Source: Bacteroidales bacterium (lineage in GTDB: Bacteria; Bacteroidota; Bacteroidia; Bacteroidales; UBA932). From it: DNA of 64,000 bases. Position 1 is the stretch's first letter; the number at the start of each line of letters is the position of its first letter. Under the pieces are notes generated by a model. That model ran no database searches, was not told the DNA's origin, and saw only the letters and a program-made list of their open reading frames with translations. Where the stretch lies: NCBI GenBank assembly GCA_017561265.1, contig JAFZDJ010000003.1, forward strand, positions 62,001-126,000, given 5' to 3'. The position numbers and the translations under genes are program-made. Shown here one piece after another: positions 1-64,000 of the stretch.

Positions 1-306
1 ATCAGCGTAGGCATGATTCCAGAGGGCTCCGACGCCCACATCGAAGCCAGCCGTGCATATGAGGAGGTGGTCAGCGAAGAAGACCTGGCAATAAACGAAG
101 AGCCTATCATCTGCTTCGAGTTCCAGAAGCGCAAGGCCTACGGATTCAATATATGGACAGATGACGGACTCCCTTGTTTCTTCTTCTGCATGGATCTTCC
201 GTCACGCGGCAAGAACAGTCTCATAACAGTCCTCGTCTGCGCTCCGGACAACAAGGATCTCGAAGACCTCATGACCTTGGCTGAGGAATCGCTGGAAGTG
301 GAATAA
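1..306 (+). CDS. hypothetical protein, 5' end outside window
   Basis: The reading frame is open back to the first base of the window, so the true start probably lies upstream; the first ATG inside the window is at 13. The visible part is about 101 residues, acidic and soluble, with no signal peptide or membrane segment. A hydrophobic, Cys-containing stretch (PCFFFCMDLP) sits mid-protein. The stop lies 7 bases before the next gene, so the two may be cotranscribed. I do not recognise the family. Confidence 0.55.
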   Translation: MSVGMIPEGSDAHIEASRAYEEVVSEEDLAINEEPIICFEFQKRKAYGFNIWTDDGLPCFFFCMDLPSRGKNSLITVLVCAPDNKDLEDLMTLAEESLEVE

Positions 307-313
307 AGCTGAC

Positions 314-2185
314 ATGAAAAACAACATAAAATCTTACATCATGATCCTGTGCGCAATGCTCTTGTGCACAGGATTGGTTTTTACCTCATGCGAAGTACAT
401 TATCCCTCCAGTGGTGGAAACACAGAACAGAATGGTAACGGAAACACCGGCAATAACGGAAACGAAGGTGGTAATGAAAACGGTGGTGGTGAAGAAGCAG
501 TCAAAGATCCGCTGACAGTCACTCTCAGCAAGGTGACGGCCACAACTGCTACCTTCACAGGACAGCTCAATGTACCGGAGGAGGATCTGCCTTCATGCAA
601 GGTGACCGTATACTATGACGGACATAAATACAAATTCGACATAAACCAGCATAGCGTCAAAAATGTATCGACAGACGCCTTTGATGACGAACAGAAATTC
701 TCGATACATATCGATTCATTGACATTCGGGAAAGAATACGACTACTGCATAGTTGCTGAATTGAAGGATGAGAATATCACCTCAGAAGTCCTGAACTTCA
801 GAACAGATGATGTGGTCATAACTTTAACAGCCACAGAGAATCCTATAATAACAGAAAAACCTGTTGTTGCCGAATTTGAAGGCTCCATAACAGGGTTATC
901 GGAAGAAGACAAGGAATTTGTCGAGGTCGGTCTCATATATTCTTCCGTACTTGACGAGGTATTGAACCGGAATGGAAAATACAAGAAGATTCGCGCAACA
1001 GAGATTTCAGAGGATGGAAATTTCACTGTTATATCCGACTCACTTGCCGTAGGTATCAGGTACTATTACAGCTACTACACGAACGCACACAATAGAACGG
1101 ACATCAGGGAACTGGATATCATGCATCCGTCTTCTACAGAATTCGACTTTGACATGTCTTCTGCAGCAGACCTTTCCTCATCCGCTTCCGCCAACTGCTA
1201 TATAGTCTCAAGCGAAGGCTGTTACAAGTTCAAGGCGGTGCAGGGAAACAGCAGATCCTCTGTCGGAGAAGTTGCTTCTGTATCTGTCATCTGGGAAACC
1301 TTCGGAACGGATGTCACACCGGAACGTCAGGATCTGATAGCCGGAGTCTGTCATGAGAACGGTTACATCGGTTTTCAGACCACAGGATTCAAGGAAGGCA
1401 ATGCTCTCATCGCCGCCAAGGATGCAAAAGGCAATATCCTATGGTCATGGCATATCTGGCTTACAGACGAAGAACCTCAGGCACAGACCTACGACAAAGG
1501 AGCAGGCGTCATGATGGACAGGAATCTTGGAGCGACATCTGCTGCGCAGGGGGAAGTCGGAGCTCTTGGCCTGCTATATCAGTGGGGAAGGAAGGACCCG
1601 TTCATGGGATCCAACAAAATACGCAGTTCTGCCAGTGATTCCGGTCTTGCAAAATCAACCCATGGATGGCCTGCACCCGTAGCTTCAGATCCGACGACCG
1701 GCACAATAGAATACGCAACCGCACATCCTACGACTTTCATACTATTCGCAGAAGATGAAACAGCTCATAGCGATTGGTTTTACACAGGCTGTTCTGTAAC
1801 AGACAACACCCGTTGGGCTACTTCCTCAAAGGGGAAGACGATTTATGACCCGTGCCCTGCCGGATGGCGTGTCCCGACCGGAGGAGAAAACGGAATCTGG
1901 GCAAAGGCATTAGGTTCCTCATCAAATTATGAGGAAAGATACTATGGCAACGGCATACACTTCGCAGGCAAATATGGAGCCGACCATGGCATATGGTATC
2001 CTGCTGCCGGATACAATTATTCCGGCTCCTTTGTCAGTCAAGCAGGCAATTGCGGTTACTATTGGTCAGCATCTCAGACCAGCAGAGGTGCCGGATACGC
2101 AATGGTCTTTGATTCAAACGGCATCCAGCCTGCCCGATCATTCGATCTCGCCGCCGCCCTGTCCGTCCGCTGCTGCAGGGAATAA
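314..2185 (+). CDS. surface lipoprotein with C-terminal FISUMP-like domain
   Basis: A 623-residue exported lipoprotein. A hydrophobic signal ends in the lipobox FTSC with Cys26. A Gly/Asn-rich linker (about residues 33-62) follows, then two beta-sandwich, fibronectin-like stretches (about 65-275). The C-terminal half resembles the Fibrobacter succinogenes major paralogous (FISUMP) domain: MDRNLGA, LYQWGRKDPF, DPCPAGWRVPT, YWSAS and the closing SVRCCRE are its usual signatures. In Bacteroidales this domain ends many fimbrial or surface-anchored proteins. Binding or adhesion at the cell surface is inferred; no catalytic residues are visible. Confidence 0.8.
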   Translation: MKNNIKSYIMILCAMLLCTGLVFTSCEVHYPSSGGNTEQNGNGNTGNNGNEGGNENGGGEEAVKDPLTVTLSKVTATTATFTGQLNVPEEDLPSCKVTVYYDGHKYKFDINQHSVKNVSTDAFDDEQKFSIHIDSLTFGKEYDYCIVAELKDENITSEVLNFRTDDVVITLTATENPIITEKPVVAEFEGSITGLSEEDKEFVEVGLIYSSVLDEVLNRNGKYKKIRATEISEDGNFTVISDSLAVGIRYYYSYYTNAHNRTDIRELDIMHPSSTEFDFDMSSAADLSSSASANCYIVSSEGCYKFKAVQGNSRSSVGEVASVSVIWETFGTDVTPERQDLIAGVCHENGYIGFQTTGFKEGNALIAAKDAKGNILWSWHIWLTDEEPQAQTYDKGAGVMMDRNLGATSAAQGEVGALGLLYQWGRKDPFMGSNKIRSSASDSGLAKSTHGWPAPVASDPTTGTIEYATAHPTTFILFAEDETAHSDWFYTGCSVTDNTRWATSSKGKTIYDPCPAGWRVPTGGENGIWAKALGSSSNYEERYYGNGIHFAGKYGADHGIWYPAAGYNYSGSFVSQAGNCGYYWSASQTSRGAGYAMVFDSNGIQPARSFDLAAALSVRCCRE

Positions 2186-2218
2186 ATACAGTTTTGCCGC
2201 TCAATGGTTTCTGCAAGA

Positions 2219-2581
2219 TTATGCTAATATTATATCGGCATCAATGCTGAGTTTGGCTGCAATCTGTCTGGCCTGCTGGAATGTAGGTTCTTTCTTGCCG
2301 TTGAGGATTTCGCAAAGACGGGGGGCTGTCATTCCCAGAATAGTTGCAAGATCCTTCTGTGACAGTTTCATTTCATGCATTCTGTACTGAATGACAGATG
2401 CAAGCGATGGCATTTCAATCGGGAATGTCTCCTTTTCATATTCCTCCACCAGTTCGGACAGCAAGTCAAGCTCAAGAAGTCTCGGATCTTCAGGAGATGT
2501 GCTTTCATCTGTACTGTCGAACAATACATCTATCCGCTTCATTATCGCTTCGTACGTTTCCTTGTTCTTTATCTTTGCCAT
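2219..2581 (-). CDS. higA: HigA-type antitoxin (XRE family HTH)
   Basis: A 120-residue protein with a C-terminal helix-turn-helix of the XRE/Cro type (about residues 74-115: LSQKDLATILGM and RLCEILNGKKEPT). The N-terminal half is acidic and probably wraps the toxin. It starts 2 bases after the upstream toxin gene, the toxin-first order typical of higBA. The expected role is neutralising HigB and, as a complex, repressing the shared promoter. Its 3' end converges on the FISUMP lipoprotein gene with a 33-base gap. Confidence 0.85.
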   Translation of the reverse strand: MAKIKNKETYEAIMKRIDVLFDSTDESTSPEDPRLLELDLLSELVEEYEKETFPIEMPSLASVIQYRMHEMKLSQKDLATILGMTAPRLCEILNGKKEPTFQQARQIAAKLSIDADIILA

Positions 2582-2583
2582 AG

Positions 2584-2877
2584 CTAAATCATTTTTACAT
2601 CAATTTTGTCATATTCATTATGTGTGCCCACAAATCTGATGTACACAACTTGCGGAGTGAATTTTACAGCGACAACTAATCTGAAGCTATTCCCTTTGAT
2701 GTTGAACACATAACGTTGATTACCTACATAATCCACCGAGTTGAAATCCTGCTTCATGTCGTTGAAGGATTTCCATCGTGCCTTTCCGACCTTTACATAC
2801 CATTCGCTCAGCGGAATCATGGTTTCGGGATGTTTTTCCCAATATTCCTTCAGCTTATTGACTGATATTATTCTCAT
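2584..2877 (-). CDS. higB: HigB-type mRNA interferase toxin
   Basis: A 97-residue RelE/ParE-superfamily toxin, recognisable as HigB from the N-terminal ISVNKLKEYWEKHP, the central W..FNDMKQDFNSVDYVGNQRYVFNIKGN..RLVVAV and the C-terminal VYIRFVGTHNEYDKID. HigB toxins cleave mRNA in association with the ribosome. Length is normal for the family. The start codon lies only about 4 bases past the -7 element of a strong-looking promoter, so the mRNA may be leaderless. Confidence 0.88.
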   Translation of the reverse strand: MRIISVNKLKEYWEKHPETMIPLSEWYVKVGKARWKSFNDMKQDFNSVDYVGNQRYVFNIKGNSFRLVVAVKFTPQVVYIRFVGTHNEYDKIDVKMI

Positions 2878-2881
2878 GACA

Positions 2882-2913
2882 CAAAAATATTGAATTATTT
2901 ATCAAATAACAAA
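2882..2913 (-). promoter_or_regulatory. Bacteroidota promoter for higBA
   Basis: Read on the minus strand, TTTG (2910-2913) is followed after 20 bases by TATTTTTG (2882-2889), an exact match to the TTTG/TAnnTTTG consensus. The higB start codon begins at 2877. The rest of the 285-base gap up to 3162 is AT-rich near higB and holds an inverted repeat near mltG; I see no gene in it. Confidence 0.6.
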
Positions 2914-3121
2914 ATTATCTCATCCGTAATTACGATATAGTACTTACCGATGGTAAAAGTCAGAAGAATAACGATGATTATGTTAAAGAAACAGAAATAC
3001 TTCTTTTAAAAAACGACAAAACATTTAAAAAAGAGAAAATAGAATGCCGACATGTAATCTGCTGAGCGGAGAGACTGTCGGCTATGGCCGTTTTGGCGCT
3101 CAATGGATTGCCATACGAGAC

Positions 3122-3157
3122 GCGACACAGATTACTTGTCACGATAGTCTGTGTCGC
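3122..3157 (-). terminator. hairpin after mltG
   Basis: A perfect 10-base inverted repeat, GCGACACAGA (3122-3131) and TCTGTGTCGC (3148-3157), with a 16-base loop, lies 5 bases beyond the mltG stop. There is no T-run on either side, so it is a hairpin-only terminator or an mRNA 3' end stabiliser. Confidence 0.45.
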
Positions 3158-3162
3158 TCCGG

Positions 3163-4215
3163 CTACTTCGCGGCTGCAACTTTGGCGCGGTTGCGGGCTG
3201 TGAGGGCGCGCTGGAACTTACGGGCGTTCTTGAGATGCTCGCTGTAGGTGACAGCGAAGCGGTGGGTTCCGTCGAACTCCTCGCTGGCGCAGAAATAGAT
3301 GTATTTGTGGGTCTCTGGATTCAGCACGGCCTCCAGACAGGCTTTAGGAGGCACATTGATCGGTGCAGGAGGAAGACCTACATGCTTGTAGGTGTTGTAT
3401 GGTGAATCCACGGTAAGATGCTTCTTCAAGATACGGTCGAGGGTATAATCGAAGCAGAAGGCTATGGTAGGATCGGCCTGAAGCTTCATGCCCTTCTTGT
3501 AGCGGTTGAGATATACTCCGGCAATGATCGGATATTCGAATGATTTGAGGGTTTCTCCGCTTACTATCGATGCCATTACCGAGACTTCCATAGGAGTGAG
3601 CCCCTGGGCTGCGGCCTTGGCCTTGCGTTCAGATGTCCAGAAAGCATCATATTCCTTCTTGAAACGGTCGAAGATATCCTTCACCGATGCAGTCCAGTAC
3701 ATTTCATAAGTATCCGGAAGGATAAGAGCGAACACATTTTCAGGTGTAAATCCATATTCAGCAAGGAATGCCTCGTCATTGAGGGCATCCGCTACGGCTG
3801 CAGAGTCCACCATCATCTGAGAGCCTATCCTCTGGGCTATGCGGTCCTTCTTGCGGAGCGTGCCCGACAGGGTCATGTTCTGAGGGGTCTGCCAGCCGAA
3901 GACAAGCATGCGTGCCACATACATGCTGACGTTAGAAGGATCGATGACATATCGTCCCGGCTTCATCTTCTGAGCGACTTCCATCTTTGCAAATGCACGT
4001 TCCAGACTTTTCGGACGCAACGTTCCGGCACCGATCTGAAGCGAATCCAGCACCGTCCGGACGCTCATGTCCGGATGGACATAAAGCACATAATCCTTTG
4101 TAAAGTTAGGCTTCTTGTTGTCGCTGTAATATCTTCCAAGCACGAAGCCTGCGGCTCCTGCAAGCAATGCGGCAGTAATGAGTCCCGCAAGCGTTATCTT
4201 CAATCTTAGTGTCAT
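3163..4215 (-). CDS. mltG: endolytic murein transglycosylase MltG (YceG-like)
   Basis: A 350-residue inner-membrane protein with one N-terminal membrane segment (about residues 7-27) and a periplasmic YceG domain. It cuts nascent glycan strands and so sets their length. The catalytic Glu of E. coli MltG (E218, in the motif MASIIEKET) aligns with E221 in MASIVSGET. Other family motifs are LILPDTYEMYW, MKLQADPTI and SPYNTYKHVGLPPAPI. The gene starts 2 bases after the LysM glucosaminidase gene, so both cell-wall enzymes are probably made from one mRNA. Confidence 0.92.
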   Translation of the reverse strand: MTLRLKITLAGLITAALLAGAAGFVLGRYYSDNKKPNFTKDYVLYVHPDMSVRTVLDSLQIGAGTLRPKSLERAFAKMEVAQKMKPGRYVIDPSNVSMYVARMLVFGWQTPQNMTLSGTLRKKDRIAQRIGSQMMVDSAAVADALNDEAFLAEYGFTPENVFALILPDTYEMYWTASVKDIFDRFKKEYDAFWTSERKAKAAAQGLTPMEVSVMASIVSGETLKSFEYPIIAGVYLNRYKKGMKLQADPTIAFCFDYTLDRILKKHLTVDSPYNTYKHVGLPPAPINVPPKACLEAVLNPETHKYIYFCASEEFDGTHRFAVTYSEHLKNARKFQRALTARNRAKVAAAK

Positions 4216-4217
4216 CT

Positions 4218-5297
4218 TTATTTCCTTAACTTTATGACTTCTCCATCAACGAGTCTGCGTTCAGCAGCCATTGCATTCATCTTGCAGATCTGGTCGAGTC
4301 TTACACCATATCTCTGAGAGATCTCACGAAGAGTCTCGTTGTTACCTTCCACCACATGCTTTTCCAGTCCCGGAAGAGCCTGCTTCTTCTTTGCCTGAAG
4401 ATATACTATGGTTCCGGGATACAGGGTCTGTACCTCAGCAAGATCATTGAACTTCAGGATTTCCTTCATGAAAAGATTGTAGGTCGCAGCTATCGAAGCA
4501 TATGTCTCACCTTCCGCCGCATATACAAACGGCACACCGTTGAGCGAATACATCTGACGGCTCAAAGCAAGATGGAAGACCTCACGCTGGTCTGCAGTGA
4601 GCGGTTTTGCCTGCTCTATGCTGTTAGGTGATTCAGGACGCTTTTCCGGATGAGTCTTTGCCTTTTCCGCTTTCTTCCTGGCCTTCTCAACCTTCTTTTC
4701 CTCCTTTGTCAGCTTCTTTTTATCCTGCTTTGTCTGAGGCTTTACCGTGTCTTCGTTCTCATATCCCCATGAGGCAGGCTTTGTATCATATTCATGAAGT
4801 CCGTAATCCTCAATGAGCTTTATAAGTTTCTGAGGATAAGCAGGATCCGTAGCATAACCAGCCTTCTTCAAGCCATGAGCCCATCCTTTGTAATCGGTGG
4901 GTTCGAGATCGAATAGAAACTTGTATCTGTCTCTATATCTAAGGAAATCGGAGTGATCACGGAATGATTCCTCCGGAGACTTGTACACTCTGAAGCATTC
5001 TCCTTTGCGGTCATCATCATGATACATCTTCCCACCATCCCAGGTATTGTGGCATTTGATTCCGAAGTGATTGTTACCCTTCACTGCCAGATCGGAAAGA
5101 CCGTAACGTGACTCCAGTAGACCCTGGGCAAGGGTGATGCTGGCAGGCACTCCGCTTCTGTACATTTCCTCGACTGCAAGGGTCGCGAAATGCTCCACAT
5201 ATGTCTGTTGCGGTGATTTGACCGGGCCGTCTGCGTGCAATGCCGGCACAAAGAACATCAGAGTCGAAAGGATTGCTATGGATAGTATTCTTTTCAT
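4218..5297 (-). CDS. glucosaminidase (GH73-like) with two LysM domains
   Basis: A 359-residue exported peptidoglycan hydrolase. The start is placed at the ATG at 5297 because a signal peptide (MKRILSIAILSTLMFFVPALHA) begins there; an upstream in-frame extension is encoded by a dispersed repeat and is unlikely to be translated. The catalytic domain (about residues 30-175) is FlgJ/GH73-like with the likely acid Glu in LAQGLLESRYG, followed by GNNHFGIKCH. A Lys/Glu-rich linker leads to two LysM repeats that should bind cell wall. A TATCTTCG box just upstream could be its -7 element. Confidence 0.88.
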   Translation of the reverse strand: MKRILSIAILSTLMFFVPALHADGPVKSPQQTYVEHFATLAVEEMYRSGVPASITLAQGLLESRYGLSDLAVKGNNHFGIKCHNTWDGGKMYHDDDRKGECFRVYKSPEESFRDHSDFLRYRDRYKFLFDLEPTDYKGWAHGLKKAGYATDPAYPQKLIKLIEDYGLHEYDTKPASWGYENEDTVKPQTKQDKKKLTKEEKKVEKARKKAEKAKTHPEKRPESPNSIEQAKPLTADQREVFHLALSRQMYSLNGVPFVYAAEGETYASIAATYNLFMKEILKFNDLAEVQTLYPGTIVYLQAKKKQALPGLEKHVVEGNNETLREISQRYGVRLDQICKMNAMAAERRLVDGEVIKLRK

Positions 5298-5326
5298 ATC
5301 GCGAAGATAGCAATAATTAATGAATA

Positions 5327-5405
5327 GATCCCTCGACTTCGCTCGGGATGACAAGGGAAATCTGCTCGGGATGACAAGGGAAAATCAATTCGGGATGACA
5401 AGAGG
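5327..5405. repeat. dispersed TCGGGATGACA repeat, three tandem units
   Basis: The block opens with GATCCCTCGACTTCG and holds three direct units of (C)TCGGGATGACAAGGGAAA at about 5342-5360, 5365-5384 and 5390-5405, the last slightly degenerate. Related single copies occur at 46239-46268 and, more diverged, at 34931-34999. The third unit lies inside the rnz coding region and supplies part of its C-terminus. Spacing and unit size do not fit CRISPR. Confidence 0.75.
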
Positions 5406-6323
5406 AAGTTCTATGACATCGAGGTCGTGAGCAAGGTCGGTTTCCGGGAAGATGGAGCGGAGCTCATCAAGGAAGAAGTCCACGGACGGATATCTTGAAG
5501 AATAGTGACCGACCAGGAGACGTCCGGCTCCTGCATCCAAGGCCGTCCTTGCGGCCTGAAGGGTTGTGGAGTGAAAGGTCTTGGCAGCCATTTCCTCCAT
5601 CTCGGCCGGGAAAGTCGCTTCATGGTACATGAGGGTGACCCCTTTAAGCCACTCGGCCAGTTCCGGGAAAGGAGCAGTATCGCTGCAATAGGCATAGCTG
5701 CGAGGGACATAAGGTATATACGCAGCTTCCGAATTCAATATGACAGATGATTCGGAGCCATCGTTACGGATGACGTCTTCTCCCCTCTTCAGTGCACCTA
5801 TTTCCGCTATGCTGAGACCGTATTTCGCAATAGCTTCCTTACGGACATTATGCTGCGGCATCTTTTCACGGATGAGGAATCCGTAGGTATCCACTCTGTG
5901 ATTCAGAGGAAAAGCCAGAAGCTCCGTCCTTCTGTTTTCGTATACAAGCTGCGGCTGCTTCATGTCAAGAACGACATGATTCACCTCATATAGAAAACCC
6001 TCTCCGAAATTACCCTTGAGGAAATCCAGCACTGATCCGAAACCTGCGGGGGCATAGATGTTCAATGGTGCTGTACGGCCGAGCATCGCCATTGTGGAAA
6101 GCAGGCCGAAGATACCGAAAATATGATCCCCGTGAATATGCGAGAGGCATATATGCTCTATCTTGAGAAATGATATTCCAGCCTTACGCAACTGTATCTG
6201 CGCACCTTCACCGCAGTCTATCATAAATAAGCGCCCACGTACGTCAAGTACCTGGGCGCTTGGATATCTTTCTGCAGTGGGCAGGGCCGAAGCCGTGCCC
6301 AATACATTAAGAGTGAAATTCAT
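5385..6323 (-). CDS. rnz: ribonuclease Z
   Basis: A 312-residue metallo-beta-lactamase-fold endonuclease that trims tRNA 3' trailers. The zinc motif is LSHIHGDHIFGIFG, and SPSS-like family features (FMIDCGEGAQIQL, YHEATF, HSTTLQAA) are present. The start at 6323 (MNFTLNVLGTASA) is chosen because it sits 4 bases after the rpsA stop and begins the conserved strand; longer in-frame starts would overlap rpsA. The last residues (LPLVIPN) are encoded inside a dispersed repeat unit, so the C-terminus may have been reshaped by it. Confidence 0.92.
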   Translation of the reverse strand: MNFTLNVLGTASALPTAERYPSAQVLDVRGRLFMIDCGEGAQIQLRKAGISFLKIEHICLSHIHGDHIFGIFGLLSTMAMLGRTAPLNIYAPAGFGSVLDFLKGNFGEGFLYEVNHVVLDMKQPQLVYENRRTELLAFPLNHRVDTYGFLIREKMPQHNVRKEAIAKYGLSIAEIGALKRGEDVIRNDGSESSVILNSEAAYIPYVPRSYAYCSDTAPFPELAEWLKGVTLMYHEATFPAEMEEMAAKTFHSTTLQAARTALDAGAGRLLVGHYSSRYPSVDFFLDELRSIFPETDLAHDLDVIELPLVIPN

Positions 6324-6327
6324 CTGA

Positions 6328-8154
6328 TTACTTGTTCTCGAGCTGGCTCTTGAGTGCTGCAAGTGCATCGAGGTCACCGAGAGTAGTCTTCTCAACGCTT
6401 GAGTTGATCTTCTTCACAGCCTTCTTAGTGTTGTCAGCCTCAGTTGCAGCGCGCTCTGCACGTGCCTCTACTGCTGCAGCATAAGTCTTAGCGTGTGAAA
6501 GGGTAGCCTTCTTAGCGCTGCGCTTGAGCTCTGTAACCTTGAATGTGAGAGTCTCACCTGCTACAGGCATCTTGCCGTCTTCCTTAACAAGCTCACGGTT
6601 GAAGCAGAATGCATCAACATCGCCCTCGAGCTCAACAACTGCACCCTTCTCGTTTACAGAAGCAACCTTAGCCTCTACTACTGTACCTACAGCGTACTTA
6701 GCCTCGATCTCATCCCATGGGTTAGGAAGGAGCTGCTTGTGGCCGAGTGAAAGCTTGTGGTTCTCCTCATCGAAGTCAAGGATGATAACCTCGATAGCGT
6801 CACCAGCTGCTACGAGCTCTGATGGATGCTTGATCTTGTTCCAAGAGAGGTCGCTGATGTGTACGAGACCCTCGATACCCTCCTCGAGCTCAGCGAATAC
6901 GCCGAAGTTAGTGATATTGCGAACAGTTGCATTGTGCTTAGAACCTACAGCATACTTCTCACGGATGTTCTCCCAAGGGTTAGCAACGAGCTGCTTGAGA
7001 CCGAGAGACATCTTCTTCTCCTCGCGGTCGAGAGTAAGGATCTGTGCCTCAACCTCGTCACCTGCCTTGAGGAAGTCAGAAGCGATGCGGAGTCTTGGAG
7101 ACCATGACATCTCTGATACGTGGATAAGACCCTCAACACCTGGCTCGATCTCTACGAATGCGCCGTAGTCAGCGATGAGAACTACCTTACCCTTAACCTT
7201 GTCACCAACCTTGAGGTTTGCATCGAGTGCATCCCAAGGGTGCTGGCAAAGCTGCTTGAGACCGAGAGCGATACGCTTCTTAGACTCATCGAAGTCGAGG
7301 ATAACCACATTGATCTTCTGATCGAGGGCAACAACCTCCTCTGGGTGGTTGATACGACCCCATGAAAGGTCTGTGATGTGGATGAGACCGTCAACACCGC
7401 CGAGGTCAACGAATACACCGTAACCTGTGATGTTCTTGACAGTACCCTCGAGTACCTGACCCTTCTCGAGCTTGCCGATGATCTCGCTCTTCTGCTGCTC
7501 GAGCTCTGCCTCGATAAGAGCCTTGTGTGATACGACAACATTGCGGAACTCCTGGTTGATCTTGACGATCTTGAAGTCCATGTTTGTATCAACATACTGA
7601 TCGTAGTCGCGGATAGGCTTGATGTCGATCTGTGAACCTGGGAGGAATGCCTCGATTCCGAATACGTCCACGATCATACCACCCTTTGTACGAGTCTTCA
7701 CGTAACCCTTTACGATCTCGTCTGCTGCATAAGCTGCATTTACCATATCCCAAGAACGGAGCTGGCGTGCCTTCTTGTGAGAAAGAATGAGCTGACCCTT
7801 CTTGTCCTCAGCGTTCTCAACGAATACCTCAACCTTGTCACCGATCTTGAGGTCTGGGTTGTAACGGAACTCAGGAGCCATGATGACACCCTCGCTCTTG
7901 TAGCCGATGTTGACGATGATCTCTCTCTTGCTGATTGCTGTAACCTCGCCCTCAACAACCTCACCCTCAACTACCTTTGAGAGAGTCTGGTTGTACTGCT
8001 CAGCGATAGCCTCAACTGAACCGCCGTAAACATCATCGTTCTCGAACGCATCCCAGTCGAAATTCTCAGGAGCGACAGAAGCGTTAAGAACGGTCTTCTT
8101 GGTTTCTTCTACTGCAGGTGTTACCTCTGCAGCAACTGTCTTGTTTTCTTCCAT
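6328..8154 (-). CDS. rpsA: 30S ribosomal protein S1
   Basis: A 608-residue protein with six S1 (OB-fold) repeats from about residue 35 to 560. Repeats such as GQVLEGTVKNITGYGVFVDLG, GDKVKGKVVLIADYGAFVEI and HNATVRNITNFGVFAELEEG are clearly visible. It binds mRNA on the small subunit and is especially important in Bacteroidota, which rarely use Shine-Dalgarno pairing. The C-terminal tail is Ala/Lys-rich. rnz follows 4 bases later. Codon use is strongly biased, as expected for a highly expressed gene. No clean promoter was identified in the short gap upstream. Confidence 0.96.
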   Translation of the reverse strand: MEENKTVAAEVTPAVEETKKTVLNASVAPENFDWDAFENDDVYGGSVEAIAEQYNQTLSKVVEGEVVEGEVTAISKREIIVNIGYKSEGVIMAPEFRYNPDLKIGDKVEVFVENAEDKKGQLILSHKKARQLRSWDMVNAAYAADEIVKGYVKTRTKGGMIVDVFGIEAFLPGSQIDIKPIRDYDQYVDTNMDFKIVKINQEFRNVVVSHKALIEAELEQQKSEIIGKLEKGQVLEGTVKNITGYGVFVDLGGVDGLIHITDLSWGRINHPEEVVALDQKINVVILDFDESKKRIALGLKQLCQHPWDALDANLKVGDKVKGKVVLIADYGAFVEIEPGVEGLIHVSEMSWSPRLRIASDFLKAGDEVEAQILTLDREEKKMSLGLKQLVANPWENIREKYAVGSKHNATVRNITNFGVFAELEEGIEGLVHISDLSWNKIKHPSELVAAGDAIEVIILDFDEENHKLSLGHKQLLPNPWDEIEAKYAVGTVVEAKVASVNEKGAVVELEGDVDAFCFNRELVKEDGKMPVAGETLTFKVTELKRSAKKATLSHAKTYAAAVEARAERAATEADNTKKAVKKINSSVEKTTLGDLDALAALKSQLENK

Positions 8155-8220
8155 TGTAAAATTAAAAACAAACTAGTGGGTTAAACATTATTTATTGTGC
8201 TTGCCTTAAGCGACTTACGA

Positions 8221-8252
8221 TAAAAAAGCGCGCTTTCGGTCAAAAAGCGCGC
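8221..8252 (-). terminator. intrinsic terminator after corA
   Basis: On the minus strand a perfect 9-base stem GCGCGCTTT/AAAGCGCGC with a 7-base loop is followed directly by a run of six Ts. It lies 47 bases past the corA stop and separates corA from rpsA. Confidence 0.85.
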
Positions 8253-8299
8253 AAAAATATGGATAATTTTCGGAATTTCAAAGAGTTTCATCAACTTTT

Positions 8300-9250
8300 C
8301 TAGAACATCTTCCTTCTCTTGAATATGCCGAAGATGATTACGGTCGATATGGCCATAAGGGTCAGAGCCAATATCCATGACCATCCGGCATCGCCGAACC
8401 ATCCGAATCTGACATTCATGCCGAAGAAGCTGGCAATGAGGGTCGGAGGCATGAGCATGAGGGACACAAGGGTGAAAACCTTCATGATCTTGTTCTGGTC
8501 GAGGTTGATGATACCGAGAACTGTGTTCTGAAGGTATTCAAGTCTCTCGAAACTGAAGTTGGTATGATTGATGAGCGAGGAGATATCCTTGAGAAGCACA
8601 TTCAGCTTCGAATGATATTCGGCAGGATATTTCTTGCTCTTTATGATGCTGGAGATGACTCGCTGCTTGTCGACGATGTTCTCGCGGATGAGCATGGTAT
8701 TGTCCTGCAGCTGGTTGATGTCGATGAGGAATTCTTCGCTGATATCCTCTCCCAAGCTTACCTTCTTGTTATACTGGGTGATTTCCTTGGAGACCAGCTC
8801 CACCATGTCCGCATCAAGGTCGATACGCTGTTCCAGGATGCCAAGGAAGGCAACGTGGCCGGAATCATACATCTTAGGAAAGGCAAGCATACGACGCTGA
8901 AGGTCCGTGAAGCTCTTCAACGGACATTCTCTCAATGTGGTGAGGATTTCGTCTGTAAGGATGAATGAAACAGTCTCTTCGTTATATTCGTCCGGACCCG
9001 GAATAAGGAAGCTGGTGTTTGCGAAAATAGCCCTCTCTGTCTCATAGAATCGTGATGAGATCTCGATCTCCTCCGCCTGCGCCCTGTTCTGAATGACAGT
9101 CCCAAGAAAAGACTCCACCGCCCTCTTCTCTTCGCCCGACGGGACAAAGAGGTCAATCCACACAACATCCTCATATGTAATCGATGAAAGATCAGTCTCC
9201 GACTGGGAAACCATAATCTGTCCGTCTTTCTTGTAGAAGATCTCTATCAT
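8300..9250 (-). CDS. corA: CorA-type magnesium/cobalt transporter
   Basis: A 316-residue inner-membrane channel for divalent cations. A long cytoplasmic helical domain precedes two C-terminal membrane segments, with the signature GMN at residues 277-279 in the loop after the first. The basic tail KRRKMF is typical. It stands alone: a strong intrinsic terminator follows it, and a hairpin separates it from recR upstream. Mg2+ is the usual substrate; Co2+, Ni2+ or Zn2+ cannot be excluded from sequence. Confidence 0.93.
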   Translation of the reverse strand: MIEIFYKKDGQIMVSQSETDLSSITYEDVVWIDLFVPSGEEKRAVESFLGTVIQNRAQAEEIEISSRFYETERAIFANTSFLIPGPDEYNEETVSFILTDEILTTLRECPLKSFTDLQRRMLAFPKMYDSGHVAFLGILEQRIDLDADMVELVSKEITQYNKKVSLGEDISEEFLIDINQLQDNTMLIRENIVDKQRVISSIIKSKKYPAEYHSKLNVLLKDISSLINHTNFSFERLEYLQNTVLGIINLDQNKIMKVFTLVSLMLMPPTLIASFFGMNVRFGWFGDAGWSWILALTLMAISTVIIFGIFKRRKMF

Positions 9251-9290
9251 GCTCCTACCTCCCGATTTAAAGGTTTGACTTCATACGAAA

Positions 9291-9318
9291 CAGGCCTGCA
9301 TACAAAGATGCAAGCCTG
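9291..9318 (-). terminator. hairpin after recR
   Basis: An 11-base inverted repeat (9291-9301 and 9308-9318), with one position that becomes a G-U pair in minus-strand RNA, encloses a 6-base loop. It lies between the recR stop and the corA start and probably ends the xerD-to-recR mRNA. A weaker CTTTTTC/GAAAAAG repeat at 9328-9345 precedes it. Confidence 0.5.
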
Positions 9319-9370
9319 CAAATTTAACTTTTTCAGATGAAAAAGGCAAATTTATTTGATGACAAAGCCG

Positions 9371-10036
9371 TCAAGGCTTAAAGACCTGACGGTTGACTAT
9401 CGAACGTCCGAGAGTAAGTTCGTCTGCATATTCGAGATCATCTCCGAAGCCGAGACCTCGTGCAAGAGATGAAACCTTGACTCCGTATTTCGAGATCTGC
9501 CTGTATATGTAGAAAGCCGTCGTCTCCCCCTCCACATCACCGCTGAGTGCAAGTATCACTTCCGCAGGAGCTCCGTCACGACCAGGGGCATCAGCCTCAA
9601 ACAAGGCTTCGGGTGAAACCAGATCTGCGACACGCGAAACAAGCTCACGCACAGTGATATCCGAAGGACCTACACCGTTTATCGGAGATATGATGCCGCC
9701 AAGGACATGATATACACCATGGTACTGGCCTGTATTCTCTATGCTCATCACATCACGGACACTCTCGACGACGCAGATCGTACGATGGTCACGGGATCTG
9801 TCGGAACATATGGAGCAGATTTCATCGTCAGAGATCATCATACATTCACGGCAATACTTCACATCATCACGCATATGATTGATCGCTGATGTGAAATGAT
9901 GCACATTCTCCTGCGGCTGCTTCAGCAGATGCAGGGCCAGTCGCAGCGCACTGCGGCGCCCCACTCCCGGAAGGGAGCTGATCGCATCCACCGCCTCTTC
10001 CAGAAGCTTCGAAGGGTAATTTTCCTTATATGCCAT
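9371..10036 (-). CDS. recR: recombination mediator RecR
   Basis: A 221-residue DNA repair protein that works with RecO/RecF to load RecA at gaps. It has an N-terminal helix-hairpin-helix (LPGVGRRSALRLALHLL, residues 22-38), a four-Cys zinc finger (C62, C65, C74, C77) and a Toprim domain from about residue 86 (TICVVES). It overlaps the upstream kinase-like gene by 11 bases, so it is likely translated from the pnuC mRNA. It is slightly longer than the usual 200 residues at the C-terminus. Confidence 0.95.
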   Translation of the reverse strand: MAYKENYPSKLLEEAVDAISSLPGVGRRSALRLALHLLKQPQENVHHFTSAINHMRDDVKYCRECMMISDDEICSICSDRSRDHRTICVVESVRDVMSIENTGQYHGVYHVLGGIISPINGVGPSDITVRELVSRVADLVSPEALFEADAPGRDGAPAEVILALSGDVEGETTAFYIYRQISKYGVKVSSLARGLGFGDDLEYADELTLGRSIVNRQVFKP

Positions 10037-10880
10037 GGTATCTTACGAGTTCTTCTATAGGTGATTTAAGGAATCTGGCGAATGTCAGGCCATATGATGC
10101 ACCCGTCTCCCGAAGCAGTGCTTCGCATGCACATCCGAAGGAGCCGACGACCCCGACAGGAATATCGGATTGAGGCTCATAACGCGACAACGACCTCTTT
10201 ACAAATGACTCGACGCAATCTTTGACCAGACCGGCCATATACGGATCATCCGACCTGGACATGACGAATGGGGCGAAGGAGGCCATGAATGCAGATGCCG
10301 CAGGTTCACGATAGACCTTCTGCACTATTCCGGCATAATCCAGGGCGTACTCTGAAACAAAATCCTTTTCCAGATGCTCCGGAAGCATTCCTTTTATAAA
10401 ATCTGCGAGAAGAGCCTTTCCCAGAGCCATTCCGCTGCCCTCATCTCCGAGGACATATCCACCGGGACGGATATTCTGCACGATTTCACCATTGATATAG
10501 AGGCAGCTGTTTGATCCGGTACCCATTATTGCAACAATACCGCTTCCGTCACCGAACAGAGCCCTTGCAGCCGCCAGCATGTCCGAATGGAAGTGCTTGT
10601 CCGAAAACGGACACCACATATCAAGGACATCCGCCAACGGAGCAGCTGCAGCCTCATTGACAAGACCTGCACCATAGAAATGAATCTCACGGACAGACCT
10701 GCCTTCCGGATTAAGTTCCGGTATCACCGAACCTATTATGCTGTTTATCTGTTCCGGTCCGAGCACAGACGGATTCAGGCCTGCGCTTGAAGCATTCCTG
10801 ACATTTCCGTCATCCATGAGAAGACGCCAGTCGGTCTTGGTCGCCCCGCTTTCAGCTACGATGATCATAGGCAGAGTCAT
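10026..10880 (-). CDS. BadF/BadG-type ATPase, N-acetylglucosamine kinase-like
   Basis: A 284-residue member of the ASKHA (actin-like) ATPase fold. Visible nucleotide and sugar motifs are VAESGATKTDW (about residues 8-18), IMGTGSNSCLY and GGYVLGDEGSGMALGK (about 119-158), which match the BadF/BadG/BcrA group containing eukaryotic-type GlcNAc kinases. The substrate cannot be read from sequence. It overlaps pnuC by 4 bases (ATGA) and recR by 11, so translation is coupled to both. A role in trapping a substrate imported by PnuC is possible but inferred. Confidence 0.82.
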   Translation of the reverse strand: MTLPMIIVAESGATKTDWRLLMDDGNVRNASSAGLNPSVLGPEQINSIIGSVIPELNPEGRSVREIHFYGAGLVNEAAAAPLADVLDMWCPFSDKHFHSDMLAAARALFGDGSGIVAIMGTGSNSCLYINGEIVQNIRPGGYVLGDEGSGMALGKALLADFIKGMLPEHLEKDFVSEYALDYAGIVQKVYREPAASAFMASFAPFVMSRSDDPYMAGLVKDCVESFVKRSLSRYEPQSDIPVGVVGSFGCACEALLRETGASYGLTFARFLKSPIEELVRYHGI

Positions 10881-11470
10881 TTATCTGAAACATATTCCCC
10901 ATGCTTCTTCCAATGGACATATCCGTACACTGCGGAAAGCGCATATACTGCATACAGCAGGGCCATCCACCACATACCCTGAGTCAGGCAGAGCACAGTA
11001 CTCAATGTATCTGCAATGATCCATAGCCACCACTGCTGTATATATGCACGGACCAGCCACCACGTAGCTACCGCACTCAGCACTGCAACCGAAGCATCAA
11101 GATATGACATCGGATTTTCCACAAGTTCCATCAGCCACGCAAGGCCGAATATACCGGCAATGCCAACAGCCAGACTCACAGCCATAGCCTTGAATGTCAT
11201 ACGGTTGAGATGGATGACATCAGCACTCTCGGAATCTTCGTGTCCGACCTTCTTCTTGTCACGGTTCCACTGCCAAAGACCGATGAAGGCCGTTATAAGA
11301 TAATATGTATTGAGACCAAAGGAGGCATAGAGACTCTGGCGCCAGAACACCCACATGGCGGCAACGCTGGTAAGCACGCCTATGACCCACATGAAATTCT
11401 TCTGGCGTATCTCCAGAATAACATAAATCACCCCCGTTACGAGGGTGAATATTTCCATGAAAGAGTTCAC
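10877..11470 (-). CDS. pnuC: PnuC-family vitamin/nucleoside transporter
   Basis: A 197-residue membrane protein with about seven hydrophobic segments and the family features YVILEIRQKNFMW, GLNTYYLITAFIGLWQWNRDKK and WIIADTLSTVL. PnuC proteins are facilitative carriers of nicotinamide riboside or, in Bacteroidota, often thiamine; which one applies here is not clear. The assigned start is a GTG at 11470 overlapping the TAG stop of the FKBP gene by one base; an ATG four codons in is an alternative. No riboswitch is seen, which fits its internal operon position. Confidence 0.87.
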   Translation of the reverse strand: MNSFMEIFTLVTGVIYVILEIRQKNFMWVIGVLTSVAAMWVFWRQSLYASFGLNTYYLITAFIGLWQWNRDKKKVGHEDSESADVIHLNRMTFKAMAVSLAVGIAGIFGLAWLMELVENPMSYLDASVAVLSAVATWWLVRAYIQQWWLWIIADTLSTVLCLTQGMWWMALLYAVYALSAVYGYVHWKKHGEYVSDK

Positions 11471-12075
11471 TAAAGAACCTCTATGAGTTCTACAACGAAC
11501 TTGAGGGTAGCATATGGAGGGATGGCTCCAGGAGCACCATGCTCACCGTATGCAAGGTCATAAGGAATATAGAACTCGTACTTCGAGCCCTCTGTCATGA
11601 GCTGCACACCCTCTGTCCATCCTGCGATCACCTGATTGAGGCCGAATACTGCCGGCTGGTTGCGGTCGTATGAGCTGTCGAACTTCACTCCGTTGAGAAG
11701 AGTTCCTTCATAGTGGCACTTCACCTGTGAAGTTGCAGACGGCTTCTTGCCAGTTCCCTCTGTGATGACCTTGTACTGAAGACCGCTCGGGAGAACGACA
11801 ACACCCTCCTGTTCAGCGTTGAACTTGAGGAACGCCTCACCTTCCTCACGCATTGCAGCACTCATAGCCTCAGCCTGAGCCTTCTGCTCAGCCTCGAGCT
11901 CTGCGAAATACTTGTCAAGAAGCTGACCTGCCTCCTGGAATGAAACTGCAGGCTCAGCACCTGTAAGCACAGCCTTCACACCTGCTGCAAAATCATCAAA
12001 CTCAATCGATCTGATGCCTGAAGACATCATATTGTGGGCAATGCTCATGCCCAAAGCATAACTATTCTTATCCAT
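11470..12075 (-). CDS. FKBP-type peptidyl-prolyl isomerase
   Basis: A 201-residue protein with an N-terminal helical dimerisation domain (ALGMSIAHNMMSSGI, an FKBP_N pattern) and a C-terminal FKBP domain from about residue 110: VKCHYEGTLLNGVKFDSS, VIAGWTEGVQLM and the closing PPYATLKFVVELIEV. It lacks a signal peptide, so it is probably a cytoplasmic FklB-like folding helper. It lies 53 bases downstream of xerD and overlaps pnuC by one base. Confidence 0.93.
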   Translation of the reverse strand: MDKNSYALGMSIAHNMMSSGIRSIEFDDFAAGVKAVLTGAEPAVSFQEAGQLLDKYFAELEAEQKAQAEAMSAAMREEGEAFLKFNAEQEGVVVLPSGLQYKVITEGTGKKPSATSQVKCHYEGTLLNGVKFDSSYDRNQPAVFGLNQVIAGWTEGVQLMTEGSKYEFYIPYDLAYGEHGAPGAIPPYATLKFVVELIEVL

Positions 12076-12128
12076 TTTCCTTTATTGTTTAATATTCTGA
12101 CTTGAATCAATCTGCAAATGTAATAATT

Positions 12129-13022
12129 TTATTGAAGAGATCTTTCATTCCTGCGCTCCCTGCGGGGATGAAGATCACGGATTTCTTGGTGCCATGTGGA
12201 GCTGTCTATGTGGGTATAGATTTCAGTGGTGGTAATGCTTTCATGCCCGAGCATTTCCTGCACCATACGCAGGTCCGCTCCGTTTTCCACAAGATGAGTT
12301 GCAAAGGAATGCCGGAATGTGTGAGGAGAAATTTCCTTGCGGATGTCACAGACCAGCGCCTGTCGCTTTATCATCTTGAAGACGGACTGACGGCTGAGAG
12401 ATTTTCCGAAACGGTTCAGGAACACAAGGTCATCAGCCTTTGAATCATAAGGTTCCGGCCTGCGTTCCAGGTAAGCGTTTATGGCATCCGCAGCCATGTC
12501 TCCCACAGGAACAAGCCTTTCCTTGTTGCCTTTTCCTATAATACGGACAAAACCTTCGTCAAAATACAGGCATGATATCTTCAGCTCCACAGCTTCGGAC
12601 ACACGAAGCCCGCATCCGTAAAGAACTTCAAGCAAAGCCTTGTCGCGCAGACCCTGCCATGTAGAAAGATCCACACTCGAAATCATGGCATCCACCTCAT
12701 CTACCGACAGTACATCAGGAAGATAACGACCTAATTTGGGATTGTCCACCATGTCGCATGGGTTGTCTTCAATGACACCTTCGACCACAAGCCAGCCGAA
12801 AAACGACCTTATCGAGCTGAGATTTCTTGCCTGCGACCTCTTGGATATGGAAGAACGTCCCTGCAGATATATTTCCAGATCTTCAGGCTTCACCAGATCC
12901 GGAGGACAGTTCACCGATTCGATGAACTTCTCCACATCAGAGCAATACGATGCCACGGTATTCCGCGACATCGCACGCTCTATTCTAAGATAGGTTTCGT
13001 AATCTTTGAGGAGATCCTTCAC
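12129..13022 (-). CDS. xerD: tyrosine recombinase XerD/XerC
   Basis: A 297-residue site-specific recombinase that resolves chromosome dimers at dif. It has an N-terminal SAM-like core-binding domain (about 1-85) and a catalytic domain with R140, K167, H234, R237, H260 and nucleophile Y269 (HTFRHSFATHL, MLGHESITTTEIYTH). The start is a GTG at 13022, since no ATG occurs before residue 18. Full length and housekeeping context argue against an integrase of a mobile element. A tail rich in Arg and Glu follows the catalytic domain. Confidence 0.92.
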   Translation of the reverse strand: MKDLLKDYETYLRIERAMSRNTVASYCSDVEKFIESVNCPPDLVKPEDLEIYLQGRSSISKRSQARNLSSIRSFFGWLVVEGVIEDNPCDMVDNPKLGRYLPDVLSVDEVDAMISSVDLSTWQGLRDKALLEVLYGCGLRVSEAVELKISCLYFDEGFVRIIGKGNKERLVPVGDMAADAINAYLERRPEPYDSKADDLVFLNRFGKSLSRQSVFKMIKRQALVCDIRKEISPHTFRHSFATHLVENGADLRMVQEMLGHESITTTEIYTHIDSSTWHQEIRDLHPRRERRNERSLQ

Positions 13023-13042
13023 TAAGTTCCGGATGACATTAT

Positions 13043-15043
13043 TTAAAGTGTAGAATACCTGCTGCCGTAATGAAGCATCTGACCGAGGTAGCTGTCAGCG
13101 TATTCAAGCTTATAGTCCACTACCTTGCCGCCCTTCTTCACCGGAACGATATCCGGATTCACAAATCCTCCATAAGGCTTGAGGCCGAGAGACGAGTAAC
13201 GCTCCAGGACTTCCTTATGAAGATCATAATCGATATTTACTGCATATGTCTCCACAAGAGCCTTGCCGGCCTGATAGTCACCTTCCGACTTGATTCTCTG
13301 AACTTCTGCAAGGAGATCGCCGAAAAGTCCGCGGAGCGCTTCGAAGTCGTTCACGACGAAATATGTCTTTCCGTCACGAACCTTCTTCTCAATGACATTG
13401 TCTGCAAGACCCTTCTCATAGCACCACTGCGCGATGAGCTTGCGGTCCTGCATATGCGACTCCATATTCTTCTTACCAAGCTCCACTCTTGTGAACTGAG
13501 TGAAGATTCCGTTACGGATGAAGCTTGTATACTGCGCCTTGTAAGCCTCCATGTCAGGAAGGATTCCCAGCTCTACGAGCTTCGGATCAGCAAGATAATA
13601 AAGTCCGAAAAGGTCAGCACGTGTCTCTTCAAGGGCAGAACTGTATTCTCCGAGCGCATTAGGAGAAGTCTCCGGAAGAAGCTGGCCGGAACCATGACCC
13701 AGACACTCGTGAAGGTCGGTATGAAGATCATTGGTCAATGCTCCATACTTCTTTTCCATTGCAATTTCATCCTCTGACCATGCAAACTCTGACAGCTGGT
13801 TCTTAGGAGACTCCTGAGCCGCCATATTGTAGGCATTTGTAAGATTGGCGATAGTGACCGATTTAGATCCATGCTCACGACGGATCCAGTCAGCGTTCGG
13901 AAGGTTGATTCCGATAGGAGCGGCAGGATAACAGTCACCTGCAAGAGCCGCCACATTGATGACCTTTGCAGTCACACCCTTCACCTCTTTCTTCTTGAAG
14001 CGCTTGTCTACAGGAGAATTATCCTCGAACCACTGGGCATTGTCGCTGATGAGCTCTGTGCGGCGCGAAGCCTCGGCATCCTTGAAATTCACAAGGCCTT
14101 CCCATGTAGCCTTACGTCCGAGAGGGTCGTTATAATCCTCAACGAATCCATTCACAAAGTCAACGACTCCAAGAGTATCATTCACCCATTTGATATTGTA
14201 CTCATCCCAGAGACCAAGGTCGCCGGTCTTGTAGTAGTTCACGAGATCCGCGATATATGCCTTCTGAGTCTCGTTTTCAGCTACAGCTGCAGCCTTCTCA
14301 AGCTCGGCACATATCTTTTCCAAAGCGGGGCCGTAAAGTCCACCCACCTTATAAACATCCTCACGGACCACTCCATCATCACCCTTTACCACACGGCTGT
14401 TAAGGCCATATGACACAGGTGTCTTGTCTGACGGATCGACCATTGCCGCATAAAAGGCCTCGACCTCGGCACGGGTCACATTCTCATAGAAATTGACAGC
14501 AGACTCGGCAACGATGTCCTTTCCGTCCATTACCTTTCTCGCAGGATAGGCAGCCGGATCGAAAATGAGATTTTCCAGCGCAGCATCATCCTCTCCTACT
14601 GCAGCCATGAGAGCGTGGAAATATTCCTGAGAGCACTCAGGGAAGAACTTGTCTTCCGCATAGTGATGATGTATTCCGTTACTGAAGAACACTCTCTTCG
14701 CATATGTCTCGAACTGTGCCCACTCTTCGCAGGTACGGTCACCCTTATAGTTCTCGAGAATATTCTCAATAACCTTACGGATCTGAAGATTATACTTGCA
14801 GTTCTGCATCCAGATGATGTCGCGGCCATATTTTGCCGCCTCTGCAAGATGATATACATATTCTTTCTGCTGAAGCGTGAGTCCATCCCATCCGGGAACC
14901 TGATATCTCATGATCTTGAGATCGGCGAACTCATCCATAAGATAACGGAAATCACCGCTTTCATTCTCAACCGCTTTGTCCGAACATGAGACCAAGGCTG
15001 CGGCCATGCCTGCAATTGTAAACATCTTTCCTAAAAATTTCAT
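13043..15043 (-). CDS. M49 (DPP III-like) zinc peptidase lipoprotein
   Basis: A 666-residue protein with a lipobox (AALVSC, Cys20), so it is envelope-anchored. The zinc site is HECLGH at 445-450, the HExxGH form of dipeptidyl peptidase III, with the second motif EETRAD at 472-477 supplying the third ligand. DPP III removes dipeptides from the N-terminus of short peptides. A lipid-anchored copy should act in the periplasm or at the surface on imported peptides. A TATATTTG box at 15081-15088 (minus) may drive it. A paralogue with a different zinc motif lies at 22913-24511. Confidence 0.87.
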   Translation of the reverse strand: MKFLGKMFTIAGMAAALVSCSDKAVENESGDFRYLMDEFADLKIMRYQVPGWDGLTLQQKEYVYHLAEAAKYGRDIIWMQNCKYNLQIRKVIENILENYKGDRTCEEWAQFETYAKRVFFSNGIHHHYAEDKFFPECSQEYFHALMAAVGEDDAALENLIFDPAAYPARKVMDGKDIVAESAVNFYENVTRAEVEAFYAAMVDPSDKTPVSYGLNSRVVKGDDGVVREDVYKVGGLYGPALEKICAELEKAAAVAENETQKAYIADLVNYYKTGDLGLWDEYNIKWVNDTLGVVDFVNGFVEDYNDPLGRKATWEGLVNFKDAEASRRTELISDNAQWFEDNSPVDKRFKKKEVKGVTAKVINVAALAGDCYPAAPIGINLPNADWIRREHGSKSVTIANLTNAYNMAAQESPKNQLSEFAWSEDEIAMEKKYGALTNDLHTDLHECLGHGSGQLLPETSPNALGEYSSALEETRADLFGLYYLADPKLVELGILPDMEAYKAQYTSFIRNGIFTQFTRVELGKKNMESHMQDRKLIAQWCYEKGLADNVIEKKVRDGKTYFVVNDFEALRGLFGDLLAEVQRIKSEGDYQAGKALVETYAVNIDYDLHKEVLERYSSLGLKPYGGFVNPDIVPVKKGGKVVDYKLEYADSYLGQMLHYGSRYSTL

Positions 15044-15080
15044 ATATCCTGATATTTATATTTCTGATAGTGCAAGATTG

Positions 15081-15117
15081 CAAATATACGAATTATATGA
15101 AAAAACCTCTATCTTTG
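15081..15117. promoter_or_regulatory. divergent -7 boxes between M49 and C11 peptidase genes
   Basis: The minus strand carries TATATTTG at 15081-15088, facing the M49 gene. The plus strand carries TATCTTTG at 15110-15117, facing the C11 gene. Both match TAnnTTTG, but neither has a clear TTTG at -33. Confidence 0.45.
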
Positions 15118-15142
15118 CGAGATTAAACATCCGATCATCCAA

Positions 15143-16447
15143 ATGAAAGACTTTATAAAACGAATATTGATCTTATTGACAACAATCACTGCTGCAACGG
15201 GTTGCGAATGGCTTTGCCCGGATGACAAATGTATCGTAGACGAAGAAAACCGCAAGGTTCTCCTTCTGTATTCAGCCGGTTACAACTCCCTCCGCAACTA
15301 CCTTCTCGACGACATAAGGGATCTGAAGCAGGGATGGCTGCCGGGCAACGAATGCAACGATGACATCCTTCTGGTATACACCCACTCGCCAAGAAGAAGC
15401 GGATCATACAACGAACCTACCTCACCATACCTTATAAGATTATATAGGAATCAGGAAGGCGCGACAGTATCCGACACATTGCAGACATACGAAAAGGGCA
15501 CGATATCATCGTCGGCAGCCCAGATGAAGGAAGTCCTTACATATATAAAGGACAACTTCACTTCAGGAAGCTACGGAATGATCTTCTCATCGCATGCGAC
15601 AGGATATCTTCCTTCAGGATATTATTCCGATCCTGACAGCTACACATTTGCCAAGGCAAGACCATTCAGCGTGGAAGAGGGTCCTTCGGCTCCTTCACCG
15701 GTGCCATACATAGAGCCGGAACATGACCCGTCGCTTCCGATGGTAAAGAGTATCGGGCAGGATGTTTCAGGAGTTGCGGACAGACGAGTTTCATATGAAA
15801 TGGACCTTCCGGACTTTGCGGAAGCCATACCTATGCAACTGGACTACATACTTTTCGACGCATGTCTGATGGGAGGCGTGGAAGTGGCATACGAACTCAA
15901 GGACAAATGCAGGAAAGTAGGATTCTCACAGGCCGAAGTTCTCGCAGAAGGACTTGACTACAAGACTCTTACCTCGCGCCTTTTAGAGAAGGACATTCCG
16001 GATGTAGAGGGTGTCTGTGATGATTATTTCACCCAATATGAGACCCAAAGCGGCGTATACAGATCAGCAACGATATCGCTTATCGACTGCGAAAAGATTG
16101 ATCCTCTTGCTTCAGTATGCAAAGAGCTTTTCGCAAAATACCGCGAAGGCATCACTTCAGCAGATCCGGCACATGTCCAGAGATTCTACAGATACGACAA
16201 GCACTGGTTCTATGACCTGGAAAGCATCCTGACAGAAGCAGGAGCTGACAGCGCGGATATGGACAAGCTTCACGACGCTCTGGATCAATGCGTGATTTAT
16301 AAAGGGCATACTCCTGAATTCATGAACGAATTCAAGATAAAGACATTCTCCGGATTCAGCATGTATCTGCCTGTATATGGCGAAGAGGAGCTGGATATGT
16401 TCTACAAGACCCTGAAATGGAACGAAGCATCAGGGCTTGTGATTTAA
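15143..16447 (+). CDS. clostripain-family (C11) cysteine peptidase lipoprotein
   Basis: A 434-residue envelope lipoprotein (lipobox ATGC, Cys21). The caspase-like C11 fold is shown by VLLLYSAGYNSL, the catalytic His in IFSSHATGY (H151) and the catalytic Cys in LFDACLMGGVEVAYEL (C241). C11 enzymes usually cut after Arg or Lys and often self-process. The acidic, Pro-rich stretch between the two catalytic residues (about 165-205) may hold the processing loop. It is monocistronic and divergent from the M49 peptidase, which might use its peptide products; that link is inferred. Confidence 0.87.
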   Translation: MKDFIKRILILLTTITAATGCEWLCPDDKCIVDEENRKVLLLYSAGYNSLRNYLLDDIRDLKQGWLPGNECNDDILLVYTHSPRRSGSYNEPTSPYLIRLYRNQEGATVSDTLQTYEKGTISSSAAQMKEVLTYIKDNFTSGSYGMIFSSHATGYLPSGYYSDPDSYTFAKARPFSVEEGPSAPSPVPYIEPEHDPSLPMVKSIGQDVSGVADRRVSYEMDLPDFAEAIPMQLDYILFDACLMGGVEVAYELKDKCRKVGFSQAEVLAEGLDYKTLTSRLLEKDIPDVEGVCDDYFTQYETQSGVYRSATISLIDCEKIDPLASVCKELFAKYREGITSADPAHVQRFYRYDKHWFYDLESILTEAGADSADMDKLHDALDQCVIYKGHTPEFMNEFKIKTFSGFSMYLPVYGEEELDMFYKTLKWNEASGLVI

Positions 16448-16460
16448 GTATTAAAAAACA

Positions 16461-16490
16461 TTTGATATTCAAATAATTTGTCTATCTTTG
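16461..16490 (+). promoter_or_regulatory. promoter of rplY-pth
   Basis: TTTG (16461-16464) and TATCTTTG (16483-16490) are separated by 18 bases, close to the Bacteroidota consensus. The predicted start of transcription falls at the first base or two of the leader hairpin described next. Confidence 0.65.
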
Positions 16491-16493
16491 CAG

Positions 16494-16553
16494 CCCCATA
16501 AAAAGAGGCCGCTCTTTTTGGTGCAATGGGGTTTTTCGTTTCAAGCGAAAAAC
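16494..16553 (+). promoter_or_regulatory. structured rplY leader (two tandem hairpins, attenuator-like)
   Basis: Hairpin 1 pairs CCCCAT (16494-16499) with ATGGGG (16526-16531) around an inner stem AAAAAGAG/CTCTTTTT (16500-16507, 16512-16519), and is followed by TTTTT. Hairpin 2 pairs GTTTTTCG (16531-16538) with CGAAAAAC (16546-16553). They overlap at one base and share the T-run, so the two could be alternative folds controlling read-through. I cannot assign it to a named RNA family. Confidence 0.55.
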
Positions 16554-16584
16554 TGAGTAACACATTTTAAATTTTTAAAGAACA

Positions 16585-17181
16585 ATGAAACACGTTGAAC
16601 TCAACGGCCAGGTACGCGAGACCGGCAACAAGGCAGTCGTAAAGGCTATCCGCAGAGCAGGACAGGTTCCTTGCAACATCTATGGACTCGGAATGGAGAA
16701 CATTCTCTTCTCAATTGATGCACAGGATCTCAAGACTATCACTCACACTCCTAACTCATACATCATCGACCTCAAGCTTAATGACGGTAGAAACGGTTAT
16801 GCAGTGCTCCACGAGGTACAGTATCACCCTGTAACAGACGAGGCTCTCCACGTAGACTTCCTCTTCGTTACTGAGGACAAGCCTGTAACTATCGAGGTTC
16901 CTGTACAGGTAGTAGGACACTCAGAGGGTGTCAAGATGGGTGGTAAGCTCCTCGTTTCAAGCCGCAAGCTCCGCGTAAGCGCTATGATGAACAACCTTCC
17001 TGACGTTCTCGAGGTTGACTCAACTAACCTCCTTATCGGTAAGCAGATCGTTGCTGGCGACCTCAACTACGAAGGCGTTACAATCGTTTCACCTAAGGCT
17101 ACCATCATCTGCTCAGTACGTCCTACTCGTGCAACTCAGCAGGCTAAGATGGAGGCTCAGGCTACAGGTAAGAAGAAGTAA
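16585..17181 (+). CDS. rplY: 50S ribosomal protein L25 (CTC form)
   Basis: A 198-residue long-form L25/CTC protein that binds 5S rRNA. The N-terminal L25 domain (residues about 5-95) shows RETGNKAVVKAIRRAGQVPCNIYG; the C-terminal TL5-type domain follows (PVTIEVPVQVVGHSEGVKMGGKL), with a Lys-rich tail. Codon use is that of a highly expressed gene. pth starts 11 bases after the stop. A strong promoter and a structured leader precede it. Confidence 0.94.
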   Translation: MKHVELNGQVRETGNKAVVKAIRRAGQVPCNIYGLGMENILFSIDAQDLKTITHTPNSYIIDLKLNDGRNGYAVLHEVQYHPVTDEALHVDFLFVTEDKPVTIEVPVQVVGHSEGVKMGGKLLVSSRKLRVSAMMNNLPDVLEVDSTNLLIGKQIVAGDLNYEGVTIVSPKATIICSVRPTRATQQAKMEAQATGKKK

Positions 17182-17192
17182 TCTGAACTGGT

Positions 17193-17795
17193 ATGAATTA
17201 TTTGATCGTCGGTCTAGGAAACATCGGCGTCGAATATGCCAACACCAGACACAACATGGGATTTATGGTATTGGATGCCTGGGCTCAGGCATCCAATATT
17301 GTTTTTGAGTCTGGAAGATACGGCAGCACGGCGACTGTTTCATTCAAGGGCAGGAAGTTCACTCTTCTCAAGCCTTCCACATACATGAACCTCAGCGGCA
17401 AAGCCGTACGCTATTGGATGAACGAGCTTAAGATCCAGCCGGAGAACCTTCTGGTGATCTCGGACGATCTCAACATCCCGTTCGGAACCCTGCGTCTGCG
17501 CAAGAACGGAAGCGCCGGAGGACACAACGGCCTGACCAATATCACAGAGCTCATCGGCACTCAGGAATATGCCAGAATCAGAGTCGGCATAGGCAATGAT
17601 TTCGGCAGAGGCCAGCAGGTAGGATATGTGCTGGGAGAATTGAGTCCTGAAGAGAAAAAGGAGATGGAGCAGATAAGCAAGAGGGTGATAGACGGCGTAA
17701 AGGCTTGGGCCACAATAGGCCCGGACAGAGCCATGAATACCGTAAACACAAAACCCAAAACTATCGCATCCGAGGGTGAAACACAAGCCAAATAG
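17193..17795 (+). CDS. pth: peptidyl-tRNA hydrolase
   Basis: A 200-residue enzyme that releases tRNA from stalled peptidyl-tRNA. Family motifs are present: LIVGLGNIGVEYANTRHNMGF with the catalytic His in the RHNMG segment, PSTYMNLSGKAV, and SAGGHNGLTNI. It is coupled with rplY, a common pairing in bacteria. A C-terminal tail of about 20 residues extends past the usual end. Only AT-rich sequence and the next promoter follow. Confidence 0.95.
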   Translation: MNYLIVGLGNIGVEYANTRHNMGFMVLDAWAQASNIVFESGRYGSTATVSFKGRKFTLLKPSTYMNLSGKAVRYWMNELKIQPENLLVISDDLNIPFGTLRLRKNGSAGGHNGLTNITELIGTQEYARIRVGIGNDFGRGQQVGYVLGELSPEEKKEMEQISKRVIDGVKAWATIGPDRAMNTVNTKPKTIASEGETQAK

Positions 17796-17824
17796 CTGAA
17801 AATAATAATTTTAGCAACAAAAAA

Positions 17825-17856
17825 TTTGTTTTTTAGGCTTAAAATATATATCTTGG
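17825..17856 (+). promoter_or_regulatory. promoter of the small histone gene
   Basis: TTTG (17825-17828) and TATCTTGG (17849-17856) are 20 bases apart. The -7 box differs from TAnnTTTG at one position. It lies about 45 bases upstream of the ATG at 17902. Confidence 0.5.
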
Positions 17857-17901
17857 CAGAAGTTTTTCAATGTTTCACGAACTAATTTAAAATTCACCAC
17901 G

Positions 17902-18075
17902 ATGAAAGAGCTTGTAGATCAGATTAAGGCTGAGTACGATGTTTTCGTAAAGAACGCTGATGCTCAGGTTGAAAAGGGTAACAAGGCTGCCGGTGCACGT
18001 GCACGCAAGGCTGCGTTGAACATCATGAAGTTGATGAAGGATTTCAGAAAGGAGTCTGTAGAGGCTACAAAGTAA
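17902..18075 (+). CDS. Hc1-type histone H1-like small protein
   Basis: A 57-residue ORF found by direct reading: it begins MKELVDQIKAEYDVFVKN and ends ESVEATK. It is helical and Lys/Ala/Arg-rich in its second half (KGNKAAGARARKAALN), matching the short Hc1 histone-like family frequent in Bacteroidota. It probably binds DNA non-specifically and helps compact the nucleoid. It has its own promoter upstream and a long hairpin terminator downstream, so it is a monocistronic, probably abundant transcript. Confidence 0.85.
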   Translation: MKELVDQIKAEYDVFVKNADAQVEKGNKAAGARARKAALNIMKLMKDFRKESVEATK

Positions 18076-18100
18076 TTGAAACCTTCCATTTGCAATTGAA

Positions 18101-18133
18101 AGAGGCCGCCAGCATCACTGCTGAACGGCCTCT
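18101..18133 (+). terminator. branched hairpin after the histone gene
   Basis: Perfect stem AGAGGCCG (18101-18108) with CGGCCTCT (18126-18133); inside it a second stem CAGCA/TGCTG closes a TCAC loop. It lies 25 bases past the stop and has no T-run. AGAGGCCG also occurs in the rplY leader. Confidence 0.65.
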
Positions 18134-18166
18134 AAACGTGTACTAAAACCTAAACCTGTCATAAAG

Positions 18167-18193
18167 ATGCAACTTTTTCTTGAAACGTTGCAT
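18167..18193 (-). terminator. hairpin after the PCMD gene
   Basis: ATGCAAC (18167-18173) and GTTGCAT (18187-18193) form a 7-base perfect stem about 42 bases past the stop of the minus-strand PCMD gene. Between it and that stop the sequence is A/T-rich and otherwise empty. Confidence 0.35.
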
Positions 18194-18234
18194 GAAAAAC
18201 GAAAAAAATTGTAAAATTTTTACATTTTCCGGCT

Positions 18235-19212
18235 TTACATCACTACTTCCACATTATCGATCCATAAAGTATTGCCTACTCCGCCGTAAAAGGCCTTGCC
18301 ACAACTTGACAGGATGTGAAGCATGAAATGCGTAGGTTCGGTTCCCGGATCGGCCCATCCATCCTCCTGGATGATCACATTCTTCCCTTTGCTGTTCAAG
18401 GCATGGTATGCGCTTTCGGGATCGGTCTTCAATCCCATATAATCCTTAAAGAACGGCTGGCCGGTAATATCTCCATAATGGATCTTGACTTCATGCCCGT
18501 CCACCCACTGAGGAGCATCCTTCTCAATCCTTTCGATACCGGTTCCGACTCTGAGGGCATGGACATTCCCATCCTCATCCTCCCATCTCTTCTGAAGTAT
18601 CACGGTAATCTCGGCATAATCCGGATATCCCATCGGCTTGAGCTTTGAAAAACCTGTTCCACGAATGACCTCATGTCCCACATCTGCCTTATAATCCATC
18701 CTGACGGCCTTCGGCTTTCCTGTGAAGGGGATACCGTAAAAGACCTTTGCCATAGGATCCTTTGTCGTGGTTATAGGTTCCGGGAGAACACCGACAAGAA
18801 GGGCACCCTGACAGGTAACATCCATATTGACAATTCCCAAAGCCTTGACTTCTTCTATGTGAGTTTCTATCCTGGCGCAATATCCGTCCCCCCTCTTCTC
18901 CGGAAATATGGTATTGTTGGTCTTCACTACACCGGCAACTATTGCAAGAACATTATTTGTTCTCCAAAGATAACCTTCCGGAGCCTTGAAAGGGGTCTTT
19001 CCTGTCACTAACGTATCCTGATCACCATAAAATTCATAAAGATACTTGACATGTCCTCCGATTATTCCTGACTCCTTGACTTCGCGAACACACCAGTTAT
19101 CGAACCTTCCGAATTCATTGATTGCCTTTACGATACTTTCCTGGGCTCCTGCATCAAGGGCTGCAGAAAGGGCAAAGGCCAATGAAAGCGCAAATAATCT
19201 TGTCCGTCTCAT
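18235..19212 (-). CDS. PCMD (putative carbohydrate metabolism) domain protein
   Basis: A 325-residue secreted protein with a signal peptide ending ALDAGAQ. The rest resembles the Bacteroidales PCMD domain: ALLVGVLPEPITTTKDP, GIPFTGKPKAVRMDYKAD, ITVILQKRWEDEDGNVHALRVGTG and the closing HFMLHILSSCGKAFYGGVGNTLWIDNVEV. The fold resembles carbohydrate-binding jelly rolls, but no substrate is established. A CAAAGATA (TATCTTTG on the minus strand) at 19242-19249 is a plausible -7 box. It is the only minus-strand gene in this stretch. Confidence 0.8.
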   Translation of the reverse strand: MRRTRLFALSLAFALSAALDAGAQESIVKAINEFGRFDNWCVREVKESGIIGGHVKYLYEFYGDQDTLVTGKTPFKAPEGYLWRTNNVLAIVAGVVKTNNTIFPEKRGDGYCARIETHIEEVKALGIVNMDVTCQGALLVGVLPEPITTTKDPMAKVFYGIPFTGKPKAVRMDYKADVGHEVIRGTGFSKLKPMGYPDYAEITVILQKRWEDEDGNVHALRVGTGIERIEKDAPQWVDGHEVKIHYGDITGQPFFKDYMGLKTDPESAYHALNSKGKNVIIQEDGWADPGTEPTHFMLHILSSCGKAFYGGVGNTLWIDNVEVVM

Positions 19213-19283
19213 AAAAAATCGTTAAATATGCAAATTGATTGCAAAGATAGCAGATTTTTTGCCAACGGATTATACCGAAACCC

Positions 19284-21533
19284 ATGATATACCGCATTCT
19301 GATAACCATAACGGCGCTATTGCTTTCCTTAACGGCCTATTCCGGTCCGGCAAGGAAAGGTCTCATATACCTGAGCCAGCCGGACGGCACAAGCATAGAG
19401 GTATATATTCAGGGTGATGAATTCATGAAGATAACAACCACCAGGGAGGGGCATGCACTGATTCAGGAAAGTGACGGATGGTGGTGTTACGCCACATATG
19501 ACGGAGACGGCCGAAAGCACAGCACCGGACGGCATGCAGGCAGTGACATCCCTAGGGAAATATCAGTTGCAAGCCGTATCATACCATACAGCGCGATCGC
19601 TGCAGCTGCCGAAAGAAAAAGAACAGTACATAATAATGAAGAAGAGCCCTTGATGGCCAGGATAATGGGAGGAAGAAAGGCTGCGGCTGTAAAGGGAGAC
19701 GATGTTATAGTCAAGCACGGCCTGATCATCCTTGCGCAGTTCAAGGATGAAAAGTTCTCGCACAGCAGGGAAGATTTCGTCAACATGCTTACGCGCAGCG
19801 GCTACAGCCTGAACGGAGCTACGGGCAGCGCGAAGGAATATTTCGACGCTCAGTTCAGCGGAGCCGTAGATTTCCGGTTTGATGTGAGTTCCATCGTAAC
19901 CCTACCCGAAGGAATGGCGTTCTATGGCAAGAACGACAGTGATGACAGCGACATTGATCCGGCTAAGATGATAGTTGACGCCTGCAGGCTTGCAGATGCG
20001 GAAACAGATTTCTCGCTCTATGACGATGACGGAGATGGAGAGGTGGATAATGTTTTCGTATTTTTCGCAGGGGGTGACGAGGCGGAAGGAGCAGGAAGCG
20101 ACCGCATATGGTCCCATGCATGGTACATAAAAAGCGGAGCGGGATATAACCTGACTCTTGACGGCAAGGTCATCGACCGATACGCATGTACTGCCGAACT
20201 GTCCAGAAGATACTCCGACAAGGGAACATATCGGGAAGTTCTCGCAGGCATAGGTACATTCTGCCATGAATATTTCCACACCTTCGGCATTCCGGACATG
20301 TACGACACTGACTATGAAGGCAGTGGAGGATATGGAGCGGGGCTCTGGGCATGGACATCACTTATGGATGCCGGCAACCAGAACAACAACGGCAACACTC
20401 CTCCGAACCTCAATGCAATAGAAAGGGAACATCTTGGAATATTCGATCCTGTTGTAATCGAAAAGGATGGAAGATACAGTCTCGAGCCTGTCCATATCAA
20501 CGGAAGATACTATCGGATGGAAACAGACACCGAAGATGAATATTATCTTCTCGAATGCAGGAATGAAGAAGGCTGGGACAAGTACATCGGAGGCAGCGGA
20601 ATGCTTGTCTACCATATCGACAAGTCAAAAAGAAGCGCGGGATATTCCGACAGCTACTCGACGGATCTGAGCGCAGCCCACAGATGGATATACGCAAACG
20701 AGGTCAACAGCCGTCCGGATCATCAATGCGCAGACCTTGTCGAGGCTGATTCCAGAAGAGACGCTTATTCAGAAAACGAGAAAGAAGTTTATCATACAGG
20801 CTTGCAGAACATCAGAGGCATATTCTTTCCAAACGGCAATGTGACTTCAATAATGGAGGAAGGCAGGCCGGGACTGGGCTCATGGAGCGGAGAGCCATGC
20901 AAGGCCCATATCAGCAATATAAAGAGAAGCAACGAGGGAATATCCTTCAATGTGATAGGATTTTCAGAAACAGAAACACCACCTGCAGTCGCTTCCATCT
21001 TGACGGAGGCCTTCACCGATGCAGCCATAATCCGTTTTGAAAGCGACCGTCCTTTCGAAGGAGAAGCTGTCGTCACATGGGGACGCACAGGAATGATGAC
21101 GGAAACCGTGCGGATCGCTCCATATGAAACAGGAAGATACTCGATCACTCTGGAAGGACTGCAGCCGGACAACAAGACCTACACCGTAGAGATTCATTTT
21201 GAAATCAACGGCATGACAGGAGATCCGGCGTCTGCATCTTTCATGACAAAGAAGACTCCTGTCGTTGACTGGCCTTTCATATATATGAACGGAGTCGTAA
21301 GGAATGCTGACGGCAGCCTGCCTGCAGGGGCAAAGCTTCCGCTCAGGATATACAATGCAGGAGAAGCAGCTGAAATCAGATGGGAGTTCGATGGTCGGGA
21401 GATCGTCCCTGAGGGTGACGGATATTTCACCGTAAGCAGAAGCGGAGTCCTGAAGGCTTATATAATATGGTATGACGGCTCGCAGGAGATACTGATGAAG
21501 GAAGTCACCGTAAGAAAGGAGGATGAGAAATGA
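19284..21533 (+). CDS. M6-family metalloprotease
   Basis: A 749-residue secreted zinc protease. A signal peptide (about 1-20) and a propeptide-like region (about 25-130) precede the catalytic domain. The active site is HEYFHTFGIPD (328-338), the HExxHxxGxPD pattern of immune-inhibitor-A-like M6 enzymes. A DDDGDGEVD stretch (247-255) looks like a calcium site. The C-terminal 250 residues are two beta-sandwich modules. Its stop overlaps the next lipoprotein gene by 4 bases (ATGA). It probably degrades proteins outside the cell. Confidence 0.88.
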   Translation: MIYRILITITALLLSLTAYSGPARKGLIYLSQPDGTSIEVYIQGDEFMKITTTREGHALIQESDGWWCYATYDGDGRKHSTGRHAGSDIPREISVASRIIPYSAIAAAAERKRTVHNNEEEPLMARIMGGRKAAAVKGDDVIVKHGLIILAQFKDEKFSHSREDFVNMLTRSGYSLNGATGSAKEYFDAQFSGAVDFRFDVSSIVTLPEGMAFYGKNDSDDSDIDPAKMIVDACRLADAETDFSLYDDDGDGEVDNVFVFFAGGDEAEGAGSDRIWSHAWYIKSGAGYNLTLDGKVIDRYACTAELSRRYSDKGTYREVLAGIGTFCHEYFHTFGIPDMYDTDYEGSGGYGAGLWAWTSLMDAGNQNNNGNTPPNLNAIEREHLGIFDPVVIEKDGRYSLEPVHINGRYYRMETDTEDEYYLLECRNEEGWDKYIGGSGMLVYHIDKSKRSAGYSDSYSTDLSAAHRWIYANEVNSRPDHQCADLVEADSRRDAYSENEKEVYHTGLQNIRGIFFPNGNVTSIMEEGRPGLGSWSGEPCKAHISNIKRSNEGISFNVIGFSETETPPAVASILTEAFTDAAIIRFESDRPFEGEAVVTWGRTGMMTETVRIAPYETGRYSITLEGLQPDNKTYTVEIHFEINGMTGDPASASFMTKKTPVVDWPFIYMNGVVRNADGSLPAGAKLPLRIYNAGEAAEIRWEFDGREIVPEGDGYFTVSRSGVLKAYIIWYDGSQEILMKEVTVRKEDEK

Positions 21534-21928
21534 GAAAGCTTATAATAGTGATGACCATGGCTTTTGCCGTATCTTGCAGTCCGTATGACATCGACGAAGT
21601 GCTGCTCATGCGGGATGACATATCCATGACTATGAAAGGTGAGGTATTGTTCTCATATGACCCTCTGACATGTCAGATGTCCCATAACGATTCGAAGAAC
21701 GAATACCGCATGTTTGACGACAAGTTGTCCGAATGGGTGATCATAAGGTGCGGTCAGAGGCCGTCCTATGAGGGTCAGGAGCTTACGGCAGATTTGACAT
21801 GGACTTCGGACAGCAGTGTCAGGACAATGAAGGAGCTGACCTTCAAGATAGAAAGGACAGATGCCTCCGGGACCATATGGATGTGGTGCAGAAAAAAAAG
21901 CATAGGAATAGTCATAAAAAACTTGTAA
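21530..21928 (+). CDS. small lipoprotein coupled to the M6 protease
   Basis: A 132-residue protein with a lipobox (FAVSC, Cys16) and a predicted beta-rich body (KGEVLFSYDPLTCQM, ELTADLTWTSD, ELTFKIERTD). I do not recognise the family. The ATGA overlap with the M6 protease gene implies coupled translation, so it may be an anchor, chaperone or inhibitor of the protease; there is no direct sequence evidence for any of these. Its last codons carry the TAAATTTG that may serve as the tpiA -7 box. Confidence 0.75.
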   Translation: MRKLIIVMTMAFAVSCSPYDIDEVLLMRDDISMTMKGEVLFSYDPLTCQMSHNDSKNEYRMFDDKLSEWVIIRCGQRPSYEGQELTADLTWTSDSSVRTMKELTFKIERTDASGTIWMWCRKKSIGIVIKNL

Positions 21929-21981
21929 ATTTGCGCCGCCAAAAAGAAATATCAGTATAAACTTAAAAATAATTGAAGAAA

Positions 21982-22734
21982 ATGAGAAAACACATCGTAG
22001 CAGGCAACTGGAAGATGAACACAACAGTTGCAGAGGGCGTAGAGCTCGCAAAGGCAGTAGTAGCAGCAGCAGCTGAGGTACCGGCTGACGTAAAGCTTAT
22101 CATCGCTCCCCCATTCACACACCTCTATCCTGTAGCTGAGGTTGTAAAGGGTACAGCAGTAGGTCTTTCATCACAGAACTGCGCTGACAAGGAGAAGGGT
22201 GCTTACACTGGTGAGGTTGCAGTCAACATGCTCGCTGGCGTAGGTTGCGAGTACGTTATCCTCGGTCACTCTGAAAGAAGAGAGTACTACGGAGAGACTG
22301 ATGCAAAGCTTGTTGAGAAGGTAAAGCTCGCTCTTGCACAGGGTCTTTCTCCAATTTTCTGCATCGGTGAGAAGAAGGAGGAGCGCGAGGCAGGTCGTCA
22401 TTTCGAGGTTGTTACAGAGCAGGTAAAGAACGTTCTTTTCGAGCTTACAGCTGAGGAGATGGCTAAGGTTGTAGTAGCTTACGAGCCAGTTTGGGCTATC
22501 GGTACAGGTCTTACTGCAACTGCTGAGCAGGCACAGGAGATCCACGCAGAGATCCGCAAGGTTCTTGCTGAGAAGTTCGGTGAGCTCGCTGAGGAGATCT
22601 CAATCCTTTACGGTGGTTCATGCAACCCTACAAACGCAAAGGAGCTCTTCGCATGCCCTGACATCGACGGTGGTCTTATCGGTGGTGCAGCTCTCAAGGC
22701 TGACAGCTTCCAGGCAATCGCACTCAGCTTCTAA
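21982..22734 (+). CDS. tpiA: triose-phosphate isomerase
   Basis: A 250-residue glycolytic TIM barrel that interconverts dihydroxyacetone phosphate and glyceraldehyde 3-phosphate. Catalytic residues are K11 (AGNWKMN), H96 (LGHSERR) and E168 ([11 protein letters not shown]). The ATG at 21982 is preferred over an in-frame TTG three codons upstream. Strong codon bias marks high expression. TAAATTTG at 21926-21933 is a plausible -7 element. A 111-base inverted-repeat element starts 13 bases after the stop. Confidence 0.97.
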
Positions 22735-22746
22735 TCATTTATGATA

Positions 22747-22857
22747 TAAGAATATTCCCGTTTTTGAAAACTAAATCCCTCCCACTCCTTCGTCGCGGGT
22801 CCCTCCCGTTCACGAGGCCACGGGCGGCCACGGTTTTCAAAAACGGGAATATTCTTA
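22747..22857. repeat. long inverted repeat with 25-base perfect arms
   Basis: Arms 22747-22771 and 22833-22857 are exact reverse complements over 25 bases and begin TAAGAATATTCCCG. The 61-base centre is C/G-rich with short repeats (two CCCTCCC and two GGCCACG copies). No flanking target duplication is seen and no protein is encoded. It probably acts as a terminator for tpiA; the arms are far longer than needed for that. Confidence 0.85.
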
Positions 22858-22912
22858 TGGCAGCCGGTAGTGCAGAATGCAATACCGGAATCATTAAAGC
22901 AATATAGAATTT

Positions 22913-24511
22913 ATGAAGAAAATCATATTTTTCGCAATGGCTGCAATTGCAATGACTGCTTGCAGCAACACGTCTGATGACGCGATCAAGGAGAAGGTGG
23001 AGAGTTATGCTGTGGTGGAGGTGAGCTCGCCGCTTTATGACGCACTTTCTGAGAATGACAAGAAGATCGTAAGCCTTTTCCGCGAGGCGGGAGAGATCAT
23101 TGACGGTCTTTTCTGGAAGCAGACTTATGGAGACAAGGCTGAGATCGAGGCTCTTCCTGACGGATATGCCAAGACTTATGCAATGATCAATTACGGTGCA
23201 TGGGATCATCTTGACGACAACAATCCTTTCATCGAAGGATATGGAGCCAAGCCTCTCGGATGCCAGTACTATCCTCAGGATATGACAATGGAGGAATGGG
23301 AGGCATTTGACGACCCTGACAAGCTCAGCCTTTACACTGTAATCCGCCGTGACGAAAACGGAGCTCTCAAGACAGTATGGTACCGTGACGAGTACAAGGA
23401 GGAACTTGAGAAGGTATGCGCACTTCTTGAGGAAGCAGCTGCCCTTACTACAAACGAGGGCATGCGCACATATCTTACTGAGCGCGTGAAGGCTTTCCGC
23501 ACAGATGACTATCTTGCCAGCGATATGGCATGGATGGACATGAAGGACTGCAACATGGATCTTGTGATCGGCCCTATCGAGAACTATGACGACCATCTTT
23601 TCGAGGCCAAGGCTGCCTACGAGTGCTTCATCCTCCTCAAGGACGAGACACGCAGTGCAAACCTTGCAAAGTATGTTGCTCTTCTTCCGGAGCTGCAGAA
23701 GATGCTTCCTTGCGCTCCTGAGTACAAGACATTCGTTCCAGGAACATCATCTGACCTGAACGTTTACGATGCAATCTACTACGCAGGTGACTGCAACGCC
23801 GGCAGCAAGACCATCGCAATCAACCTTCCTAACGATGAGAGGGTTCACGCAGCGAAGGGAGCACGCCGTCTCCAGCTATATAACAGCATGATGGCCAAGT
23901 TCGACAAGATCCTCGCTCCTATCGGAGAGGTTCTCGTTGTCGAGGATCAGCAGAAGTATCTCACTGCAGATGCATTCTTCTGGAATGTGACCTTCCATGA
24001 GGTAGCTCACGGTCTTGGAGTAAAGCAGACCATCAACGGAAAGGGTACAGTTGACCAGGCCATGGGTGACCAGAAGACTTCATGGGAAGAGGCAAAGGCA
24101 GACATCCTCGGTCTTTTCATGGTGAACAAGCTCATCGATATGGGTGAGATCACAGACATCACCAAGGAGGAGTCTATCGCTACCTTCATCGCAGGTATCG
24201 TCCGTTCGGTACGTTTCGGCTCGGCTTCATCACACGGAAAGGCAAACATGATGTGCTTCAACTATATGGAAGACCATGGTGCATTCAGCCGCAACGCTGA
24301 AGGAAAGTATGTCGTTGATTTCGAGAAGGCAGCAGCTGCCATCGATTCTTGGTCAGCACTCATTCTTGAGACTCAGGCTACAGGCAACTTCGAGTTCGCT
24401 CAGAAGTATGCCGCCGAGAACGCAAGCATCCGCCCTGCACTCGCGGCAGAGATCGAGAAGGTGAACGGTGCCGGTATCCCTCGCGACATCGTCTTCGATT
24501 TCGCCTGGTAA
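22913..24511 (+). CDS. M49-like zinc peptidase lipoprotein (HExxH form)
   Basis: A 532-residue envelope lipoprotein (lipobox MTAC, Cys17). It carries HEVAHG (H362-H366) and the third-ligand motif EEAKAD (392-397) about 30 residues later, in the same order and setting as DPP III. Here the zinc site is HExxH rather than HExxGH. It is shorter than the M49 protein at 13043-15043 and lacks part of the N-terminal lobe. A peptidase or hydrolase role is likely; dipeptide release is uncertain because the spacing of the ligands differs. Confidence 0.8.
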   Translation: MKKIIFFAMAAIAMTACSNTSDDAIKEKVESYAVVEVSSPLYDALSENDKKIVSLFREAGEIIDGLFWKQTYGDKAEIEALPDGYAKTYAMINYGAWDHLDDNNPFIEGYGAKPLGCQYYPQDMTMEEWEAFDDPDKLSLYTVIRRDENGALKTVWYRDEYKEELEKVCALLEEAAALTTNEGMRTYLTERVKAFRTDDYLASDMAWMDMKDCNMDLVIGPIENYDDHLFEAKAAYECFILLKDETRSANLAKYVALLPELQKMLPCAPEYKTFVPGTSSDLNVYDAIYYAGDCNAGSKTIAINLPNDERVHAAKGARRLQLYNSMMAKFDKILAPIGEVLVVEDQQKYLTADAFFWNVTFHEVAHGLGVKQTINGKGTVDQAMGDQKTSWEEAKADILGLFMVNKLIDMGEITDITKEESIATFIAGIVRSVRFGSASSHGKANMMCFNYMEDHGAFSRNAEGKYVVDFEKAAAAIDSWSALILETQATGNFEFAQKYAAENASIRPALAAEIEKVNGAGIPRDIVFDFAW

Positions 24512-24574
24512 AACAGTCGATGTCATTCACGATCTGTCCTGGTCGTCATGCCAGGCATGATCGGGCATCCCATC

Positions 24575-24656
24575 AGCAGAACACCATCCCCCGCCGGTCG
24601 GAAAGCAGAAACAAAGGGATATGCTTTCCTCCCTGACGGGGGATGGTGTTTCTGCT
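24575..24656. repeat. nested inverted repeat between M49-like gene and tyrS
   Basis: The outer arms (24575-24593 and 24637-24656) pair with one bulged base and carry CACCATCCCCCG/CGGGGGATGGTG. An inner 8-base stem GGAAAGCA/TGCTTTCC nests inside. It lies 63 bases after the peptidase stop and probably ends that transcript. Upstream in the same 276-base gap there is a small CATGCC/GGCATG palindrome (24548-24560) and downstream a TACCTTTG box (24742-24749) before tyrS. Confidence 0.75.
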
Positions 24657-24787
24657 CCGCTCGCACACATCCGGGTGGATTGTTTTGGATCAGTAAGGCG
24701 ACATTCTTCTTCATATACAGCATATTGTAAATATATTTTCGTACCTTTGTAAATTGCAATTGATTTGATAGTAATAAAAATATAGAT

Positions 24788-26080
24788 ATGAAGAATTTTG
24801 TAGAAGAACTCAGGTGGAGAGGCATGATCCAGGACATCATGCCGGGAACAGAAGAGAAGCTTATGGAAGGATCGACTGCGGCTTATGTCGGTATCGACCC
24901 TACAGCTGATTCGCTCCACATCGGCCATATGGTCAGCATCATGATCCTCAAGCATTTCCAGAACTGCGGCCACAAGCCTATCGCCCTCGTAGGAGGTGCT
25001 ACCGGTATGATCGGAGACCCATCGATGAAGTCTCAGGAGCGTAATCTCCTCGACGAGGCTACACTCAACCACAACGTGGCATGCATCAAGGCTCAGCTCA
25101 GCAAGTTCCTCGACTTCGAGTCAGAGGCAGAGAACAAGGCAGAGCTCGTGAACAACTACGACTGGATGAAGAACTTCACATTCCTCGACTTCGCACGTGA
25201 GATCGGAAAACATATCACTGTGAACTACATGATGGCCAAGGATTCAGTGAAGAAGAGACTCTCAGGCGAGGCTCGCGACGGTATGTCATTCACAGAGTTC
25301 ACATACCAGCTCCTTCAGGGATACGACTTCCTTTACCTCTATGAGCACAAGGGATGTACACTCCAGATGGGTGGTGCAGACCAGTGGGGAAACATCACTA
25401 CAGGTTCGGAGCTCATCCGCCGTATCCTCGGAAAGGAGGCATTCGCACTCACATGTCCTCTCATCACAAAGGCTGACGGAGGTAAGTTCGGAAAGACTGA
25501 GAAGGGAAACATCTGGCTCGATCCTGAGCGCACTTCCCCATACCAGTTCTACCAGTTCTGGCTCAATGTATCTGATTCAGACGCAGAGAAGTACATCAAG
25601 ATCTTCACAATGCTCAGCAAGGAGGAGATCGATGCGGCTATCGCACAGCACGCAGAGGCTCCAGAACGCAGAGAGCTCCAGAAGCTCCTCGCAAAGGAGG
25701 TTACCACAATGGTTCATGGAGCAGCAGAGTATGAGAATGCTGTAGCTGCTTCGCAGATGCTCTTCGGCAACGCGACAAAGGATGCACTTATGAATCTTGA
25801 CGAGAAGACATTCCTTGCAGTGTTCGACGGCGTGCCTACATTCGAGATTGCAGCCGAGAAGTTCCCTATCCCTGTCATCGAGCTCCTCGCAGGTGAGTCA
25901 CAGGTATTCCCTTCAAAGGGAGAATGCCGCAAGATGATCCAGGCGAACGGTGTGAGCATCAATAAGGAGAAGGTAGCTGACATCAACGCACAGATCGGTG
26001 AGGAGTCATTCATCAATGGCAAGTACATTCTTGCTCAGAAGGGTAAGAAGAACTACTTTATCATTAAAGTTGTCAGATAA
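24788..26080 (+). CDS. tyrS: tyrosyl-tRNA synthetase
   Basis: A 430-residue class I synthetase. The ATP motifs are HIGH (residues 44-47) and KFGKT (233-237, the TyrRS form of KMSKS). The tyrosine pocket segments [15 protein letters not shown] and [11 protein letters not shown] are intact. A C-terminal S4 RNA-binding domain (about 360-430) ends the protein. TACCTTTG at 24742-24749 is the likely -7 promoter box. rbfA follows 35 bases downstream. Confidence 0.97.
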
Positions 26081-26115
26081 TTCTGATAAGATGATGATTA
26101 AAACATACGACGCAA

Positions 26116-26466
26116 ATGGAAAAGAATATTGAAAGCACCAGGCAGCTGAAGGTTGCCAAGGAGATTCAGAAGCACATGGCGGAGATCATCCGCAGCAAGG
26201 GCATGGCCGCATTCGGTGGCGCTCTCGTGTCTGTCAGCGGTGTGAAGATCAGCCCTGATCTTTCTGTGGCAAAGATCTATGTGAGCGTATTTCCTTCCGA
26301 CAAGGCTGAGGCTGTCATGGGAGCTCTTGAGGAGAACGCAAGACCTCTTCGTGGAGAGCTCGGCAGCAAGGTAGGAAAGCAGCTACGCATTGTGCCGGAA
26401 ATCATTTTCTATCTTGACAGTTCTCTTGATTATGTAGAACATATTGAAGAATTGCTTAAAAAGTAG
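26116..26466 (+). CDS. rbfA: ribosome-binding factor A
   Basis: A 116-residue KH-like protein that matures the 16S rRNA 5' end and helps cold adaptation. Family features include RQLKVAKEIQKHMAEIIRSKG, VSGVKISPDLSVAKIYVSVFP and the ending LDSSLDYVEHIEELLKK. Its last coding bases and stop form the first bases of the left arm of a 21-base perfect inverted repeat. Confidence 0.93.
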   Translation: MEKNIESTRQLKVAKEIQKHMAEIIRSKGMAAFGGALVSVSGVKISPDLSVAKIYVSVFPSDKAEAVMGALEENARPLRGELGSKVGKQLRIVPEIIFYLDSSLDYVEHIEELLKK

Positions 26467-26568
26467 CAAAATTGCATAGTGATTCCGAAGACCCCCGTCC
26501 TCCCTATGGTCGGACACCCCCTAGCCGGGGGTGGCATGTCTTTCTCCATCACTATGCAATTTTGCTAC
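26463..26568. repeat. long inverted repeat with 21-base perfect arms
   Basis: The arms 26463-26483 and 26548-26568 are exact reverse complements and begin GTAGCAAAATTGC. The left arm includes the rbfA stop codon. The centre is C-rich on the plus strand with a nested CCCCCG/CGGGGG stem. It ends 19 bases before the start of the permease gene. It may terminate rbfA transcription. Confidence 0.85.
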
Positions 26569-26587
26569 AGACCGACGAATAACAGTC

Positions 26588-27802
26588 ATGAGATTGGCAC
26601 CGTTCATAGCAGGCAGATATCTTTTCGCCAAGAAGTCACATAACGTGATCAATATAATTTCGGCGATAAGTGCCATAGGCATGGCTATAGGAACAGCCGC
26701 CCTCATCATAATACTATCGGTTTATAACGGGTTCGACACGCTTGTCAGGTCTATGATGAGCAATGTCGAGCCCGATCTTATGATCACACCTGCCACAGGA
26801 AAGGTCTTTGTTCCCGATGGTGAGGCATACGACTGGATCTATGACCAGCCTTCCGTAAAGAACATGTGCGGTGTGCTTCAGGAACAGGTCTTCATAAGCT
26901 ATGACGGCCAGCAGGGCATCGCGAAGGCAAAGGGAGTGGACTGGATATACGAGGATGAAAGCCCTTTGCGCGATCACATCATCGAAGGAGAGTTCAAGCT
27001 TCATAGAGGAGATGTACCCTTGGCATCCGTCGGAAGCGGCCTGGCCTACAGCATGGGAATCAATCCACGCTTCCTCTCCCCTATCGAAATATACTTTCCT
27101 GCCAGGACAAGAAAGCTGTCCATGAGCAATCCTCTCTCATCGATAGAGGCCATAAAGGTGTGGCCTGGCAGCACATTCTCGATAAGCAACGATATCGATG
27201 CCGAGCTGATGCTCATTCCTATCGAGGAAATGCGCGAGCTTCTTGAATACAAGGATGAGGTTTCGGCTGTGGAGATAAGGCTTACCGAAGATGCGGATAA
27301 AGACGAACTTAAAAGGCTCCAGAAGGAGATTTCCTCAAGGCTTGGCCCGGACTTCAGGGTCAAGGACCGCTTCCAGCAGAACGAATCGCTTTACAAGATG
27401 ATGAAATATGAAAAGGCTGCGATATTCATGATTCTGATATTCGTGATCATCATAATCGCATTCAACATATTCGGAAGCCTTTCCATGCTCATAATCGAGA
27501 AGCGTCCGGATATTGCAACCTTGCGCAGCCTCGGAGCGCAGGAAAGCCTCATCAGACGCATATTCATCCTCGAAGGATGGTTCATATCGCTCGCAGGACT
27601 TGTTGCCGGCCTGATTGTCGGAACAGGCTTCGCCCTTCTACAGCAGCACTTCGGATTCATAAAAATGCCCGGACATTTCGTTGTCCAGGCATATCCCGTG
27701 ATCCTTTCATGGTCCGACATCCTCCTTACCGCAGCAGGAGTCGCATCCATAGGATATATCATTGCACTTCTTCCCGTGGCATCATTCTACAAAAAGAGGT
27801 AA
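26588..27802 (+). CDS. LolC/LolE-type ABC transporter permease (FtsX domain)
   Basis: A 404-residue inner-membrane protein with four membrane segments (about 21-43, 280-305, 335-360, 370-392) and a large periplasmic domain after the first. N-terminal IAGRYLFAKKSHNVINIISAIS matches lipoprotein-releasing permeases, and EKRPDIATLRSLGAQ is the FtsX coupling region. It should work with an ATPase (LolD-like) not present here to move lipoproteins to the outer membrane. The start at 26588 is preferred since upstream codons lie in the inverted repeat. It ends 3 bases from a convergent gene. Confidence 0.88.
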   Translation: MRLAPFIAGRYLFAKKSHNVINIISAISAIGMAIGTAALIIILSVYNGFDTLVRSMMSNVEPDLMITPATGKVFVPDGEAYDWIYDQPSVKNMCGVLQEQVFISYDGQQGIAKAKGVDWIYEDESPLRDHIIEGEFKLHRGDVPLASVGSGLAYSMGINPRFLSPIEIYFPARTRKLSMSNPLSSIEAIKVWPGSTFSISNDIDAELMLIPIEEMRELLEYKDEVSAVEIRLTEDADKDELKRLQKEISSRLGPDFRVKDRFQQNESLYKMMKYEKAAIFMILIFVIIIIAFNIFGSLSMLIIEKRPDIATLRSLGAQESLIRRIFILEGWFISLAGLVAGLIVGTGFALLQQHFGFIKMPGHFVVQAYPVILSWSDILLTAAGVASIGYIIALLPVASFYKKR

Positions 27803-27805
27803 GAG

Positions 27806-28306
27806 CTACATTCCGGCCTTATCCTTATTCTCGTATGAGGCATATGGAGTACCATATTCCGGAGTAACTTCTCCGTTCACCATACTGACATCGACGCCGA
27901 AAGCGGCAAATACTCCGTCATACCAGCGTCCGTCTCCTTCTTCCTGCTGTTTCAGGTTGACTGACTTCTGCGTTGTGATGTACCATCCTCCGTTTTCACC
28001 CTTGTCGACATCAAAGTACTTCACTTCAATTTCTGCTCTTGGCAAGAATTCTCCGCGAAGTTCGTAACTGCCGTCCGACGAAGTGTATACGGTATCCTTA
28101 GGCCATTCATCAGGAGCGGTAACGGCAATACCTCTGACAGGCCTGCCACTTTCATCTGTAACCTTTCCGCTGACAATATAATCGGCATGAGGCACACCAT
28201 ATTCCGGCGCCGGAACAGGTTCATTATCATCAAGACAGGCAGAAACCGCCGATATTCCAAGAATACCAAGAAGCATCCTGCATAAATTCAATAAGGTATC
28301 CTTCAT
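27806..28306 (-). CDS. radical SAM-associated lipoprotein with EYGxP motif at both ends
   Basis: A 166-residue lipoprotein (lipobox VSAC, Cys24). EYGVPH (35-40) lies shortly after the lipidated Cys and EYGTPY (150-155) close to the C-terminus, followed by a Lys/Asp-rich tail. Between them is a single carboxypeptidase-regulatory-like beta domain (IVSGKVTDESGRPVRGIAV). It resembles the TIGR04134 group of lipoproteins found beside radical SAM proteins. Its N-terminus is similar to the other lipoprotein of the operon. It is the third gene, 32 bases after the radical SAM gene. Function unknown; it is a plausible substrate of the enzyme. Confidence 0.82.
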   Translation of the reverse strand: MKDTLLNLCRMLLGILGISAVSACLDDNEPVPAPEYGVPHADYIVSGKVTDESGRPVRGIAVTAPDEWPKDTVYTSSDGSYELRGEFLPRAEIEVKYFDVDKGENGGWYITTQKSVNLKQQEEGDGRWYDGVFAAFGVDVSMVNGEVTPEYGTPYASYENKDKAGM

Positions 28307-28337
28307 AGCAATATGACTTTTACATGTTGTATTTCAC

Positions 28338-29405
28338 TCATCTTATCCTGTCCAGATGACAGAGAATAAGATTTCCATCATCATCGCGCAGATGCATTCC
28401 GTTGCCTTCGCAATAGCGGAACCATTTGCAGTCTCCGCACTGGTCCTTCTTCATCCAGGAGCGGTCGCGATACGGCTGGAAGCGGTTCTCCCATACATCG
28501 ATGAAATCATCCTTGTATATGTTTCCCTGATGATAATCCGCGCGGATACTGCCGCATGCGGATATCGATCCGTCTATCAGCACAGAGGCGATGGATGTTC
28601 CGGCCTGACATGTGTACAGATGATCCCTGACCTCTCCCTCGAACTCTCCGAGGAAACCTTCGCATCCGTAGCTGACATGTATCCTGCCCTCCTTGCGGGT
28701 CTTCTGAATGAATTCCATGAGACCGCGGAAACCTTCCCTGCTGAGCTGAAGTTCCGGATCCTGCGCAGCTCGTCCTACCGGGAACACAGTAAAGATGCGC
28801 CAGCTCTTGAGTCCCTGACTGATCAGGTATTCCTTGAACTCCTCAAGAGAATCATAATTCCTATTGTTGGCGCATGTCACCACATCAAACTTTATCGAAG
28901 GTTCCTTAGCCAGGATCTCCACAGCCTTGGAAGCATATTTGAAACCGTCCGGAACGCCTCGCATCCAGTTGTGCTGATCTTCAAATCCGTCAAGACTGAT
29001 CGTAGCCGAATGCATTCCTGAAGCCAGAAGCTGGTCGATCTTCTTCGGAGTCATCAGACGTCCGTTGGACACCATGCCCCATGGAAACTCGAGATCATAT
29101 ATCTCACGTCCGCACTTGAGCAGATCCTCTCTCATCAGAGGCTCTCCTCCTGAGATGATGACCATGATCTTGTGCGAATCATATTTCTCCTTTATCCTTA
29201 CAAGCACATTGCGGAAATCCTCGAAAGGCATATCCGGATGTAAGGACGAGACCTTGCAGTCACTGCCGCAATGACGGCATTTCATATTGCACCTCAGGGT
29301 ACTTTCCCAAAACAGCTGGCGAAGGGGATGCTTCTCTTGCATATCCTTCACCAGCTGTCTGTGCAGCTCAAGCGCTATGCGCTGCTTTATAGATATTCCT
29401 GACAT
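28338..29405 (-). CDS. radical SAM/SPASM enzyme of a lipoprotein-linked operon
   Basis: A 355-residue enzyme with the radical SAM cluster motif C39-x3-C43-x2-C46 (TLRCNMKCRHCGS), the GGEPL motif and a C-terminal SPASM-type Cys set (CQAGTS, SACGS, CGDCKWFRYCEG, LCH) for auxiliary Fe-S clusters. SPASM enzymes usually modify peptides or proteins. It resembles the TIGR04133 group, whose role is unknown to me. The ATG at 29405 overlaps the upstream lipoprotein stop by one base (TGATG); a GTG one codon earlier is possible. It sits between two lipoprotein genes that share a motif. Confidence 0.88.
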   Translation of the reverse strand: MSGISIKQRIALELHRQLVKDMQEKHPLRQLFWESTLRCNMKCRHCGSDCKVSSLHPDMPFEDFRNVLVRIKEKYDSHKIMVIISGGEPLMREDLLKCGREIYDLEFPWGMVSNGRLMTPKKIDQLLASGMHSATISLDGFEDQHNWMRGVPDGFKYASKAVEILAKEPSIKFDVVTCANNRNYDSLEEFKEYLISQGLKSWRIFTVFPVGRAAQDPELQLSREGFRGLMEFIQKTRKEGRIHVSYGCEGFLGEFEGEVRDHLYTCQAGTSIASVLIDGSISACGSIRADYHQGNIYKDDFIDVWENRFQPYRDRSWMKKDQCGDCKWFRYCEGNGMHLRDDDGNLILCHLDRIR

Positions 29406-29887
29406 CACTTCACACGTTCAAGTTCCAAAGTCACATCCGTACCATATATTCCGCCGCACCAATGATCGTCAGGATCAGGCTCCCCTATCTTTTTCAGATC
29501 AATCACATAAGTCGTATCCTTATAGTGACCTTTGCTTTGCGAGTCATAGTCTGAAAGCTTCAGAATCATCTTTTCCGGATCTTGCGGGGTATGGATTCGC
29601 CCCACCATCCACAACTCGCTGTAATCTGCGACATATGATCCTTCCGGATAGAAGTCGGTCACCTTGTTTCCCTCCGCATCCCAATGCGAGTGCTCGTCAC
29701 CATAAACTATGACGATTCCTGAAACAGGCTCCTTGGTGTCCTTGTCGATAAGCTTGCCGGTAATTTCGAAACGGGTATACGGCGTTCCATACTCAGCCAT
29801 CATTCCACCGTCACATGAAGCACCGATAGCAGTAATGCCCATAAGAGCAAGGAGTCTTCCGAGGACTCTGATGAAGAGATCTTTCAT
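29405..29887 (-). CDS. radical SAM-associated lipoprotein, first gene of the operon
   Basis: A 160-residue lipoprotein (lipobox GASC, Cys25) with EYGTPY at 32-37 and a beta domain beginning RFEITGKLIDKDTKEPVSGIVIVYGDE. The start is set at the ATG at 29887, which gives a proper signal peptide (MKDLFIRVLGRLLALMGITAI); an in-frame extension upstream lacks signal features. The N-terminal 25 residues resemble those of the lipoprotein at the other end of the operon. Only one EYGxP motif is present here. Translation is coupled to the radical SAM gene. Confidence 0.82.
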   Translation of the reverse strand: MKDLFIRVLGRLLALMGITAIGASCDGGMMAEYGTPYTRFEITGKLIDKDTKEPVSGIVIVYGDEHSHWDAEGNKVTDFYPEGSYVADYSELWMVGRIHTPQDPEKMILKLSDYDSQSKGHYKDTTYVIDLKKIGEPDPDDHWCGGIYGTDVTLELERVK

Positions 29888-29908
29888 GATTTCAAAATTT
29901 AAAACATT

Positions 29909-29939
29909 CAAACTTAATGAAAAACTGCATGATTTCCAA
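29909..29939 (-). promoter_or_regulatory. promoter of the radical SAM-lipoprotein operon
   Basis: On the minus strand TTGG (29936-29939) and TAAGTTTG (29909-29916) are 19 bases apart. The -7 box is an exact TAnnTTTG match, and the -33 box differs at one base. It lies 22 bases upstream of the ATG at 29887, giving a very short leader. Confidence 0.55.
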
Positions 29940-29990
29940 GACAGTCTCCATATAGATGCACATTTCATCTGATCCGTTGCATCGGAGTAT

Positions 29991-30021
29991 AAAAAAAGGG
30001 AACGATTTTTCAACCGTTCCC
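29991..30021 (-). terminator. intrinsic terminator after nfnB
   Basis: On the minus strand the 7-base stem GGGAACG/CGTTCCC with a 10-base loop is followed directly by seven Ts. It lies 25 bases past the nfnB stop and closes the metal/NfnAB transcription unit. Confidence 0.82.
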
Positions 30022-30046
30022 CATCAGATCATATATTATTCCACTA

Positions 30047-31432
30047 CTATTTGTTCTGAACATATTCATGGATGGCAGCCGCGGCCTTTCGTCCGGCACC
30101 CATGGCCAGAATCACAGTCGCTGCTCCTGTAACAGCATCACCTCCGGCAAATACGCCAGGACGGGTTGTCGCACCATTTTCATCAGCTACCAGACATCCG
30201 CGACGATTGGTCTCAAGACCGGATGTAGTCTTTGCAATCAGAGGATTAGGAGATGTTCCGAGAGACATGATCACAGTCTCTGTCTCGATCTCAAACTCCG
30301 AACCAGGCACTGCCACAGGGCTTCTACGGCCGCTCTCATCAGGCTCTCCAAGCTCCATGCGGATACATTTCACAGCCTTCACCCAGCCTTTCTCGTCACC
30401 TATGATCTCGATAGGGTTGGTAAGCATTGCGAACTCGATGCCCTCCTCCTTTGCATGATGAACCTCTTCACGACGAGCAGGAAGCTCTGTCTCGGTACGA
30501 CGATATACGATTGTAGTCTCTGCGCCAAGTCTGAGGGCTGTACGTGCGGCATCCATAGCCACATTACCGCCGCCGACTACAACGACCTTCTTTCCGGCAT
30601 GGATTGGAGTCATGTAATCGTCCCTGTAAGCCTTCATGAGGTTGTTTCGTGTAAGGAACTCATTTGCAGAGAATACGCCGTTGAGATTCTCACCAGGGAT
30701 GCCCATGAACTTAGGAAGTCCAGCTCCGGAACCTACGAATACTGCCGCAAATCCTTCCTCGTCAAGAAGAGAGTCAATAGTGACTGTCCTTCCGGCAATC
30801 ACGTTTGTCTCGATCTTCACCCCGAGAGCCTTCACTGACTCGATCTCGGCCGCAACGACCTTATCCTTCGGAAGACGGAACTCCGGAATACCATATTCAA
30901 GCACTCCTCCCGGACGGTGGAGAGCCTCGAAGATAGTCACCTCATATCCGAGCTTCGCGAGGTCAGATGCACATGCAAGGCCTGCTGGGCCACTTCCGAT
31001 CACAGCAATCTTATGGCCGTTTGCCGGAGCTATCTCAGGCTTCACGCCACCGTTCTCACGGCTCCAGTCAGCCACGAAACGCTCAAGCTTTCCGATTGCG
31101 ACAGGCTCGCCTTTGACACCGAGGATACAGCGTCCCTCACACTGTGTCTCCTGAGGACATACGCGTCCGCAGATTGCAGGAAGCGATGAATCTTCAGCAA
31201 TGACTGCTGCAGCAGCGGCAAAATTACCCGCAGCAACCTGAGCAATGAAATGAGGAATCTTGACGCTTACAGGGCAGGCAGCGACACAACGCGGATTCTT
31301 GCAATGAAGACATCTTGTAGCCTCCAGCTGAGCTTCCTCTGCATTATATCCGTAGCATACCTCCTCGAAGTTGGTTGCACGGACTTTAGGATCCTGCTCT
31401 CTTACAGGTACTCTTGGAATCTTGTTTGCCAT
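30047..31432 (-). CDS. nfnB: NfnB / glutamate synthase small-chain-like NADPH oxidoreductase
   Basis: A 461-residue flavoprotein of the GltD/NfnB type. Eight Cys near the N-terminus (41, 44, 49, 53 and 88, 92, 98, 102) fit two 4Fe-4S clusters. An FAD motif (GSGPAGLACASDLAKLG) and an NADPH motif (VVGGGNVAMDAARTALRLGA) follow. Standing next to the FAD/2Fe-2S subunit and without a glutamate synthase large chain nearby, it is best read as the large subunit of the electron-bifurcating NADH-dependent ferredoxin:NADP oxidoreductase. Its ATG overlaps the nfnA stop by one base. Confidence 0.87.
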   Translation of the reverse strand: MANKIPRVPVREQDPKVRATNFEEVCYGYNAEEAQLEATRCLHCKNPRCVAACPVSVKIPHFIAQVAAGNFAAAAAVIAEDSSLPAICGRVCPQETQCEGRCILGVKGEPVAIGKLERFVADWSRENGGVKPEIAPANGHKIAVIGSGPAGLACASDLAKLGYEVTIFEALHRPGGVLEYGIPEFRLPKDKVVAAEIESVKALGVKIETNVIAGRTVTIDSLLDEEGFAAVFVGSGAGLPKFMGIPGENLNGVFSANEFLTRNNLMKAYRDDYMTPIHAGKKVVVVGGGNVAMDAARTALRLGAETTIVYRRTETELPARREEVHHAKEEGIEFAMLTNPIEIIGDEKGWVKAVKCIRMELGEPDESGRRSPVAVPGSEFEIETETVIMSLGTSPNPLIAKTTSGLETNRRGCLVADENGATTRPGVFAGGDAVTGAATVILAMGAGRKAAAAIHEYVQNK

Positions 31433-32295
31433 TACTTTCCCCTCCCTATTCTGCATTTGTGATGTTCGTTAGCCTCAACCTCTTCCGACTTGTACATACC
31501 CTGACGACGCATGGCTTCGTCAAAGTCAACATCATAACCATTGAACTCAGGGCCTTCCACGCATGCAAAGCGTGTCTTTCCAGCCACTGTCACACGGCAA
31601 GCACCGCACATTCCTGTACCGTCCACCATCAATGTGTTCAGGCTGACGATGATAGGAAGTTCAAGCTTCCTGGCTGTAAGAGTCGCGAACTTCATCATTA
31701 TCATAGGTCCGATGGCTACAGCCTGAGTATACTTCTTACCATCCTCGTTGACAAGCTTCTCGAGCATTGCTGTCACAAGACCCTTGAATCCTGCCGAACC
31801 GTCGTCTGTACAGAGGTAGAGATTGTCGCATACAGCTTCCATCTCCTCCTTGTAGATAACAAGGTCCTTGGTCTTTGCACCTACGATGACATCGACAGCC
31901 ACTCCTCTTTCATGGAGCCACTTAACCTGCGGATATACAGGGGCTGTGCCGACACCTCCGGCAATGAAGATATATCTCTGGCCCTTGAGCTCCTCCTCCG
32001 ACATTTCAGTAAAGTCAGACGGGATGCCGAGAGGTCCGACAACATCCCTGAAGGACTCTCCTTCTTCGAATGAGATGATTTCTGACGATGAAGCACCGAT
32101 CTGCTGGGTCACGATTGTGACTGTACCGGCCTCCTTGTCATAGTCACTGATAGTGAGCGGAATACGCTCTCCGTTTTCAGTTGCGCGCACGATGAGGAAC
32201 TGTCCGGGAAGGGCTGCAGCCGCAAGACGCGGAGCCTCTACCTTCATGCGACAGATCGTCGGCGTGAGCATTTCTTTGGTTATGATCCTATACAT
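31432..32295 (-). CDS. nfnA: NfnA / dihydroorotate dehydrogenase K-like electron transfer subunit
   Basis: A 287-residue FAD/NAD-binding protein of the ferredoxin reductase fold (LPGQFLIVRA; PLTISDYD; IFIAGGVGTAPVYPQ). C230 and C233 (MCGACRV) and C245 (FACVEGPEF) fit a 2Fe-2S site. With NfnB downstream it should form the NfnAB complex that couples NADH, NADPH and ferredoxin pools in the cytoplasm. PyrK is the main alternative, but no pyrD is nearby. It starts 9 bases after the HMA protein gene, suggesting a shared mRNA. Confidence 0.87.
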   Translation of the reverse strand: MYRIITKEMLTPTICRMKVEAPRLAAAALPGQFLIVRATENGERIPLTISDYDKEAGTVTIVTQQIGASSSEIISFEEGESFRDVVGPLGIPSDFTEMSEEELKGQRYIFIAGGVGTAPVYPQVKWLHERGVAVDVIVGAKTKDLVIYKEEMEAVCDNLYLCTDDGSAGFKGLVTAMLEKLVNEDGKKYTQAVAIGPMIMMKFATLTARKLELPIIVSLNTLMVDGTGMCGACRVTVAGKTRFACVEGPEFNGYDVDFDEAMRRQGMYKSEEVEANEHHKCRIGRGK

Positions 32296-32304
32296 ATTAT
32301 GTTA

Positions 32305-32721
32305 TTAGTTATGTCCGTGCTCGTGGCCATGCTCATGAGCATGATCATGCTCCTGATGGCCATGCGAATGACCGCCTTCGCGCTTACCGCTTACAGGATA
32401 ACCGAGCTTTTCGATGGCAGCCTTGAGAGTATCCTCCGAAGTCTTGGCTGCATCATACTTGATAGAAACAGTCTGATCGTCAAGACATACGTGAAGATCC
32501 TTCACACCTTTCTCAAATGAGATGTTTTCCTGCACCTTCTTCATGCAGTTCTCGCAATGAAGATGCACATCGAATGTAACTTCCTTAAGTTCGCCCTTCT
32601 TCTTTGCAGGCTTCTTGTCTGTAAGTGATGAAGTGGCAGTCACTTCTGTTGCTGCAGCATAAGCAGATGACACAGAGAAGGTCATGAGAGCTGCGATTGT
32701 AAGGATGATTGTCTTTTTCAT
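32305..32721 (-). CDS. exported heavy-metal-associated (HMA) protein with His-rich tail
   Basis: A 138-residue secreted protein with a signal peptide ending AYAA. It has one HMA domain (about 46-108) whose metal-binding pair is C56-x2-C59 in HLHCENCMKK, and a C-terminal tail holding about eleven His in HGH and HEH repeats. Such proteins bind copper or similar soft metals; the tail suggests additional Zn, Ni or Cu buffering. It sits between a TonB receptor and nfnA with gaps of 21 and 9 bases. Confidence 0.85.
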   Translation of the reverse strand: MKKTIILTIAALMTFSVSSAYAAATEVTATSSLTDKKPAKKKGELKEVTFDVHLHCENCMKKVQENISFEKGVKDLHVCLDDQTVSIKYDAAKTSEDTLKAAIEKLGYPVSGKREGGHSHGHQEHDHAHEHGHEHGHN

Positions 32722-32742
32722 AATTATGCAAATTTAGTGTTT

Positions 32743-34908
32743 TTATGCTGTTTTCCAAAGTGTGAAGCGGAAACCGATATGAGCCTTTATACCCATGAGA
32801 GGACCCCAGATGCAGCTTGCATCGAATGAAGGGAGGCGAGGATTGACAAAACCGTCAGCCATCTTGGTACCCTGAATGGCATCCTTCTGTCTGAAGTTTG
32901 TAAGGTTCTCTGCTCCAAGATACACGTCCCATCCCTTGAAGCGTCGTGTAACCTGTGCGTAAAGGAGCGGATATACCGGAGTGCGTCCGTTCTTGTAGAT
33001 GAGATTTCCGTCAGCATCCTTGAGGTTTTCCATGAAGTTGTATACGCGGCATGATCCGTTCAGAGAAGCTGTAAAGTCGAAGATCCACTTGTTCAGGTTA
33101 GTAGCGTACTGCATGTTGAGGACACCCTTGAAACGGCTTGTCATAGGCTTCTCGACAAGTCCCTTGCCCATGAGATCTATCTTGGCGTTGGTATAACGGA
33201 ATGTAGCCGTGATATTGAAGCGTTCGATAGGGTCAACAGAAAAATCGAGCTGATAATTATCTGTGTATGAGCGGTTACCATCAAGAGAATAGAAATAAAT
33301 CTCATTCATTCCATACTCATAGTCCACGACCATCTGCTGGGCGAACTGGGTGCGGAAATAGTCGAAGCTGAGATATGTGTTGGAAGATGCTCCAAACGGC
33401 ATGTAATAGGTAAGGTTACCGCCGACAGTCCATGCATCTTCAAGGATATGGTCGTCATAAGCCCCCATGAATTCCTTTCCTGTAGAGAACACTCCGATAT
33501 TGTCCACCAAAGGAGTAGAGTATCTCAGACCACGTCCTCCGTTAGCCCTGATGACGATCTCGTCTATAGGCATGTACTTGAGAGTCACGCGTGGGGAAAC
33601 CTTGAAGCCCTGACCATGGAACCAGTCGCCACGGAGTCCGGCAATAGCTGTGAATTCTTCTCCCGCGTGGAAGGTATATTCTCCGAAGACACCTGCGTTT
33701 GCAAGGTCAGTGATTCCCTTCCTTTCAGTAGTGGAAACTATCATTCCGTTCCATACATGTCTTGCAAAGTCCTCATCATAGCGGTCAAATGTACCATTGA
33801 ATCCGAGAGTGAACTGATGAGAGTCGTTTATCACATTCTGGTAAAGGAGGTTGGCATATGCGGAATGCTGTCCTGCGATATATTTTGTAGATCCGAAATA
33901 CGAATCCATGTCCTGGTAGCTGTAATCCGCGATAAGGGCGATATTCTGAGTGTTCTCTTCATTCAAAGGCACTCCGACCTTGAGATATCCGTTGATGGAA
34001 CGGTTGAGGATATCTGATCCCCAAGGATCCATACGGTTGTCCGATGAAGAAATCGAATATGTGTCCTTGTCATAGTATCTGGTCATGCCGGTCTCTTCAT
34101 CCTTCCAGTATGAACCTCCCAGACGTCTATCCTGAAGAGCACGGACGCCGAAACGCACCTGCACACCGTTGTCAGCCTGATAGAGCCAGCGGTTGGAAAG
34201 GTTGAACTGAAGCATTCTCGGGTCGTCAAGGAACATATCTCCATTCATATCGTGTGACTCGTAGTTGCCTGAAACATGGCCGAGTATCACTGTGCTCCAC
34301 TTATAGCCCATCTGGAGCGACGAAGCGATGTTGAAGTCCACCTTCGAGTCGCTCATGAGCGCGGCATTGAGAAAGAGAGGCTTCTCGTCCGTAGGCTTGC
34401 GATGCTCCATGTTGATCTGTCCGGTCATGCACTCTACACCGTTGAGTACTGAAGATGAACCCTTTGCAATCTGGATGCTCTCAAGCCACTGTCCCGGCAC
34501 ATATGAAAGGCCGAAAGGTGCAGAAAGTCCGCGCATTACGGGACGTGTCTCATCCAGCATCTGGGTATAGACTCCTGAGAGACCGAGGAGACGGATCTGA
34601 CGTGCTCCGGTCACTGCGTCAGAGAATCCGACAGTCACGCTGGCAGAGTTCTCGAAGCTCTCCGCGAGGTTACAGCAGGCCATCTTGCAGAGACCGGCGG
34701 CAGAAATCACCTCAGTACGGATTTCCTTTCCTTTCGAAAGATAGTTTCCGGCCTGACGTGACACGAATACAGCAGCATCAAGGCTGTCTGCACGCTCTCC
34801 GTATATGCCGGTTGTGTCAATGATTTCCCCATTCGTTCCGACAGACTGAGCGAATGCAGGGATTGCAGCCACCACGGCTGCGATGATTGTAATTATTGTC
34901 TTTTTCAT
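32743..34908 (-). CDS. TonB-dependent outer-membrane receptor, probably metal-related
   Basis: A 721-residue receptor. The start is placed at 34908, where a signal peptide begins (MKKTIITIIAAVVAAIPAFAQ); an upstream in-frame extension falls in a dispersed repeat. A plug domain (about 60-175, with RQIRLLGLSGVYTQMLDETRP) precedes a 22-strand-type barrel that ends in aromatic residues. It lacks the long carboxypeptidase-like extension of SusC proteins, so glycan import is unlikely. Neighbouring Cys/His-rich and HMA genes suggest a metal or metal complex as the ligand; this is inference. Confidence 0.85.
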   Translation of the reverse strand: MKKTIITIIAAVVAAIPAFAQSVGTNGEIIDTTGIYGERADSLDAAVFVSRQAGNYLSKGKEIRTEVISAAGLCKMACCNLAESFENSASVTVGFSDAVTGARQIRLLGLSGVYTQMLDETRPVMRGLSAPFGLSYVPGQWLESIQIAKGSSSVLNGVECMTGQINMEHRKPTDEKPLFLNAALMSDSKVDFNIASSLQMGYKWSTVILGHVSGNYESHDMNGDMFLDDPRMLQFNLSNRWLYQADNGVQVRFGVRALQDRRLGGSYWKDEETGMTRYYDKDTYSISSSDNRMDPWGSDILNRSINGYLKVGVPLNEENTQNIALIADYSYQDMDSYFGSTKYIAGQHSAYANLLYQNVINDSHQFTLGFNGTFDRYDEDFARHVWNGMIVSTTERKGITDLANAGVFGEYTFHAGEEFTAIAGLRGDWFHGQGFKVSPRVTLKYMPIDEIVIRANGGRGLRYSTPLVDNIGVFSTGKEFMGAYDDHILEDAWTVGGNLTYYMPFGASSNTYLSFDYFRTQFAQQMVVDYEYGMNEIYFYSLDGNRSYTDNYQLDFSVDPIERFNITATFRYTNAKIDLMGKGLVEKPMTSRFKGVLNMQYATNLNKWIFDFTASLNGSCRVYNFMENLKDADGNLIYKNGRTPVYPLLYAQVTRRFKGWDVYLGAENLTNFRQKDAIQGTKMADGFVNPRLPSFDASCIWGPLMGIKAHIGFRFTLWKTA

Positions 34909-34930
34909 GATTATTCCGGTTAATTGATGG

Positions 34931-34999
34931 ATGTCTCGACTTCGCTCGACATGACATAAGGCTTCGCTCAACATTACATAAGGCTTTGTCCTATATGAG
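34931..34999. repeat. degenerate copy of the dispersed repeat upstream of the TonB receptor
   Basis: CTCGACTTCGCTCGACATGACATAAGG is read in pieces as a diverged form of the 5327 and 46239 repeats, followed by two decaying tandem units (GCTTCGCTCAACATTACATA and GGCTTTGTCCTATATGAG). The remaining bases up to 35067 hold two GATCCGG copies. No gene is seen in this 159-base gap. Confidence 0.6.
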
Positions 35000-35067
35000 T
35001 CAGGGCTGAAGTCGATATGACAGAACTACTCCGATCCGGATCAGGAACGAAGTGACAGATCCGGAAA

Positions 35068-35559
35068 TCAGATTCTCCAGATGCCGAGTGCGGCCTGACG
35101 GTCGCATGAGACTTTATGCCCGGAATCGGGCTCATGTAGATATGCAATGATCGTCCTGATATATGAAGGGACTTTCACGTCCACAGGACAGACTTCAGCA
35201 TGGGAATTGCCGCTGAATGAAATGAAATCGTTTCCACGCTGATCGTCAGACGGAACGATACCGGTGAGCTGAAGCACCTGGTAATCAGTCGAACAGCAGG
35301 AGTTCGCGACAAAAGCAAGCTCTTTGTCATCATGATGGTGATTATCGCAGCAGGAGTGAGCTTCACGCTCCGACGGACAACATGAGACATGACTGCAGCT
35401 GTGTTCCGGATGGATATCCTCACAGGTAAGCCCTTCGATGAAGGTAGATACGAAGCTGCGTCCGCTTCCGCTGCATGTATGCACGTCAAAACCTATGATA
35501 CTCATCGAGTACCATATTGTCATGACGACTGCTAACACCTTTATAATAATGCCTTTCAT
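35068..35559 (-). CDS. Cys/His-rich exported protein, HYC_CC_PP-like
   Basis: A 163-residue protein whose N-terminal hydrophobic stretch (about 4-24) is a signal or membrane anchor. It then carries many potential metal ligands: HTC, TCEDIHPEHSCSHVSCC, HSCCDNHHHDD and NSCCS. It resembles the small HYC_CC_PP proteins found in Bacteroidota metal loci, but I am not certain of the family. It is the first gene before the TonB receptor and HMA genes. Start 35559 gives the signal sequence and fits a promoter ending 10 bases upstream. Binding of copper or zinc is plausible. Confidence 0.75.
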   Translation of the reverse strand: MKGIIIKVLAVVMTIWYSMSIIGFDVHTCSGSGRSFVSTFIEGLTCEDIHPEHSCSHVSCCPSEREAHSCCDNHHHDDKELAFVANSCCSTDYQVLQLTGIVPSDDQRGNDFISFSGNSHAEVCPVDVKVPSYIRTIIAYLHEPDSGHKVSCDRQAALGIWRI

Positions 35560-35568
35560 CTCAATTTG

Positions 35569-35599
35569 CAAAGATACAAAATCGATGCATAATTGCAAA
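35569..35599 (-). promoter_or_regulatory. promoter with overlapping palindrome for the metal operon
   Basis: On the minus strand TTTG (35596-35599) and TATCTTTG (35569-35576) are 19 bases apart, an exact consensus match. ATTTGCAA (35564-35571) and TTGCAAAT (35593-35600) form an inverted repeat that covers the ends of both elements, a layout typical for a repressor site. A plus-strand TAACTTTG at 35615-35622 may serve sppA divergently. Confidence 0.55.
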
Positions 35600-35674
35600 T
35601 CAATTTTTTTGTAGTAACTTTGAGTTTCCAACGTCTAATGAGAAAGATTAACGAACTTTAATATATTTCAGCGT

Positions 35675-37450
35675 ATGAAAGATTTTGTAAAGATGACCCT
35701 GGCTACCATTGCCGGTCTTTTCATTTTCGGAATTGCAGCATTCTTCCTTATGATAGCTATGGCAGGAGCCCTGGCTTCATTCGGAGATTCGCAGCCGGTA
35801 ATGCCTCGTGAAGGCATTCTTCAGATCAACATGGCATCAATGACCCTTGCGGAGCAGACTGCGGAGGCCGACCCTTTCGCATCTCTCACAGGAGGCCAGA
35901 CAGTTACTCCACTAGGCATCTACAGCGCGATCAACGCGATCAACGCGGCAGCTCAGGATCCTGCAGTGAAGTTCATATACATGAAGCCTGACGGAGCGAT
36001 GGCAGGAACTGCCCAGCTGGAAGAGTTCAGAAATGCACTCAAGAACTTCAGAAACAGCGGAAAGGCCGTAATCTCATATATAGAGAACCCGGACAATGCC
36101 AGCTACTATCTTGCGTCTGTATCAGACAAGATCTTCATGACCTCTTACAATGGAGGTATGAACATGTTCACAGGACTTTCATCCCAGATGATCTTCCTCA
36201 AGGACATACTTGACAGACTCGGAGTGAACGTACAGCTGATCCGTCACGGAAAATACAAGTCAGCCGGTGAAATGTATGTAAGAAACTCATCCAGCCCTGA
36301 GAACCTAGAGCAGAACAGTGAGATGGTCGAGTCTCTGTGGGGATGCTGGGCAGAGGAGATAGCAGCATCCAGAGAGATTTCCGTTGAAAATCTCAACGCA
36401 ATGCTCGACGACCTCAAGCTGAATTTCCCTGAGGATTTCCTTGCCAACGGTCTCGTGGACGAACTTCTCACACGTGAAGAACTGGAGGAAAAACTTTGTG
36501 ACCTTTATGTAGCATCCGACTTCAGCGAAGTGAAGGCAATCCAGCTTCCGGACTACGCAAAACTTAAGAACACCGTCAATTTCAGTGCAAAGAAGAAGGT
36601 TGCCGTAATCTACGCAGAGGGCAACATCGTGGACGGAAACGAGAAGCAGCAGGTTGCTGGTGACAGATTTGCAAAGATAATTTCAGACGTAAGGAAGGAT
36701 TCCACAGTGAAGGCTGTCGTCCTCCGCGTGAATTCTCCTGGCGGAAGCGTACTTGCATCAGAAAAGATAAAGGCCGAGCTCGACCTTATAAAGGAGAGAG
36801 GCATTCCTGTCATCGCATCATACGGAGACTATGCAGCCTCTGGCGGATACTGGATTTCAGCAAACTGCGACAAGATCTATTCCAACGCGGCGACCCTCAC
36901 CGGATCGATCGGAGTATTCAGCATGATTCCTGACATCAGCGGAACTCTCAAGGACAAGATTCATGTGAACATCACACCTGTAAACTCCAACAGGCATTCC
37001 GACATGTACGGAATGATGAGACCTCTGGACAAGGCTGAGCTCGACTATATGCAGGCAAGCGTGGAGAACATCTATGACGAGTTCACATCATTGGTTGCAG
37101 AAGGCAGAGACATGACAGTAGAAGCTGTGGATGCCATCGCCCAGGGTAGAGTATGGACCGGATCGGATGCACTCGGCATCGGCCTCGTAGACGAGATCGG
37201 AACAATCGAGGACGCAATATCATATGCCGCATTGTCCATTGACGGCGTACAGAGCCTCAGCGACGTTCAGATAGCTGAATACCCTAAGCCTCAGACCACT
37301 ATGGAGATGCTTCTCGAGTCATTCGGACAGGGCGAAAGCATTTTCTCAGGTACTCCTTTCGAAGGAGTGGAGGCTGCTTTCAGAAACTGGAACGCATCGG
37401 AAAGCGGAAAGGTATATGCACGTATGCCTTATGAAATCAGCGTAAGATAA
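35675..37450 (+). CDS. sppA: signal peptide peptidase SppA, 67K type
   Basis: A 591-residue membrane protease with an N-terminal membrane anchor (about 9-34) and two ClpP-like halves. The catalytic dyad of this type is K195 (GKYKSAGE) and S389 (DYAASGGYWIS), matching K209 and S409 of E. coli SppA. It degrades signal peptides left in the membrane. Length matches the long, tandem form. Its stop is only 8 bases from the convergent tilS stop, with no obvious terminator. Confidence 0.95.
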   Translation: MKDFVKMTLATIAGLFIFGIAAFFLMIAMAGALASFGDSQPVMPREGILQINMASMTLAEQTAEADPFASLTGGQTVTPLGIYSAINAINAAAQDPAVKFIYMKPDGAMAGTAQLEEFRNALKNFRNSGKAVISYIENPDNASYYLASVSDKIFMTSYNGGMNMFTGLSSQMIFLKDILDRLGVNVQLIRHGKYKSAGEMYVRNSSSPENLEQNSEMVESLWGCWAEEIAASREISVENLNAMLDDLKLNFPEDFLANGLVDELLTREELEEKLCDLYVASDFSEVKAIQLPDYAKLKNTVNFSAKKKVAVIYAEGNIVDGNEKQQVAGDRFAKIISDVRKDSTVKAVVLRVNSPGGSVLASEKIKAELDLIKERGIPVIASYGDYAASGGYWISANCDKIYSNAATLTGSIGVFSMIPDISGTLKDKIHVNITPVNSNRHSDMYGMMRPLDKAELDYMQASVENIYDEFTSLVAEGRDMTVEAVDAIAQGRVWTGSDALGIGLVDEIGTIEDAISYAALSIDGVQSLSDVQIAEYPKPQTTMEMLLESFGQGESIFSGTPFEGVEAAFRNWNASESGKVYARMPYEISVR

Positions 37451-37458
37451 GGTACCCT

Positions 37459-38850
37459 TTATCGGATTTCGACTATTCTGATAACAGAATCTGTCGAATC
37501 CGATATTTTATACCGTCCATCGATCCTGACACAGGCAACAGCTGCAAGATGCTGGCTCTCAGCCATCCCATCCGTCATGGTGTCAACCACCACTACAGCA
37601 GCATCCTTTTGTTCAGAATTATATTTGAGATCAGTGAACATATCACTGATCTTCTTTTTTCCACGCATTCCCAACGGCATGATCCAGTCCCCTGCCCTCC
37701 ATCGCCTTAGAACAAAAGGAAAACGGAGCTTTGCTCCATCCAGCATTATGACACCCTCCGGCTGTCTCGGATCGATTTCCGGACAGAACCTGATCTGCTC
37801 GACTTTGAAGACCCTTCCGTTGAAATGGTAGATTCCGGATCCTCTCACAGGCATTATCGCATTATCATCGGGAATATTGACATTTTCCAATGGCTTTATA
37901 AGAAGCTCATCGCGTCCGGTAAGAATCACATGGTCTGCAGACTCGAAACGCTTGCCGGGAATTGTCCTGGAAGATTCAAGCAGATTCTCAATGGAAGCAA
38001 GAGTCGCATGATTGAACCCATAGGGCTCAAGTATATGATACAGAAGATATTTCCAATGCTTGTTCTTCATCAGAGCAAGGGTGTCGATGCGGTCGGATCT
38101 GAAAACGGAATCCACAGCCGACCTGCACCAGTCATCAACTATCTCCCCGGCTTCGGTGAAATACCCCATTTCGCGGTTCAGTGTGCGGATGAACGAAGGG
38201 TTGATCTTTTCAAAAATCGGGAAGACCTCATTGCGGATCCTGTTGCGCTTATAGTCAGATGTCGCGTTGGTGCTGTCCTCACGATATTGATGCTTATGGA
38301 CAAACATATATCCCTCAATCTGCTTGCGGGTACAGTCGAGCAGAGGCCTTAACAATGGGACAGAAGGCGATCCGGGAGTTTCCGAGACCTTGGACATGCC
38401 TGAAAGACCATGAATTCCCGAACCGCGTAAAAGATTGAGAATCAAGGTCTCGGCATTATCATTTGCATTATGTGCCACGGCTACGGCCTTATAGCCATGA
38501 GCCGCACACAGGCTGACAAACCAAGCATAACGCAGGTCGCGGGCCGCCATTTCGATGCTTATGCCACGGGATGTGGCTACTGATCCGGTATCGAAATGCA
38601 TGACATGACATTCCACGCCATGCTCCTCGGCCCATTGACGGACGAATCCCTCATCACCGTCACTTTCGCTGCCACGAAGCCCGAAATTGCAATGGGCTAT
38701 CGCAAACGGGACAGATTCCTCAAGGGAAGCGAACAGCTCGGCCATGCACATGGAATCTATTCCTCCGCTGACAGCAAGAAGAACAGGGGCTGACCATTCA
38801 TTGATCAGCCCCCTCAGTTCCTTGATTGTTTCTGCAAATCGTCTCTGCAT
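37459..38850 (-). CDS. tilS: tRNA(Ile)-lysidine synthetase
   Basis: A 463-residue N-type PP-loop ATPase that converts the wobble cytidine of tRNA-Ile(CAU) to lysidine. The PP-loop SGGIDS is at 28-33; HCNFGLRGSESDGDE and AHNANDNAETLILNLLRGSGIHGL are family motifs, and a C-terminal TilS domain (RWRAGDWIMPLGMRGKKKISD) is present. Its ATG overlaps the stop of the DUF3078 gene by one base. It ends convergently against sppA. Confidence 0.94.
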   Translation of the reverse strand: MQRRFAETIKELRGLINEWSAPVLLAVSGGIDSMCMAELFASLEESVPFAIAHCNFGLRGSESDGDEGFVRQWAEEHGVECHVMHFDTGSVATSRGISIEMAARDLRYAWFVSLCAAHGYKAVAVAHNANDNAETLILNLLRGSGIHGLSGMSKVSETPGSPSVPLLRPLLDCTRKQIEGYMFVHKHQYREDSTNATSDYKRNRIRNEVFPIFEKINPSFIRTLNREMGYFTEAGEIVDDWCRSAVDSVFRSDRIDTLALMKNKHWKYLLYHILEPYGFNHATLASIENLLESSRTIPGKRFESADHVILTGRDELLIKPLENVNIPDDNAIMPVRGSGIYHFNGRVFKVEQIRFCPEIDPRQPEGVIMLDGAKLRFPFVLRRWRAGDWIMPLGMRGKKKISDMFTDLKYNSEQKDAAVVVVDTMTDGMAESQHLAAVACVRIDGRYKISDSTDSVIRIVEIR

Positions 38851-39977
38851 TATCTCTTTCTCGCGATAGTATATGTAAATCCGAAAAGAAGGGACTCCTT
38901 GAACTGTACCCTCTGCTTTGTAAGGCCATCCTTCTCACTGAATATCAGCACCTTGTCATCATATATCATATTAGTAGTCAAGGTAAGCGAGAAATACTTG
39001 GCAAGCTTCCAGTCGAAACGGTTGTCCCAGTTCACACGGATCCTCTCCGGATGGTCAAGATAGTTCGAGAAGAGGACAAGCTGGGAAGTATATGCAAAAT
39101 TATCATTTACCTTCACTGCAAAATCGGCCTTGATCTGGGCACCGAACTCGAATCGGGCACTCCTGTATTCAGATCCGTCCGAAGGCACTACAACTCCCTC
39201 AGCCACATCCTTCCACTCATCCTTGAGCTGCATACCGTAATTCTTTCTGAGAAGCTCATCCTTCACAATTACGACACCTCCTGTAAGAGGGGCAAGGTTG
39301 AGTGAGAGCCACTTGAAAGGCTTGACATCGATACCGACAGCAAGATTGGTGTAAGCCGGAGCGAGGAATCCTGACTTGATCTTACGTGCATCCTTCCACA
39401 ATGACACCTGATCCTTATGAGGAAGGTCGTTCAGACCAGGGACATTGCCCTCGGCATCCTGATACCTGTCCGCCGGAACGGAAGGAGTCAGATAGTCATA
39501 TCCTGTATTGAACTGAGACTTGAAGTCATAGTTTACGGAAAGAGAGAAGTTCTTCATGTTCTCATTCTTGTATCCGAACTTGCTTTCAAGGTAGATACGG
39601 TCATCGCTCTTCTGAAGAATAGGCTTTGAGGATGCATATACAAAGCCATAGTCCAGCTGAAGACGGTTGTTCCAGAACAACTTGTCTCTCTTGTAATTTG
39701 CATTACCGTCAACGAATGCCTGGAGAGTCACGGTATTGTCACCACCGGCCGCCCAATTATTGAGCGAAGTCTGACCGAACTTGATATTGGTCTTCAGCGA
39801 CTCGTCCCAATACTTCGGCTTCTCCACCTTCTGCTCCACAACCGGTGCTTCGGCCACCGCTGCAGCTGCCGCTGCCGCAGCCTTCTGCGCATCTGTAAGC
39901 TCCTGACCCACAGCATCATGCTGCATCACCCCCATCATCAAAGCCACAGCACCAATAAAAACTACACTTTTCTTCAT
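38850..39977 (-). CDS. DUF3078 outer-membrane protein
   Basis: A 375-residue secreted protein with a signal peptide ending AVGQ and an Ala-rich stretch (about 29-44). The remainder is beta-rich with SLNNWAAGGDNTVTLQAFVDGNANYKRDKLFWNNRLQLDYG, the hallmark of the DUF3078 family in Bacteroidota, and closes with LLFGFTYTIARKR. An outer-membrane barrel is likely; no function is established. It is coupled to tilS by a one-base overlap. Confidence 0.85.
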   Translation of the reverse strand: MKKSVVFIGAVALMMGVMQHDAVGQELTDAQKAAAAAAAAVAEAPVVEQKVEKPKYWDESLKTNIKFGQTSLNNWAAGGDNTVTLQAFVDGNANYKRDKLFWNNRLQLDYGFVYASSKPILQKSDDRIYLESKFGYKNENMKNFSLSVNYDFKSQFNTGYDYLTPSVPADRYQDAEGNVPGLNDLPHKDQVSLWKDARKIKSGFLAPAYTNLAVGIDVKPFKWLSLNLAPLTGGVVIVKDELLRKNYGMQLKDEWKDVAEGVVVPSDGSEYRSARFEFGAQIKADFAVKVNDNFAYTSQLVLFSNYLDHPERIRVNWDNRFDWKLAKYFSLTLTTNMIYDDKVLIFSEKDGLTKQRVQFKESLLFGFTYTIARKR

Positions 39978-39994
39978 ATGAACATTGTTCTACG

Positions 39995-40028
39995 TCAGGA
40001 CGGTTCCTGTGTTACTGAACCGTCCTGA
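39995..40028 (-). terminator. hairpin after proS
   Basis: A perfect 12-base stem TCAGGACGGTTC/GAACCGTCCTGA with a 10-base loop lies 13 bases past the proS stop and 17 bases before the DUF3078 start. There is no T-run, as with several other hairpins in this window. Confidence 0.65.
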
Positions 40029-40041
40029 TCGTTTGATAAAA

Positions 40042-41523
40042 TTAATACGAAATTGCAAAGAGGACTCTCTGTGACGAAGGCTTTCCTGAATAGATACATG
40101 TGCCTTCCTCAACGCATACAGCGCTGTCTACAGGGATACAACGGATAGTCGCCTTTGTCTCCTCCTTGATCTTCTCCTCAGTCTCAGGTGTACCGTCCCA
40201 ATGGCAGAGAAGGAAACCACCCTTTGTAATCTCCTCCTTGAATTCCTCCCAGGTGTCGACCTTGCGGATGCTGTCGTCACGGAACTTGAGAGCCTTTGCA
40301 TAGATATTTGCCTGAATCTCGTCAAGAAGGGCTGCAATGACATCAGCAATTCCTTCCTGAGAGTGTGACGACTTCTCGCAAGTGTCACGACGTGCCAGCT
40401 CCACTGTGCCGTTTTCGAGGTCACGTCCACCCATTGCAAGACGCACAGGAACACCCTTGAGCTCCCACTCGGCAAACTTGAAGCCTGGACGGAGAGTGTC
40501 ACGGTCATCGATCTTCACGCTGATTCCCTTAGCCTTGAGTTCTGCCTTGAAGGCCTCCATCTTATCGAGGATGGCATTGTTCACAGCCTCATCCTTACCT
40601 GTGATAGGTACCATCACGACCTGGATAGGAGCGAGCTTCGGAGGAAGCACGAGACCGTTGTCGTCACCATGAGCCATGATGAGTGCACCCATAAGACGGG
40701 TAGAAACTCCCCATGAGGTAGCCCATACATACTCCTGCTTTCCTTCCTTATTGGTGAACATCACGTCAAATGCCTTGGCAAAGTTCTGTCCGAGGAAGTG
40801 GGATGTACCTGCCTGAAGAGCCTTTCCATCCTGCATGAGAGCCTCGATTGTCATTGTATCGAGAGCACCGGCAAAACGTTCGTTAGGGCTCTTATGTCCT
40901 ACGACAACAGGAACGCCCATATAGTTACGTGCGAAATCGGCATATACATTCACCATCTTCATTGTCTCTTCCTCTGCCTCCTGACGTGTGGCATGAGCAG
41001 TATGTCCCTCCTGCCAGAGGAACTCCGCGGTACGGAGGAAAAGACGGGTACGCATCTCCCAGCGCACGACATTCGCCCACTGATTGCAGAGGATAGGGAG
41101 ATCTCTCCATGAGGTAACCCAGTTCTTGTAGGTATTCCAGATGATGGTTTCGGATGTAGGACGGACGATAAGCTCCTCCTCAAGCTTTGCAGAAGGATCG
41201 ACTACGACACCGTTTCCGTCAGGATCTGCCATGAGTCTGTGATGGGTCACCACAGCACACTCCTTTGCAAATCCTTCCACATGCTCAGCCTCACGGCTGA
41301 GGAAAGACTTCGGAATGAAAAGCGGGAAATATGCATTCTGATGACCTGTCTCCTTGAACATCCTGTCAAGTTCATCCTGCATCTTCTCCCAGATTGCATA
41401 TCCGTATGGCTTGATCACCATACATCCTCTTACAGCAGAACGCTCTGCGAGATCTGCCTTTACAACGAGGTTGTCATACCACTGCGAGTAGTTGTCAGAC
41501 CTCTTAGTTACCTCTTTTGCCAT
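40042..41523 (-). CDS. proS: prolyl-tRNA synthetase, archaeal/eukaryotic-type (type 3)
   Basis: A 493-residue class II synthetase. The compact length, the absence of an INS editing domain, the motif 2 segment [18 protein letters not shown] and the C-terminal ending in Tyr (VLFAISY) mark the type 3 form usual in Bacteroidota. The start at 41523 (MAKEVTKRS) fits the family; an in-frame upstream start is AT-rich and unlikely. A TATCTTCG box at 41627-41634 (minus) is a possible -7 element. A strong hairpin follows the gene. Confidence 0.95.
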
Positions 41524-41654
41524 TGTATTCTTGTTTTTTATTGTTTTTTTCTCTATCATTGTATTTGAATTCGCAACTACGCAATGCTTAGAACATCGGT
41601 ACAGTTATTGCAGATAATACAGGTTGCGAAGATACGAAATAATTATAAATAAAT

Positions 41655-41660
41655 AAGGAG
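41655..41660 (+). promoter_or_regulatory. unusual Shine-Dalgarno site
   Basis: AAGGAG lies 7 bases before the ATG at 41668 but only 1 base before the ATG at 41662, which decides the start in favour of 41668. Such sites are rare in Bacteroidota. Confidence 0.55.
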
Positions 41661-41667
41661 AATGACT

Positions 41668-43050
41668 ATGAAAAAGAGTTCAGTGCTGATTATTGCGGCT
41701 GCCCTCATACTCTCGTCATGCGGAACTGTCGCTCAATACGCATCTTCCGACAACGGGCAGGCATTCAAGGACGGCATTTACAGCAATACACCGGCATTCA
41801 GGACAAAGACCGAAAAGGAAGAGGCCAGATCCGAGACAGAAGCTCTTGTCGAGAAGACAAAGTCTTCCACAATCTATCTTTTCGGAGAAAAGAAGGACAC
41901 GGTGATGATTCCGCAGGACATGTCGGCCATGATCAGATACGACCAGAAGCTTGGCGGCACAGTAGTGACAGTCGGCGAGAACCCATATGACTGGAGATAT
42001 GACCTGGAGAACAATTACGGATATTATTATGAGCCGTACAGCATCGGAGCTTCATGGTACTGGAGCAGACATTTCTCGCCATGGTACACCTGGAGCTTTA
42101 CACCTTGGAGATACGGAGGATGGTATGATCCGTGGTACTACAGAAGTTATTGGGGATGGTATGACCCATGGTACTACAGCGGATGGTACGGCGGATGGTA
42201 TGATCCGTGGTATTACAGCAGCTGGTATGGAGGCTATTGGGGCTGGTACGATCCGTGGTATCATCCATATCACCCTCACTACGGATGGTATGACCCTTAT
42301 TGGGGACACATACATGGTCCGGGATACTGGCCGGGCGGACCGGGACATCAGAAGGATGTATGGCACGGATCGCGCTACGAGACCGGTTCCGACAGGGTAT
42401 TTGCCAGCGGCACATCACTCAGAGGCGGCATAGGAAGCAGAAGCACAGTAAGCAGAAACAGCACAATGGCTTCAAGCACTACCACAAGGACTCAGTCCAC
42501 AACAGGAAGGACCGCTCCTAACCGAGTTACTGCCGTGAGAGGAACAGACACAAAGAACATTTCAAGCGGAAGGTCTTCAGTTGTCAGGACCACCCCGACA
42601 ATAAGAGACAATGCTGCAGCTGCAAGCCGTCCGTCAGGAACATTGACAGTACCGGCATCAGGAACAATCAACAGAGCAGGTTCTGCAACGACAAGCCGTC
42701 CTGCCGCAACAATCGGTTCATCAGGTGCAGCTGCAAGCCGTCCTTCAGGAACTGTAAGCAGGACACCGGCACAGAGCAACCACAGGAGACCTGCCGGAAC
42801 CGCAACGACCAGCGGTACGATAAACGGATCTGACGCTGTCAGAAGCGGATCCGGTTTCAATGGAGCAGGAGCAGCCACAAGGCCGTCCGGCTACGAGCGC
42901 AACACATCAAGCTTCGACAGAAGCACTCCGGCACAAAGCCGCTCAAGCATGAGTACAGGTGGCGGAGTCAGCCGAAGCAGTTCGATGGGTACCAGCGGTG
43001 GAGGCGGCGGTTACAGCCGCAGCGGAGGCTCGACAGGCGGAAGAAGATAA
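41668..43050 (+). CDS. lipoprotein with Trp/Tyr repeats (WYDPWYY) and Ser/Arg-rich tail
   Basis: A 460-residue lipoprotein (lipobox LSSC, Cys18). About residues 105-215 contain at least six repeats of GWYDPWYY-type units broken by SWYGG or YWG, so the segment is nearly all Trp, Tyr, Gly, Asp and Pro. The C-terminal half is low complexity: Ser/Thr/Arg/Gly-rich, with repeats of AASRPSGT, ending SGGSTGGRR. I recognise related Trp/Tyr-rich proteins in Bacteroidales but know of no function. A surface or wall-associated structural role is only a guess. The FadL-like gene follows 18 bases later. Confidence 0.78.
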   Translation: MKKSSVLIIAAALILSSCGTVAQYASSDNGQAFKDGIYSNTPAFRTKTEKEEARSETEALVEKTKSSTIYLFGEKKDTVMIPQDMSAMIRYDQKLGGTVVTVGENPYDWRYDLENNYGYYYEPYSIGASWYWSRHFSPWYTWSFTPWRYGGWYDPWYYRSYWGWYDPWYYSGWYGGWYDPWYYSSWYGGYWGWYDPWYHPYHPHYGWYDPYWGHIHGPGYWPGGPGHQKDVWHGSRYETGSDRVFASGTSLRGGIGSRSTVSRNSTMASSTTTRTQSTTGRTAPNRVTAVRGTDTKNISSGRSSVVRTTPTIRDNAAAASRPSGTLTVPASGTINRAGSATTSRPAATIGSSGAAASRPSGTVSRTPAQSNHRRPAGTATTSGTINGSDAVRSGSGFNGAGAATRPSGYERNTSSFDRSTPAQSRSSMSTGGGVSRSSSMGTSGGGGGYSRSGGSTGGRR

Positions 43051-43068
43051 ATATAAAACGACCATAAC

Positions 43069-44697
43069 ATGAAAAGGATTGCAATTTTATTGATATCAGG
43101 GCTGACTGCAGTATGCGGATATGCGCAGACTGCATATGATGCTCTGCTTTTCAGCGAGAACAACTATGAGGGTTCGGCGAGAACCGTGGCGATGGGAAAC
43201 GCCTTCACAGCTCTCGGAGGCGACCTTGGTTCCATAGGCCTCAACCCGGCAGGAAGCGCTGTGGCAGGTTATTCGCAGATAACATTGACTCCTGCCCTGA
43301 CATTTTCCACCAGCACCACTCATGGCGTATCCCCTTATTCAGACGGATTCCTGCCATACTTCGAAAGACAGATGAAGAGCAGGATAACCGATCTCAGTGC
43401 TCCTAATGTGGGCTTTACGATCAACTACGACACCCACCGCACATCCGGAATCAAGAACGTCACATTCGGATTCGTGATGAACAAGACTGCCGGATGGAAT
43501 GAAGATGTATATGCCAGCGGAACCAACAGCACGACTTCATTCATGGGATCGCTCGCATATGATGCTACAATAAGCGGCCTTACCGGGAATGAGCTTGGAG
43601 CGGCAAACGCCTACGACATAATGCCTTGGAAGCACGTAGTGGGCTACCAGAGCGGCATGATCTCCACTTTCGGCGGATATGACGATCAGTTCGTCGGAGC
43701 AAGCGAAATAATTTATGACAATGGTGACGTGGCTCTCGGAGGACCGCTCAGCCAGTCGTACGGAAGAAGAGTTGACGGAGGAAAATATGATTATCTCATC
43801 AACCTCGGAGCCAACATTTCCGATTTTGTATACATCGGAGCAAATCTGGGCATCAGCTCGATCGAATACAGCTACAGCGAGTACTTCAAGGAGACTGCAG
43901 TCGATCCGAGTGATTTCGAAATAGCACTCTCGAACGGCCAGACCATCTATTTCAACGATATGAGATACAAGTATTCCTATGCCGCTTCCGGAATGGGATA
44001 TTATGGAAAATTCGGCGTGATCGTCACTCCTGGCTACGGATTGAGGATCGGTGCGGCCATACAGACTCCGACCATCAACACCATAAATGAAGGATGGCAG
44101 CAGAGCGGAGAGACTTCATATACAGACAGAAGCTACGATGCCGAGGCGCAGAGTCCTTATGGACAGGGCAGCTACAGGATGGTATCCCCTCTCAGAGCCA
44201 ATTTCGGACTGGCATATGCACTCGGACAGGTCGGCGTGATCAGCGCGGATTATGAGGTATGCGATTATTCGCAGATGCGATACAAGGCATCGGAATACGA
44301 CAGAGACTATTTCGAGGGCGTGAACGAAGACATCAGGGCAGGATTCAAGGCATCTCATTCACTCCGCATCGGAGCGGAATTCAAGCCTATGCCAGAGCTT
44401 GCCGTAAGAGCCGGATACAATCTCACGACTTCACCGGAGAGATGTCTGGAATGCAGTTCGGATCTGCCTGCAATCAGGACTCAGAACGCATCCCTCGGCC
44501 TTGGATACAGCTCAAAGAGGTCATTCTTTGCAGACCTGGCCGTAAGAAAGACATTCCTTCAGGATGAGTATTTCATGCCTTACGCAGACTACATGTTCAA
44601 TTCTGACGGCAGCATAAACGAGAATGCATACGCACCTGAAATCCTCAACAAGAGAGGACTCTGGAAGGTGCTTCTCACTTTCGGATGGAGATTCTAG
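43069..44697 (+). CDS. FadL/OmpP1-like outer-membrane transport protein
   Basis: A 542-residue barrel protein with a signal peptide ending CGYAQ. The N-terminal RTVAMGNAFTALGGDLGSIGLNPAGSAV is the OmpP1/FadL signature, and the C-terminus ends in FGWRF as outer-membrane proteins do. FadL proteins pass hydrophobic molecules such as fatty acids across the outer membrane. It is cotranscribed with the WYDPWYY lipoprotein upstream and ends 26 bases before the convergent WbqC gene. Confidence 0.87.
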   Translation: MKRIAILLISGLTAVCGYAQTAYDALLFSENNYEGSARTVAMGNAFTALGGDLGSIGLNPAGSAVAGYSQITLTPALTFSTSTTHGVSPYSDGFLPYFERQMKSRITDLSAPNVGFTINYDTHRTSGIKNVTFGFVMNKTAGWNEDVYASGTNSTTSFMGSLAYDATISGLTGNELGAANAYDIMPWKHVVGYQSGMISTFGGYDDQFVGASEIIYDNGDVALGGPLSQSYGRRVDGGKYDYLINLGANISDFVYIGANLGISSIEYSYSEYFKETAVDPSDFEIALSNGQTIYFNDMRYKYSYAASGMGYYGKFGVIVTPGYGLRIGAAIQTPTINTINEGWQQSGETSYTDRSYDAEAQSPYGQGSYRMVSPLRANFGLAYALGQVGVISADYEVCDYSQMRYKASEYDRDYFEGVNEDIRAGFKASHSLRIGAEFKPMPELAVRAGYNLTTSPERCLECSSDLPAIRTQNASLGLGYSSKRSFFADLAVRKTFLQDEYFMPYADYMFNSDGSINENAYAPEILNKRGLWKVLLTFGWRF

Positions 44698-44723
44698 TTG
44701 TCATCCACGGCCTGACCGGGAAT

Positions 44724-45401
44724 CTACAATCTTTTCAGATAAAGAATGCTGTCCGGTCCTTCATTGAAAAGAAGATCCATGATGGACAGATCTGACTTGA
44801 AGCCGTATTTTCGGGAAAAGACCTGGAAATACGGCTTTTCCAGTCCCATATCGGCAAGGATGGTATCGGGACGCTTAGGGTGAATCACCTCTCTCAGGTC
44901 ATCCCAAGGCGTTTCCTTTGAAAAATCTTCGGTAAGACGCAGATCCACAGACAGTCCGGTCTTCTCTATGAAGAAACGAAGAATCGACATGTTCAGATCG
45001 AGAAGACGCTCAGGTCTTGATTCAAGAATATCGAAGAGTTCATCCTGATAATATTCAAAATAGGCCGATGTCCTGTAGGCAGAAACGATGGCTCTTTCAT
45101 GCTGCTGAAGCCATGGCGTAGAATAATCGACCTTTATCTCAGATATAGGCAGCTTATGTGTTCCACCTTCATGCACTATCGGGAAAGAAAGAGCCTGGAC
45201 ACCGTCTGCCGCATAGAAGCGGCACCTGTTACGATAAGACTGCTTCTGATAGTTTTCACATGCTTCTATATAGACAATGGACGGAGACAGCTCCAAGGAA
45301 CTGCTTCCGTCCATTCTATTGCTCAAGCCCTCCATTTCCTCTGCCATTGCGGCGAAATAGGAAACGGGAGGAAAATATGCTGTTGAGAGAAGCTTAGGCA
45401 T
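44724..45401 (-). CDS. WbqC family protein
   Basis: A 225-residue protein of the WbqC-like family, seen from LLSTAYFPPVSYFAAMAEE, IYIEACENYQKQSYRNRC-like segments (VYIEACENYQKQSYRNRCR), LPISEIKVDYSTPWLQQHERAI and the ending GPDSILYLKRL. The family is linked to O-antigen or surface-glycan loci; its reaction is not known to me. Coupled to lpxA by a one-base TGATG overlap, a pairing that fits a role in envelope lipid or glycan synthesis. Confidence 0.85.
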   Translation of the reverse strand: MPKLLSTAYFPPVSYFAAMAEEMEGLSNRMDGSSSLELSPSIVYIEACENYQKQSYRNRCRFYAADGVQALSFPIVHEGGTHKLPISEIKVDYSTPWLQQHERAIVSAYRTSAYFEYYQDELFDILESRPERLLDLNMSILRFFIEKTGLSVDLRLTEDFSKETPWDDLREVIHPKRPDTILADMGLEKPYFQVFSRKYGFKSDLSIMDLLFNEGPDSILYLKRL

Positions 45402-46213
45402 CAGTCGATATTGCCCTTAACCTCAGAGTTCATACCTCTGATGATGCCTCTCTTGGAATTCCTGATGAAGTTGATGATTGTATCCCTTTCCTCCGACTCA
45501 GGGAAACCAAGCTCGATCTTCGCAAGAGCATCAGAGAAGTTGGTACCTGCATTGTAGATGATGTCATACATGTCCTTGATGCTGCGGATCTGGTCAGATG
45601 TAAAGCCTCTTCTGCGAAGTCCGACGATATTTACGCCGGCATATGTAAGAGGATCGCGTCCGCAAAGCACATATGGAGGTACGTCCTTGTTGATCTTGCA
45701 TCCGCCGCCGATGAAGGCATGCTTTCCTATTTTTGAGAACTGGTGCGCTACCGAGCTTCCGCCGATCGTTGCCCAATCGTCCACATCAGTCTCACCTGCA
45801 ATACCCACATAACTTACGAGAATACAGTTGTTTCCTACAGTACAGTCATGAGCCACATGAGTATATGACATGAGAAGCACATTGTTTCCGATCTTTGTCA
45901 CACCCCTTCCGCTGGCCTTTGTACCACGGTTGATGGTAGCACACTCACGGATGTTGACATTGTCTCCGATCTCCACATAGGTGACCTCACCGTCAAACTT
46001 GAGGTCCTGAGGTATCGCGCCCACCACTGCACCGGGGAATACCGTGCAGTTCTTTCCCATCTTTACATAATTGAAAATAGTTGCATGAGGAAGAATCTTG
46101 GATCCGTCACCGATCTCCACATGTTCCTCGATATATGCGTAAGGTCCGACCTCTACGTTCTCTCCGAGCTTTGCGTTCGGATGCACTGTTGCGAGTGGAT
46201 GAATTGTAGCCAT
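45401..46213 (-). CDS. lpxA: UDP-N-acetylglucosamine O-acyltransferase
   Basis: A 270-residue left-handed beta-helix enzyme that performs the first step of lipid A synthesis, moving an acyl chain from ACP to UDP-GlcNAc. Hexapeptide repeats run from about residue 4 to 190, with the catalytic His in SYTHVAHDCTVGNN. The C-terminal helical domain carries GLRRRGFTSDQI. It follows lpxC after a 35-base gap largely taken by a dispersed repeat. Confidence 0.95.
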   Translation of the reverse strand: MATIHPLATVHPNAKLGENVEVGPYAYIEEHVEIGDGSKILPHATIFNYVKMGKNCTVFPGAVVGAIPQDLKFDGEVTYVEIGDNVNIRECATINRGTKASGRGVTKIGNNVLLMSYTHVAHDCTVGNNCILVSYVGIAGETDVDDWATIGGSSVAHQFSKIGKHAFIGGGCKINKDVPPYVLCGRDPLTYAGVNIVGLRRRGFTSDQIRSIKDMYDIIYNAGTNFSDALAKIELGFPESEERDTIINFIRNSKRGIIRGMNSEVKGNID

Positions 46214-46238
46214 AATGGTTGTTTTTGTTTATTTGTTA

Positions 46239-46268
46239 GATCCCTCGGCTATGCTCGGGATGACAGGG
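46239..46268. repeat. dispersed repeat copy at the lpxC 3' end
   Basis: GATCCCTCGGC followed by CTCGGGATGACAGGG closely matches the block at 5327. On the minus strand this copy encodes the last residues (TLSSRA) and the stop codon of lpxC. Confidence 0.75.
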
Positions 46269-47166
46269 TCTGGCGAACCGCCTTCGCTGCTGTCGTATTT
46301 ATACCGTGTCCCGCCTTTTCAGCTGTCACCTTGGCCTTGAGGAATCCTCCGCAGAGCCTGAGGTCGCCGATGAGGTCGAGAAGCTTATGTCTTGCACATT
46401 CGTTAGGGAAACGGAGGACGAGGTTGCTGAGATAGCCGTCTTCGCGGACCTTGAGAGCCGGCACATTGAAAAGCTTGCTCATGCGGTCCACCTGCTCGTC
46501 GGTCACAGGATGCTCTACAATCACGATAGCATTGTCCACATCTCCTCCCTTGACTAGGTTGTTGTTGAAAAGGAACTCGATCTCATGGAAGAAGACGAAT
46601 GTCCTGCATACGCCGATTTCCTCTGCATAAACAACGGATTCATTCCATAAAGCATGCTGAACGCCCAGAACCCTTGAGTTGAAATCGATCTTTATATCAT
46701 AAGAGAAATCTTCAGCAGGCTCTATACGGACAACCGATCCCTTTTCTTCATTCCTGATTTCCACAGCCTCCTTCAGCTCAATATATCGTCTGGGAGCATC
46801 CTGAACTTCAAAACCGTCCTTCCAGATTGCTTCAATATAAGGCTTTGCACTTCCGTCAAGAATAGGCACCTCAACATTGTCGATATCTATCAAGGCATTG
46901 TCCACACCCATACCGGTAAGAGCCGACAGAACATGTTCTATAGTCGAAACAGATGCATCTCCGCATGAAATGGTCGTGCTTCTGGCCGTACAAGTGACAT
47001 TCTCTGCCAATGCATCGACATATGCATCCGATCCTATATCTGTCCTCCTGAATCTGATTCCCGTATCCACAGGAGCAGGATTTATAACCATCTTCGCTAT
47101 TCTTCCCGTATGAAGTCCCTTTCCCTCAAATGAATAGCATTTCTTAACTGTCTGTTGCAACTGCAT
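46249..47166 (-). CDS. lpxC: UDP-3-O-acyl-N-acetylglucosamine deacetylase, without FabZ domain
   Basis: A 305-residue zinc deacetylase, the committed step of lipid A synthesis. Zinc ligands H78 (TIEHVLSALTG), H260 and D264 (RHKLLDLIGD) and catalytic H287 (EKAGHGIN) are all present, so the enzyme should be active. In most Bacteroidota the same reading frame continues into FabZ (about 460 residues in all); here it stops right after the LpxC domain, and its last six residues are encoded by a dispersed repeat. TATCTTTG at 47234-47241 (minus) may be its -7 box. Confidence 0.93.
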   Translation of the reverse strand: MQLQQTVKKCYSFEGKGLHTGRIAKMVINPAPVDTGIRFRRTDIGSDAYVDALAENVTCTARSTTISCGDASVSTIEHVLSALTGMGVDNALIDIDNVEVPILDGSAKPYIEAIWKDGFEVQDAPRRYIELKEAVEIRNEEKGSVVRIEPAEDFSYDIKIDFNSRVLGVQHALWNESVVYAEEIGVCRTFVFFHEIEFLFNNNLVKGGDVDNAIVIVEHPVTDEQVDRMSKLFNVPALKVREDGYLSNLVLRFPNECARHKLLDLIGDLRLCGGFLKAKVTAEKAGHGINTTAAKAVRQTLSSRA

Positions 47167-47260
47167 CTTATAATATTAATCCTTAATGGTACGCGGACGT
47201 TCCCTCGCGGACAGTCCGGCAAAGTTCAGCCTGCAAAGATAGGCATTTTTTTGTATATTC

Positions 47261-48247
47261 CTATTTACCAGCCCGTTTAAAGACTGCATAACTCCTGAGA
47301 TACTGTTTCAACGGGAATGCTGGCGAACCCATCAGCGTCTGTCCGGACTCCTTCACACTGCCAAGAATACCGGACTGAGCTCCGATGGTCGTATTGTCAG
47401 CTATGTTCAGGTGACCGGCTATGCCGACCTGACCTGCAATGATACAATGCCCACCAATCTTCGTTGACCCTGCAATACCTGTCTGTGAAGCCATTACCGT
47501 ATTGCATCCTATCTCAACATTGTGAGCAATCTGACATAGATTATCTATCTTGACTCCCCTTCTTATCACTGTCGATCCCATCTGTGACTTATCGACGCAG
47601 ACATTGGCTCCGATCTCGACATCGTCCTCTATGATCACATTGCCGGTATGTTCAATCTTCTTCCAAGTGCCATCTTCAAGAGGTGCGAAGCCGAAGCCGT
47701 CTGATCCTATGACAGCATTGGAATGGATGATGACATTATTACCAATAACCATGCCCGGATAGATTCGTACTCCGGGATATATGATGCAGTGCGAGCCGAT
47801 CTTCACATCGTCTCCGATATATACATTTTCATGAATCTTCGTATAGTCACCGACCTGAGCCTTCTTTCCGACATAAGCAAAATCGCCGACATACACCTTC
47901 TTTCCGATCCTGGAGCTCCAGCGCACACGGCTCCTGAGGCCGCGGTATCGCCTGTAGGAACGTTTCTTGGCTGTAACATAGTCAAGCAGGCTTGCAACAG
48001 CAGCATAGGCATCCTCAACCCGGACCATGGTAGCGGAAACGGGTTCCTTCGGCTCGAAAGAGTTGTTCACTATGATGATGTCAGCCTTGCATGTGTATAC
48101 ATGATGTTCGTATTTAGGGTTGGCGAAAAAGCATATGGTTCCGGGCTTTCCGCTTTCTATTCTTGCAAACGACGTAACGGTCGCCTCCGGATTGCCATCC
48201 ACAGTTCCGCCGAGTATCTCAGCGATCTCTTTTGCTTTGAATTCCAT
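47261..48247 (-). CDS. lpxD: UDP-3-O-(3-hydroxyacyl)glucosamine N-acyltransferase
   Basis: A 328-residue trimeric beta-helix acyltransferase for the third step of lipid A synthesis. The uridine-binding N-terminal domain (about 1-100) precedes hexapeptide repeats with [23 protein letters not shown] and the catalytic His of QIAHNVEIG. The usual CVDRATMGST reads [10 protein letters not shown]. It ends soon after the helix domain (AVFKRAGK), slightly shorter than typical. Order lpxD, lpxC, lpxA on one strand suggests an operon, with a possible extra promoter before lpxC. Confidence 0.94.
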
Positions 48248-48269
48248 GATATTGCAGGTTCACAATTAT

Positions 48270-48300
48270 TTTGTTAATTCTGATTTTATTCGTACATTTG
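48270..48300 (+). promoter_or_regulatory. promoter of rimP-nusA-infB
   Basis: TTTG (48270-48273) and TACATTTG (48293-48300) with 19 bases between them, an exact consensus match. It lies back to back with the lpxD start. Confidence 0.65.
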
Positions 48301-48317
48301 CACCGTGAGAATGATTC

Positions 48318-48337
48318 AGGGGGCTAGGAGGCCCCCT
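48318..48337 (+). promoter_or_regulatory. leader hairpin upstream of rimP
   Basis: AGGGGGC (48318-48324) pairs perfectly with GCCCCCT (48331-48337) around a 6-base loop and is followed by TTATTTTAT. It sits about 10-15 bases after the predicted transcription start, so it resembles an attenuator. No named RNA family is recognised. Confidence 0.5.
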
Positions 48338-48364
48338 TATTTTATGCCATTATCAGGAGCAATG

Positions 48365-48832
48365 ATGAAAATATCAGACATACTAGATGCAATCGGCGGC
48401 GAAATCGTTGCACGCGGATGCTTCATAGTTGACGTTTCAGTCAGCAAAGATAACGATATTGTCTTGACAATCGAGTCGGAAAACGGAAAAATCGAACTTG
48501 ACGACTGCGTTTCCCTCAGCAGATACTTTGAAACGAAGTTCGACAGGGAGGTCGAGGACTATTCTCTTACAGTAAGTTCTGCCGGTCTGGATCAGCCTTT
48601 CAAGGTATTCAAGCAGTATCAGAAGGCCCTTGGAACAAAAGTAGAGGTTTCTCTCAAGGGAGGCAGGAAGATGGTTGCCGTGCTTGAAGCGGCCGACGAG
48701 GAAAGCATCACCTTGAAATATTCGGTGAAGGAAGCGGTGGACGGAAAGAAGAAGAAGGAACTTGTGGAGCACGTTGACCGCTATACAATGGATCAGGTAA
48801 ATGCCGTGAGACCTTTCATCGAATTCTCCTGA
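48365..48832 (+). CDS. rimP: ribosome maturation factor RimP
   Basis: A 155-residue protein needed for 30S subunit assembly. RimP features include LVLTIES-like NDIVLTIESENGKIELDDCVSLSRYFE and YSLTVSSAGLDQPFK. The ATG at 48365 is chosen because an AGGAG (48355-48359) lies 5 bases upstream; the neighbouring ATG at 48362 is possible, and a longer frame from 48305 would run through the leader hairpin. nusA begins 61 bases after the stop. Confidence 0.92.
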   Translation: MKISDILDAIGGEIVARGCFIVDVSVSKDNDIVLTIESENGKIELDDCVSLSRYFETKFDREVEDYSLTVSSAGLDQPFKVFKQYQKALGTKVEVSLKGGRKMVAVLEAADEESITLKYSVKEAVDGKKKKELVEHVDRYTMDQVNAVRPFIEFS

Positions 48833-48893
48833 TGCCATCCGGAACACAACCGGGTGATATTCACAAAGATTATTTAATAAACAACAATATAAA

Positions 48894-50147
48894 ATGGAAA
48901 AGATTGAACTTAAAGACGCTTTTGCCGAGTTCAAGAACCAGAAGAACATCGACAGACCTACTATGATGGGTGTACTCGAGGATGTGTTCAGGACTCAGAT
49001 CACAAAGACCTACGGATCGGCAGACAACTTTGACATCATCATCAACATTGACAAGGGTGACTGCGAGATCTATTGGAACAGAGAGGTCGTTGAAGAGGTA
49101 GAGGATCCCAACACTCAGATCGCCCAGGACGACGAGACTCTTGACGATGACTACGAGATCGGAGAGACATTCGCCAAGAAGATCGAGCTCAAGGATTTCG
49201 GCCGTCGCGGTATCCTCAACATCCGTCAGAACCTTCAGGGCCGTATCATGGACATAGAGAAGGCTAACCTCTACAACAAGTATGTAGGCAAGATCGGCGA
49301 GATCTTCACTGGCGAGGTCTACCAGACATGGGCTAAGGAAGTGCTCATCCTTGACGAAGACGGCAACGAGCTCCGTCTCCCTAAGTCAGAGCAGATTCCT
49401 GGCGAGCATTTCAAGAAGAACGACACAGTACGCGCCATCATCAAGAGCGTGGAAATGAAGAACAATACTACTCCATATATCGTTCTTTCGCGTACCACAC
49501 CTGAATTCCTCGAGAAGCTCTTCGAGCATGAGGTTCCTGAGATTCTCGACGGTCTTATCACAGTGAAGAAGGTCGTACGTATCCCTGGTGAGCGTGCAAA
49601 GGTGGCAGTAGAGTCTTATGACGAGAGAATCGATCCAATCGGAGCATGTATCGGTGTGAAGGGATCACGTATCATCGGCATCGTCCGCGAGCTTCGCAAC
49701 GAGAATATCGACGTGCTCCAGTGGACAAACAATACACAGCTCCTTATCCAGAGAGCGCTCAATCCAGCAAAGATATCTTCAATCGTTCTTGGTGGCGAAG
49801 AAGACAAGATCAAGGTATATATGCTTCCTGACGAGGTGAAGAAGGGTATCGGTAAGGGCGGATGCAACATCAAGCTTGCCGGCATGCTCGTAGGAAAGGA
49901 GATCGAGGTATGGAGAGAGCTCCCGCAGGATGACTTCGAGGGCGACGAAGAGGACGTGCTCCTCAGCGAGTTCGACGATGTCATCGAGGGATGGATCATC
50001 GAGAAGCTCCAGAGCATCGGATGCGACACTGCAAAGAGCGTTCTTGCGCTTTCAGCTGCAGACATAGCCAAGAGGGCTGACCTTGAGGACGAGACAGTAG
50101 AGGAGGTGATGGATATCCTCCGCGCTGAATTTGAAGACGAAGAGTAG
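48894..50147 (+). CDS. nusA: transcription termination/antitermination factor NusA
   Basis: A 417-residue RNA polymerase partner. It has an N-terminal polymerase-binding domain (about 1-125), an S1 domain (IGEIFTGEVYQTWAKEVLI), two KH domains (IGACIGVKGSRIIGIVRELRNENIDVL; IGKGGCNIKLAGMLVGKEIEVWRE) and an acidic C-terminal tail. The operon rimP-nusA-infB is the conserved bacterial arrangement, with infB 22 bases downstream. Confidence 0.96.
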   Translation: MEKIELKDAFAEFKNQKNIDRPTMMGVLEDVFRTQITKTYGSADNFDIIINIDKGDCEIYWNREVVEEVEDPNTQIAQDDETLDDDYEIGETFAKKIELKDFGRRGILNIRQNLQGRIMDIEKANLYNKYVGKIGEIFTGEVYQTWAKEVLILDEDGNELRLPKSEQIPGEHFKKNDTVRAIIKSVEMKNNTTPYIVLSRTTPEFLEKLFEHEVPEILDGLITVKKVVRIPGERAKVAVESYDERIDPIGACIGVKGSRIIGIVRELRNENIDVLQWTNNTQLLIQRALNPAKISSIVLGGEEDKIKVYMLPDEVKKGIGKGGCNIKLAGMLVGKEIEVWRELPQDDFEGDEEDVLLSEFDDVIEGWIIEKLQSIGCDTAKSVLALSAADIAKRADLEDETVEEVMDILRAEFEDEE

Positions 50148-50169
50148 AAAATAAATAAAGGGGTAATAT

Positions 50170-53043
50170 ATGGCAGAAATCAGATTAAGTAAACTTACAA
50201 AGCAATTCAGCATCGGACTTGCCAGACTCGTTGATTTCCTCAACGAGAAGGGAGCCAATGTGGAAATGAACCCGAACGCAAAGGTTTCGGACGAGTTTCT
50301 TCCGGCTATCGAGGCGAAGTTCGGTGAAGACCTGAAACTGAAGAAGGATTCGGAAAAAGTTACGATCAAGCTCAAGGAGATCATTGAGATGGGATCGAAG
50401 AAGAAGCCGGTCCAGGAAGAGGAGGAAGCACCGGAAAGAGAAGTTGTGATCAAGAGCAATGTGCTTGCTTCAGAGCTTCCTAAGGCACAGCCAGAAGAGG
50501 AAAAGACTATCGAGCCTGAAGTGAAGCAGGAGCCTGTAAAGATCGAGGAACCTGTTGTAGCCGAGCCTGAGATCAAGTCGGAGGTTAAACCTGAACCTGC
50601 ACAGCAGGACGGTGGTCTCAAGATCATTGACAAGATCGATCTTTCGCAGTTTGACAAGAAGAAGTCTCCTGTACAGGAGGAAAAGCCGGCAGAAGAGCCT
50701 GCGGCTGTGGCAGAATCCGCCCCAACCCCAGCGGAAGAGCCAGTAAAGCCAGCAGAAGAGCCGGTAGTTCCGGAGCCAGTAAAGGCAGAAGAGAAGCCTC
50801 AGCCTCGCGAAGTGAAGATCGAGGTGGAGCGTCTTGCCGGACCTAAGGTTGTTGACAAGATCGACCTCTCGCAGTTCGACAAGAAGAAGAAAAAGAAGAA
50901 GAGGGAAAGAATCGGCAAGGAAACAGGCAGCCAGAAGGTTGACGTGACCAAGGTCGAAGCGGACAATAAGGTAAAGAAGGACAAGAACAAGGGCGGCCAG
51001 GGCCAGCAGAACAACGGCCAGAAGCAGCAGCAGCGTCCGGCAGACCAGCAGCAGGGCAAGAACAACAAGAAGAACCGTCGCGACCGTGGCGGAGACAAGT
51101 TCAAGCCTATGACTGAGGCTGAGCAGGAAGAGATGCAGAAGGAGATCCAGAAGCAGATCAAGGAGACTTATGCCCGCATGAACGAGAACAAGAAGGGTAA
51201 CTTCGGAGCAAAGCACAGAAAGGAGAAGAGAGAGCTTGCATCACAGAGGATGCAGGAAGAGATGGAGATGATGGAGCTCGAGCAGAAGGTGCTCAAGGTG
51301 ACCGAATTCGTTACAGTAAATGATCTCGCGACCCTTATGAACAACACTCCTGTGACCAAGGTCATCGGAGCATGCATGAGCCTCGGAATGATGGTATCCA
51401 TCAACCAGCGTCTCGATGCGGAGACACTCGTTCTTGTTGCAGAAGAGTTCGGATATGAAGTGGAGTTCGTAACAGCAAACCTTACCGATGCAATCACCCA
51501 GGGTGAGTCCGAGGATACTGAGGAGGATCTCCTCCCACGTCCACCGGTAATCACTGTCATGGGACACGTAGACCACGGTAAGACTTCCCTCCTCGACTAC
51601 ATCCGTAAGGCGAATGTGATCGCAGGTGAGGCCGGCGGTATCACCCAGCATATCGGTGCATACAATGTGAAGCTTCCTGACGGACAGAGGATCACATTCC
51701 TTGATACTCCTGGTCATGAGGCGTTTACAGCGATGCGTGCCCGCGGTGCCAAGATGACAGACGTTGCCATCATCATCGTAGCAGCCGATGACTGCATCAT
51801 GCCTCAGACAGTAGAGGCCATCAACCATGCGCAGGCAGCAGGTGTACCGATGATCTTCGCGATCAACAAGATCGACAAGCCAGGTGCTAATCCGGACAAG
51901 ATCCGCGAGCAGCTTTCAAACATGAACATCCTCGTCGAGGACTGGGGCGGCAAGTACCAGTGCCAGGAGATTTCAGCAAAGCATGGTATCAACGTAGACC
52001 TCCTTCTTGAGAAGGTTCTTCTCGAGGCCGAGATGCTTGAGCTCAAGGCAAATCCTAACAGAAGGGCTACCGGTGCTGTGATCGAGTCTTCACTCGACAA
52101 GGGACGTGGTTATCTCGCTACAATCCTCGTGCAGAACGGTACCATGAGAGTCGGCGACGTAATGCTCTCAGGTTGCTATACAGGTCGCGTGAAGGCTATG
52201 TTCAACGAGCGTGGACAGAAGGTAGAGGCGGCAGGTCCGTCAACTCCTGTATCTGTTCTCGGTCTTAACGGAGCCCCTACAGCCGGTGAGACATTCAACA
52301 TCATGGCTGACGAGAAGGAAGCTAAGGACATCGCAAACAAGAGAGAGCAGCTCATCCGTATCCAGGGCATCAAGACCCAGAAGCACATGACTCTCGAGGA
52401 GATCGGACGTCGTATCGCCATCGGAAACTTCAAGGAGCTCAATGTCATCGTCAAGGGAGACGTGGACGGCTCTATCGAGGCGCTCTCAGACTCTATCATC
52501 AAGCTCTCTACTGAGGAGGTTCGCGTGAACGTGATCCACAAGGCTGTGGGCGCTATCTCAGAGTCGGATATCCTGCTTGCAGCGGCTTCTGACGCAATCA
52601 TCATCGGTTTCCAGGTTCGCCCTATGCCTTCAGCAAGAAAGCTTGCCGAGAAGGAGGAGATCGAAATCCGTCTCTACTCAGTCATCTACGACTGTATCAA
52701 CGAGCTCAAGAGCGGTATCGAAGGTATGCTCGAGCCTGAGCAGAAGGAGGTTGTCACTGCAACTGCCGAGGTTCAGGAGACATTCAAGATATCCAAGGTG
52801 GGTACCATCGCAGGATGTATCGTCCGCGAAGGAAAGCTCCAGAGGACTGCGAAAGTGCGCGTAATCCGCGATGGTATCGTAATCTATACAGGAGAGCTCG
52901 GATCCCTCAAGAGATTCAAGGATGACGTCAAGGAGGTAGCCATGGGTCAGGACTGCGGTCTTAACATCCAGGGATACAACGACATCAAGATCGGCGACGT
53001 TGTCGAGGCATACACAATCGAAGAGATAAAGAGGACACTCTAG
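50170..53043 (+). CDS. infB: translation initiation factor IF-2
   Basis: A 957-residue GTPase that brings initiator tRNA to the ribosome. The N-terminal 330 residues are highly charged, Pro/Glu- then Lys/Gln-rich, with [12 protein letters not shown] repeated twice. The GTPase domain shows G1 GHVDHGKT (about 464-471), G3 DTPGHEAF and G4 NKID, followed by the beta-barrel and C-terminal domains. The long N-terminus is usual in Bacteroidales. A 27-base inverted repeat terminates the operon. Confidence 0.97.
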
Positions 53044-53056
53044 TCTTGTCGGTATA

Positions 53057-53125
53057 AAAGCAGGTCCGCCTGCCATTCAGATGCAGAAGAAAAGTTACAT
53101 CTTGAATGGCAGGCGGATCTGCTTT
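53057..53125 (+). terminator. very long hairpin after infB
   Basis: Arms 53057-53083 and 53098-53125 are complementary over 27 bases with one bulged T and one G-U position, around a 14-base loop. No T-run follows. It lies between convergent infB and the minus-strand surface cluster, so it could serve both directions. Confidence 0.75.
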
Positions 53126-53145
53126 CATATTATCCCGAGGTGGGC

Positions 53146-55671
53146 TTATAACGGCATCTGAGGATCGAATTCATATATCGCATGATATGAGCCCTTATCG
53201 TCGAGCCATACCATATATATACGTGAATCCTTGTTCATGTATGTATACTTCTTTGCCTTTAAAGACTGCTCATGTACAGTCACGCCGGAATACTGCAAAG
53301 TGATGAGCTTGTCAGAATCTGTCCATGGATCGCCTGTCATATACTCATAATTGCCCTGGAAAAGCCAGTATTTCACACACTCTGCAGGCATGTCAGCCGT
53401 CAACGTATATGTCGTCTTGTTCCATGTGCCACTAAGAGCGGGCATACCGTAAGTATAATCAGCAGAAGAACTCAGAACATAGTCAACATCAACTCCTGGA
53501 GTAAATTCATATTTATAAAGGTATGAAGAAGTGCCCTCAGCATCAGAAACAACGGCATAGAATGTATAAAGTGCACCTACAGTAAGTCCGGAAATATTAA
53601 GTCTGCCCCCTTCAAGCTTTGAAATCTCAACCTTTGCAGCATTGCCGAACTGTCCAAGAGCCATCATTTCCTGAAGGGCTTCATCTGTAAAGAAAGTGAA
53701 TGTTTCAGCGAAATATGTAATATATTCAGGATTACCTGTGAATGAAAGGGTCAGGGTTACATCACCGAAACCATGCTGGATATCAGTCACAGAAACTGAA
53801 AGTTTGTCTGAATATTCAAGCTCCTTTATCTTCACATCCTGTCTGAGAACCTCGCCATAGCGTCCGTCTTCCGTAACAGAGACAGACAGCAGACATACTT
53901 CAGACTTTGAATCGAAGTTTCCGGTAGTCACGGTATTGACCTCGCTTCCTTTAGAGTAGTTATTGCTTCTGATGATATTGTTCACCAGCTCAGCCTCATT
54001 ATCCGGAATGATGGAAGTACGATAGATTGCAGAATAAGTCTTATATGCACCTGGAGCTGGAGTGACATTGGCTGTAAAGCCGGAGATAGTAATCTCAGTC
54101 ACCTCTGCCTCAGGAGCAGGGATTGAAGCATCCTTGGTTATACCCGGTGTTGTGAATGTCATAGTGATGAAATCCTTCGCAGTATATTTCTTATTCGCAG
54201 AGACAGGGAGCATCCAGACAAGATATTCTGTCGAAGGAAGGAGATCCTCAACCTCGGTATTATCCGGAAATGCACTGGCCGGACCGTCATATCTCATCAC
54301 ACTGCATGGCTGAAGTCCGTCATACTGGAGAGACTCAAGAAGGTTTTCCAATCCATATCCCTCCCATGCTCCACGCTCAAAGAATCCGCCATAATAAGAC
54401 TCCACATCATAAAACGAAGCGTTCAGATGAGCATAGTCATATCTGATATCAGAAAATGCCCATGACATACCGCTGAAGCCGAACTGGATGGTCTGAAGAT
54501 CGCTTTCTTCATATTCCATGTTACCCTGAGCAACCTGAGCTGCAGGAAGGTATGGAACCGCAAATATGATATAATTCTCATCCTTTACGACTTCTGCAAG
54601 ATCTGAAACGACATATGATGCATTTCCGGAATAAGGAGTATTCTGATATCCTTCGGAATTAAGCCATGCAACAGCAGCCTCCGGGGTGAATTCAGACTCC
54701 TTCCATACTGAAAGGAGATATCCGTTGAAGTCTTCACCTGTGTGCTCAGACATTGTCACGACAACTGCATCATTATTGAGAGAAAGAGAGAACGGATGCT
54801 CATAAGTCACTGTTACATAAAGAATTTCAGGCTGAGCACCACCTTCGAACAAAGCAAGAACCTTTACGATTCCTTCCTTTGCAGCAAGTGCGAAGTCCTT
54901 TGGAGAAGTAACATGAAGATATGAATCATCCATTTCCACCTTCCAGCCTTCCGGCTTCTCTGTAATAGTGTATGACTTCACATTGTTCATCGTCACGGCA
55001 ACAGACTTGGTCATTGATGTCCTGGAGAACCAAAGTTCGCTTGTCTCAACAGAGAATTCCGCATCACCGACCACAGCAACCTTTATTACAGTTCCATCAG
55101 CAAGAGTCAGCACAAGAAGGTCACCTTCCATCTCGACATTCTTGAAGAATACTGCAGATGCATCATCTCCGGCCTCATCCTTGAACACTCCGGTAGCGAT
55201 CCAAGTACTTCCTCCGTCAACTGTAATCATCCACTCACCGCTGTCTGAAATCTTCAGATCCGGAGTAACTGATACAGGTACTTTCTTACCGTCAACAAGA
55301 AGGAACTCGGACTTTCCGTCCTTGCACAAAGCCCAGTAATATTTACCGTCCGCATCCTTGACTACGGTTACAAGCGAATATCCGGACACGGTCTGATCGA
55401 TGACGATTTTTCTTCCGTCAAGAAGAGTGATAGTAACCTTTCCGGTCTCCGTGTTGAAATCACATGACTTTATGCTCTCCCAGGTAACGACGGACTGGAG
55501 CGCAGCCACATTCTCGGCAACCTGCTTCTCAAGAGCTGCAACCTTCTCCTGAAGTTCCTTTATGCTGTCCCAGATCTCTGTATCATCGTATTGATCGCAG
55601 GAAACTGCCGCTGCTGTGCAGCACAACGCCAGGATAGATACCTTGGCGAAAAAGCTATTGAACCATTTCAT
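53146..55671 (-). CDS. large modular surface lipoprotein with DUF4988-like N-terminus
   Basis: An 841-residue lipoprotein (lipobox AVSC, Cys25). The start is set at 55671, where the signal peptide begins. A short coiled coil (IKELQEKVAALEKQV) leads into a DUF4988-like region (about 55-200, with LLDGRKIVIDQTVSGYSLVTV and GEWMITVDGGSTW). Then a BACON-like module and several fibronectin-like modules follow, each marked by a L..STEY or L..GALYTFYAVVSD strand. It ends the surface cluster, 16 bases after the previous gene. Ligand binding at the cell surface is inferred. Confidence 0.78.
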   Translation of the reverse strand: MKWFNSFFAKVSILALCCTAAAVSCDQYDDTEIWDSIKELQEKVAALEKQVAENVAALQSVVTWESIKSCDFNTETGKVTITLLDGRKIVIDQTVSGYSLVTVVKDADGKYYWALCKDGKSEFLLVDGKKVPVSVTPDLKISDSGEWMITVDGGSTWIATGVFKDEAGDDASAVFFKNVEMEGDLLVLTLADGTVIKVAVVGDAEFSVETSELWFSRTSMTKSVAVTMNNVKSYTITEKPEGWKVEMDDSYLHVTSPKDFALAAKEGIVKVLALFEGGAQPEILYVTVTYEHPFSLSLNNDAVVVTMSEHTGEDFNGYLLSVWKESEFTPEAAVAWLNSEGYQNTPYSGNASYVVSDLAEVVKDENYIIFAVPYLPAAQVAQGNMEYEESDLQTIQFGFSGMSWAFSDIRYDYAHLNASFYDVESYYGGFFERGAWEGYGLENLLESLQYDGLQPCSVMRYDGPASAFPDNTEVEDLLPSTEYLVWMLPVSANKKYTAKDFITMTFTTPGITKDASIPAPEAEVTEITISGFTANVTPAPGAYKTYSAIYRTSIIPDNEAELVNNIIRSNNYSKGSEVNTVTTGNFDSKSEVCLLSVSVTEDGRYGEVLRQDVKIKELEYSDKLSVSVTDIQHGFGDVTLTLSFTGNPEYITYFAETFTFFTDEALQEMMALGQFGNAAKVEISKLEGGRLNISGLTVGALYTFYAVVSDAEGTSSYLYKYEFTPGVDVDYVLSSSADYTYGMPALSGTWNKTTYTLTADMPAECVKYWLFQGNYEYMTGDPWTDSDKLITLQYSGVTVHEQSLKAKKYTYMNKDSRIYMVWLDDKGSYHAIYEFDPQMPL

Positions 55672-55687
55672 ATGCTCTAAGTTTAAA

Positions 55688-57853
55688 TTATTCTGCAGGA
55701 GGAGTTCTGAAATCCGAGAGATCCATGAACTCTCCATTATAATAGATCTTGCTTGCCAACGGGCTGTATACATCTTCGCCGTTTTCCTCTCCTACTGCAA
55801 TTGCTGCTATGAGTACCGGAAGAGAAGAATTCTTTTCTGTTGTCGCCGAAATTGTCACGGACTCAGAATATGACTGAAGTCCATACTCCATGAGATTTCT
55901 CTCCCATGAAGCCACATAAGTCGCATAGTCACGTCTGCTGGTGTTGACCAGATCATTCAACGCACAATTTGAATACAGATCAGCTGTTGAAGATGTCACT
56001 GCGAAATATTTGAATGACTTGGCATCCTCGTTAGCCTTGATCACTCCGACAATCGCTCCAGTCTCATCATCATATCGAAGTTCCTCGAAAGCGACCTCCG
56101 GATCTGGTCCCGGATTTGGCTCAGTCGTAGTCACATGAACGAACTTGACAGGACCGACGACACCATTGATATCTTCTGCACAATATGCAAACACATATGT
56201 AACACCTGACTCATATCCATACATGGCAAGCTCATCATGTCCATATGGCTCAGCCTCCCACATGTTCACCACAGGAACCGGACCGACAGCAGGGCTCTCT
56301 ACAAATGTATCAAAGAAGAATTCCATCCACTTGTCACGGTCGTTGGCATCGTTGATATAATGAGGAGGACGTACCATATCATCATCTTCATCCGTATCCG
56401 GATTATCCTCTATATATGGCCACACCATCTGGAAGCGGTAACATGCGGTCTTGTCGTAATTATAATCGAAATTATAATTGAATCCCCATCTGGTGATGTC
56501 TGTGAATGTCATTGTCACCTCAGCTTCGCAAGCATCTGGATTGTCTCTGACAAGAGCCTTGGTAGTGAACGGCTCTGAAAAACAAAGCTCAGAAAGCTCA
56601 CCGAAATAGTTTGTCGCCACATAGGCCAATGCATATGTTGTCTCAGGCTGGAGTTCTACAACTCGCTCATCATGAGTAGTGCTGGAATCTCCTGTAAGGA
56701 TTCCCAGTTCCTTATTGAATCCGAACTTGTTGTTCTTCACTCCCCATCCCTCCATTGCGATATTCCTGGCCAGAGCCTCCTTATCATCCTCAGACATAGC
56801 CTTGAGCTGCTCGATCTCGTCAGCAGTGTAAAGACGGAAGAAGCATGATATGCATGTCTTTTCCATGGTGACGTCAAGGAATGCCAACGTTGCACTGATA
56901 CGTCTTCCTGCACTGATATGTGCAACAGGAGCAAATTCTCCTTCCGGAACCTCCATGAGCGTGAAGTCCTTTCTTGCAATCACTGACGAAGGAGTTCCGT
57001 TAGCATCCATAGCGACAGCTACGGCCGTATTCTCACGCACAACATTTTCCGTCACATCGAATGTCCTCTTGATTGCAAGATTAGCTTCATCTGCAGCATC
57101 GAGATTTACAGCTATGGTACGGCAGAAATCACGCATGAGCCTGTCACCGAAAAGATCGATATATCCGCCCATCTCATCTGTGGTCCAGATCCAATGCACA
57201 AACTGCTTGCAGTCTTCATTAGGTTCATAACGGACAATAAAGGCACGGAATCCCACTTCTGCCTCAATCTCTATCGCAGGATTTCCTACTATCGGCTGTG
57301 CCGCTGTCGTGAAACTGCAGATGCTCAAAGATGCAGGATTGGATGCATCCTTATCATAACATCCGAGAACAATGATATAATATTCACAATCAGGGACAAG
57401 CATGGCCGTAGCATATTCGGTATTCACCCAATCGAACTCCTTGCAGTCATAATCATCCATATGATCGCTGAAGACATAACTTGCAGCTGAGCCATCGGTC
57501 ATAAGCTTGATAAGAGCATCTTCGCAGGCATCTGCAGGCTCGTCGACACAACCCTCATTCAACAGATAGTTATACAACAATGCCTTAGGATAAACAAGAA
57601 GCCTGTAGGATGCCACACTTGCTTCAGGCACAAGCTCGAACACCACATTGTCTTCCTTGATCGAAGTGACTTCAATGGAAACACCATTATCCGAAGCATC
57701 AAAACGGTTCTCGGTATATTTTATCGGGAACTCATAATACTCGCTCTCAACAACAGGTTCTTCCTCCTGCTGCTGGCCCTCACGTTCGCATGCAGACCAC
57801 GCGATCAGGGCAGAAGCCATGCACAAAAATTGAAAAATCTTTTTCATATCCAT
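55688..57853 (-). CDS. modular surface lipoprotein with fibronectin-like domains
   Basis: A 721-residue lipoprotein (lipobox WSAC, Cys22) with an acidic EEEP-type linker after the Cys. It holds about five beta-sandwich modules with the recurrent pattern L.P.TTYALAYVATNYFG or YESGVTYVFAYCAEDINGV, like the neighbouring large lipoproteins. The ATG at 57847 (two codons in) is an alternative start. It begins 3 bases after the Omp28-like gene. I recognise no enzyme motif; family assignment beyond the fibronectin-like fold is not possible. Confidence 0.75.
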   Translation of the reverse strand: MDMKKIFQFLCMASALIAWSACEREGQQQEEEPVVESEYYEFPIKYTENRFDASDNGVSIEVTSIKEDNVVFELVPEASVASYRLLVYPKALLYNYLLNEGCVDEPADACEDALIKLMTDGSAASYVFSDHMDDYDCKEFDWVNTEYATAMLVPDCEYYIIVLGCYDKDASNPASLSICSFTTAAQPIVGNPAIEIEAEVGFRAFIVRYEPNEDCKQFVHWIWTTDEMGGYIDLFGDRLMRDFCRTIAVNLDAADEANLAIKRTFDVTENVVRENTAVAVAMDANGTPSSVIARKDFTLMEVPEGEFAPVAHISAGRRISATLAFLDVTMEKTCISCFFRLYTADEIEQLKAMSEDDKEALARNIAMEGWGVKNNKFGFNKELGILTGDSSTTHDERVVELQPETTYALAYVATNYFGELSELCFSEPFTTKALVRDNPDACEAEVTMTFTDITRWGFNYNFDYNYDKTACYRFQMVWPYIEDNPDTDEDDDMVRPPHYINDANDRDKWMEFFFDTFVESPAVGPVPVVNMWEAEPYGHDELAMYGYESGVTYVFAYCAEDINGVVGPVKFVHVTTTEPNPGPDPEVAFEELRYDDETGAIVGVIKANEDAKSFKYFAVTSSTADLYSNCALNDLVNTSRRDYATYVASWERNLMEYGLQSYSESVTISATTEKNSSLPVLIAAIAVGEENGEDVYSPLASKIYYNGEFMDLSDFRTPPAE

Positions 57854-57856
57854 AGT

Positions 57857-58894
57857 TTAATTTACATATCCATATTCCATACGTCCGCCGTCGACGGCAC
57901 ATATTGCCATATTGTTCACATGTCCGTCCGCATCAATTGCTAGAACTGCAACGGAAAGGTCTTCGATCTTCCACTGCGCATCAGGAGTGAAAGTGAATGA
58001 CCTGACAGCTTCCTTTCCCACAGCCACATTACCCAGATCATCACCTCTTACACTGGATGAAAGCATCGAGCGCACAACATGACGGTGCATATATTCCTTA
58101 TCGACAGAACCATCAGCCTGAGCCTGCTCGCCGATGATCCTATCCTCAATGACATAGGCGGCAAGCCTGTATTCCATATCCTTCTCGGAATAGACCTTAG
58201 CCTCGACATTCACCTTTCCGCTCGCCTGGTCGAATACAGAAGAAACCGATACTGAGCTGTGCAGTTCATCTTCATATAACGAAGTTTCGATGGCATCTCC
58301 GCATCCGCCTCCATTCAGAATACCTGCATCACGCATATCCACTATATAAGCAGGATATCCTCCGCAGTTGAACATATTCTGAAGATCCTGCTCGACTGGA
58401 AGAGCATAAGGATCGTCATTATGGAAAGCCAGAGCAAATGCCTTGTCCTTGTATGTCCTGCTTATGAGGAAATTCAAGGTTGTAGCGCCTTCCGGACACT
58501 GAGCGCACCATGTGCCGGTAAACTCCATCACGCATACGCGACGCTGGAAGCGGGATATCACCTTAACCTCGACATCCTGAGAAACAGCATCTTCATAGAA
58601 AGCCCTGAAGACATATGTTCCTATAGCTTCTGATGAAAACTTCCCGCCATTGACCGATGCATTGCCGGAAATGCACTTTATTGAAGCGTCCCCAGTCACA
58701 TCTTCATCTCCGTAACAAACGGAAAAAGTCACCTCAGACACCCCATCTGCTGTTATTTCCGTCACATCTGCGGTCAGGGTAAGATCCTTGATCTCATCCT
58801 CGACATCTACATTGCCGGAGCAACCCCAAAAGAGAGCTGCAGAAGCAAGCATCGCAATACCCCTGCATATCAAATTCGTTTTATTCATTTTCAT
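57857..58894 (-). CDS. Omp28-like lipoprotein with thioredoxin-type CxxC (copy 3)
   Basis: A 345-residue lipoprotein (lipobox FWGC). An N-terminal Ig-like module (LTLTADVTEITADGVSEVTFSV) precedes an Omp28/thioredoxin-like domain with the pair FTGTWCAQCPEG. A C-terminal beta module closes it. The CxxC suggests a redox role or thiol-dependent assembly. The start at 58894 overlaps the previous stop by 14 bases (58888 gives 8), so translation is coupled. It is similar in layout to the two copies upstream. Confidence 0.82.
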   Translation of the reverse strand: MKMNKTNLICRGIAMLASAALFWGCSGNVDVEDEIKDLTLTADVTEITADGVSEVTFSVCYGDEDVTGDASIKCISGNASVNGGKFSSEAIGTYVFRAFYEDAVSQDVEVKVISRFQRRVCVMEFTGTWCAQCPEGATTLNFLISRTYKDKAFALAFHNDDPYALPVEQDLQNMFNCGGYPAYIVDMRDAGILNGGGCGDAIETSLYEDELHSSVSVSSVFDQASGKVNVEAKVYSEKDMEYRLAAYVIEDRIIGEQAQADGSVDKEYMHRHVVRSMLSSSVRGDDLGNVAVGKEAVRSFTFTPDAQWKIEDLSVAVLAIDADGHVNNMAICAVDGGRMEYGYVN

Positions 58895-60029
58895 AAAGAT
58901 AATCTGACGAACCTCCCAACGGACATTCGTTCGCATTATTACTGTAATAGGTCTCGCCTCCGTCAGATGAGCATAGCATTGCCGCCACTACACGGATTTT
59001 CGAAGAATCCCAACCCTCATCAAGGGTAACGGAACGCTCGACAAGATACTCCTTGCCCGGCTCCAGAAGTGTTCCTTTCTCTATCTTCACACCGAGTACA
59101 TTGTCGGAACATACATGGCGAAGAACATTATTGTGGACATAGTTTCCTGTATCATCGCCCATCTGCGGATACTCCACGCCATCCTCCACAAGGAATATAT
59201 GATATCTGTAATCTGCAGATACATCTGACTTGAATTCTGCCTTTATCTGCACTTTGCGTGATGACTCATCATATGAAGTTTCAAGGGATACACCGCATAC
59301 AGGAGGATAGAGTTCCGACTCCAGCTGAAGCTCCGACTCGATCTTTGCATATTCATTGATGATATGCTGGGAACTCTTCCTGAAATTGAATGCGAACATA
59401 GGAAGACCTATGCTGTAATCGTTCCTGTCGGAAACCTTCCTGTAAAACTTCTCATTGATTGAAAGCGTCATCGGATCAGCCACATCATAATCCATATGGA
59501 AGGCTATCGGAATGATCCTGTCCGGATGATTCTGCTGAATGTTCCTTATCGCTTCTGACAGAATCGGACAGTTGACACATCCTGTGGAAGTGAACTGCAT
59601 GGCTATCATCTTCTGGCGGTAACCGGACGAGAGCTGTCCTCCAGACCTTTCAGCCGTAACTTTCACGGCATTGTCCGAACGATGTACCCCGCCGTAGTCA
59701 TAAGCAGCGGTGAACACATATTCCCCAGGCTGAGTTGCAGTAAAGACATTTACTCCTTCTGCGAGATCGGTCTTCCTTCCGTCCTTTTCCACAGAAATCG
59801 TCATTCCGGGCATCTCCGACACATCAGAAGACCCGAAGGCTACAGTAAAGGTGACCTTGTCAGCACCGTCAGCTGCAATCCTCTCCTTGTCAGCAAATAT
59901 TCTGAGCACCCCTTCCGGCACATCATAATCATGCTCCGGAGTCTTCTCATCTGCATTTCCGGAACATGCCATCATGGCCACAAACGCTGAAAAAGCGACA
60001 AATATTCTATTCAGATATTTCATACACAT
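58881..60029 (-). CDS. Omp28-like lipoprotein with CxxC (copy 2)
   Basis: A 382-residue lipoprotein (lipobox MMAC). The layout matches its neighbours: Ig-like module (LRIFADKERIAADGADKVTFTV), thioredoxin-like domain with FTSTGCVNCPIL, and a C-terminal beta module. It differs in having Gly where thioredoxin-like CxxC motifs usually have Trp. The ATG overlaps the upstream stop by one base (TGATG). The second Met (60023) is an alternative start. Confidence 0.82.
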   Translation of the reverse strand: MCMKYLNRIFVAFSAFVAMMACSGNADEKTPEHDYDVPEGVLRIFADKERIAADGADKVTFTVAFGSSDVSEMPGMTISVEKDGRKTDLAEGVNVFTATQPGEYVFTAAYDYGGVHRSDNAVKVTAERSGGQLSSGYRQKMIAMQFTSTGCVNCPILSEAIRNIQQNHPDRIIPIAFHMDYDVADPMTLSINEKFYRKVSDRNDYSIGLPMFAFNFRKSSQHIINEYAKIESELQLESELYPPVCGVSLETSYDESSRKVQIKAEFKSDVSADYRYHIFLVEDGVEYPQMGDDTGNYVHNNVLRHVCSDNVLGVKIEKGTLLEPGKEYLVERSVTLDEGWDSSKIRVVAAMLCSSDGGETYYSNNANECPLGGSSDYLYENE

Positions 60030-61108
60030 CAGTTGCCTCTATATTCGGCTACACCTTCGCCGACCTTGAATGTCACAGCATTGTCGATCACGACCTTATC
60101 CCCATATTTCGCCAAAGTGAACAGAACAATTCTGCAATCTTTTGCCTCATCGGAAGAAAGAATGTCATTCGTCCATTCTCTTGTAACAGTCTTCTCGGCA
60201 TCAGCATCTAGCGTAAATGATCCGTCAGAGGACATTCCGTAGTAATTGCCGGAAATCGAAAGAACGACATCGTTATAGACTGTCTCATATGCTTCGGAAG
60301 AAGCAGGGATACAATTATCCTTGAGAACAGCCATTCCCAGATCGAATGTACCTTTGGATGAGGCAGTTACCGAAGCATCGACTTTAAGAGTATTGCCTGA
60401 AACCGAAGAAGATGCCTTGATTGCAGTCTGAGCAGGATACTCGACAAGCTGCTTCTCCACAAGAGCCTGAATATCATTGACAGCCCTGTCTCCCGAACCC
60501 TCGGCAAGTGAATATCGACAATATGGAAAACCCTGGTACTGGTAGACATCGCCTGCATATTTTTCAAGAGCATCAATGGCGAATTCGTCATTGTAATGCA
60601 TTTCCATGACTATGCTATGGTTCTTGGTGTATTCATTGACATTGGAAAGAGCCTCTGTCATATCCGGACAATATGCACACCAGGTAGCGGTAAAGCGATA
60701 AATCACCACATTCTTATGGAACTTTTCATATGACGAACGGTTCTTCGATGTGACCTTCACCTCGTTTGAGCATGCCTTTCCGTCATACATCGCGCTGATG
60801 GTATATGTCCCGTCCTTGATTGATGTGAAGACGTTCGGCCTGTCCATCATCAGACCTGACTGCCACACATTCGTTTCCTTTATATTGAAGGATGTCTTCC
60901 TGATATGTTCCGGATCGGTCAGAACCTTTCCCTCCGCATCGGTTATAGTAAGAACTGCTTCATCCTTACCATCAGACTCGATCACGTCCTTGTCGACAGA
61001 AAGAGTGAATGGAGCTATCGGATCTTCTGATTTTCCTTCATCCGGATCTATATTGCCGGAGCATGAAGCAATTGCCATTAAAGGCAGAATGAATCTAAAT
61101 AATTTCAT
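60029..61108 (-). CDS. Omp28-like lipoprotein with thioredoxin-type CxxC (copy 1)
   Basis: A 359-residue lipoprotein (lipobox IASC, Cys16). An Ig-like module (FTLSVDKDVIESDGKDEAVLTI) leads into a thioredoxin-like domain with FTATWCAYCPDM, then a beta module that closes the protein. The Omp28 family of Porphyromonas and relatives has the same order. It starts 9 bases after the DUF6029 barrel gene. Of the three copies this one most closely keeps the classic WCxxC. Its substrate or partner is unknown. Confidence 0.83.
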   Translation of the reverse strand: MKLFRFILPLMAIASCSGNIDPDEGKSEDPIAPFTLSVDKDVIESDGKDEAVLTITDAEGKVLTDPEHIRKTSFNIKETNVWQSGLMMDRPNVFTSIKDGTYTISAMYDGKACSNEVKVTSKNRSSYEKFHKNVVIYRFTATWCAYCPDMTEALSNVNEYTKNHSIVMEMHYNDEFAIDALEKYAGDVYQYQGFPYCRYSLAEGSGDRAVNDIQALVEKQLVEYPAQTAIKASSSVSGNTLKVDASVTASSKGTFDLGMAVLKDNCIPASSEAYETVYNDVVLSISGNYYGMSSDGSFTLDADAEKTVTREWTNDILSSDEAKDCRIVLFTLAKYGDKVVIDNAVTFKVGEGVAEYRGN

Positions 61109-61117
61109 AATAATAGT

Positions 61118-62758
61118 TTAGAATGACATCATCACTGAAAGATTGGCTCCGGTGTATGCCGGAATCTGACGGCAGACTCCGCCCGAGCAGAGGAGTCCCT
61201 CTCTGAAACGTCCATAGTTCAAAGCAACTCTTGTCCTCGACTTGGTATAGCTCACACCACCGTTATAATAATGAACCTTCGTCATGCCGTGATTGTACAT
61301 ATCGCTTACATATAAACTCCAGTGAGGAGCAAAGCTTACTTCAAGCATTGCTGCCATCCAGTCCTTGTTATCCTCCTGGGTCACAAGATACTGCAGTTCG
61401 AGACGGGTAGAGAAAGAACTGCTGAACTTGTAAAGCATATCGGCCACAAAGATATTCGAAAGCCATGTGGTCTTGTTTGCTCCGTACTTAGGACTGTACT
61501 CCTGCATCGACCAAAGCAGAGTAGACTTGAACTTCTTTGTCCACTGTCTCTCGATGTCCACGCTGAGATCACGGAAAAGCATGTTTCCAGCCTTGAATGT
61601 TCCCTCCTGCGCTATGGTATGGTAGGTCGAGAAGTTGGCATGCACCCTCATTCCACGTTTTCCGCCAAGTACCGTTCCACGCCTGAAATTATAGAATACA
61701 TCCAGCTGACCTCCGATCTCACCGCTGTTGGTGAATCTTGACGAAATCTCACCGGTTCTTGCACCATACGGATGCAAGGTCGCCAGCATATATGTATACT
61801 GCGTACACATGGCAGGCACATAGTTGAGCATATTCACAGTCGAATTAGACTCTGTAAGCACCTTGGAATCCATCCATTCCAGACGACGCAGAGACATATT
61901 CACACCAAGCCCATGACCATTATATCCTGTCTCTATGAGCTGGGCGTTTCCACGCTTACGGTGGTACATCTGTCCCTCGCCTGAATAAGATGTGTTATAG
62001 TAGTATTTCTGACCGGCGTCGACATACTCAGCCTTGAGATAGAAGCCGTTGGTCTCGAGATTTGTCCTTGCCGACCAGCCTACGGTATTAGGGCTACATC
62101 CGTCCAGGACTCTTTTGTCATCCAACGCTTCGTAACGATCCAGCACAGATCCCTCAAGCGCCCAGTAGATATTCTGCCATCCGGCAAGATTCGATACGGC
62201 AAAGCTTGCATCTGCTCCCTTCACCTGCGTCTGGCTGAACTTCATTCCGAAGCGCGGCATACCCCAGAGGGCCTTGACAGCCACAATATCCTTGTATGAA
62301 TATGTGACACGCGCACCCATAATGGCATTATTCAGACCAAGGGCACGGTCTTCCCAGCTACGGAAAAGGAGTCCGCTTCCGAACTGCTCATAGAACGATC
62401 CGGCTGTAACGGAGAAATCATCATCAGCCCATTTCACATAATAGTTCGTCAGAGCAGCACCTTTCAGATCTGACGGATAGCCGACAAGAACAGGAGCGTA
62501 TGCCTCGAGCTGCAGTCCGGCTGAAAAATTGTCATTATAATAATCCAGCTTCAGATAATTGTTGGAACCGGACTTACCGTCAGGAACAACAGCTGAAGTC
62601 TTGCCATCCTCCTTATAGTAATTGGTATTGGTCTCAAAACTACCTGATAGATAACCTTTTGAAAGAACATCCTTTTCATCTGACCTTTCGTCTGCGTATA
62701 CATTGAATACAGAGCATAACATCGCCAGAGCAAGGATTGAGCAGCAGGACAGTTTCAT
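61118..62758 (-). CDS. DUF6029-like outer-membrane barrel
   Basis: A 546-residue protein with a signal peptide ending NVYA. The mature part begins LSKGYLSGSFETNTNYYKED and continues as alternating strands with SFYEQFGSGLLFRSWEDRALGLNNAIMGARV, typical of the DUF6029 family, ending in VMMSF. The ATG at 62758 is chosen over a TTG three codons upstream. It is the first gene of the Omp28 cluster, after a hairpin. The function of the family is not known; the barrel could be the partner that exports or anchors the lipoproteins. Confidence 0.83.
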   Translation of the reverse strand: MKLSCCSILALAMLCSVFNVYADERSDEKDVLSKGYLSGSFETNTNYYKEDGKTSAVVPDGKSGSNNYLKLDYYNDNFSAGLQLEAYAPVLVGYPSDLKGAALTNYYVKWADDDFSVTAGSFYEQFGSGLLFRSWEDRALGLNNAIMGARVTYSYKDIVAVKALWGMPRFGMKFSQTQVKGADASFAVSNLAGWQNIYWALEGSVLDRYEALDDKRVLDGCSPNTVGWSARTNLETNGFYLKAEYVDAGQKYYYNTSYSGEGQMYHRKRGNAQLIETGYNGHGLGVNMSLRRLEWMDSKVLTESNSTVNMLNYVPAMCTQYTYMLATLHPYGARTGEISSRFTNSGEIGGQLDVFYNFRRGTVLGGKRGMRVHANFSTYHTIAQEGTFKAGNMLFRDLSVDIERQWTKKFKSTLLWSMQEYSPKYGANKTTWLSNIFVADMLYKFSSSFSTRLELQYLVTQEDNKDWMAAMLEVSFAPHWSLYVSDMYNHGMTKVHYYNGGVSYTKSRTRVALNYGRFREGLLCSGGVCRQIPAYTGANLSVMMSF

Positions 62759-62780
62759 AAAAAGCAAATCTTATATAAAC

Positions 62781-62817
62781 TCAGATAAGGCCGACTGATA
62801 TTAGCGGCCTTATCTGA
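62781..62817 (-). terminator. hairpin between the partial lipoprotein and DUF6029 genes
   Basis: Perfect 13-base stem TCAGATAAGGCCG/CGGCCTTATCTGA with an 11-base loop, no T-run. It lies 17 bases past the stop of the partial gene and 22 bases before the DUF6029 start, so it may end or attenuate the upstream transcript. Confidence 0.6.
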
Positions 62818-62834
62818 ACATCTAGAAATCGTTA

Positions 62835-64000
62835 TTACTTGAAGTACTCGATCGGAACATCGTATTCGAATGCCTCGTAGCAGTTGCCATCAAGGTCCTG
62901 ACATACTACAAATACTCTGTCCACGACTTTTGTCTTGTCACCGATAGCCTGTGGCTGACGTACCTCTACAGGGTTGCCGTCATTGATATGAATAACCTGT
63001 GTGACCGGCTGAAGGTTTCCGTTGAAATAGCCCTCTGTCCTGTCATGGCCTTCTCCGCCACAGATCTTTTCATGGAATTCCTCACTAGCCCAGATGACAA
63101 CGTTACCGAACAAAGGATTACCATGCTCGAAGTGATAGAGATCCCACAACCACTTCTCCTCATCAATAAGGATCTCTGAGTCTCTTGGCTTGTCCACATA
63201 CTCGATGATCTTGACGATCTTCTCCTCAGGTGAAAGCACCAACGATGAGTTACCCATGGTGAGATAATCGTCTGTACCAGCAAGCACGTATGCTGTAAAT
63301 CCCTGAGGTACAGTCACATTGAATCCATACTGTCCTGACATGAGACCGGCAGCTGCCTCGAACATAGCCTTGTTCCACTCGATGGTAGGTCTTGCAGCCT
63401 CCCACTTCGGATCTGAAGCAAGAACGACTTCACCTATAGACTTTGACCTAGGAGTGAACTTAAGCTCGACAGCATTCGAGTATGTACCATCCTTATCCAC
63501 AGCCATCAGGACAATGACATAATTTGTCTCGGCTGTAAGATCTTTCATAGTGATTTTTCCATTCACTACAGGATATGCCTCCATTACCTTTGTAAATCTT
63601 TCATGACCTGCATTCTCTGACATATACTGCTGTGCCTTTGCAGCGCTTCCGCCAAGATAGCTAGGGCTCTTCCAGATATTGTCAGCTGTTCTTCCGATCC
63701 AATAGAGATAATCTACTGCACCTTCTGCTGCAACACCGATAACCACATTGCCCGGATCGTTCTTCTCAAGTGTAAGAGAAACCTTGATATTGTTGAATGC
63801 AACAACCTTGGTCTTGCACTCCACTGCTGTAACAGCACCATACTTACCTGATGCATCAGATGCAAGTGCCCAAAGAACATAGTCTGTTCCTGGCTTTGCT
63901 TCAAGCATGTCAGAAGCCTTTGCCACAACAGAAGTACCATTTACCGAAACACCTTTACCAAGGAGGTAAGAAACCTTGTCATCTTCTGTCGCATATCTGG
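62835..64000 (-). CDS. modular surface protein, N-terminus outside window
   Basis: The frame is open to the last base of the window, so only the C-terminal 388 residues are seen. They contain fibronectin-like modules with the same recurrent strand as the other large lipoproteins of the cluster (GTDYVLWALASDASGKYG; AETNYVIVLMAVDKDGTYS) and a unique C-terminal region (DYLTMGNSSLVLSPEEKIV, GGEGHDRTEGYFNGNLQP) ending in YDVPIEYFK. A lipobox is expected upstream but cannot be seen. A hairpin follows it, so it may be a separate transcript from the DUF6029-Omp28 genes. Confidence 0.7.
   Translation of the reverse strand, partial: RYATEDDKVSYLLGKGVSVNGTSVVAKASDMLEAKPGTDYVLWALASDASGKYGAVTAVECKTKVVAFNNIKVSLTLEKNDPGNVVIGVAAEGAVDYLYWIGRTADNIWKSPSYLGGSAAKAQQYMSENAGHERFTKVMEAYPVVNGKITMKDLTAETNYVIVLMAVDKDGTYSNAVELKFTPRSKSIGEVVLASDPKWEAARPTIEWNKAMFEAAAGLMSGQYGFNVTVPQGFTAYVLAGTDDYLTMGNSSLVLSPEEKIVKIIEYVDKPRDSEILIDEEKWLWDLYHFEHGNPLFGNVVIWASEEFHEKICGGEGHDRTEGYFNGNLQPVTQVIHINDGNPVEVRQPQAIGDKTKVVDRVFVVCQDLDGNCYEAFEYDVPIEYFK

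Follow-up and report, generated by a model that had tools for sequence, protein, structure and literature searches.

A short motif, xYGxP, recurs in the proteins encoded beside radical SAM/SPASM enzymes of the TIGR04133 family and, judged by comparison of loci, it follows the enzyme more than it follows a fold. We consider it very probable that the enzyme modifies YGxP in its own partner proteins, and the likeliest reaction, by analogy, is a splicease-like excision of tyramine, to which we give somewhat less than an even chance. The original prediction, that the enzyme modifies a motif of its lipoproteins, is well supported by the comparison, except that the substrates probably include more than lipoproteins. 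The pairing of enzyme and motif is not confined to one genome; sequence comparison indicates that it recurs in many relatives.

The window analysed is a stretch of 64,000 nucleotides from a Bacteroidales bacterium. In it a lipoprotein, the enzyme and a second lipoprotein, in order of transcription, occupy positions 27806-29887 of the minus strand, on which all features given below also lie. Lipoprotein 1 (29405..29887; ATG at 29887, stop at 29405, 160 aa) ends in a one-base overlap (TGATG) with the start of the enzyme gene (28338..29405; ATG at 29405, stop at 28338, 355 aa), for which a GTG at 29408 is an alternative start, and a gap of 31 nt separates the enzyme from lipoprotein 2 (27806..28306, 166 aa). 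The predicted gene order and overlap agree with these coordinates and with the family scores: the enzyme scores 561.7 bits against TIGR04133 (rSAM_w_lipo; cut-off 425), and lipoproteins 1 and 2, both putative substrates, score 57.8 and 90.9 bits against TIGR04134 (lipo_with_rSAM; cut-off 39.8). As had been recognized, this pairing is already annotated, as an 'rSAM/lipoprotein system', and all three proteins pass the cut-offs; the window has the same pairing with two flanking lipoproteins. Both models are hypothetical equivalogs whose names assign no chemistry. What is new beyond them is the motif as the link, its other backgrounds and the non-lipoprotein partners, and through this link a modification site is predicted precisely for a family model without a named function.

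Is the unit transcribed on its own? From the sequence this is plausible. A terminator-like hairpin (29997..30022) separates the unit from the gltD-like gene upstream, and TAAGTTTG (29909..29916), upstream of lipoprotein 1, is a possible -7 element of what we take to be the Bacteroidota consensus, TAxxTTTG, but the longer pattern TTTG-spacer-TAxxTTTG has no match at this position. TAxxTTTG occurs 38 times across the window (24.6 expected) and the region has seven terminator-like hairpins (1.6 expected). An Rfam scan of 26000-32000 returned nothing.

Both lipoproteins begin with MKD and have their lipobox Cys at residue 25 (lipoprotein 1, where the signal MKDLFIRVLGRLLALMGITAIGAS precedes it) or 24 (lipoprotein 2). 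EYGTP of lipoprotein 1, a putative modification site, is at 29780..29794 (residues 32-36) and the first motif of lipoprotein 2, EYGVP, at 28190..28204 (residues 35-39); the distances reported for EYGTPY and EYGVPH, 7 and 11 residues after the lipidated Cys, agree with the translations. One motif per lipoprotein, however, describes only these first copies, since a C-terminal EYGTPYASY in lipoprotein 2 (EYGTP at 27845..27859) was overlooked; the window lipoproteins have three EYG in all. In four relatives (L001-L004) the counterpart of this C-terminal motif opens another domain of this type, one that lipoprotein 2 lacks; P0121 (94% identical) is a short form like it. In a profile search the window lipoproteins matched only TIGR04134 and CarboxypepD_reg-type models. 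Lipoprotein 2 scores 31.0 bits against PF13620 (carboxypeptidase-regulatory-like/TTR), whose gathering score is 32.3, and a fold search with its AF2 model gave weak TTR-like matches (best E 5.9e-05), among them teneurins, dioxygenases, the carboxypeptidase D TTR domain and a SusC NTE domain, consistent with one TTR-like domain.

Conservation of the motif was measured in an alignment of 117 lipoproteins (effective number 94), collected with a seed whose sequence begins downstream of the motif; a second seed recovered the same proteins, its class shrinking to one sequence. YGxP is present in 101 of the 117, with Tyr at 0.95, Gly at 0.96 and Pro at 0.88. The Tyr has the highest conservation score after the lipobox Cys, as anticipated when EYGxP was put forward as the most conserved segment outside the lipobox; residues of the TTR domain are equally striking (D 0.92, G 1.0). 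The E did not hold up. It accounts for only 45 of 155 occurrences in 123 lipoproteins, the others having C (31), M (24), V (22), L (10), K (9), A (8) or another residue (6), as counted with a signal-peptide pattern picked after the sequences had been inspected. Since E is not conserved, the core is xYGxP. Several copies can occur within single proteins. The Tyr is invariant in the alignment made for the structure of lipoprotein 2 (A3), partly as a selection effect: its 63 sequences were chosen by us from 103 (117 matches minus 14 longer than 185 aa), and it drops most CYGxP forms and the motif-less lipoproteins beside L004, L023, L031, L181, L186 and L208, so that the 117-protein alignment gives the fair count.

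The motif depends on closeness to the enzyme. YGxP is found in 126 of 258 signal-peptide-like ORFs on the enzyme strand within 300 nt, in 27 of 243 at 300-1500 nt (some of them gltD-like false positives), in 3 of 579 from 1.5 kb outward and in 2 of 814 opposite-strand ones; the ORFs were taken from six frames, and many are not genes. By locus, 118 of 137 have YGxP (114 by script, the rest by eye), and reading by eye gave ten with YG but not xP and six with nothing. Close to the enzyme there are 174 unique lipobox ORFs, of which 123 have YGxP and 28 lack any YG, some of the latter not being genes and others, for instance beside L004, L023 and L186, being real-looking lipoproteins. At 500-1500 nt the count for lipobox ORFs is 18 of 60, or 11 once gltD-like rows are removed. 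Seven such rows (in the window and in L002, L003, L004, L010, L015 and L019; 538-1105 nt from the enzyme) were rejected as false, having a pseudo-lipobox (CASDL/CATDL) and EYGIPEF; they were removed from the residue counts at X, the conservation alignment, the neighbour families and the locus tallies, and are still in the 500-1500 nt (lipobox) and 300-1500 nt (signal-peptide-like) bins. Farther away, none of 54 lipobox ORFs on the same strand at 3 kb or more, and none of 122 on the opposite strand, has YGxP within 80 residues of the Cys. In genomes that lack the enzyme, YGxP is absent from all 28 TIGR04134 matches (27 weak, one above the cut-off; four flagged with a lipobox), and in an enzyme-bearing genome, G001, the TIGR04134-like lipoproteins L055 and L057, for which the 3.4 kb examined contain no enzyme, are likewise without it.

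The TTR-like fold is not the only setting of YGxP near the enzyme: it is also found in exported non-lipoproteins, in small domain-less proteins, at C-termini and in a signal-less repeat, and these exported and signal-less forms are probably substrates too. Lipoproteins are the one strongly recurrent neighbour family (105 of 137 loci; the next family, 10), no other family of frames of at least 70 aa being found within 2.5 kb in more than 10 of the 137. It is the motif's dependence on the enzyme, the enzyme-less controls, the several backgrounds and the lack of another recurrent neighbour that together argue so strongly for modification.

The enzyme itself matches PF04055 and PF13186 (30.7 bits, cut-off 21.5). 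C39, C43 and C46 (CxxxCxxC) and the SPASM residues C266, C284, C323, C326, C332 and C349 are invariant in 74 aligned sequences, chosen by us from 105 listed relatives (A1), and G336, Gly in at least 90%, presumably occupies the position of a usual SPASM Cys. Peptide-modifying SPASM enzymes (SuiB, anSME, SkfB, PqqE) supply 11 of the 12 best fold matches to its AF2 model (pLDDT 93.8), counted by chain. These and ChlB share the overall SPASM fold with it at 16-21% identity in structural alignments; their targets and chemistry differ from those proposed here.

The original prediction spoke of an unusual side chain or crosslink. The likely chemistry can be put more specifically: PlpX-type enzymes splice at xYG and accepted splice tags read GYGLP, and for these reasons tyramine excision is our first hypothesis. 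The target of PlpXY is XYG, its native sites being MYG and LYG, and a RiPP leader is not needed; spliced tags contain GYGLPI, i.e. YGxP (PMC10533398). YGxP alone is insufficient for PlpXY, since of 16 FtsZ constructs carrying tags just two underwent splicing, and the two LYGLPI constructs were not among these (PMC10533398). An xYG target, a SPASM enzyme and a variable X are common to PlpXY and the window, and multiple sites per substrate are possible, whereas E as X is not among the named native PlpX sites, and PlpX substrates have nitrile-hydratase-like or Nif11 leaders, models of which matched neither of the exported window lipoproteins in the profile search. Nor is there a recurrent neighbour resembling PlpY, a truncated RRE, within 2.5 kb in the 137 loci (frames of at least 70 aa). 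PlpX is IPR026482, a family that we take to be TIGR04103, and by score the window enzyme does not belong to it (86.6 bits, cut-off 725; nine other families, including TIGR04133, score higher).

A link to TIGR04103 comes from Bacteroidota enzymes resembling that family: in three of 11 scanned loci they adjoin proteins with LYGTPP, six KYGYP or LYGVG, the neighbours of L226, L228 and L230 having LYGVG, LYGTPP and KYGYP repeats. For the TIGR04103/TIGR03913-like enzymes of L226, L227, L228 and L230, TIGR04133 is the third-best NCBIfam model in three and the fourth in the other. Unlike the putative substrates of the window, precursors beside such enzymes were not found as lipoproteins, and those of L226 are DUF1843. 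A small tree groups TIGR04133 with the TIGR04103-like enzymes and sets both apart from one sequence resembling AhbD and four resembling anSME. The tree is sparse because few matches came from four of the family searches (TIGR04545 one, TIGR04053 none, TIGR03942 five, TIGR03913 one), and it leaves out L233 (in-frame TGA, no open frame), L241, and also L243, which is the same gene as L229.

Another radical reaction at YGxP is the leading competitor, and quite possible: it might crosslink the Tyr through a C-C or ether bond, form a thioether with a nearby Cys, or bring about epimerization or desaturation at Gly or X. SuiB, SkfB, PqqE and ChlB, among the fold neighbours, are crosslink-forming SPASM enzymes; the partners in L007 and L018 (MYATP) and in L186 (CYAPAP) have lost the Gly and kept the Tyr; and there is partial conservation (A, D, Y/F) at positions +5 to +7 from the Tyr. 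A crosslink would, however, want a fixed second residue, and none is evident because both X and the position following P are variable; the match to GYGLP would moreover be a coincidence. Whatever such a reaction was, it would be a new protein modification with a precisely predicted site.

Tyramine excision and modification taken together we rate at about even. The three genes would then form a minimal protein-maturation unit in which a cytoplasmic SPASM enzyme recognizes both prolipoproteins and modifies the xYGxP tract downstream of the future lipid-anchored Cys, probably along with the C-terminal copy in lipoprotein 2; we infer that this editing precedes export, with lipidation also following. 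X would be retained and free to vary while Tyr and Gly would be required, which fits the conservation pattern. The hallmark, as for PlpX-type spliceases, would be a loss of 135.0757 Da and an alpha-ketoamide. The exposed ketoamide could inhibit proteases covalently, X taking the P1 position. That the products inhibit proteases is on present evidence unlikely; only a little less doubtful is the proposal that, across a large group of Bacteroidales, tyramine-excised lipoproteins are displayed as membrane-anchored, diversifying covalent protease inhibitors bearing an electrophilic alpha-keto-beta-amino acid with an encoded P1, made without PlpY and recognized via the signal peptide and YGxP. If tyramine excision is correct, this would be a splicease without a partner requirement, and these bacteria would routinely make proteins with an edited backbone, which standard proteomics would miss.

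That YGxP is instead a structural or sorting element, the enzyme doing something else, is very improbable. The motif tract of modelled lipoprotein 2 is predicted to be a coil directly ahead of the first strand, and in 95 of 123 lipoproteins the first motif is at most 20 residues from the lipid Cys, as such an element might be. Against this, the motif is absent from the 28 family matches of enzyme-less genomes, lipobox-flagged ones included, and from distant and opposite-strand lipobox ORFs of the same loci, two controls that make a sorting signal in particular unlikely; it is also present in the small domain-less proteins, C-termini and signal-less repeat. Least probable of all is that the enzyme makes a small molecule which the lipoproteins bind or carry: TIGR04053, AhbD and NirJ2 give the best NCBIfam scores after its own family, and BlsE, a small-molecule enzyme, is eighth among the fold matches and best in a PDB sequence search, above SkfB, SuiB and anSME, yet no recurrent pathway gene accompanies the enzyme and the motif tracks it on several protein backgrounds.

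The literature collection searched describes no modified product, though Scott et al. 2022 (Chem 8:2659) may already treat these proteins, and it has no paper naming TIGR04133, TIGR04134 or their long family names. Graspetide loci can include SPASM enzymes, some with lipoproteins; the available part of that account has no mention of TIGR04133 (PMC8939145). The family is common: in a sample of 344 genomes from a single order, apparently Bacteroidales, 82 have a TIGR04133 match with E ≤1e-70 (74 above the cut-off). Two named strains carry the enzyme family, one of Parabacteroides distasonis, whose lipoprotein reads CEYGSPH, and Phocaeicola massiliensis TSDC17.2-1.1, and a plasmid search gave two records.

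The minus-strand unit consists of lipoprotein 1 (window 29887-29405), a radical SAM/SPASM enzyme (window 29405-28338), which has one base in common with the preceding stop codon, and lipoprotein 2 (window 28306-27806). The enzyme scores above the curated cut-off of TIGR04133 and both lipoproteins above that of TIGR04134, confirming the order and families of the original prediction, which had overlooked a second EYGTP at the C-terminus of lipoprotein 2. At window 30022-29997 there is a terminator-like hairpin, and at window 29916-29909 what we take to be a possible Bacteroidota promoter element. The pairing of enzyme and lipoprotein is already known to database curators and appears in the source names; a literature search of limited coverage found no papers naming TIGR04133 or TIGR04134 and nothing on radical-SAM-modified lipoproteins. 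Next to the unit are genes for a gltD-like protein and a LolCE/FtsX-type permease. Since gltD-like genes recur in about 10 of 137 enzyme loci, they probably reflect shared synteny of close relatives and lie outside the unit. Across the whole window the pattern TTTG-N16-22-TAnnTTTG has 8 matches (0.62 expected), consistent with a Bacteroidota chromosome.

Does the motif follow the enzyme? A search of genome contigs for the enzyme gave 41 loci. It was present in 3/395 sampled genomes of the phylum (the search centre, G002, among them) and matched in 82/344 of the order, 74 over cut-off. We examined 142 stretches (the window, L001-L041 and L120-L219). In 137 of them phmmer detected an enzyme ORF with E of 1e-60 or lower; the five without one, L040, L041, L187, L188 and L190, were left out. 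Because the set holds duplicates (L037 and L137 share a contig, as do L027 and L193) and further close relatives, locus counts are not independent events. Among lipobox ORFs on the enzyme's strand, YGxP occurred within 80 residues of the Cys in 123/170 lying less than 500 nt from the enzyme, 18/60 at 500-1500 nt (7 of these 18 being gltD-like false positives), 2/43 at 1500-3000 nt and 0/54 farther out; on the opposite strand the count was 0/122. For any signal-peptide-like ORF the figures were 126/258 within 300 nt, 27/243 at 300-1500 nt and 3/579 beyond 1500 nt on the enzyme's strand, and 2/814 on the opposite strand. All these ORFs are six-frame, so the denominators hold many non-genes. By locus, a script found YGxP in 114/137. 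Reading the remaining 23 by eye added YGxP in four (L008, L145, L147, L165), YG without xP in ten, and YATP or YAPAP in three (L007, L018, L186). No motif was seen in six (L006, L038, L123, L128, L153, L183); the contigs of L006, L038 and L183 break off at the enzyme or shortly upstream of it. Motif-less lipoproteins adjoin the enzyme too, for instance near L004, L023 and L186.

As controls we took 29 TIGR04134 matches from a phylum-wide search, 28 of them in genomes where no enzyme was found. YGxP was absent from all 28. These include many large proteins; a lipobox was flagged in only four, and 27 score under the TIGR04134 cut-off. The one above it, in G129, is a motif-less lipoprotein. The sole carrier, L062, comes from a genome that has the enzyme. 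In genome G001 the enzyme-locus lipoproteins have the motif and two TIGR04134-like ones on another contig (L055, over cut-off; L057, below) do not. Conversely, L046 (G005 contig 26) is a TIGR04134 lipoprotein that carries EYGCP although the 3.4 kb examined include no TIGR04133 enzyme. Two TIGR04133 enzymes of G005 are on other contigs, so partners may be modified in trans too, which speaks against a purely local pairing.

Within 1.5 kb on the enzyme's strand there were 174 unique lipobox ORFs, 146 with YG and 123 with YGxP. We aligned 117 of them, retrieved with a seed beginning after the motif. The expectation that the motif would be the most conserved segment beyond the lipobox held: Tyr, at 0.95, had the top score after the lipobox Cys; Gly scored 0.96 and Pro 0.88. 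Residues of the lipoprotein domain are also conserved (D 0.92, G 1.0, W 0.98 where present). The YGxP core of the predicted EYGxP stood (101/117); the leading Glu did not, as the residue before Tyr is free (155 occurrences: E 45, C 31, M 24, V 22, L 10, K 9, A 8, others 6). Multiple sites occur in 43 loci, and in 30 of these the residue before Tyr differs between sites, a few sites being probably due to chance. The signal peptides of motif lipoproteins may, from their sequences, be special: [LFIVM]G[LFIVM] shortly precedes Cys in 72/123 of them versus 9/76 control lipoproteins, a pattern picked after inspection in proteins related by descent. The signal peptide may also serve as a leader.

The motif occurs in several protein backgrounds. 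TTR-like lipoproteins, as in the window, are one. In 30/123 the motif comes straight after the lipid Cys (CYGxP); very small lipoproteins (L037, L121, L211, L214) carry it, some near the C-terminus, and so do lipoproteins of L210 and L213 that look helical by eye. Exported proteins without a lipobox have AQYGAP (L124, L134) or AQYGVP (L132) after the signal peptide, and a signal-less protein adjoining the enzyme (L147:2040-2351, -) has three DDVEC(I/V)YGPPPG repeats. Lipoprotein 2 of L001-L004 is a two-domain protein with EYGxP ahead of each domain; the window protein stops after the second motif, without that second domain, and P0121 has this short form too. In L022 (5353-7065, +) an MYGVP/VYGVP lipoprotein and a TIGR04133 enzyme share a single open frame; this is one metagenome-assembled genome, and the fusion may be genuine or due to misassembly.

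Taken with the distance counts, these comparisons support well the prediction that partners of the TIGR04133 enzyme are modified by it at their YG tract. TIGR04103 is the family that we take to be that of the splicease PlpX. TIGR04103-like matches occur in 9/247 Bacteroidota genomes at E of 1e-40 or lower, all under the cut-off, and of 11 loci scanned three had a clear motif adjoining the enzyme, the other eight having no convincing one. In L230 a protein that matches no Pfam or NCBIfam model (6449-7096, +) carries KYGYP six times and is possibly a spliceotide-like precursor, next to a TIGR04103-like SPASM enzyme (4956-6416); L228 has an LYGTPP protein (6122-6649, -) ending in LLYGTPPVPLYQAPSK; and in L226 a TIGR04103/TIGR03913-like enzyme adjoins a pair of DUF1843 peptides (4328-4748, +) that contain PYGVAV and LYGVGI. 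DUF1843 is possibly a family of splice precursors. TIGR04133 was the third-best NCBIfam model for three of four such enzymes tested and the fourth for the other. A tree of 35 sequences, which drew long-branch warnings and included no authentic PlpX, supported TIGR04133 at 99/100, its union with the TIGR04103-like set at 97/95 and that set itself at 91/75, the union excluding one AhbD-like sequence and four anSME-like ones. TIGR04133 is apparently akin to enzymes adjoining xYG proteins.

PlpXY spliceases are described as excising tyramine from XYG (native sites MYG and LYG) with a mass loss of 135.0757 Da and a dispensable RiPP leader, and as splicing an affibody with a GGPIRPGYGLPI tag (PMC10533398). 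There, 2/16 tagged FtsZ constructs were spliced, both GYGLPI, a tag whose GYGLP fits xYGxP; because the other 14, including both LYGLPI ones, were unspliced, xYGxP by itself is clearly insufficient for PlpXY in the experiments described (PMC10533398). PlpX is given as a member of IPR026482 with a truncated RRE protein, PlpY, as partner (PMC11002830), and protease inhibition is ascribed to spliceotide products (PMC11117315; PMC10373908). Our best single guess is that the enzyme excises tyramine, favoured by the XYG target, the x-Pro that follows YG as in the spliced tags, the tolerance for X, the several sites per substrate protein and the apparent kinship with xYG-adjoining enzymes; it probably functions in a PlpX-like way. 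We do not class it as a PlpX-type splicease, however, because it falls under the TIGR04103 cut-off, no PlpY partner was seen among the neighbours surveyed over 137 loci, and family matching gave no PlpX-type leader in the window lipoproteins.

All 74 enzyme relatives aligned keep the CxxxCxxC motif and the SPASM residues C266, C284, C323, C326, C332 and C349. The best 12 fold matches of the AF2 model (pLDDT 93.8) were 11 chains of SuiB, anSME, SkfB and PqqE and one of BlsE, with DesII, ChlB, viperin and MoaA later; by sequence only, BlsE chains were the best PDB matches, then SkfB, SuiB and anSME. The lipoprotein 2 model (pLDDT 86.0) weakly matched TTR-like and related beta-sandwich folds, with the first motif in a coil ahead of the first strand (pLDDT block 76) and the second in a low-confidence tail (pLDDT about 52). 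In the alignment of lipoprotein 2 relatives used for modelling, the TTR-like domain frequently has a D-x-D-x-x-x-N-G stretch resembling a metal-binding loop.
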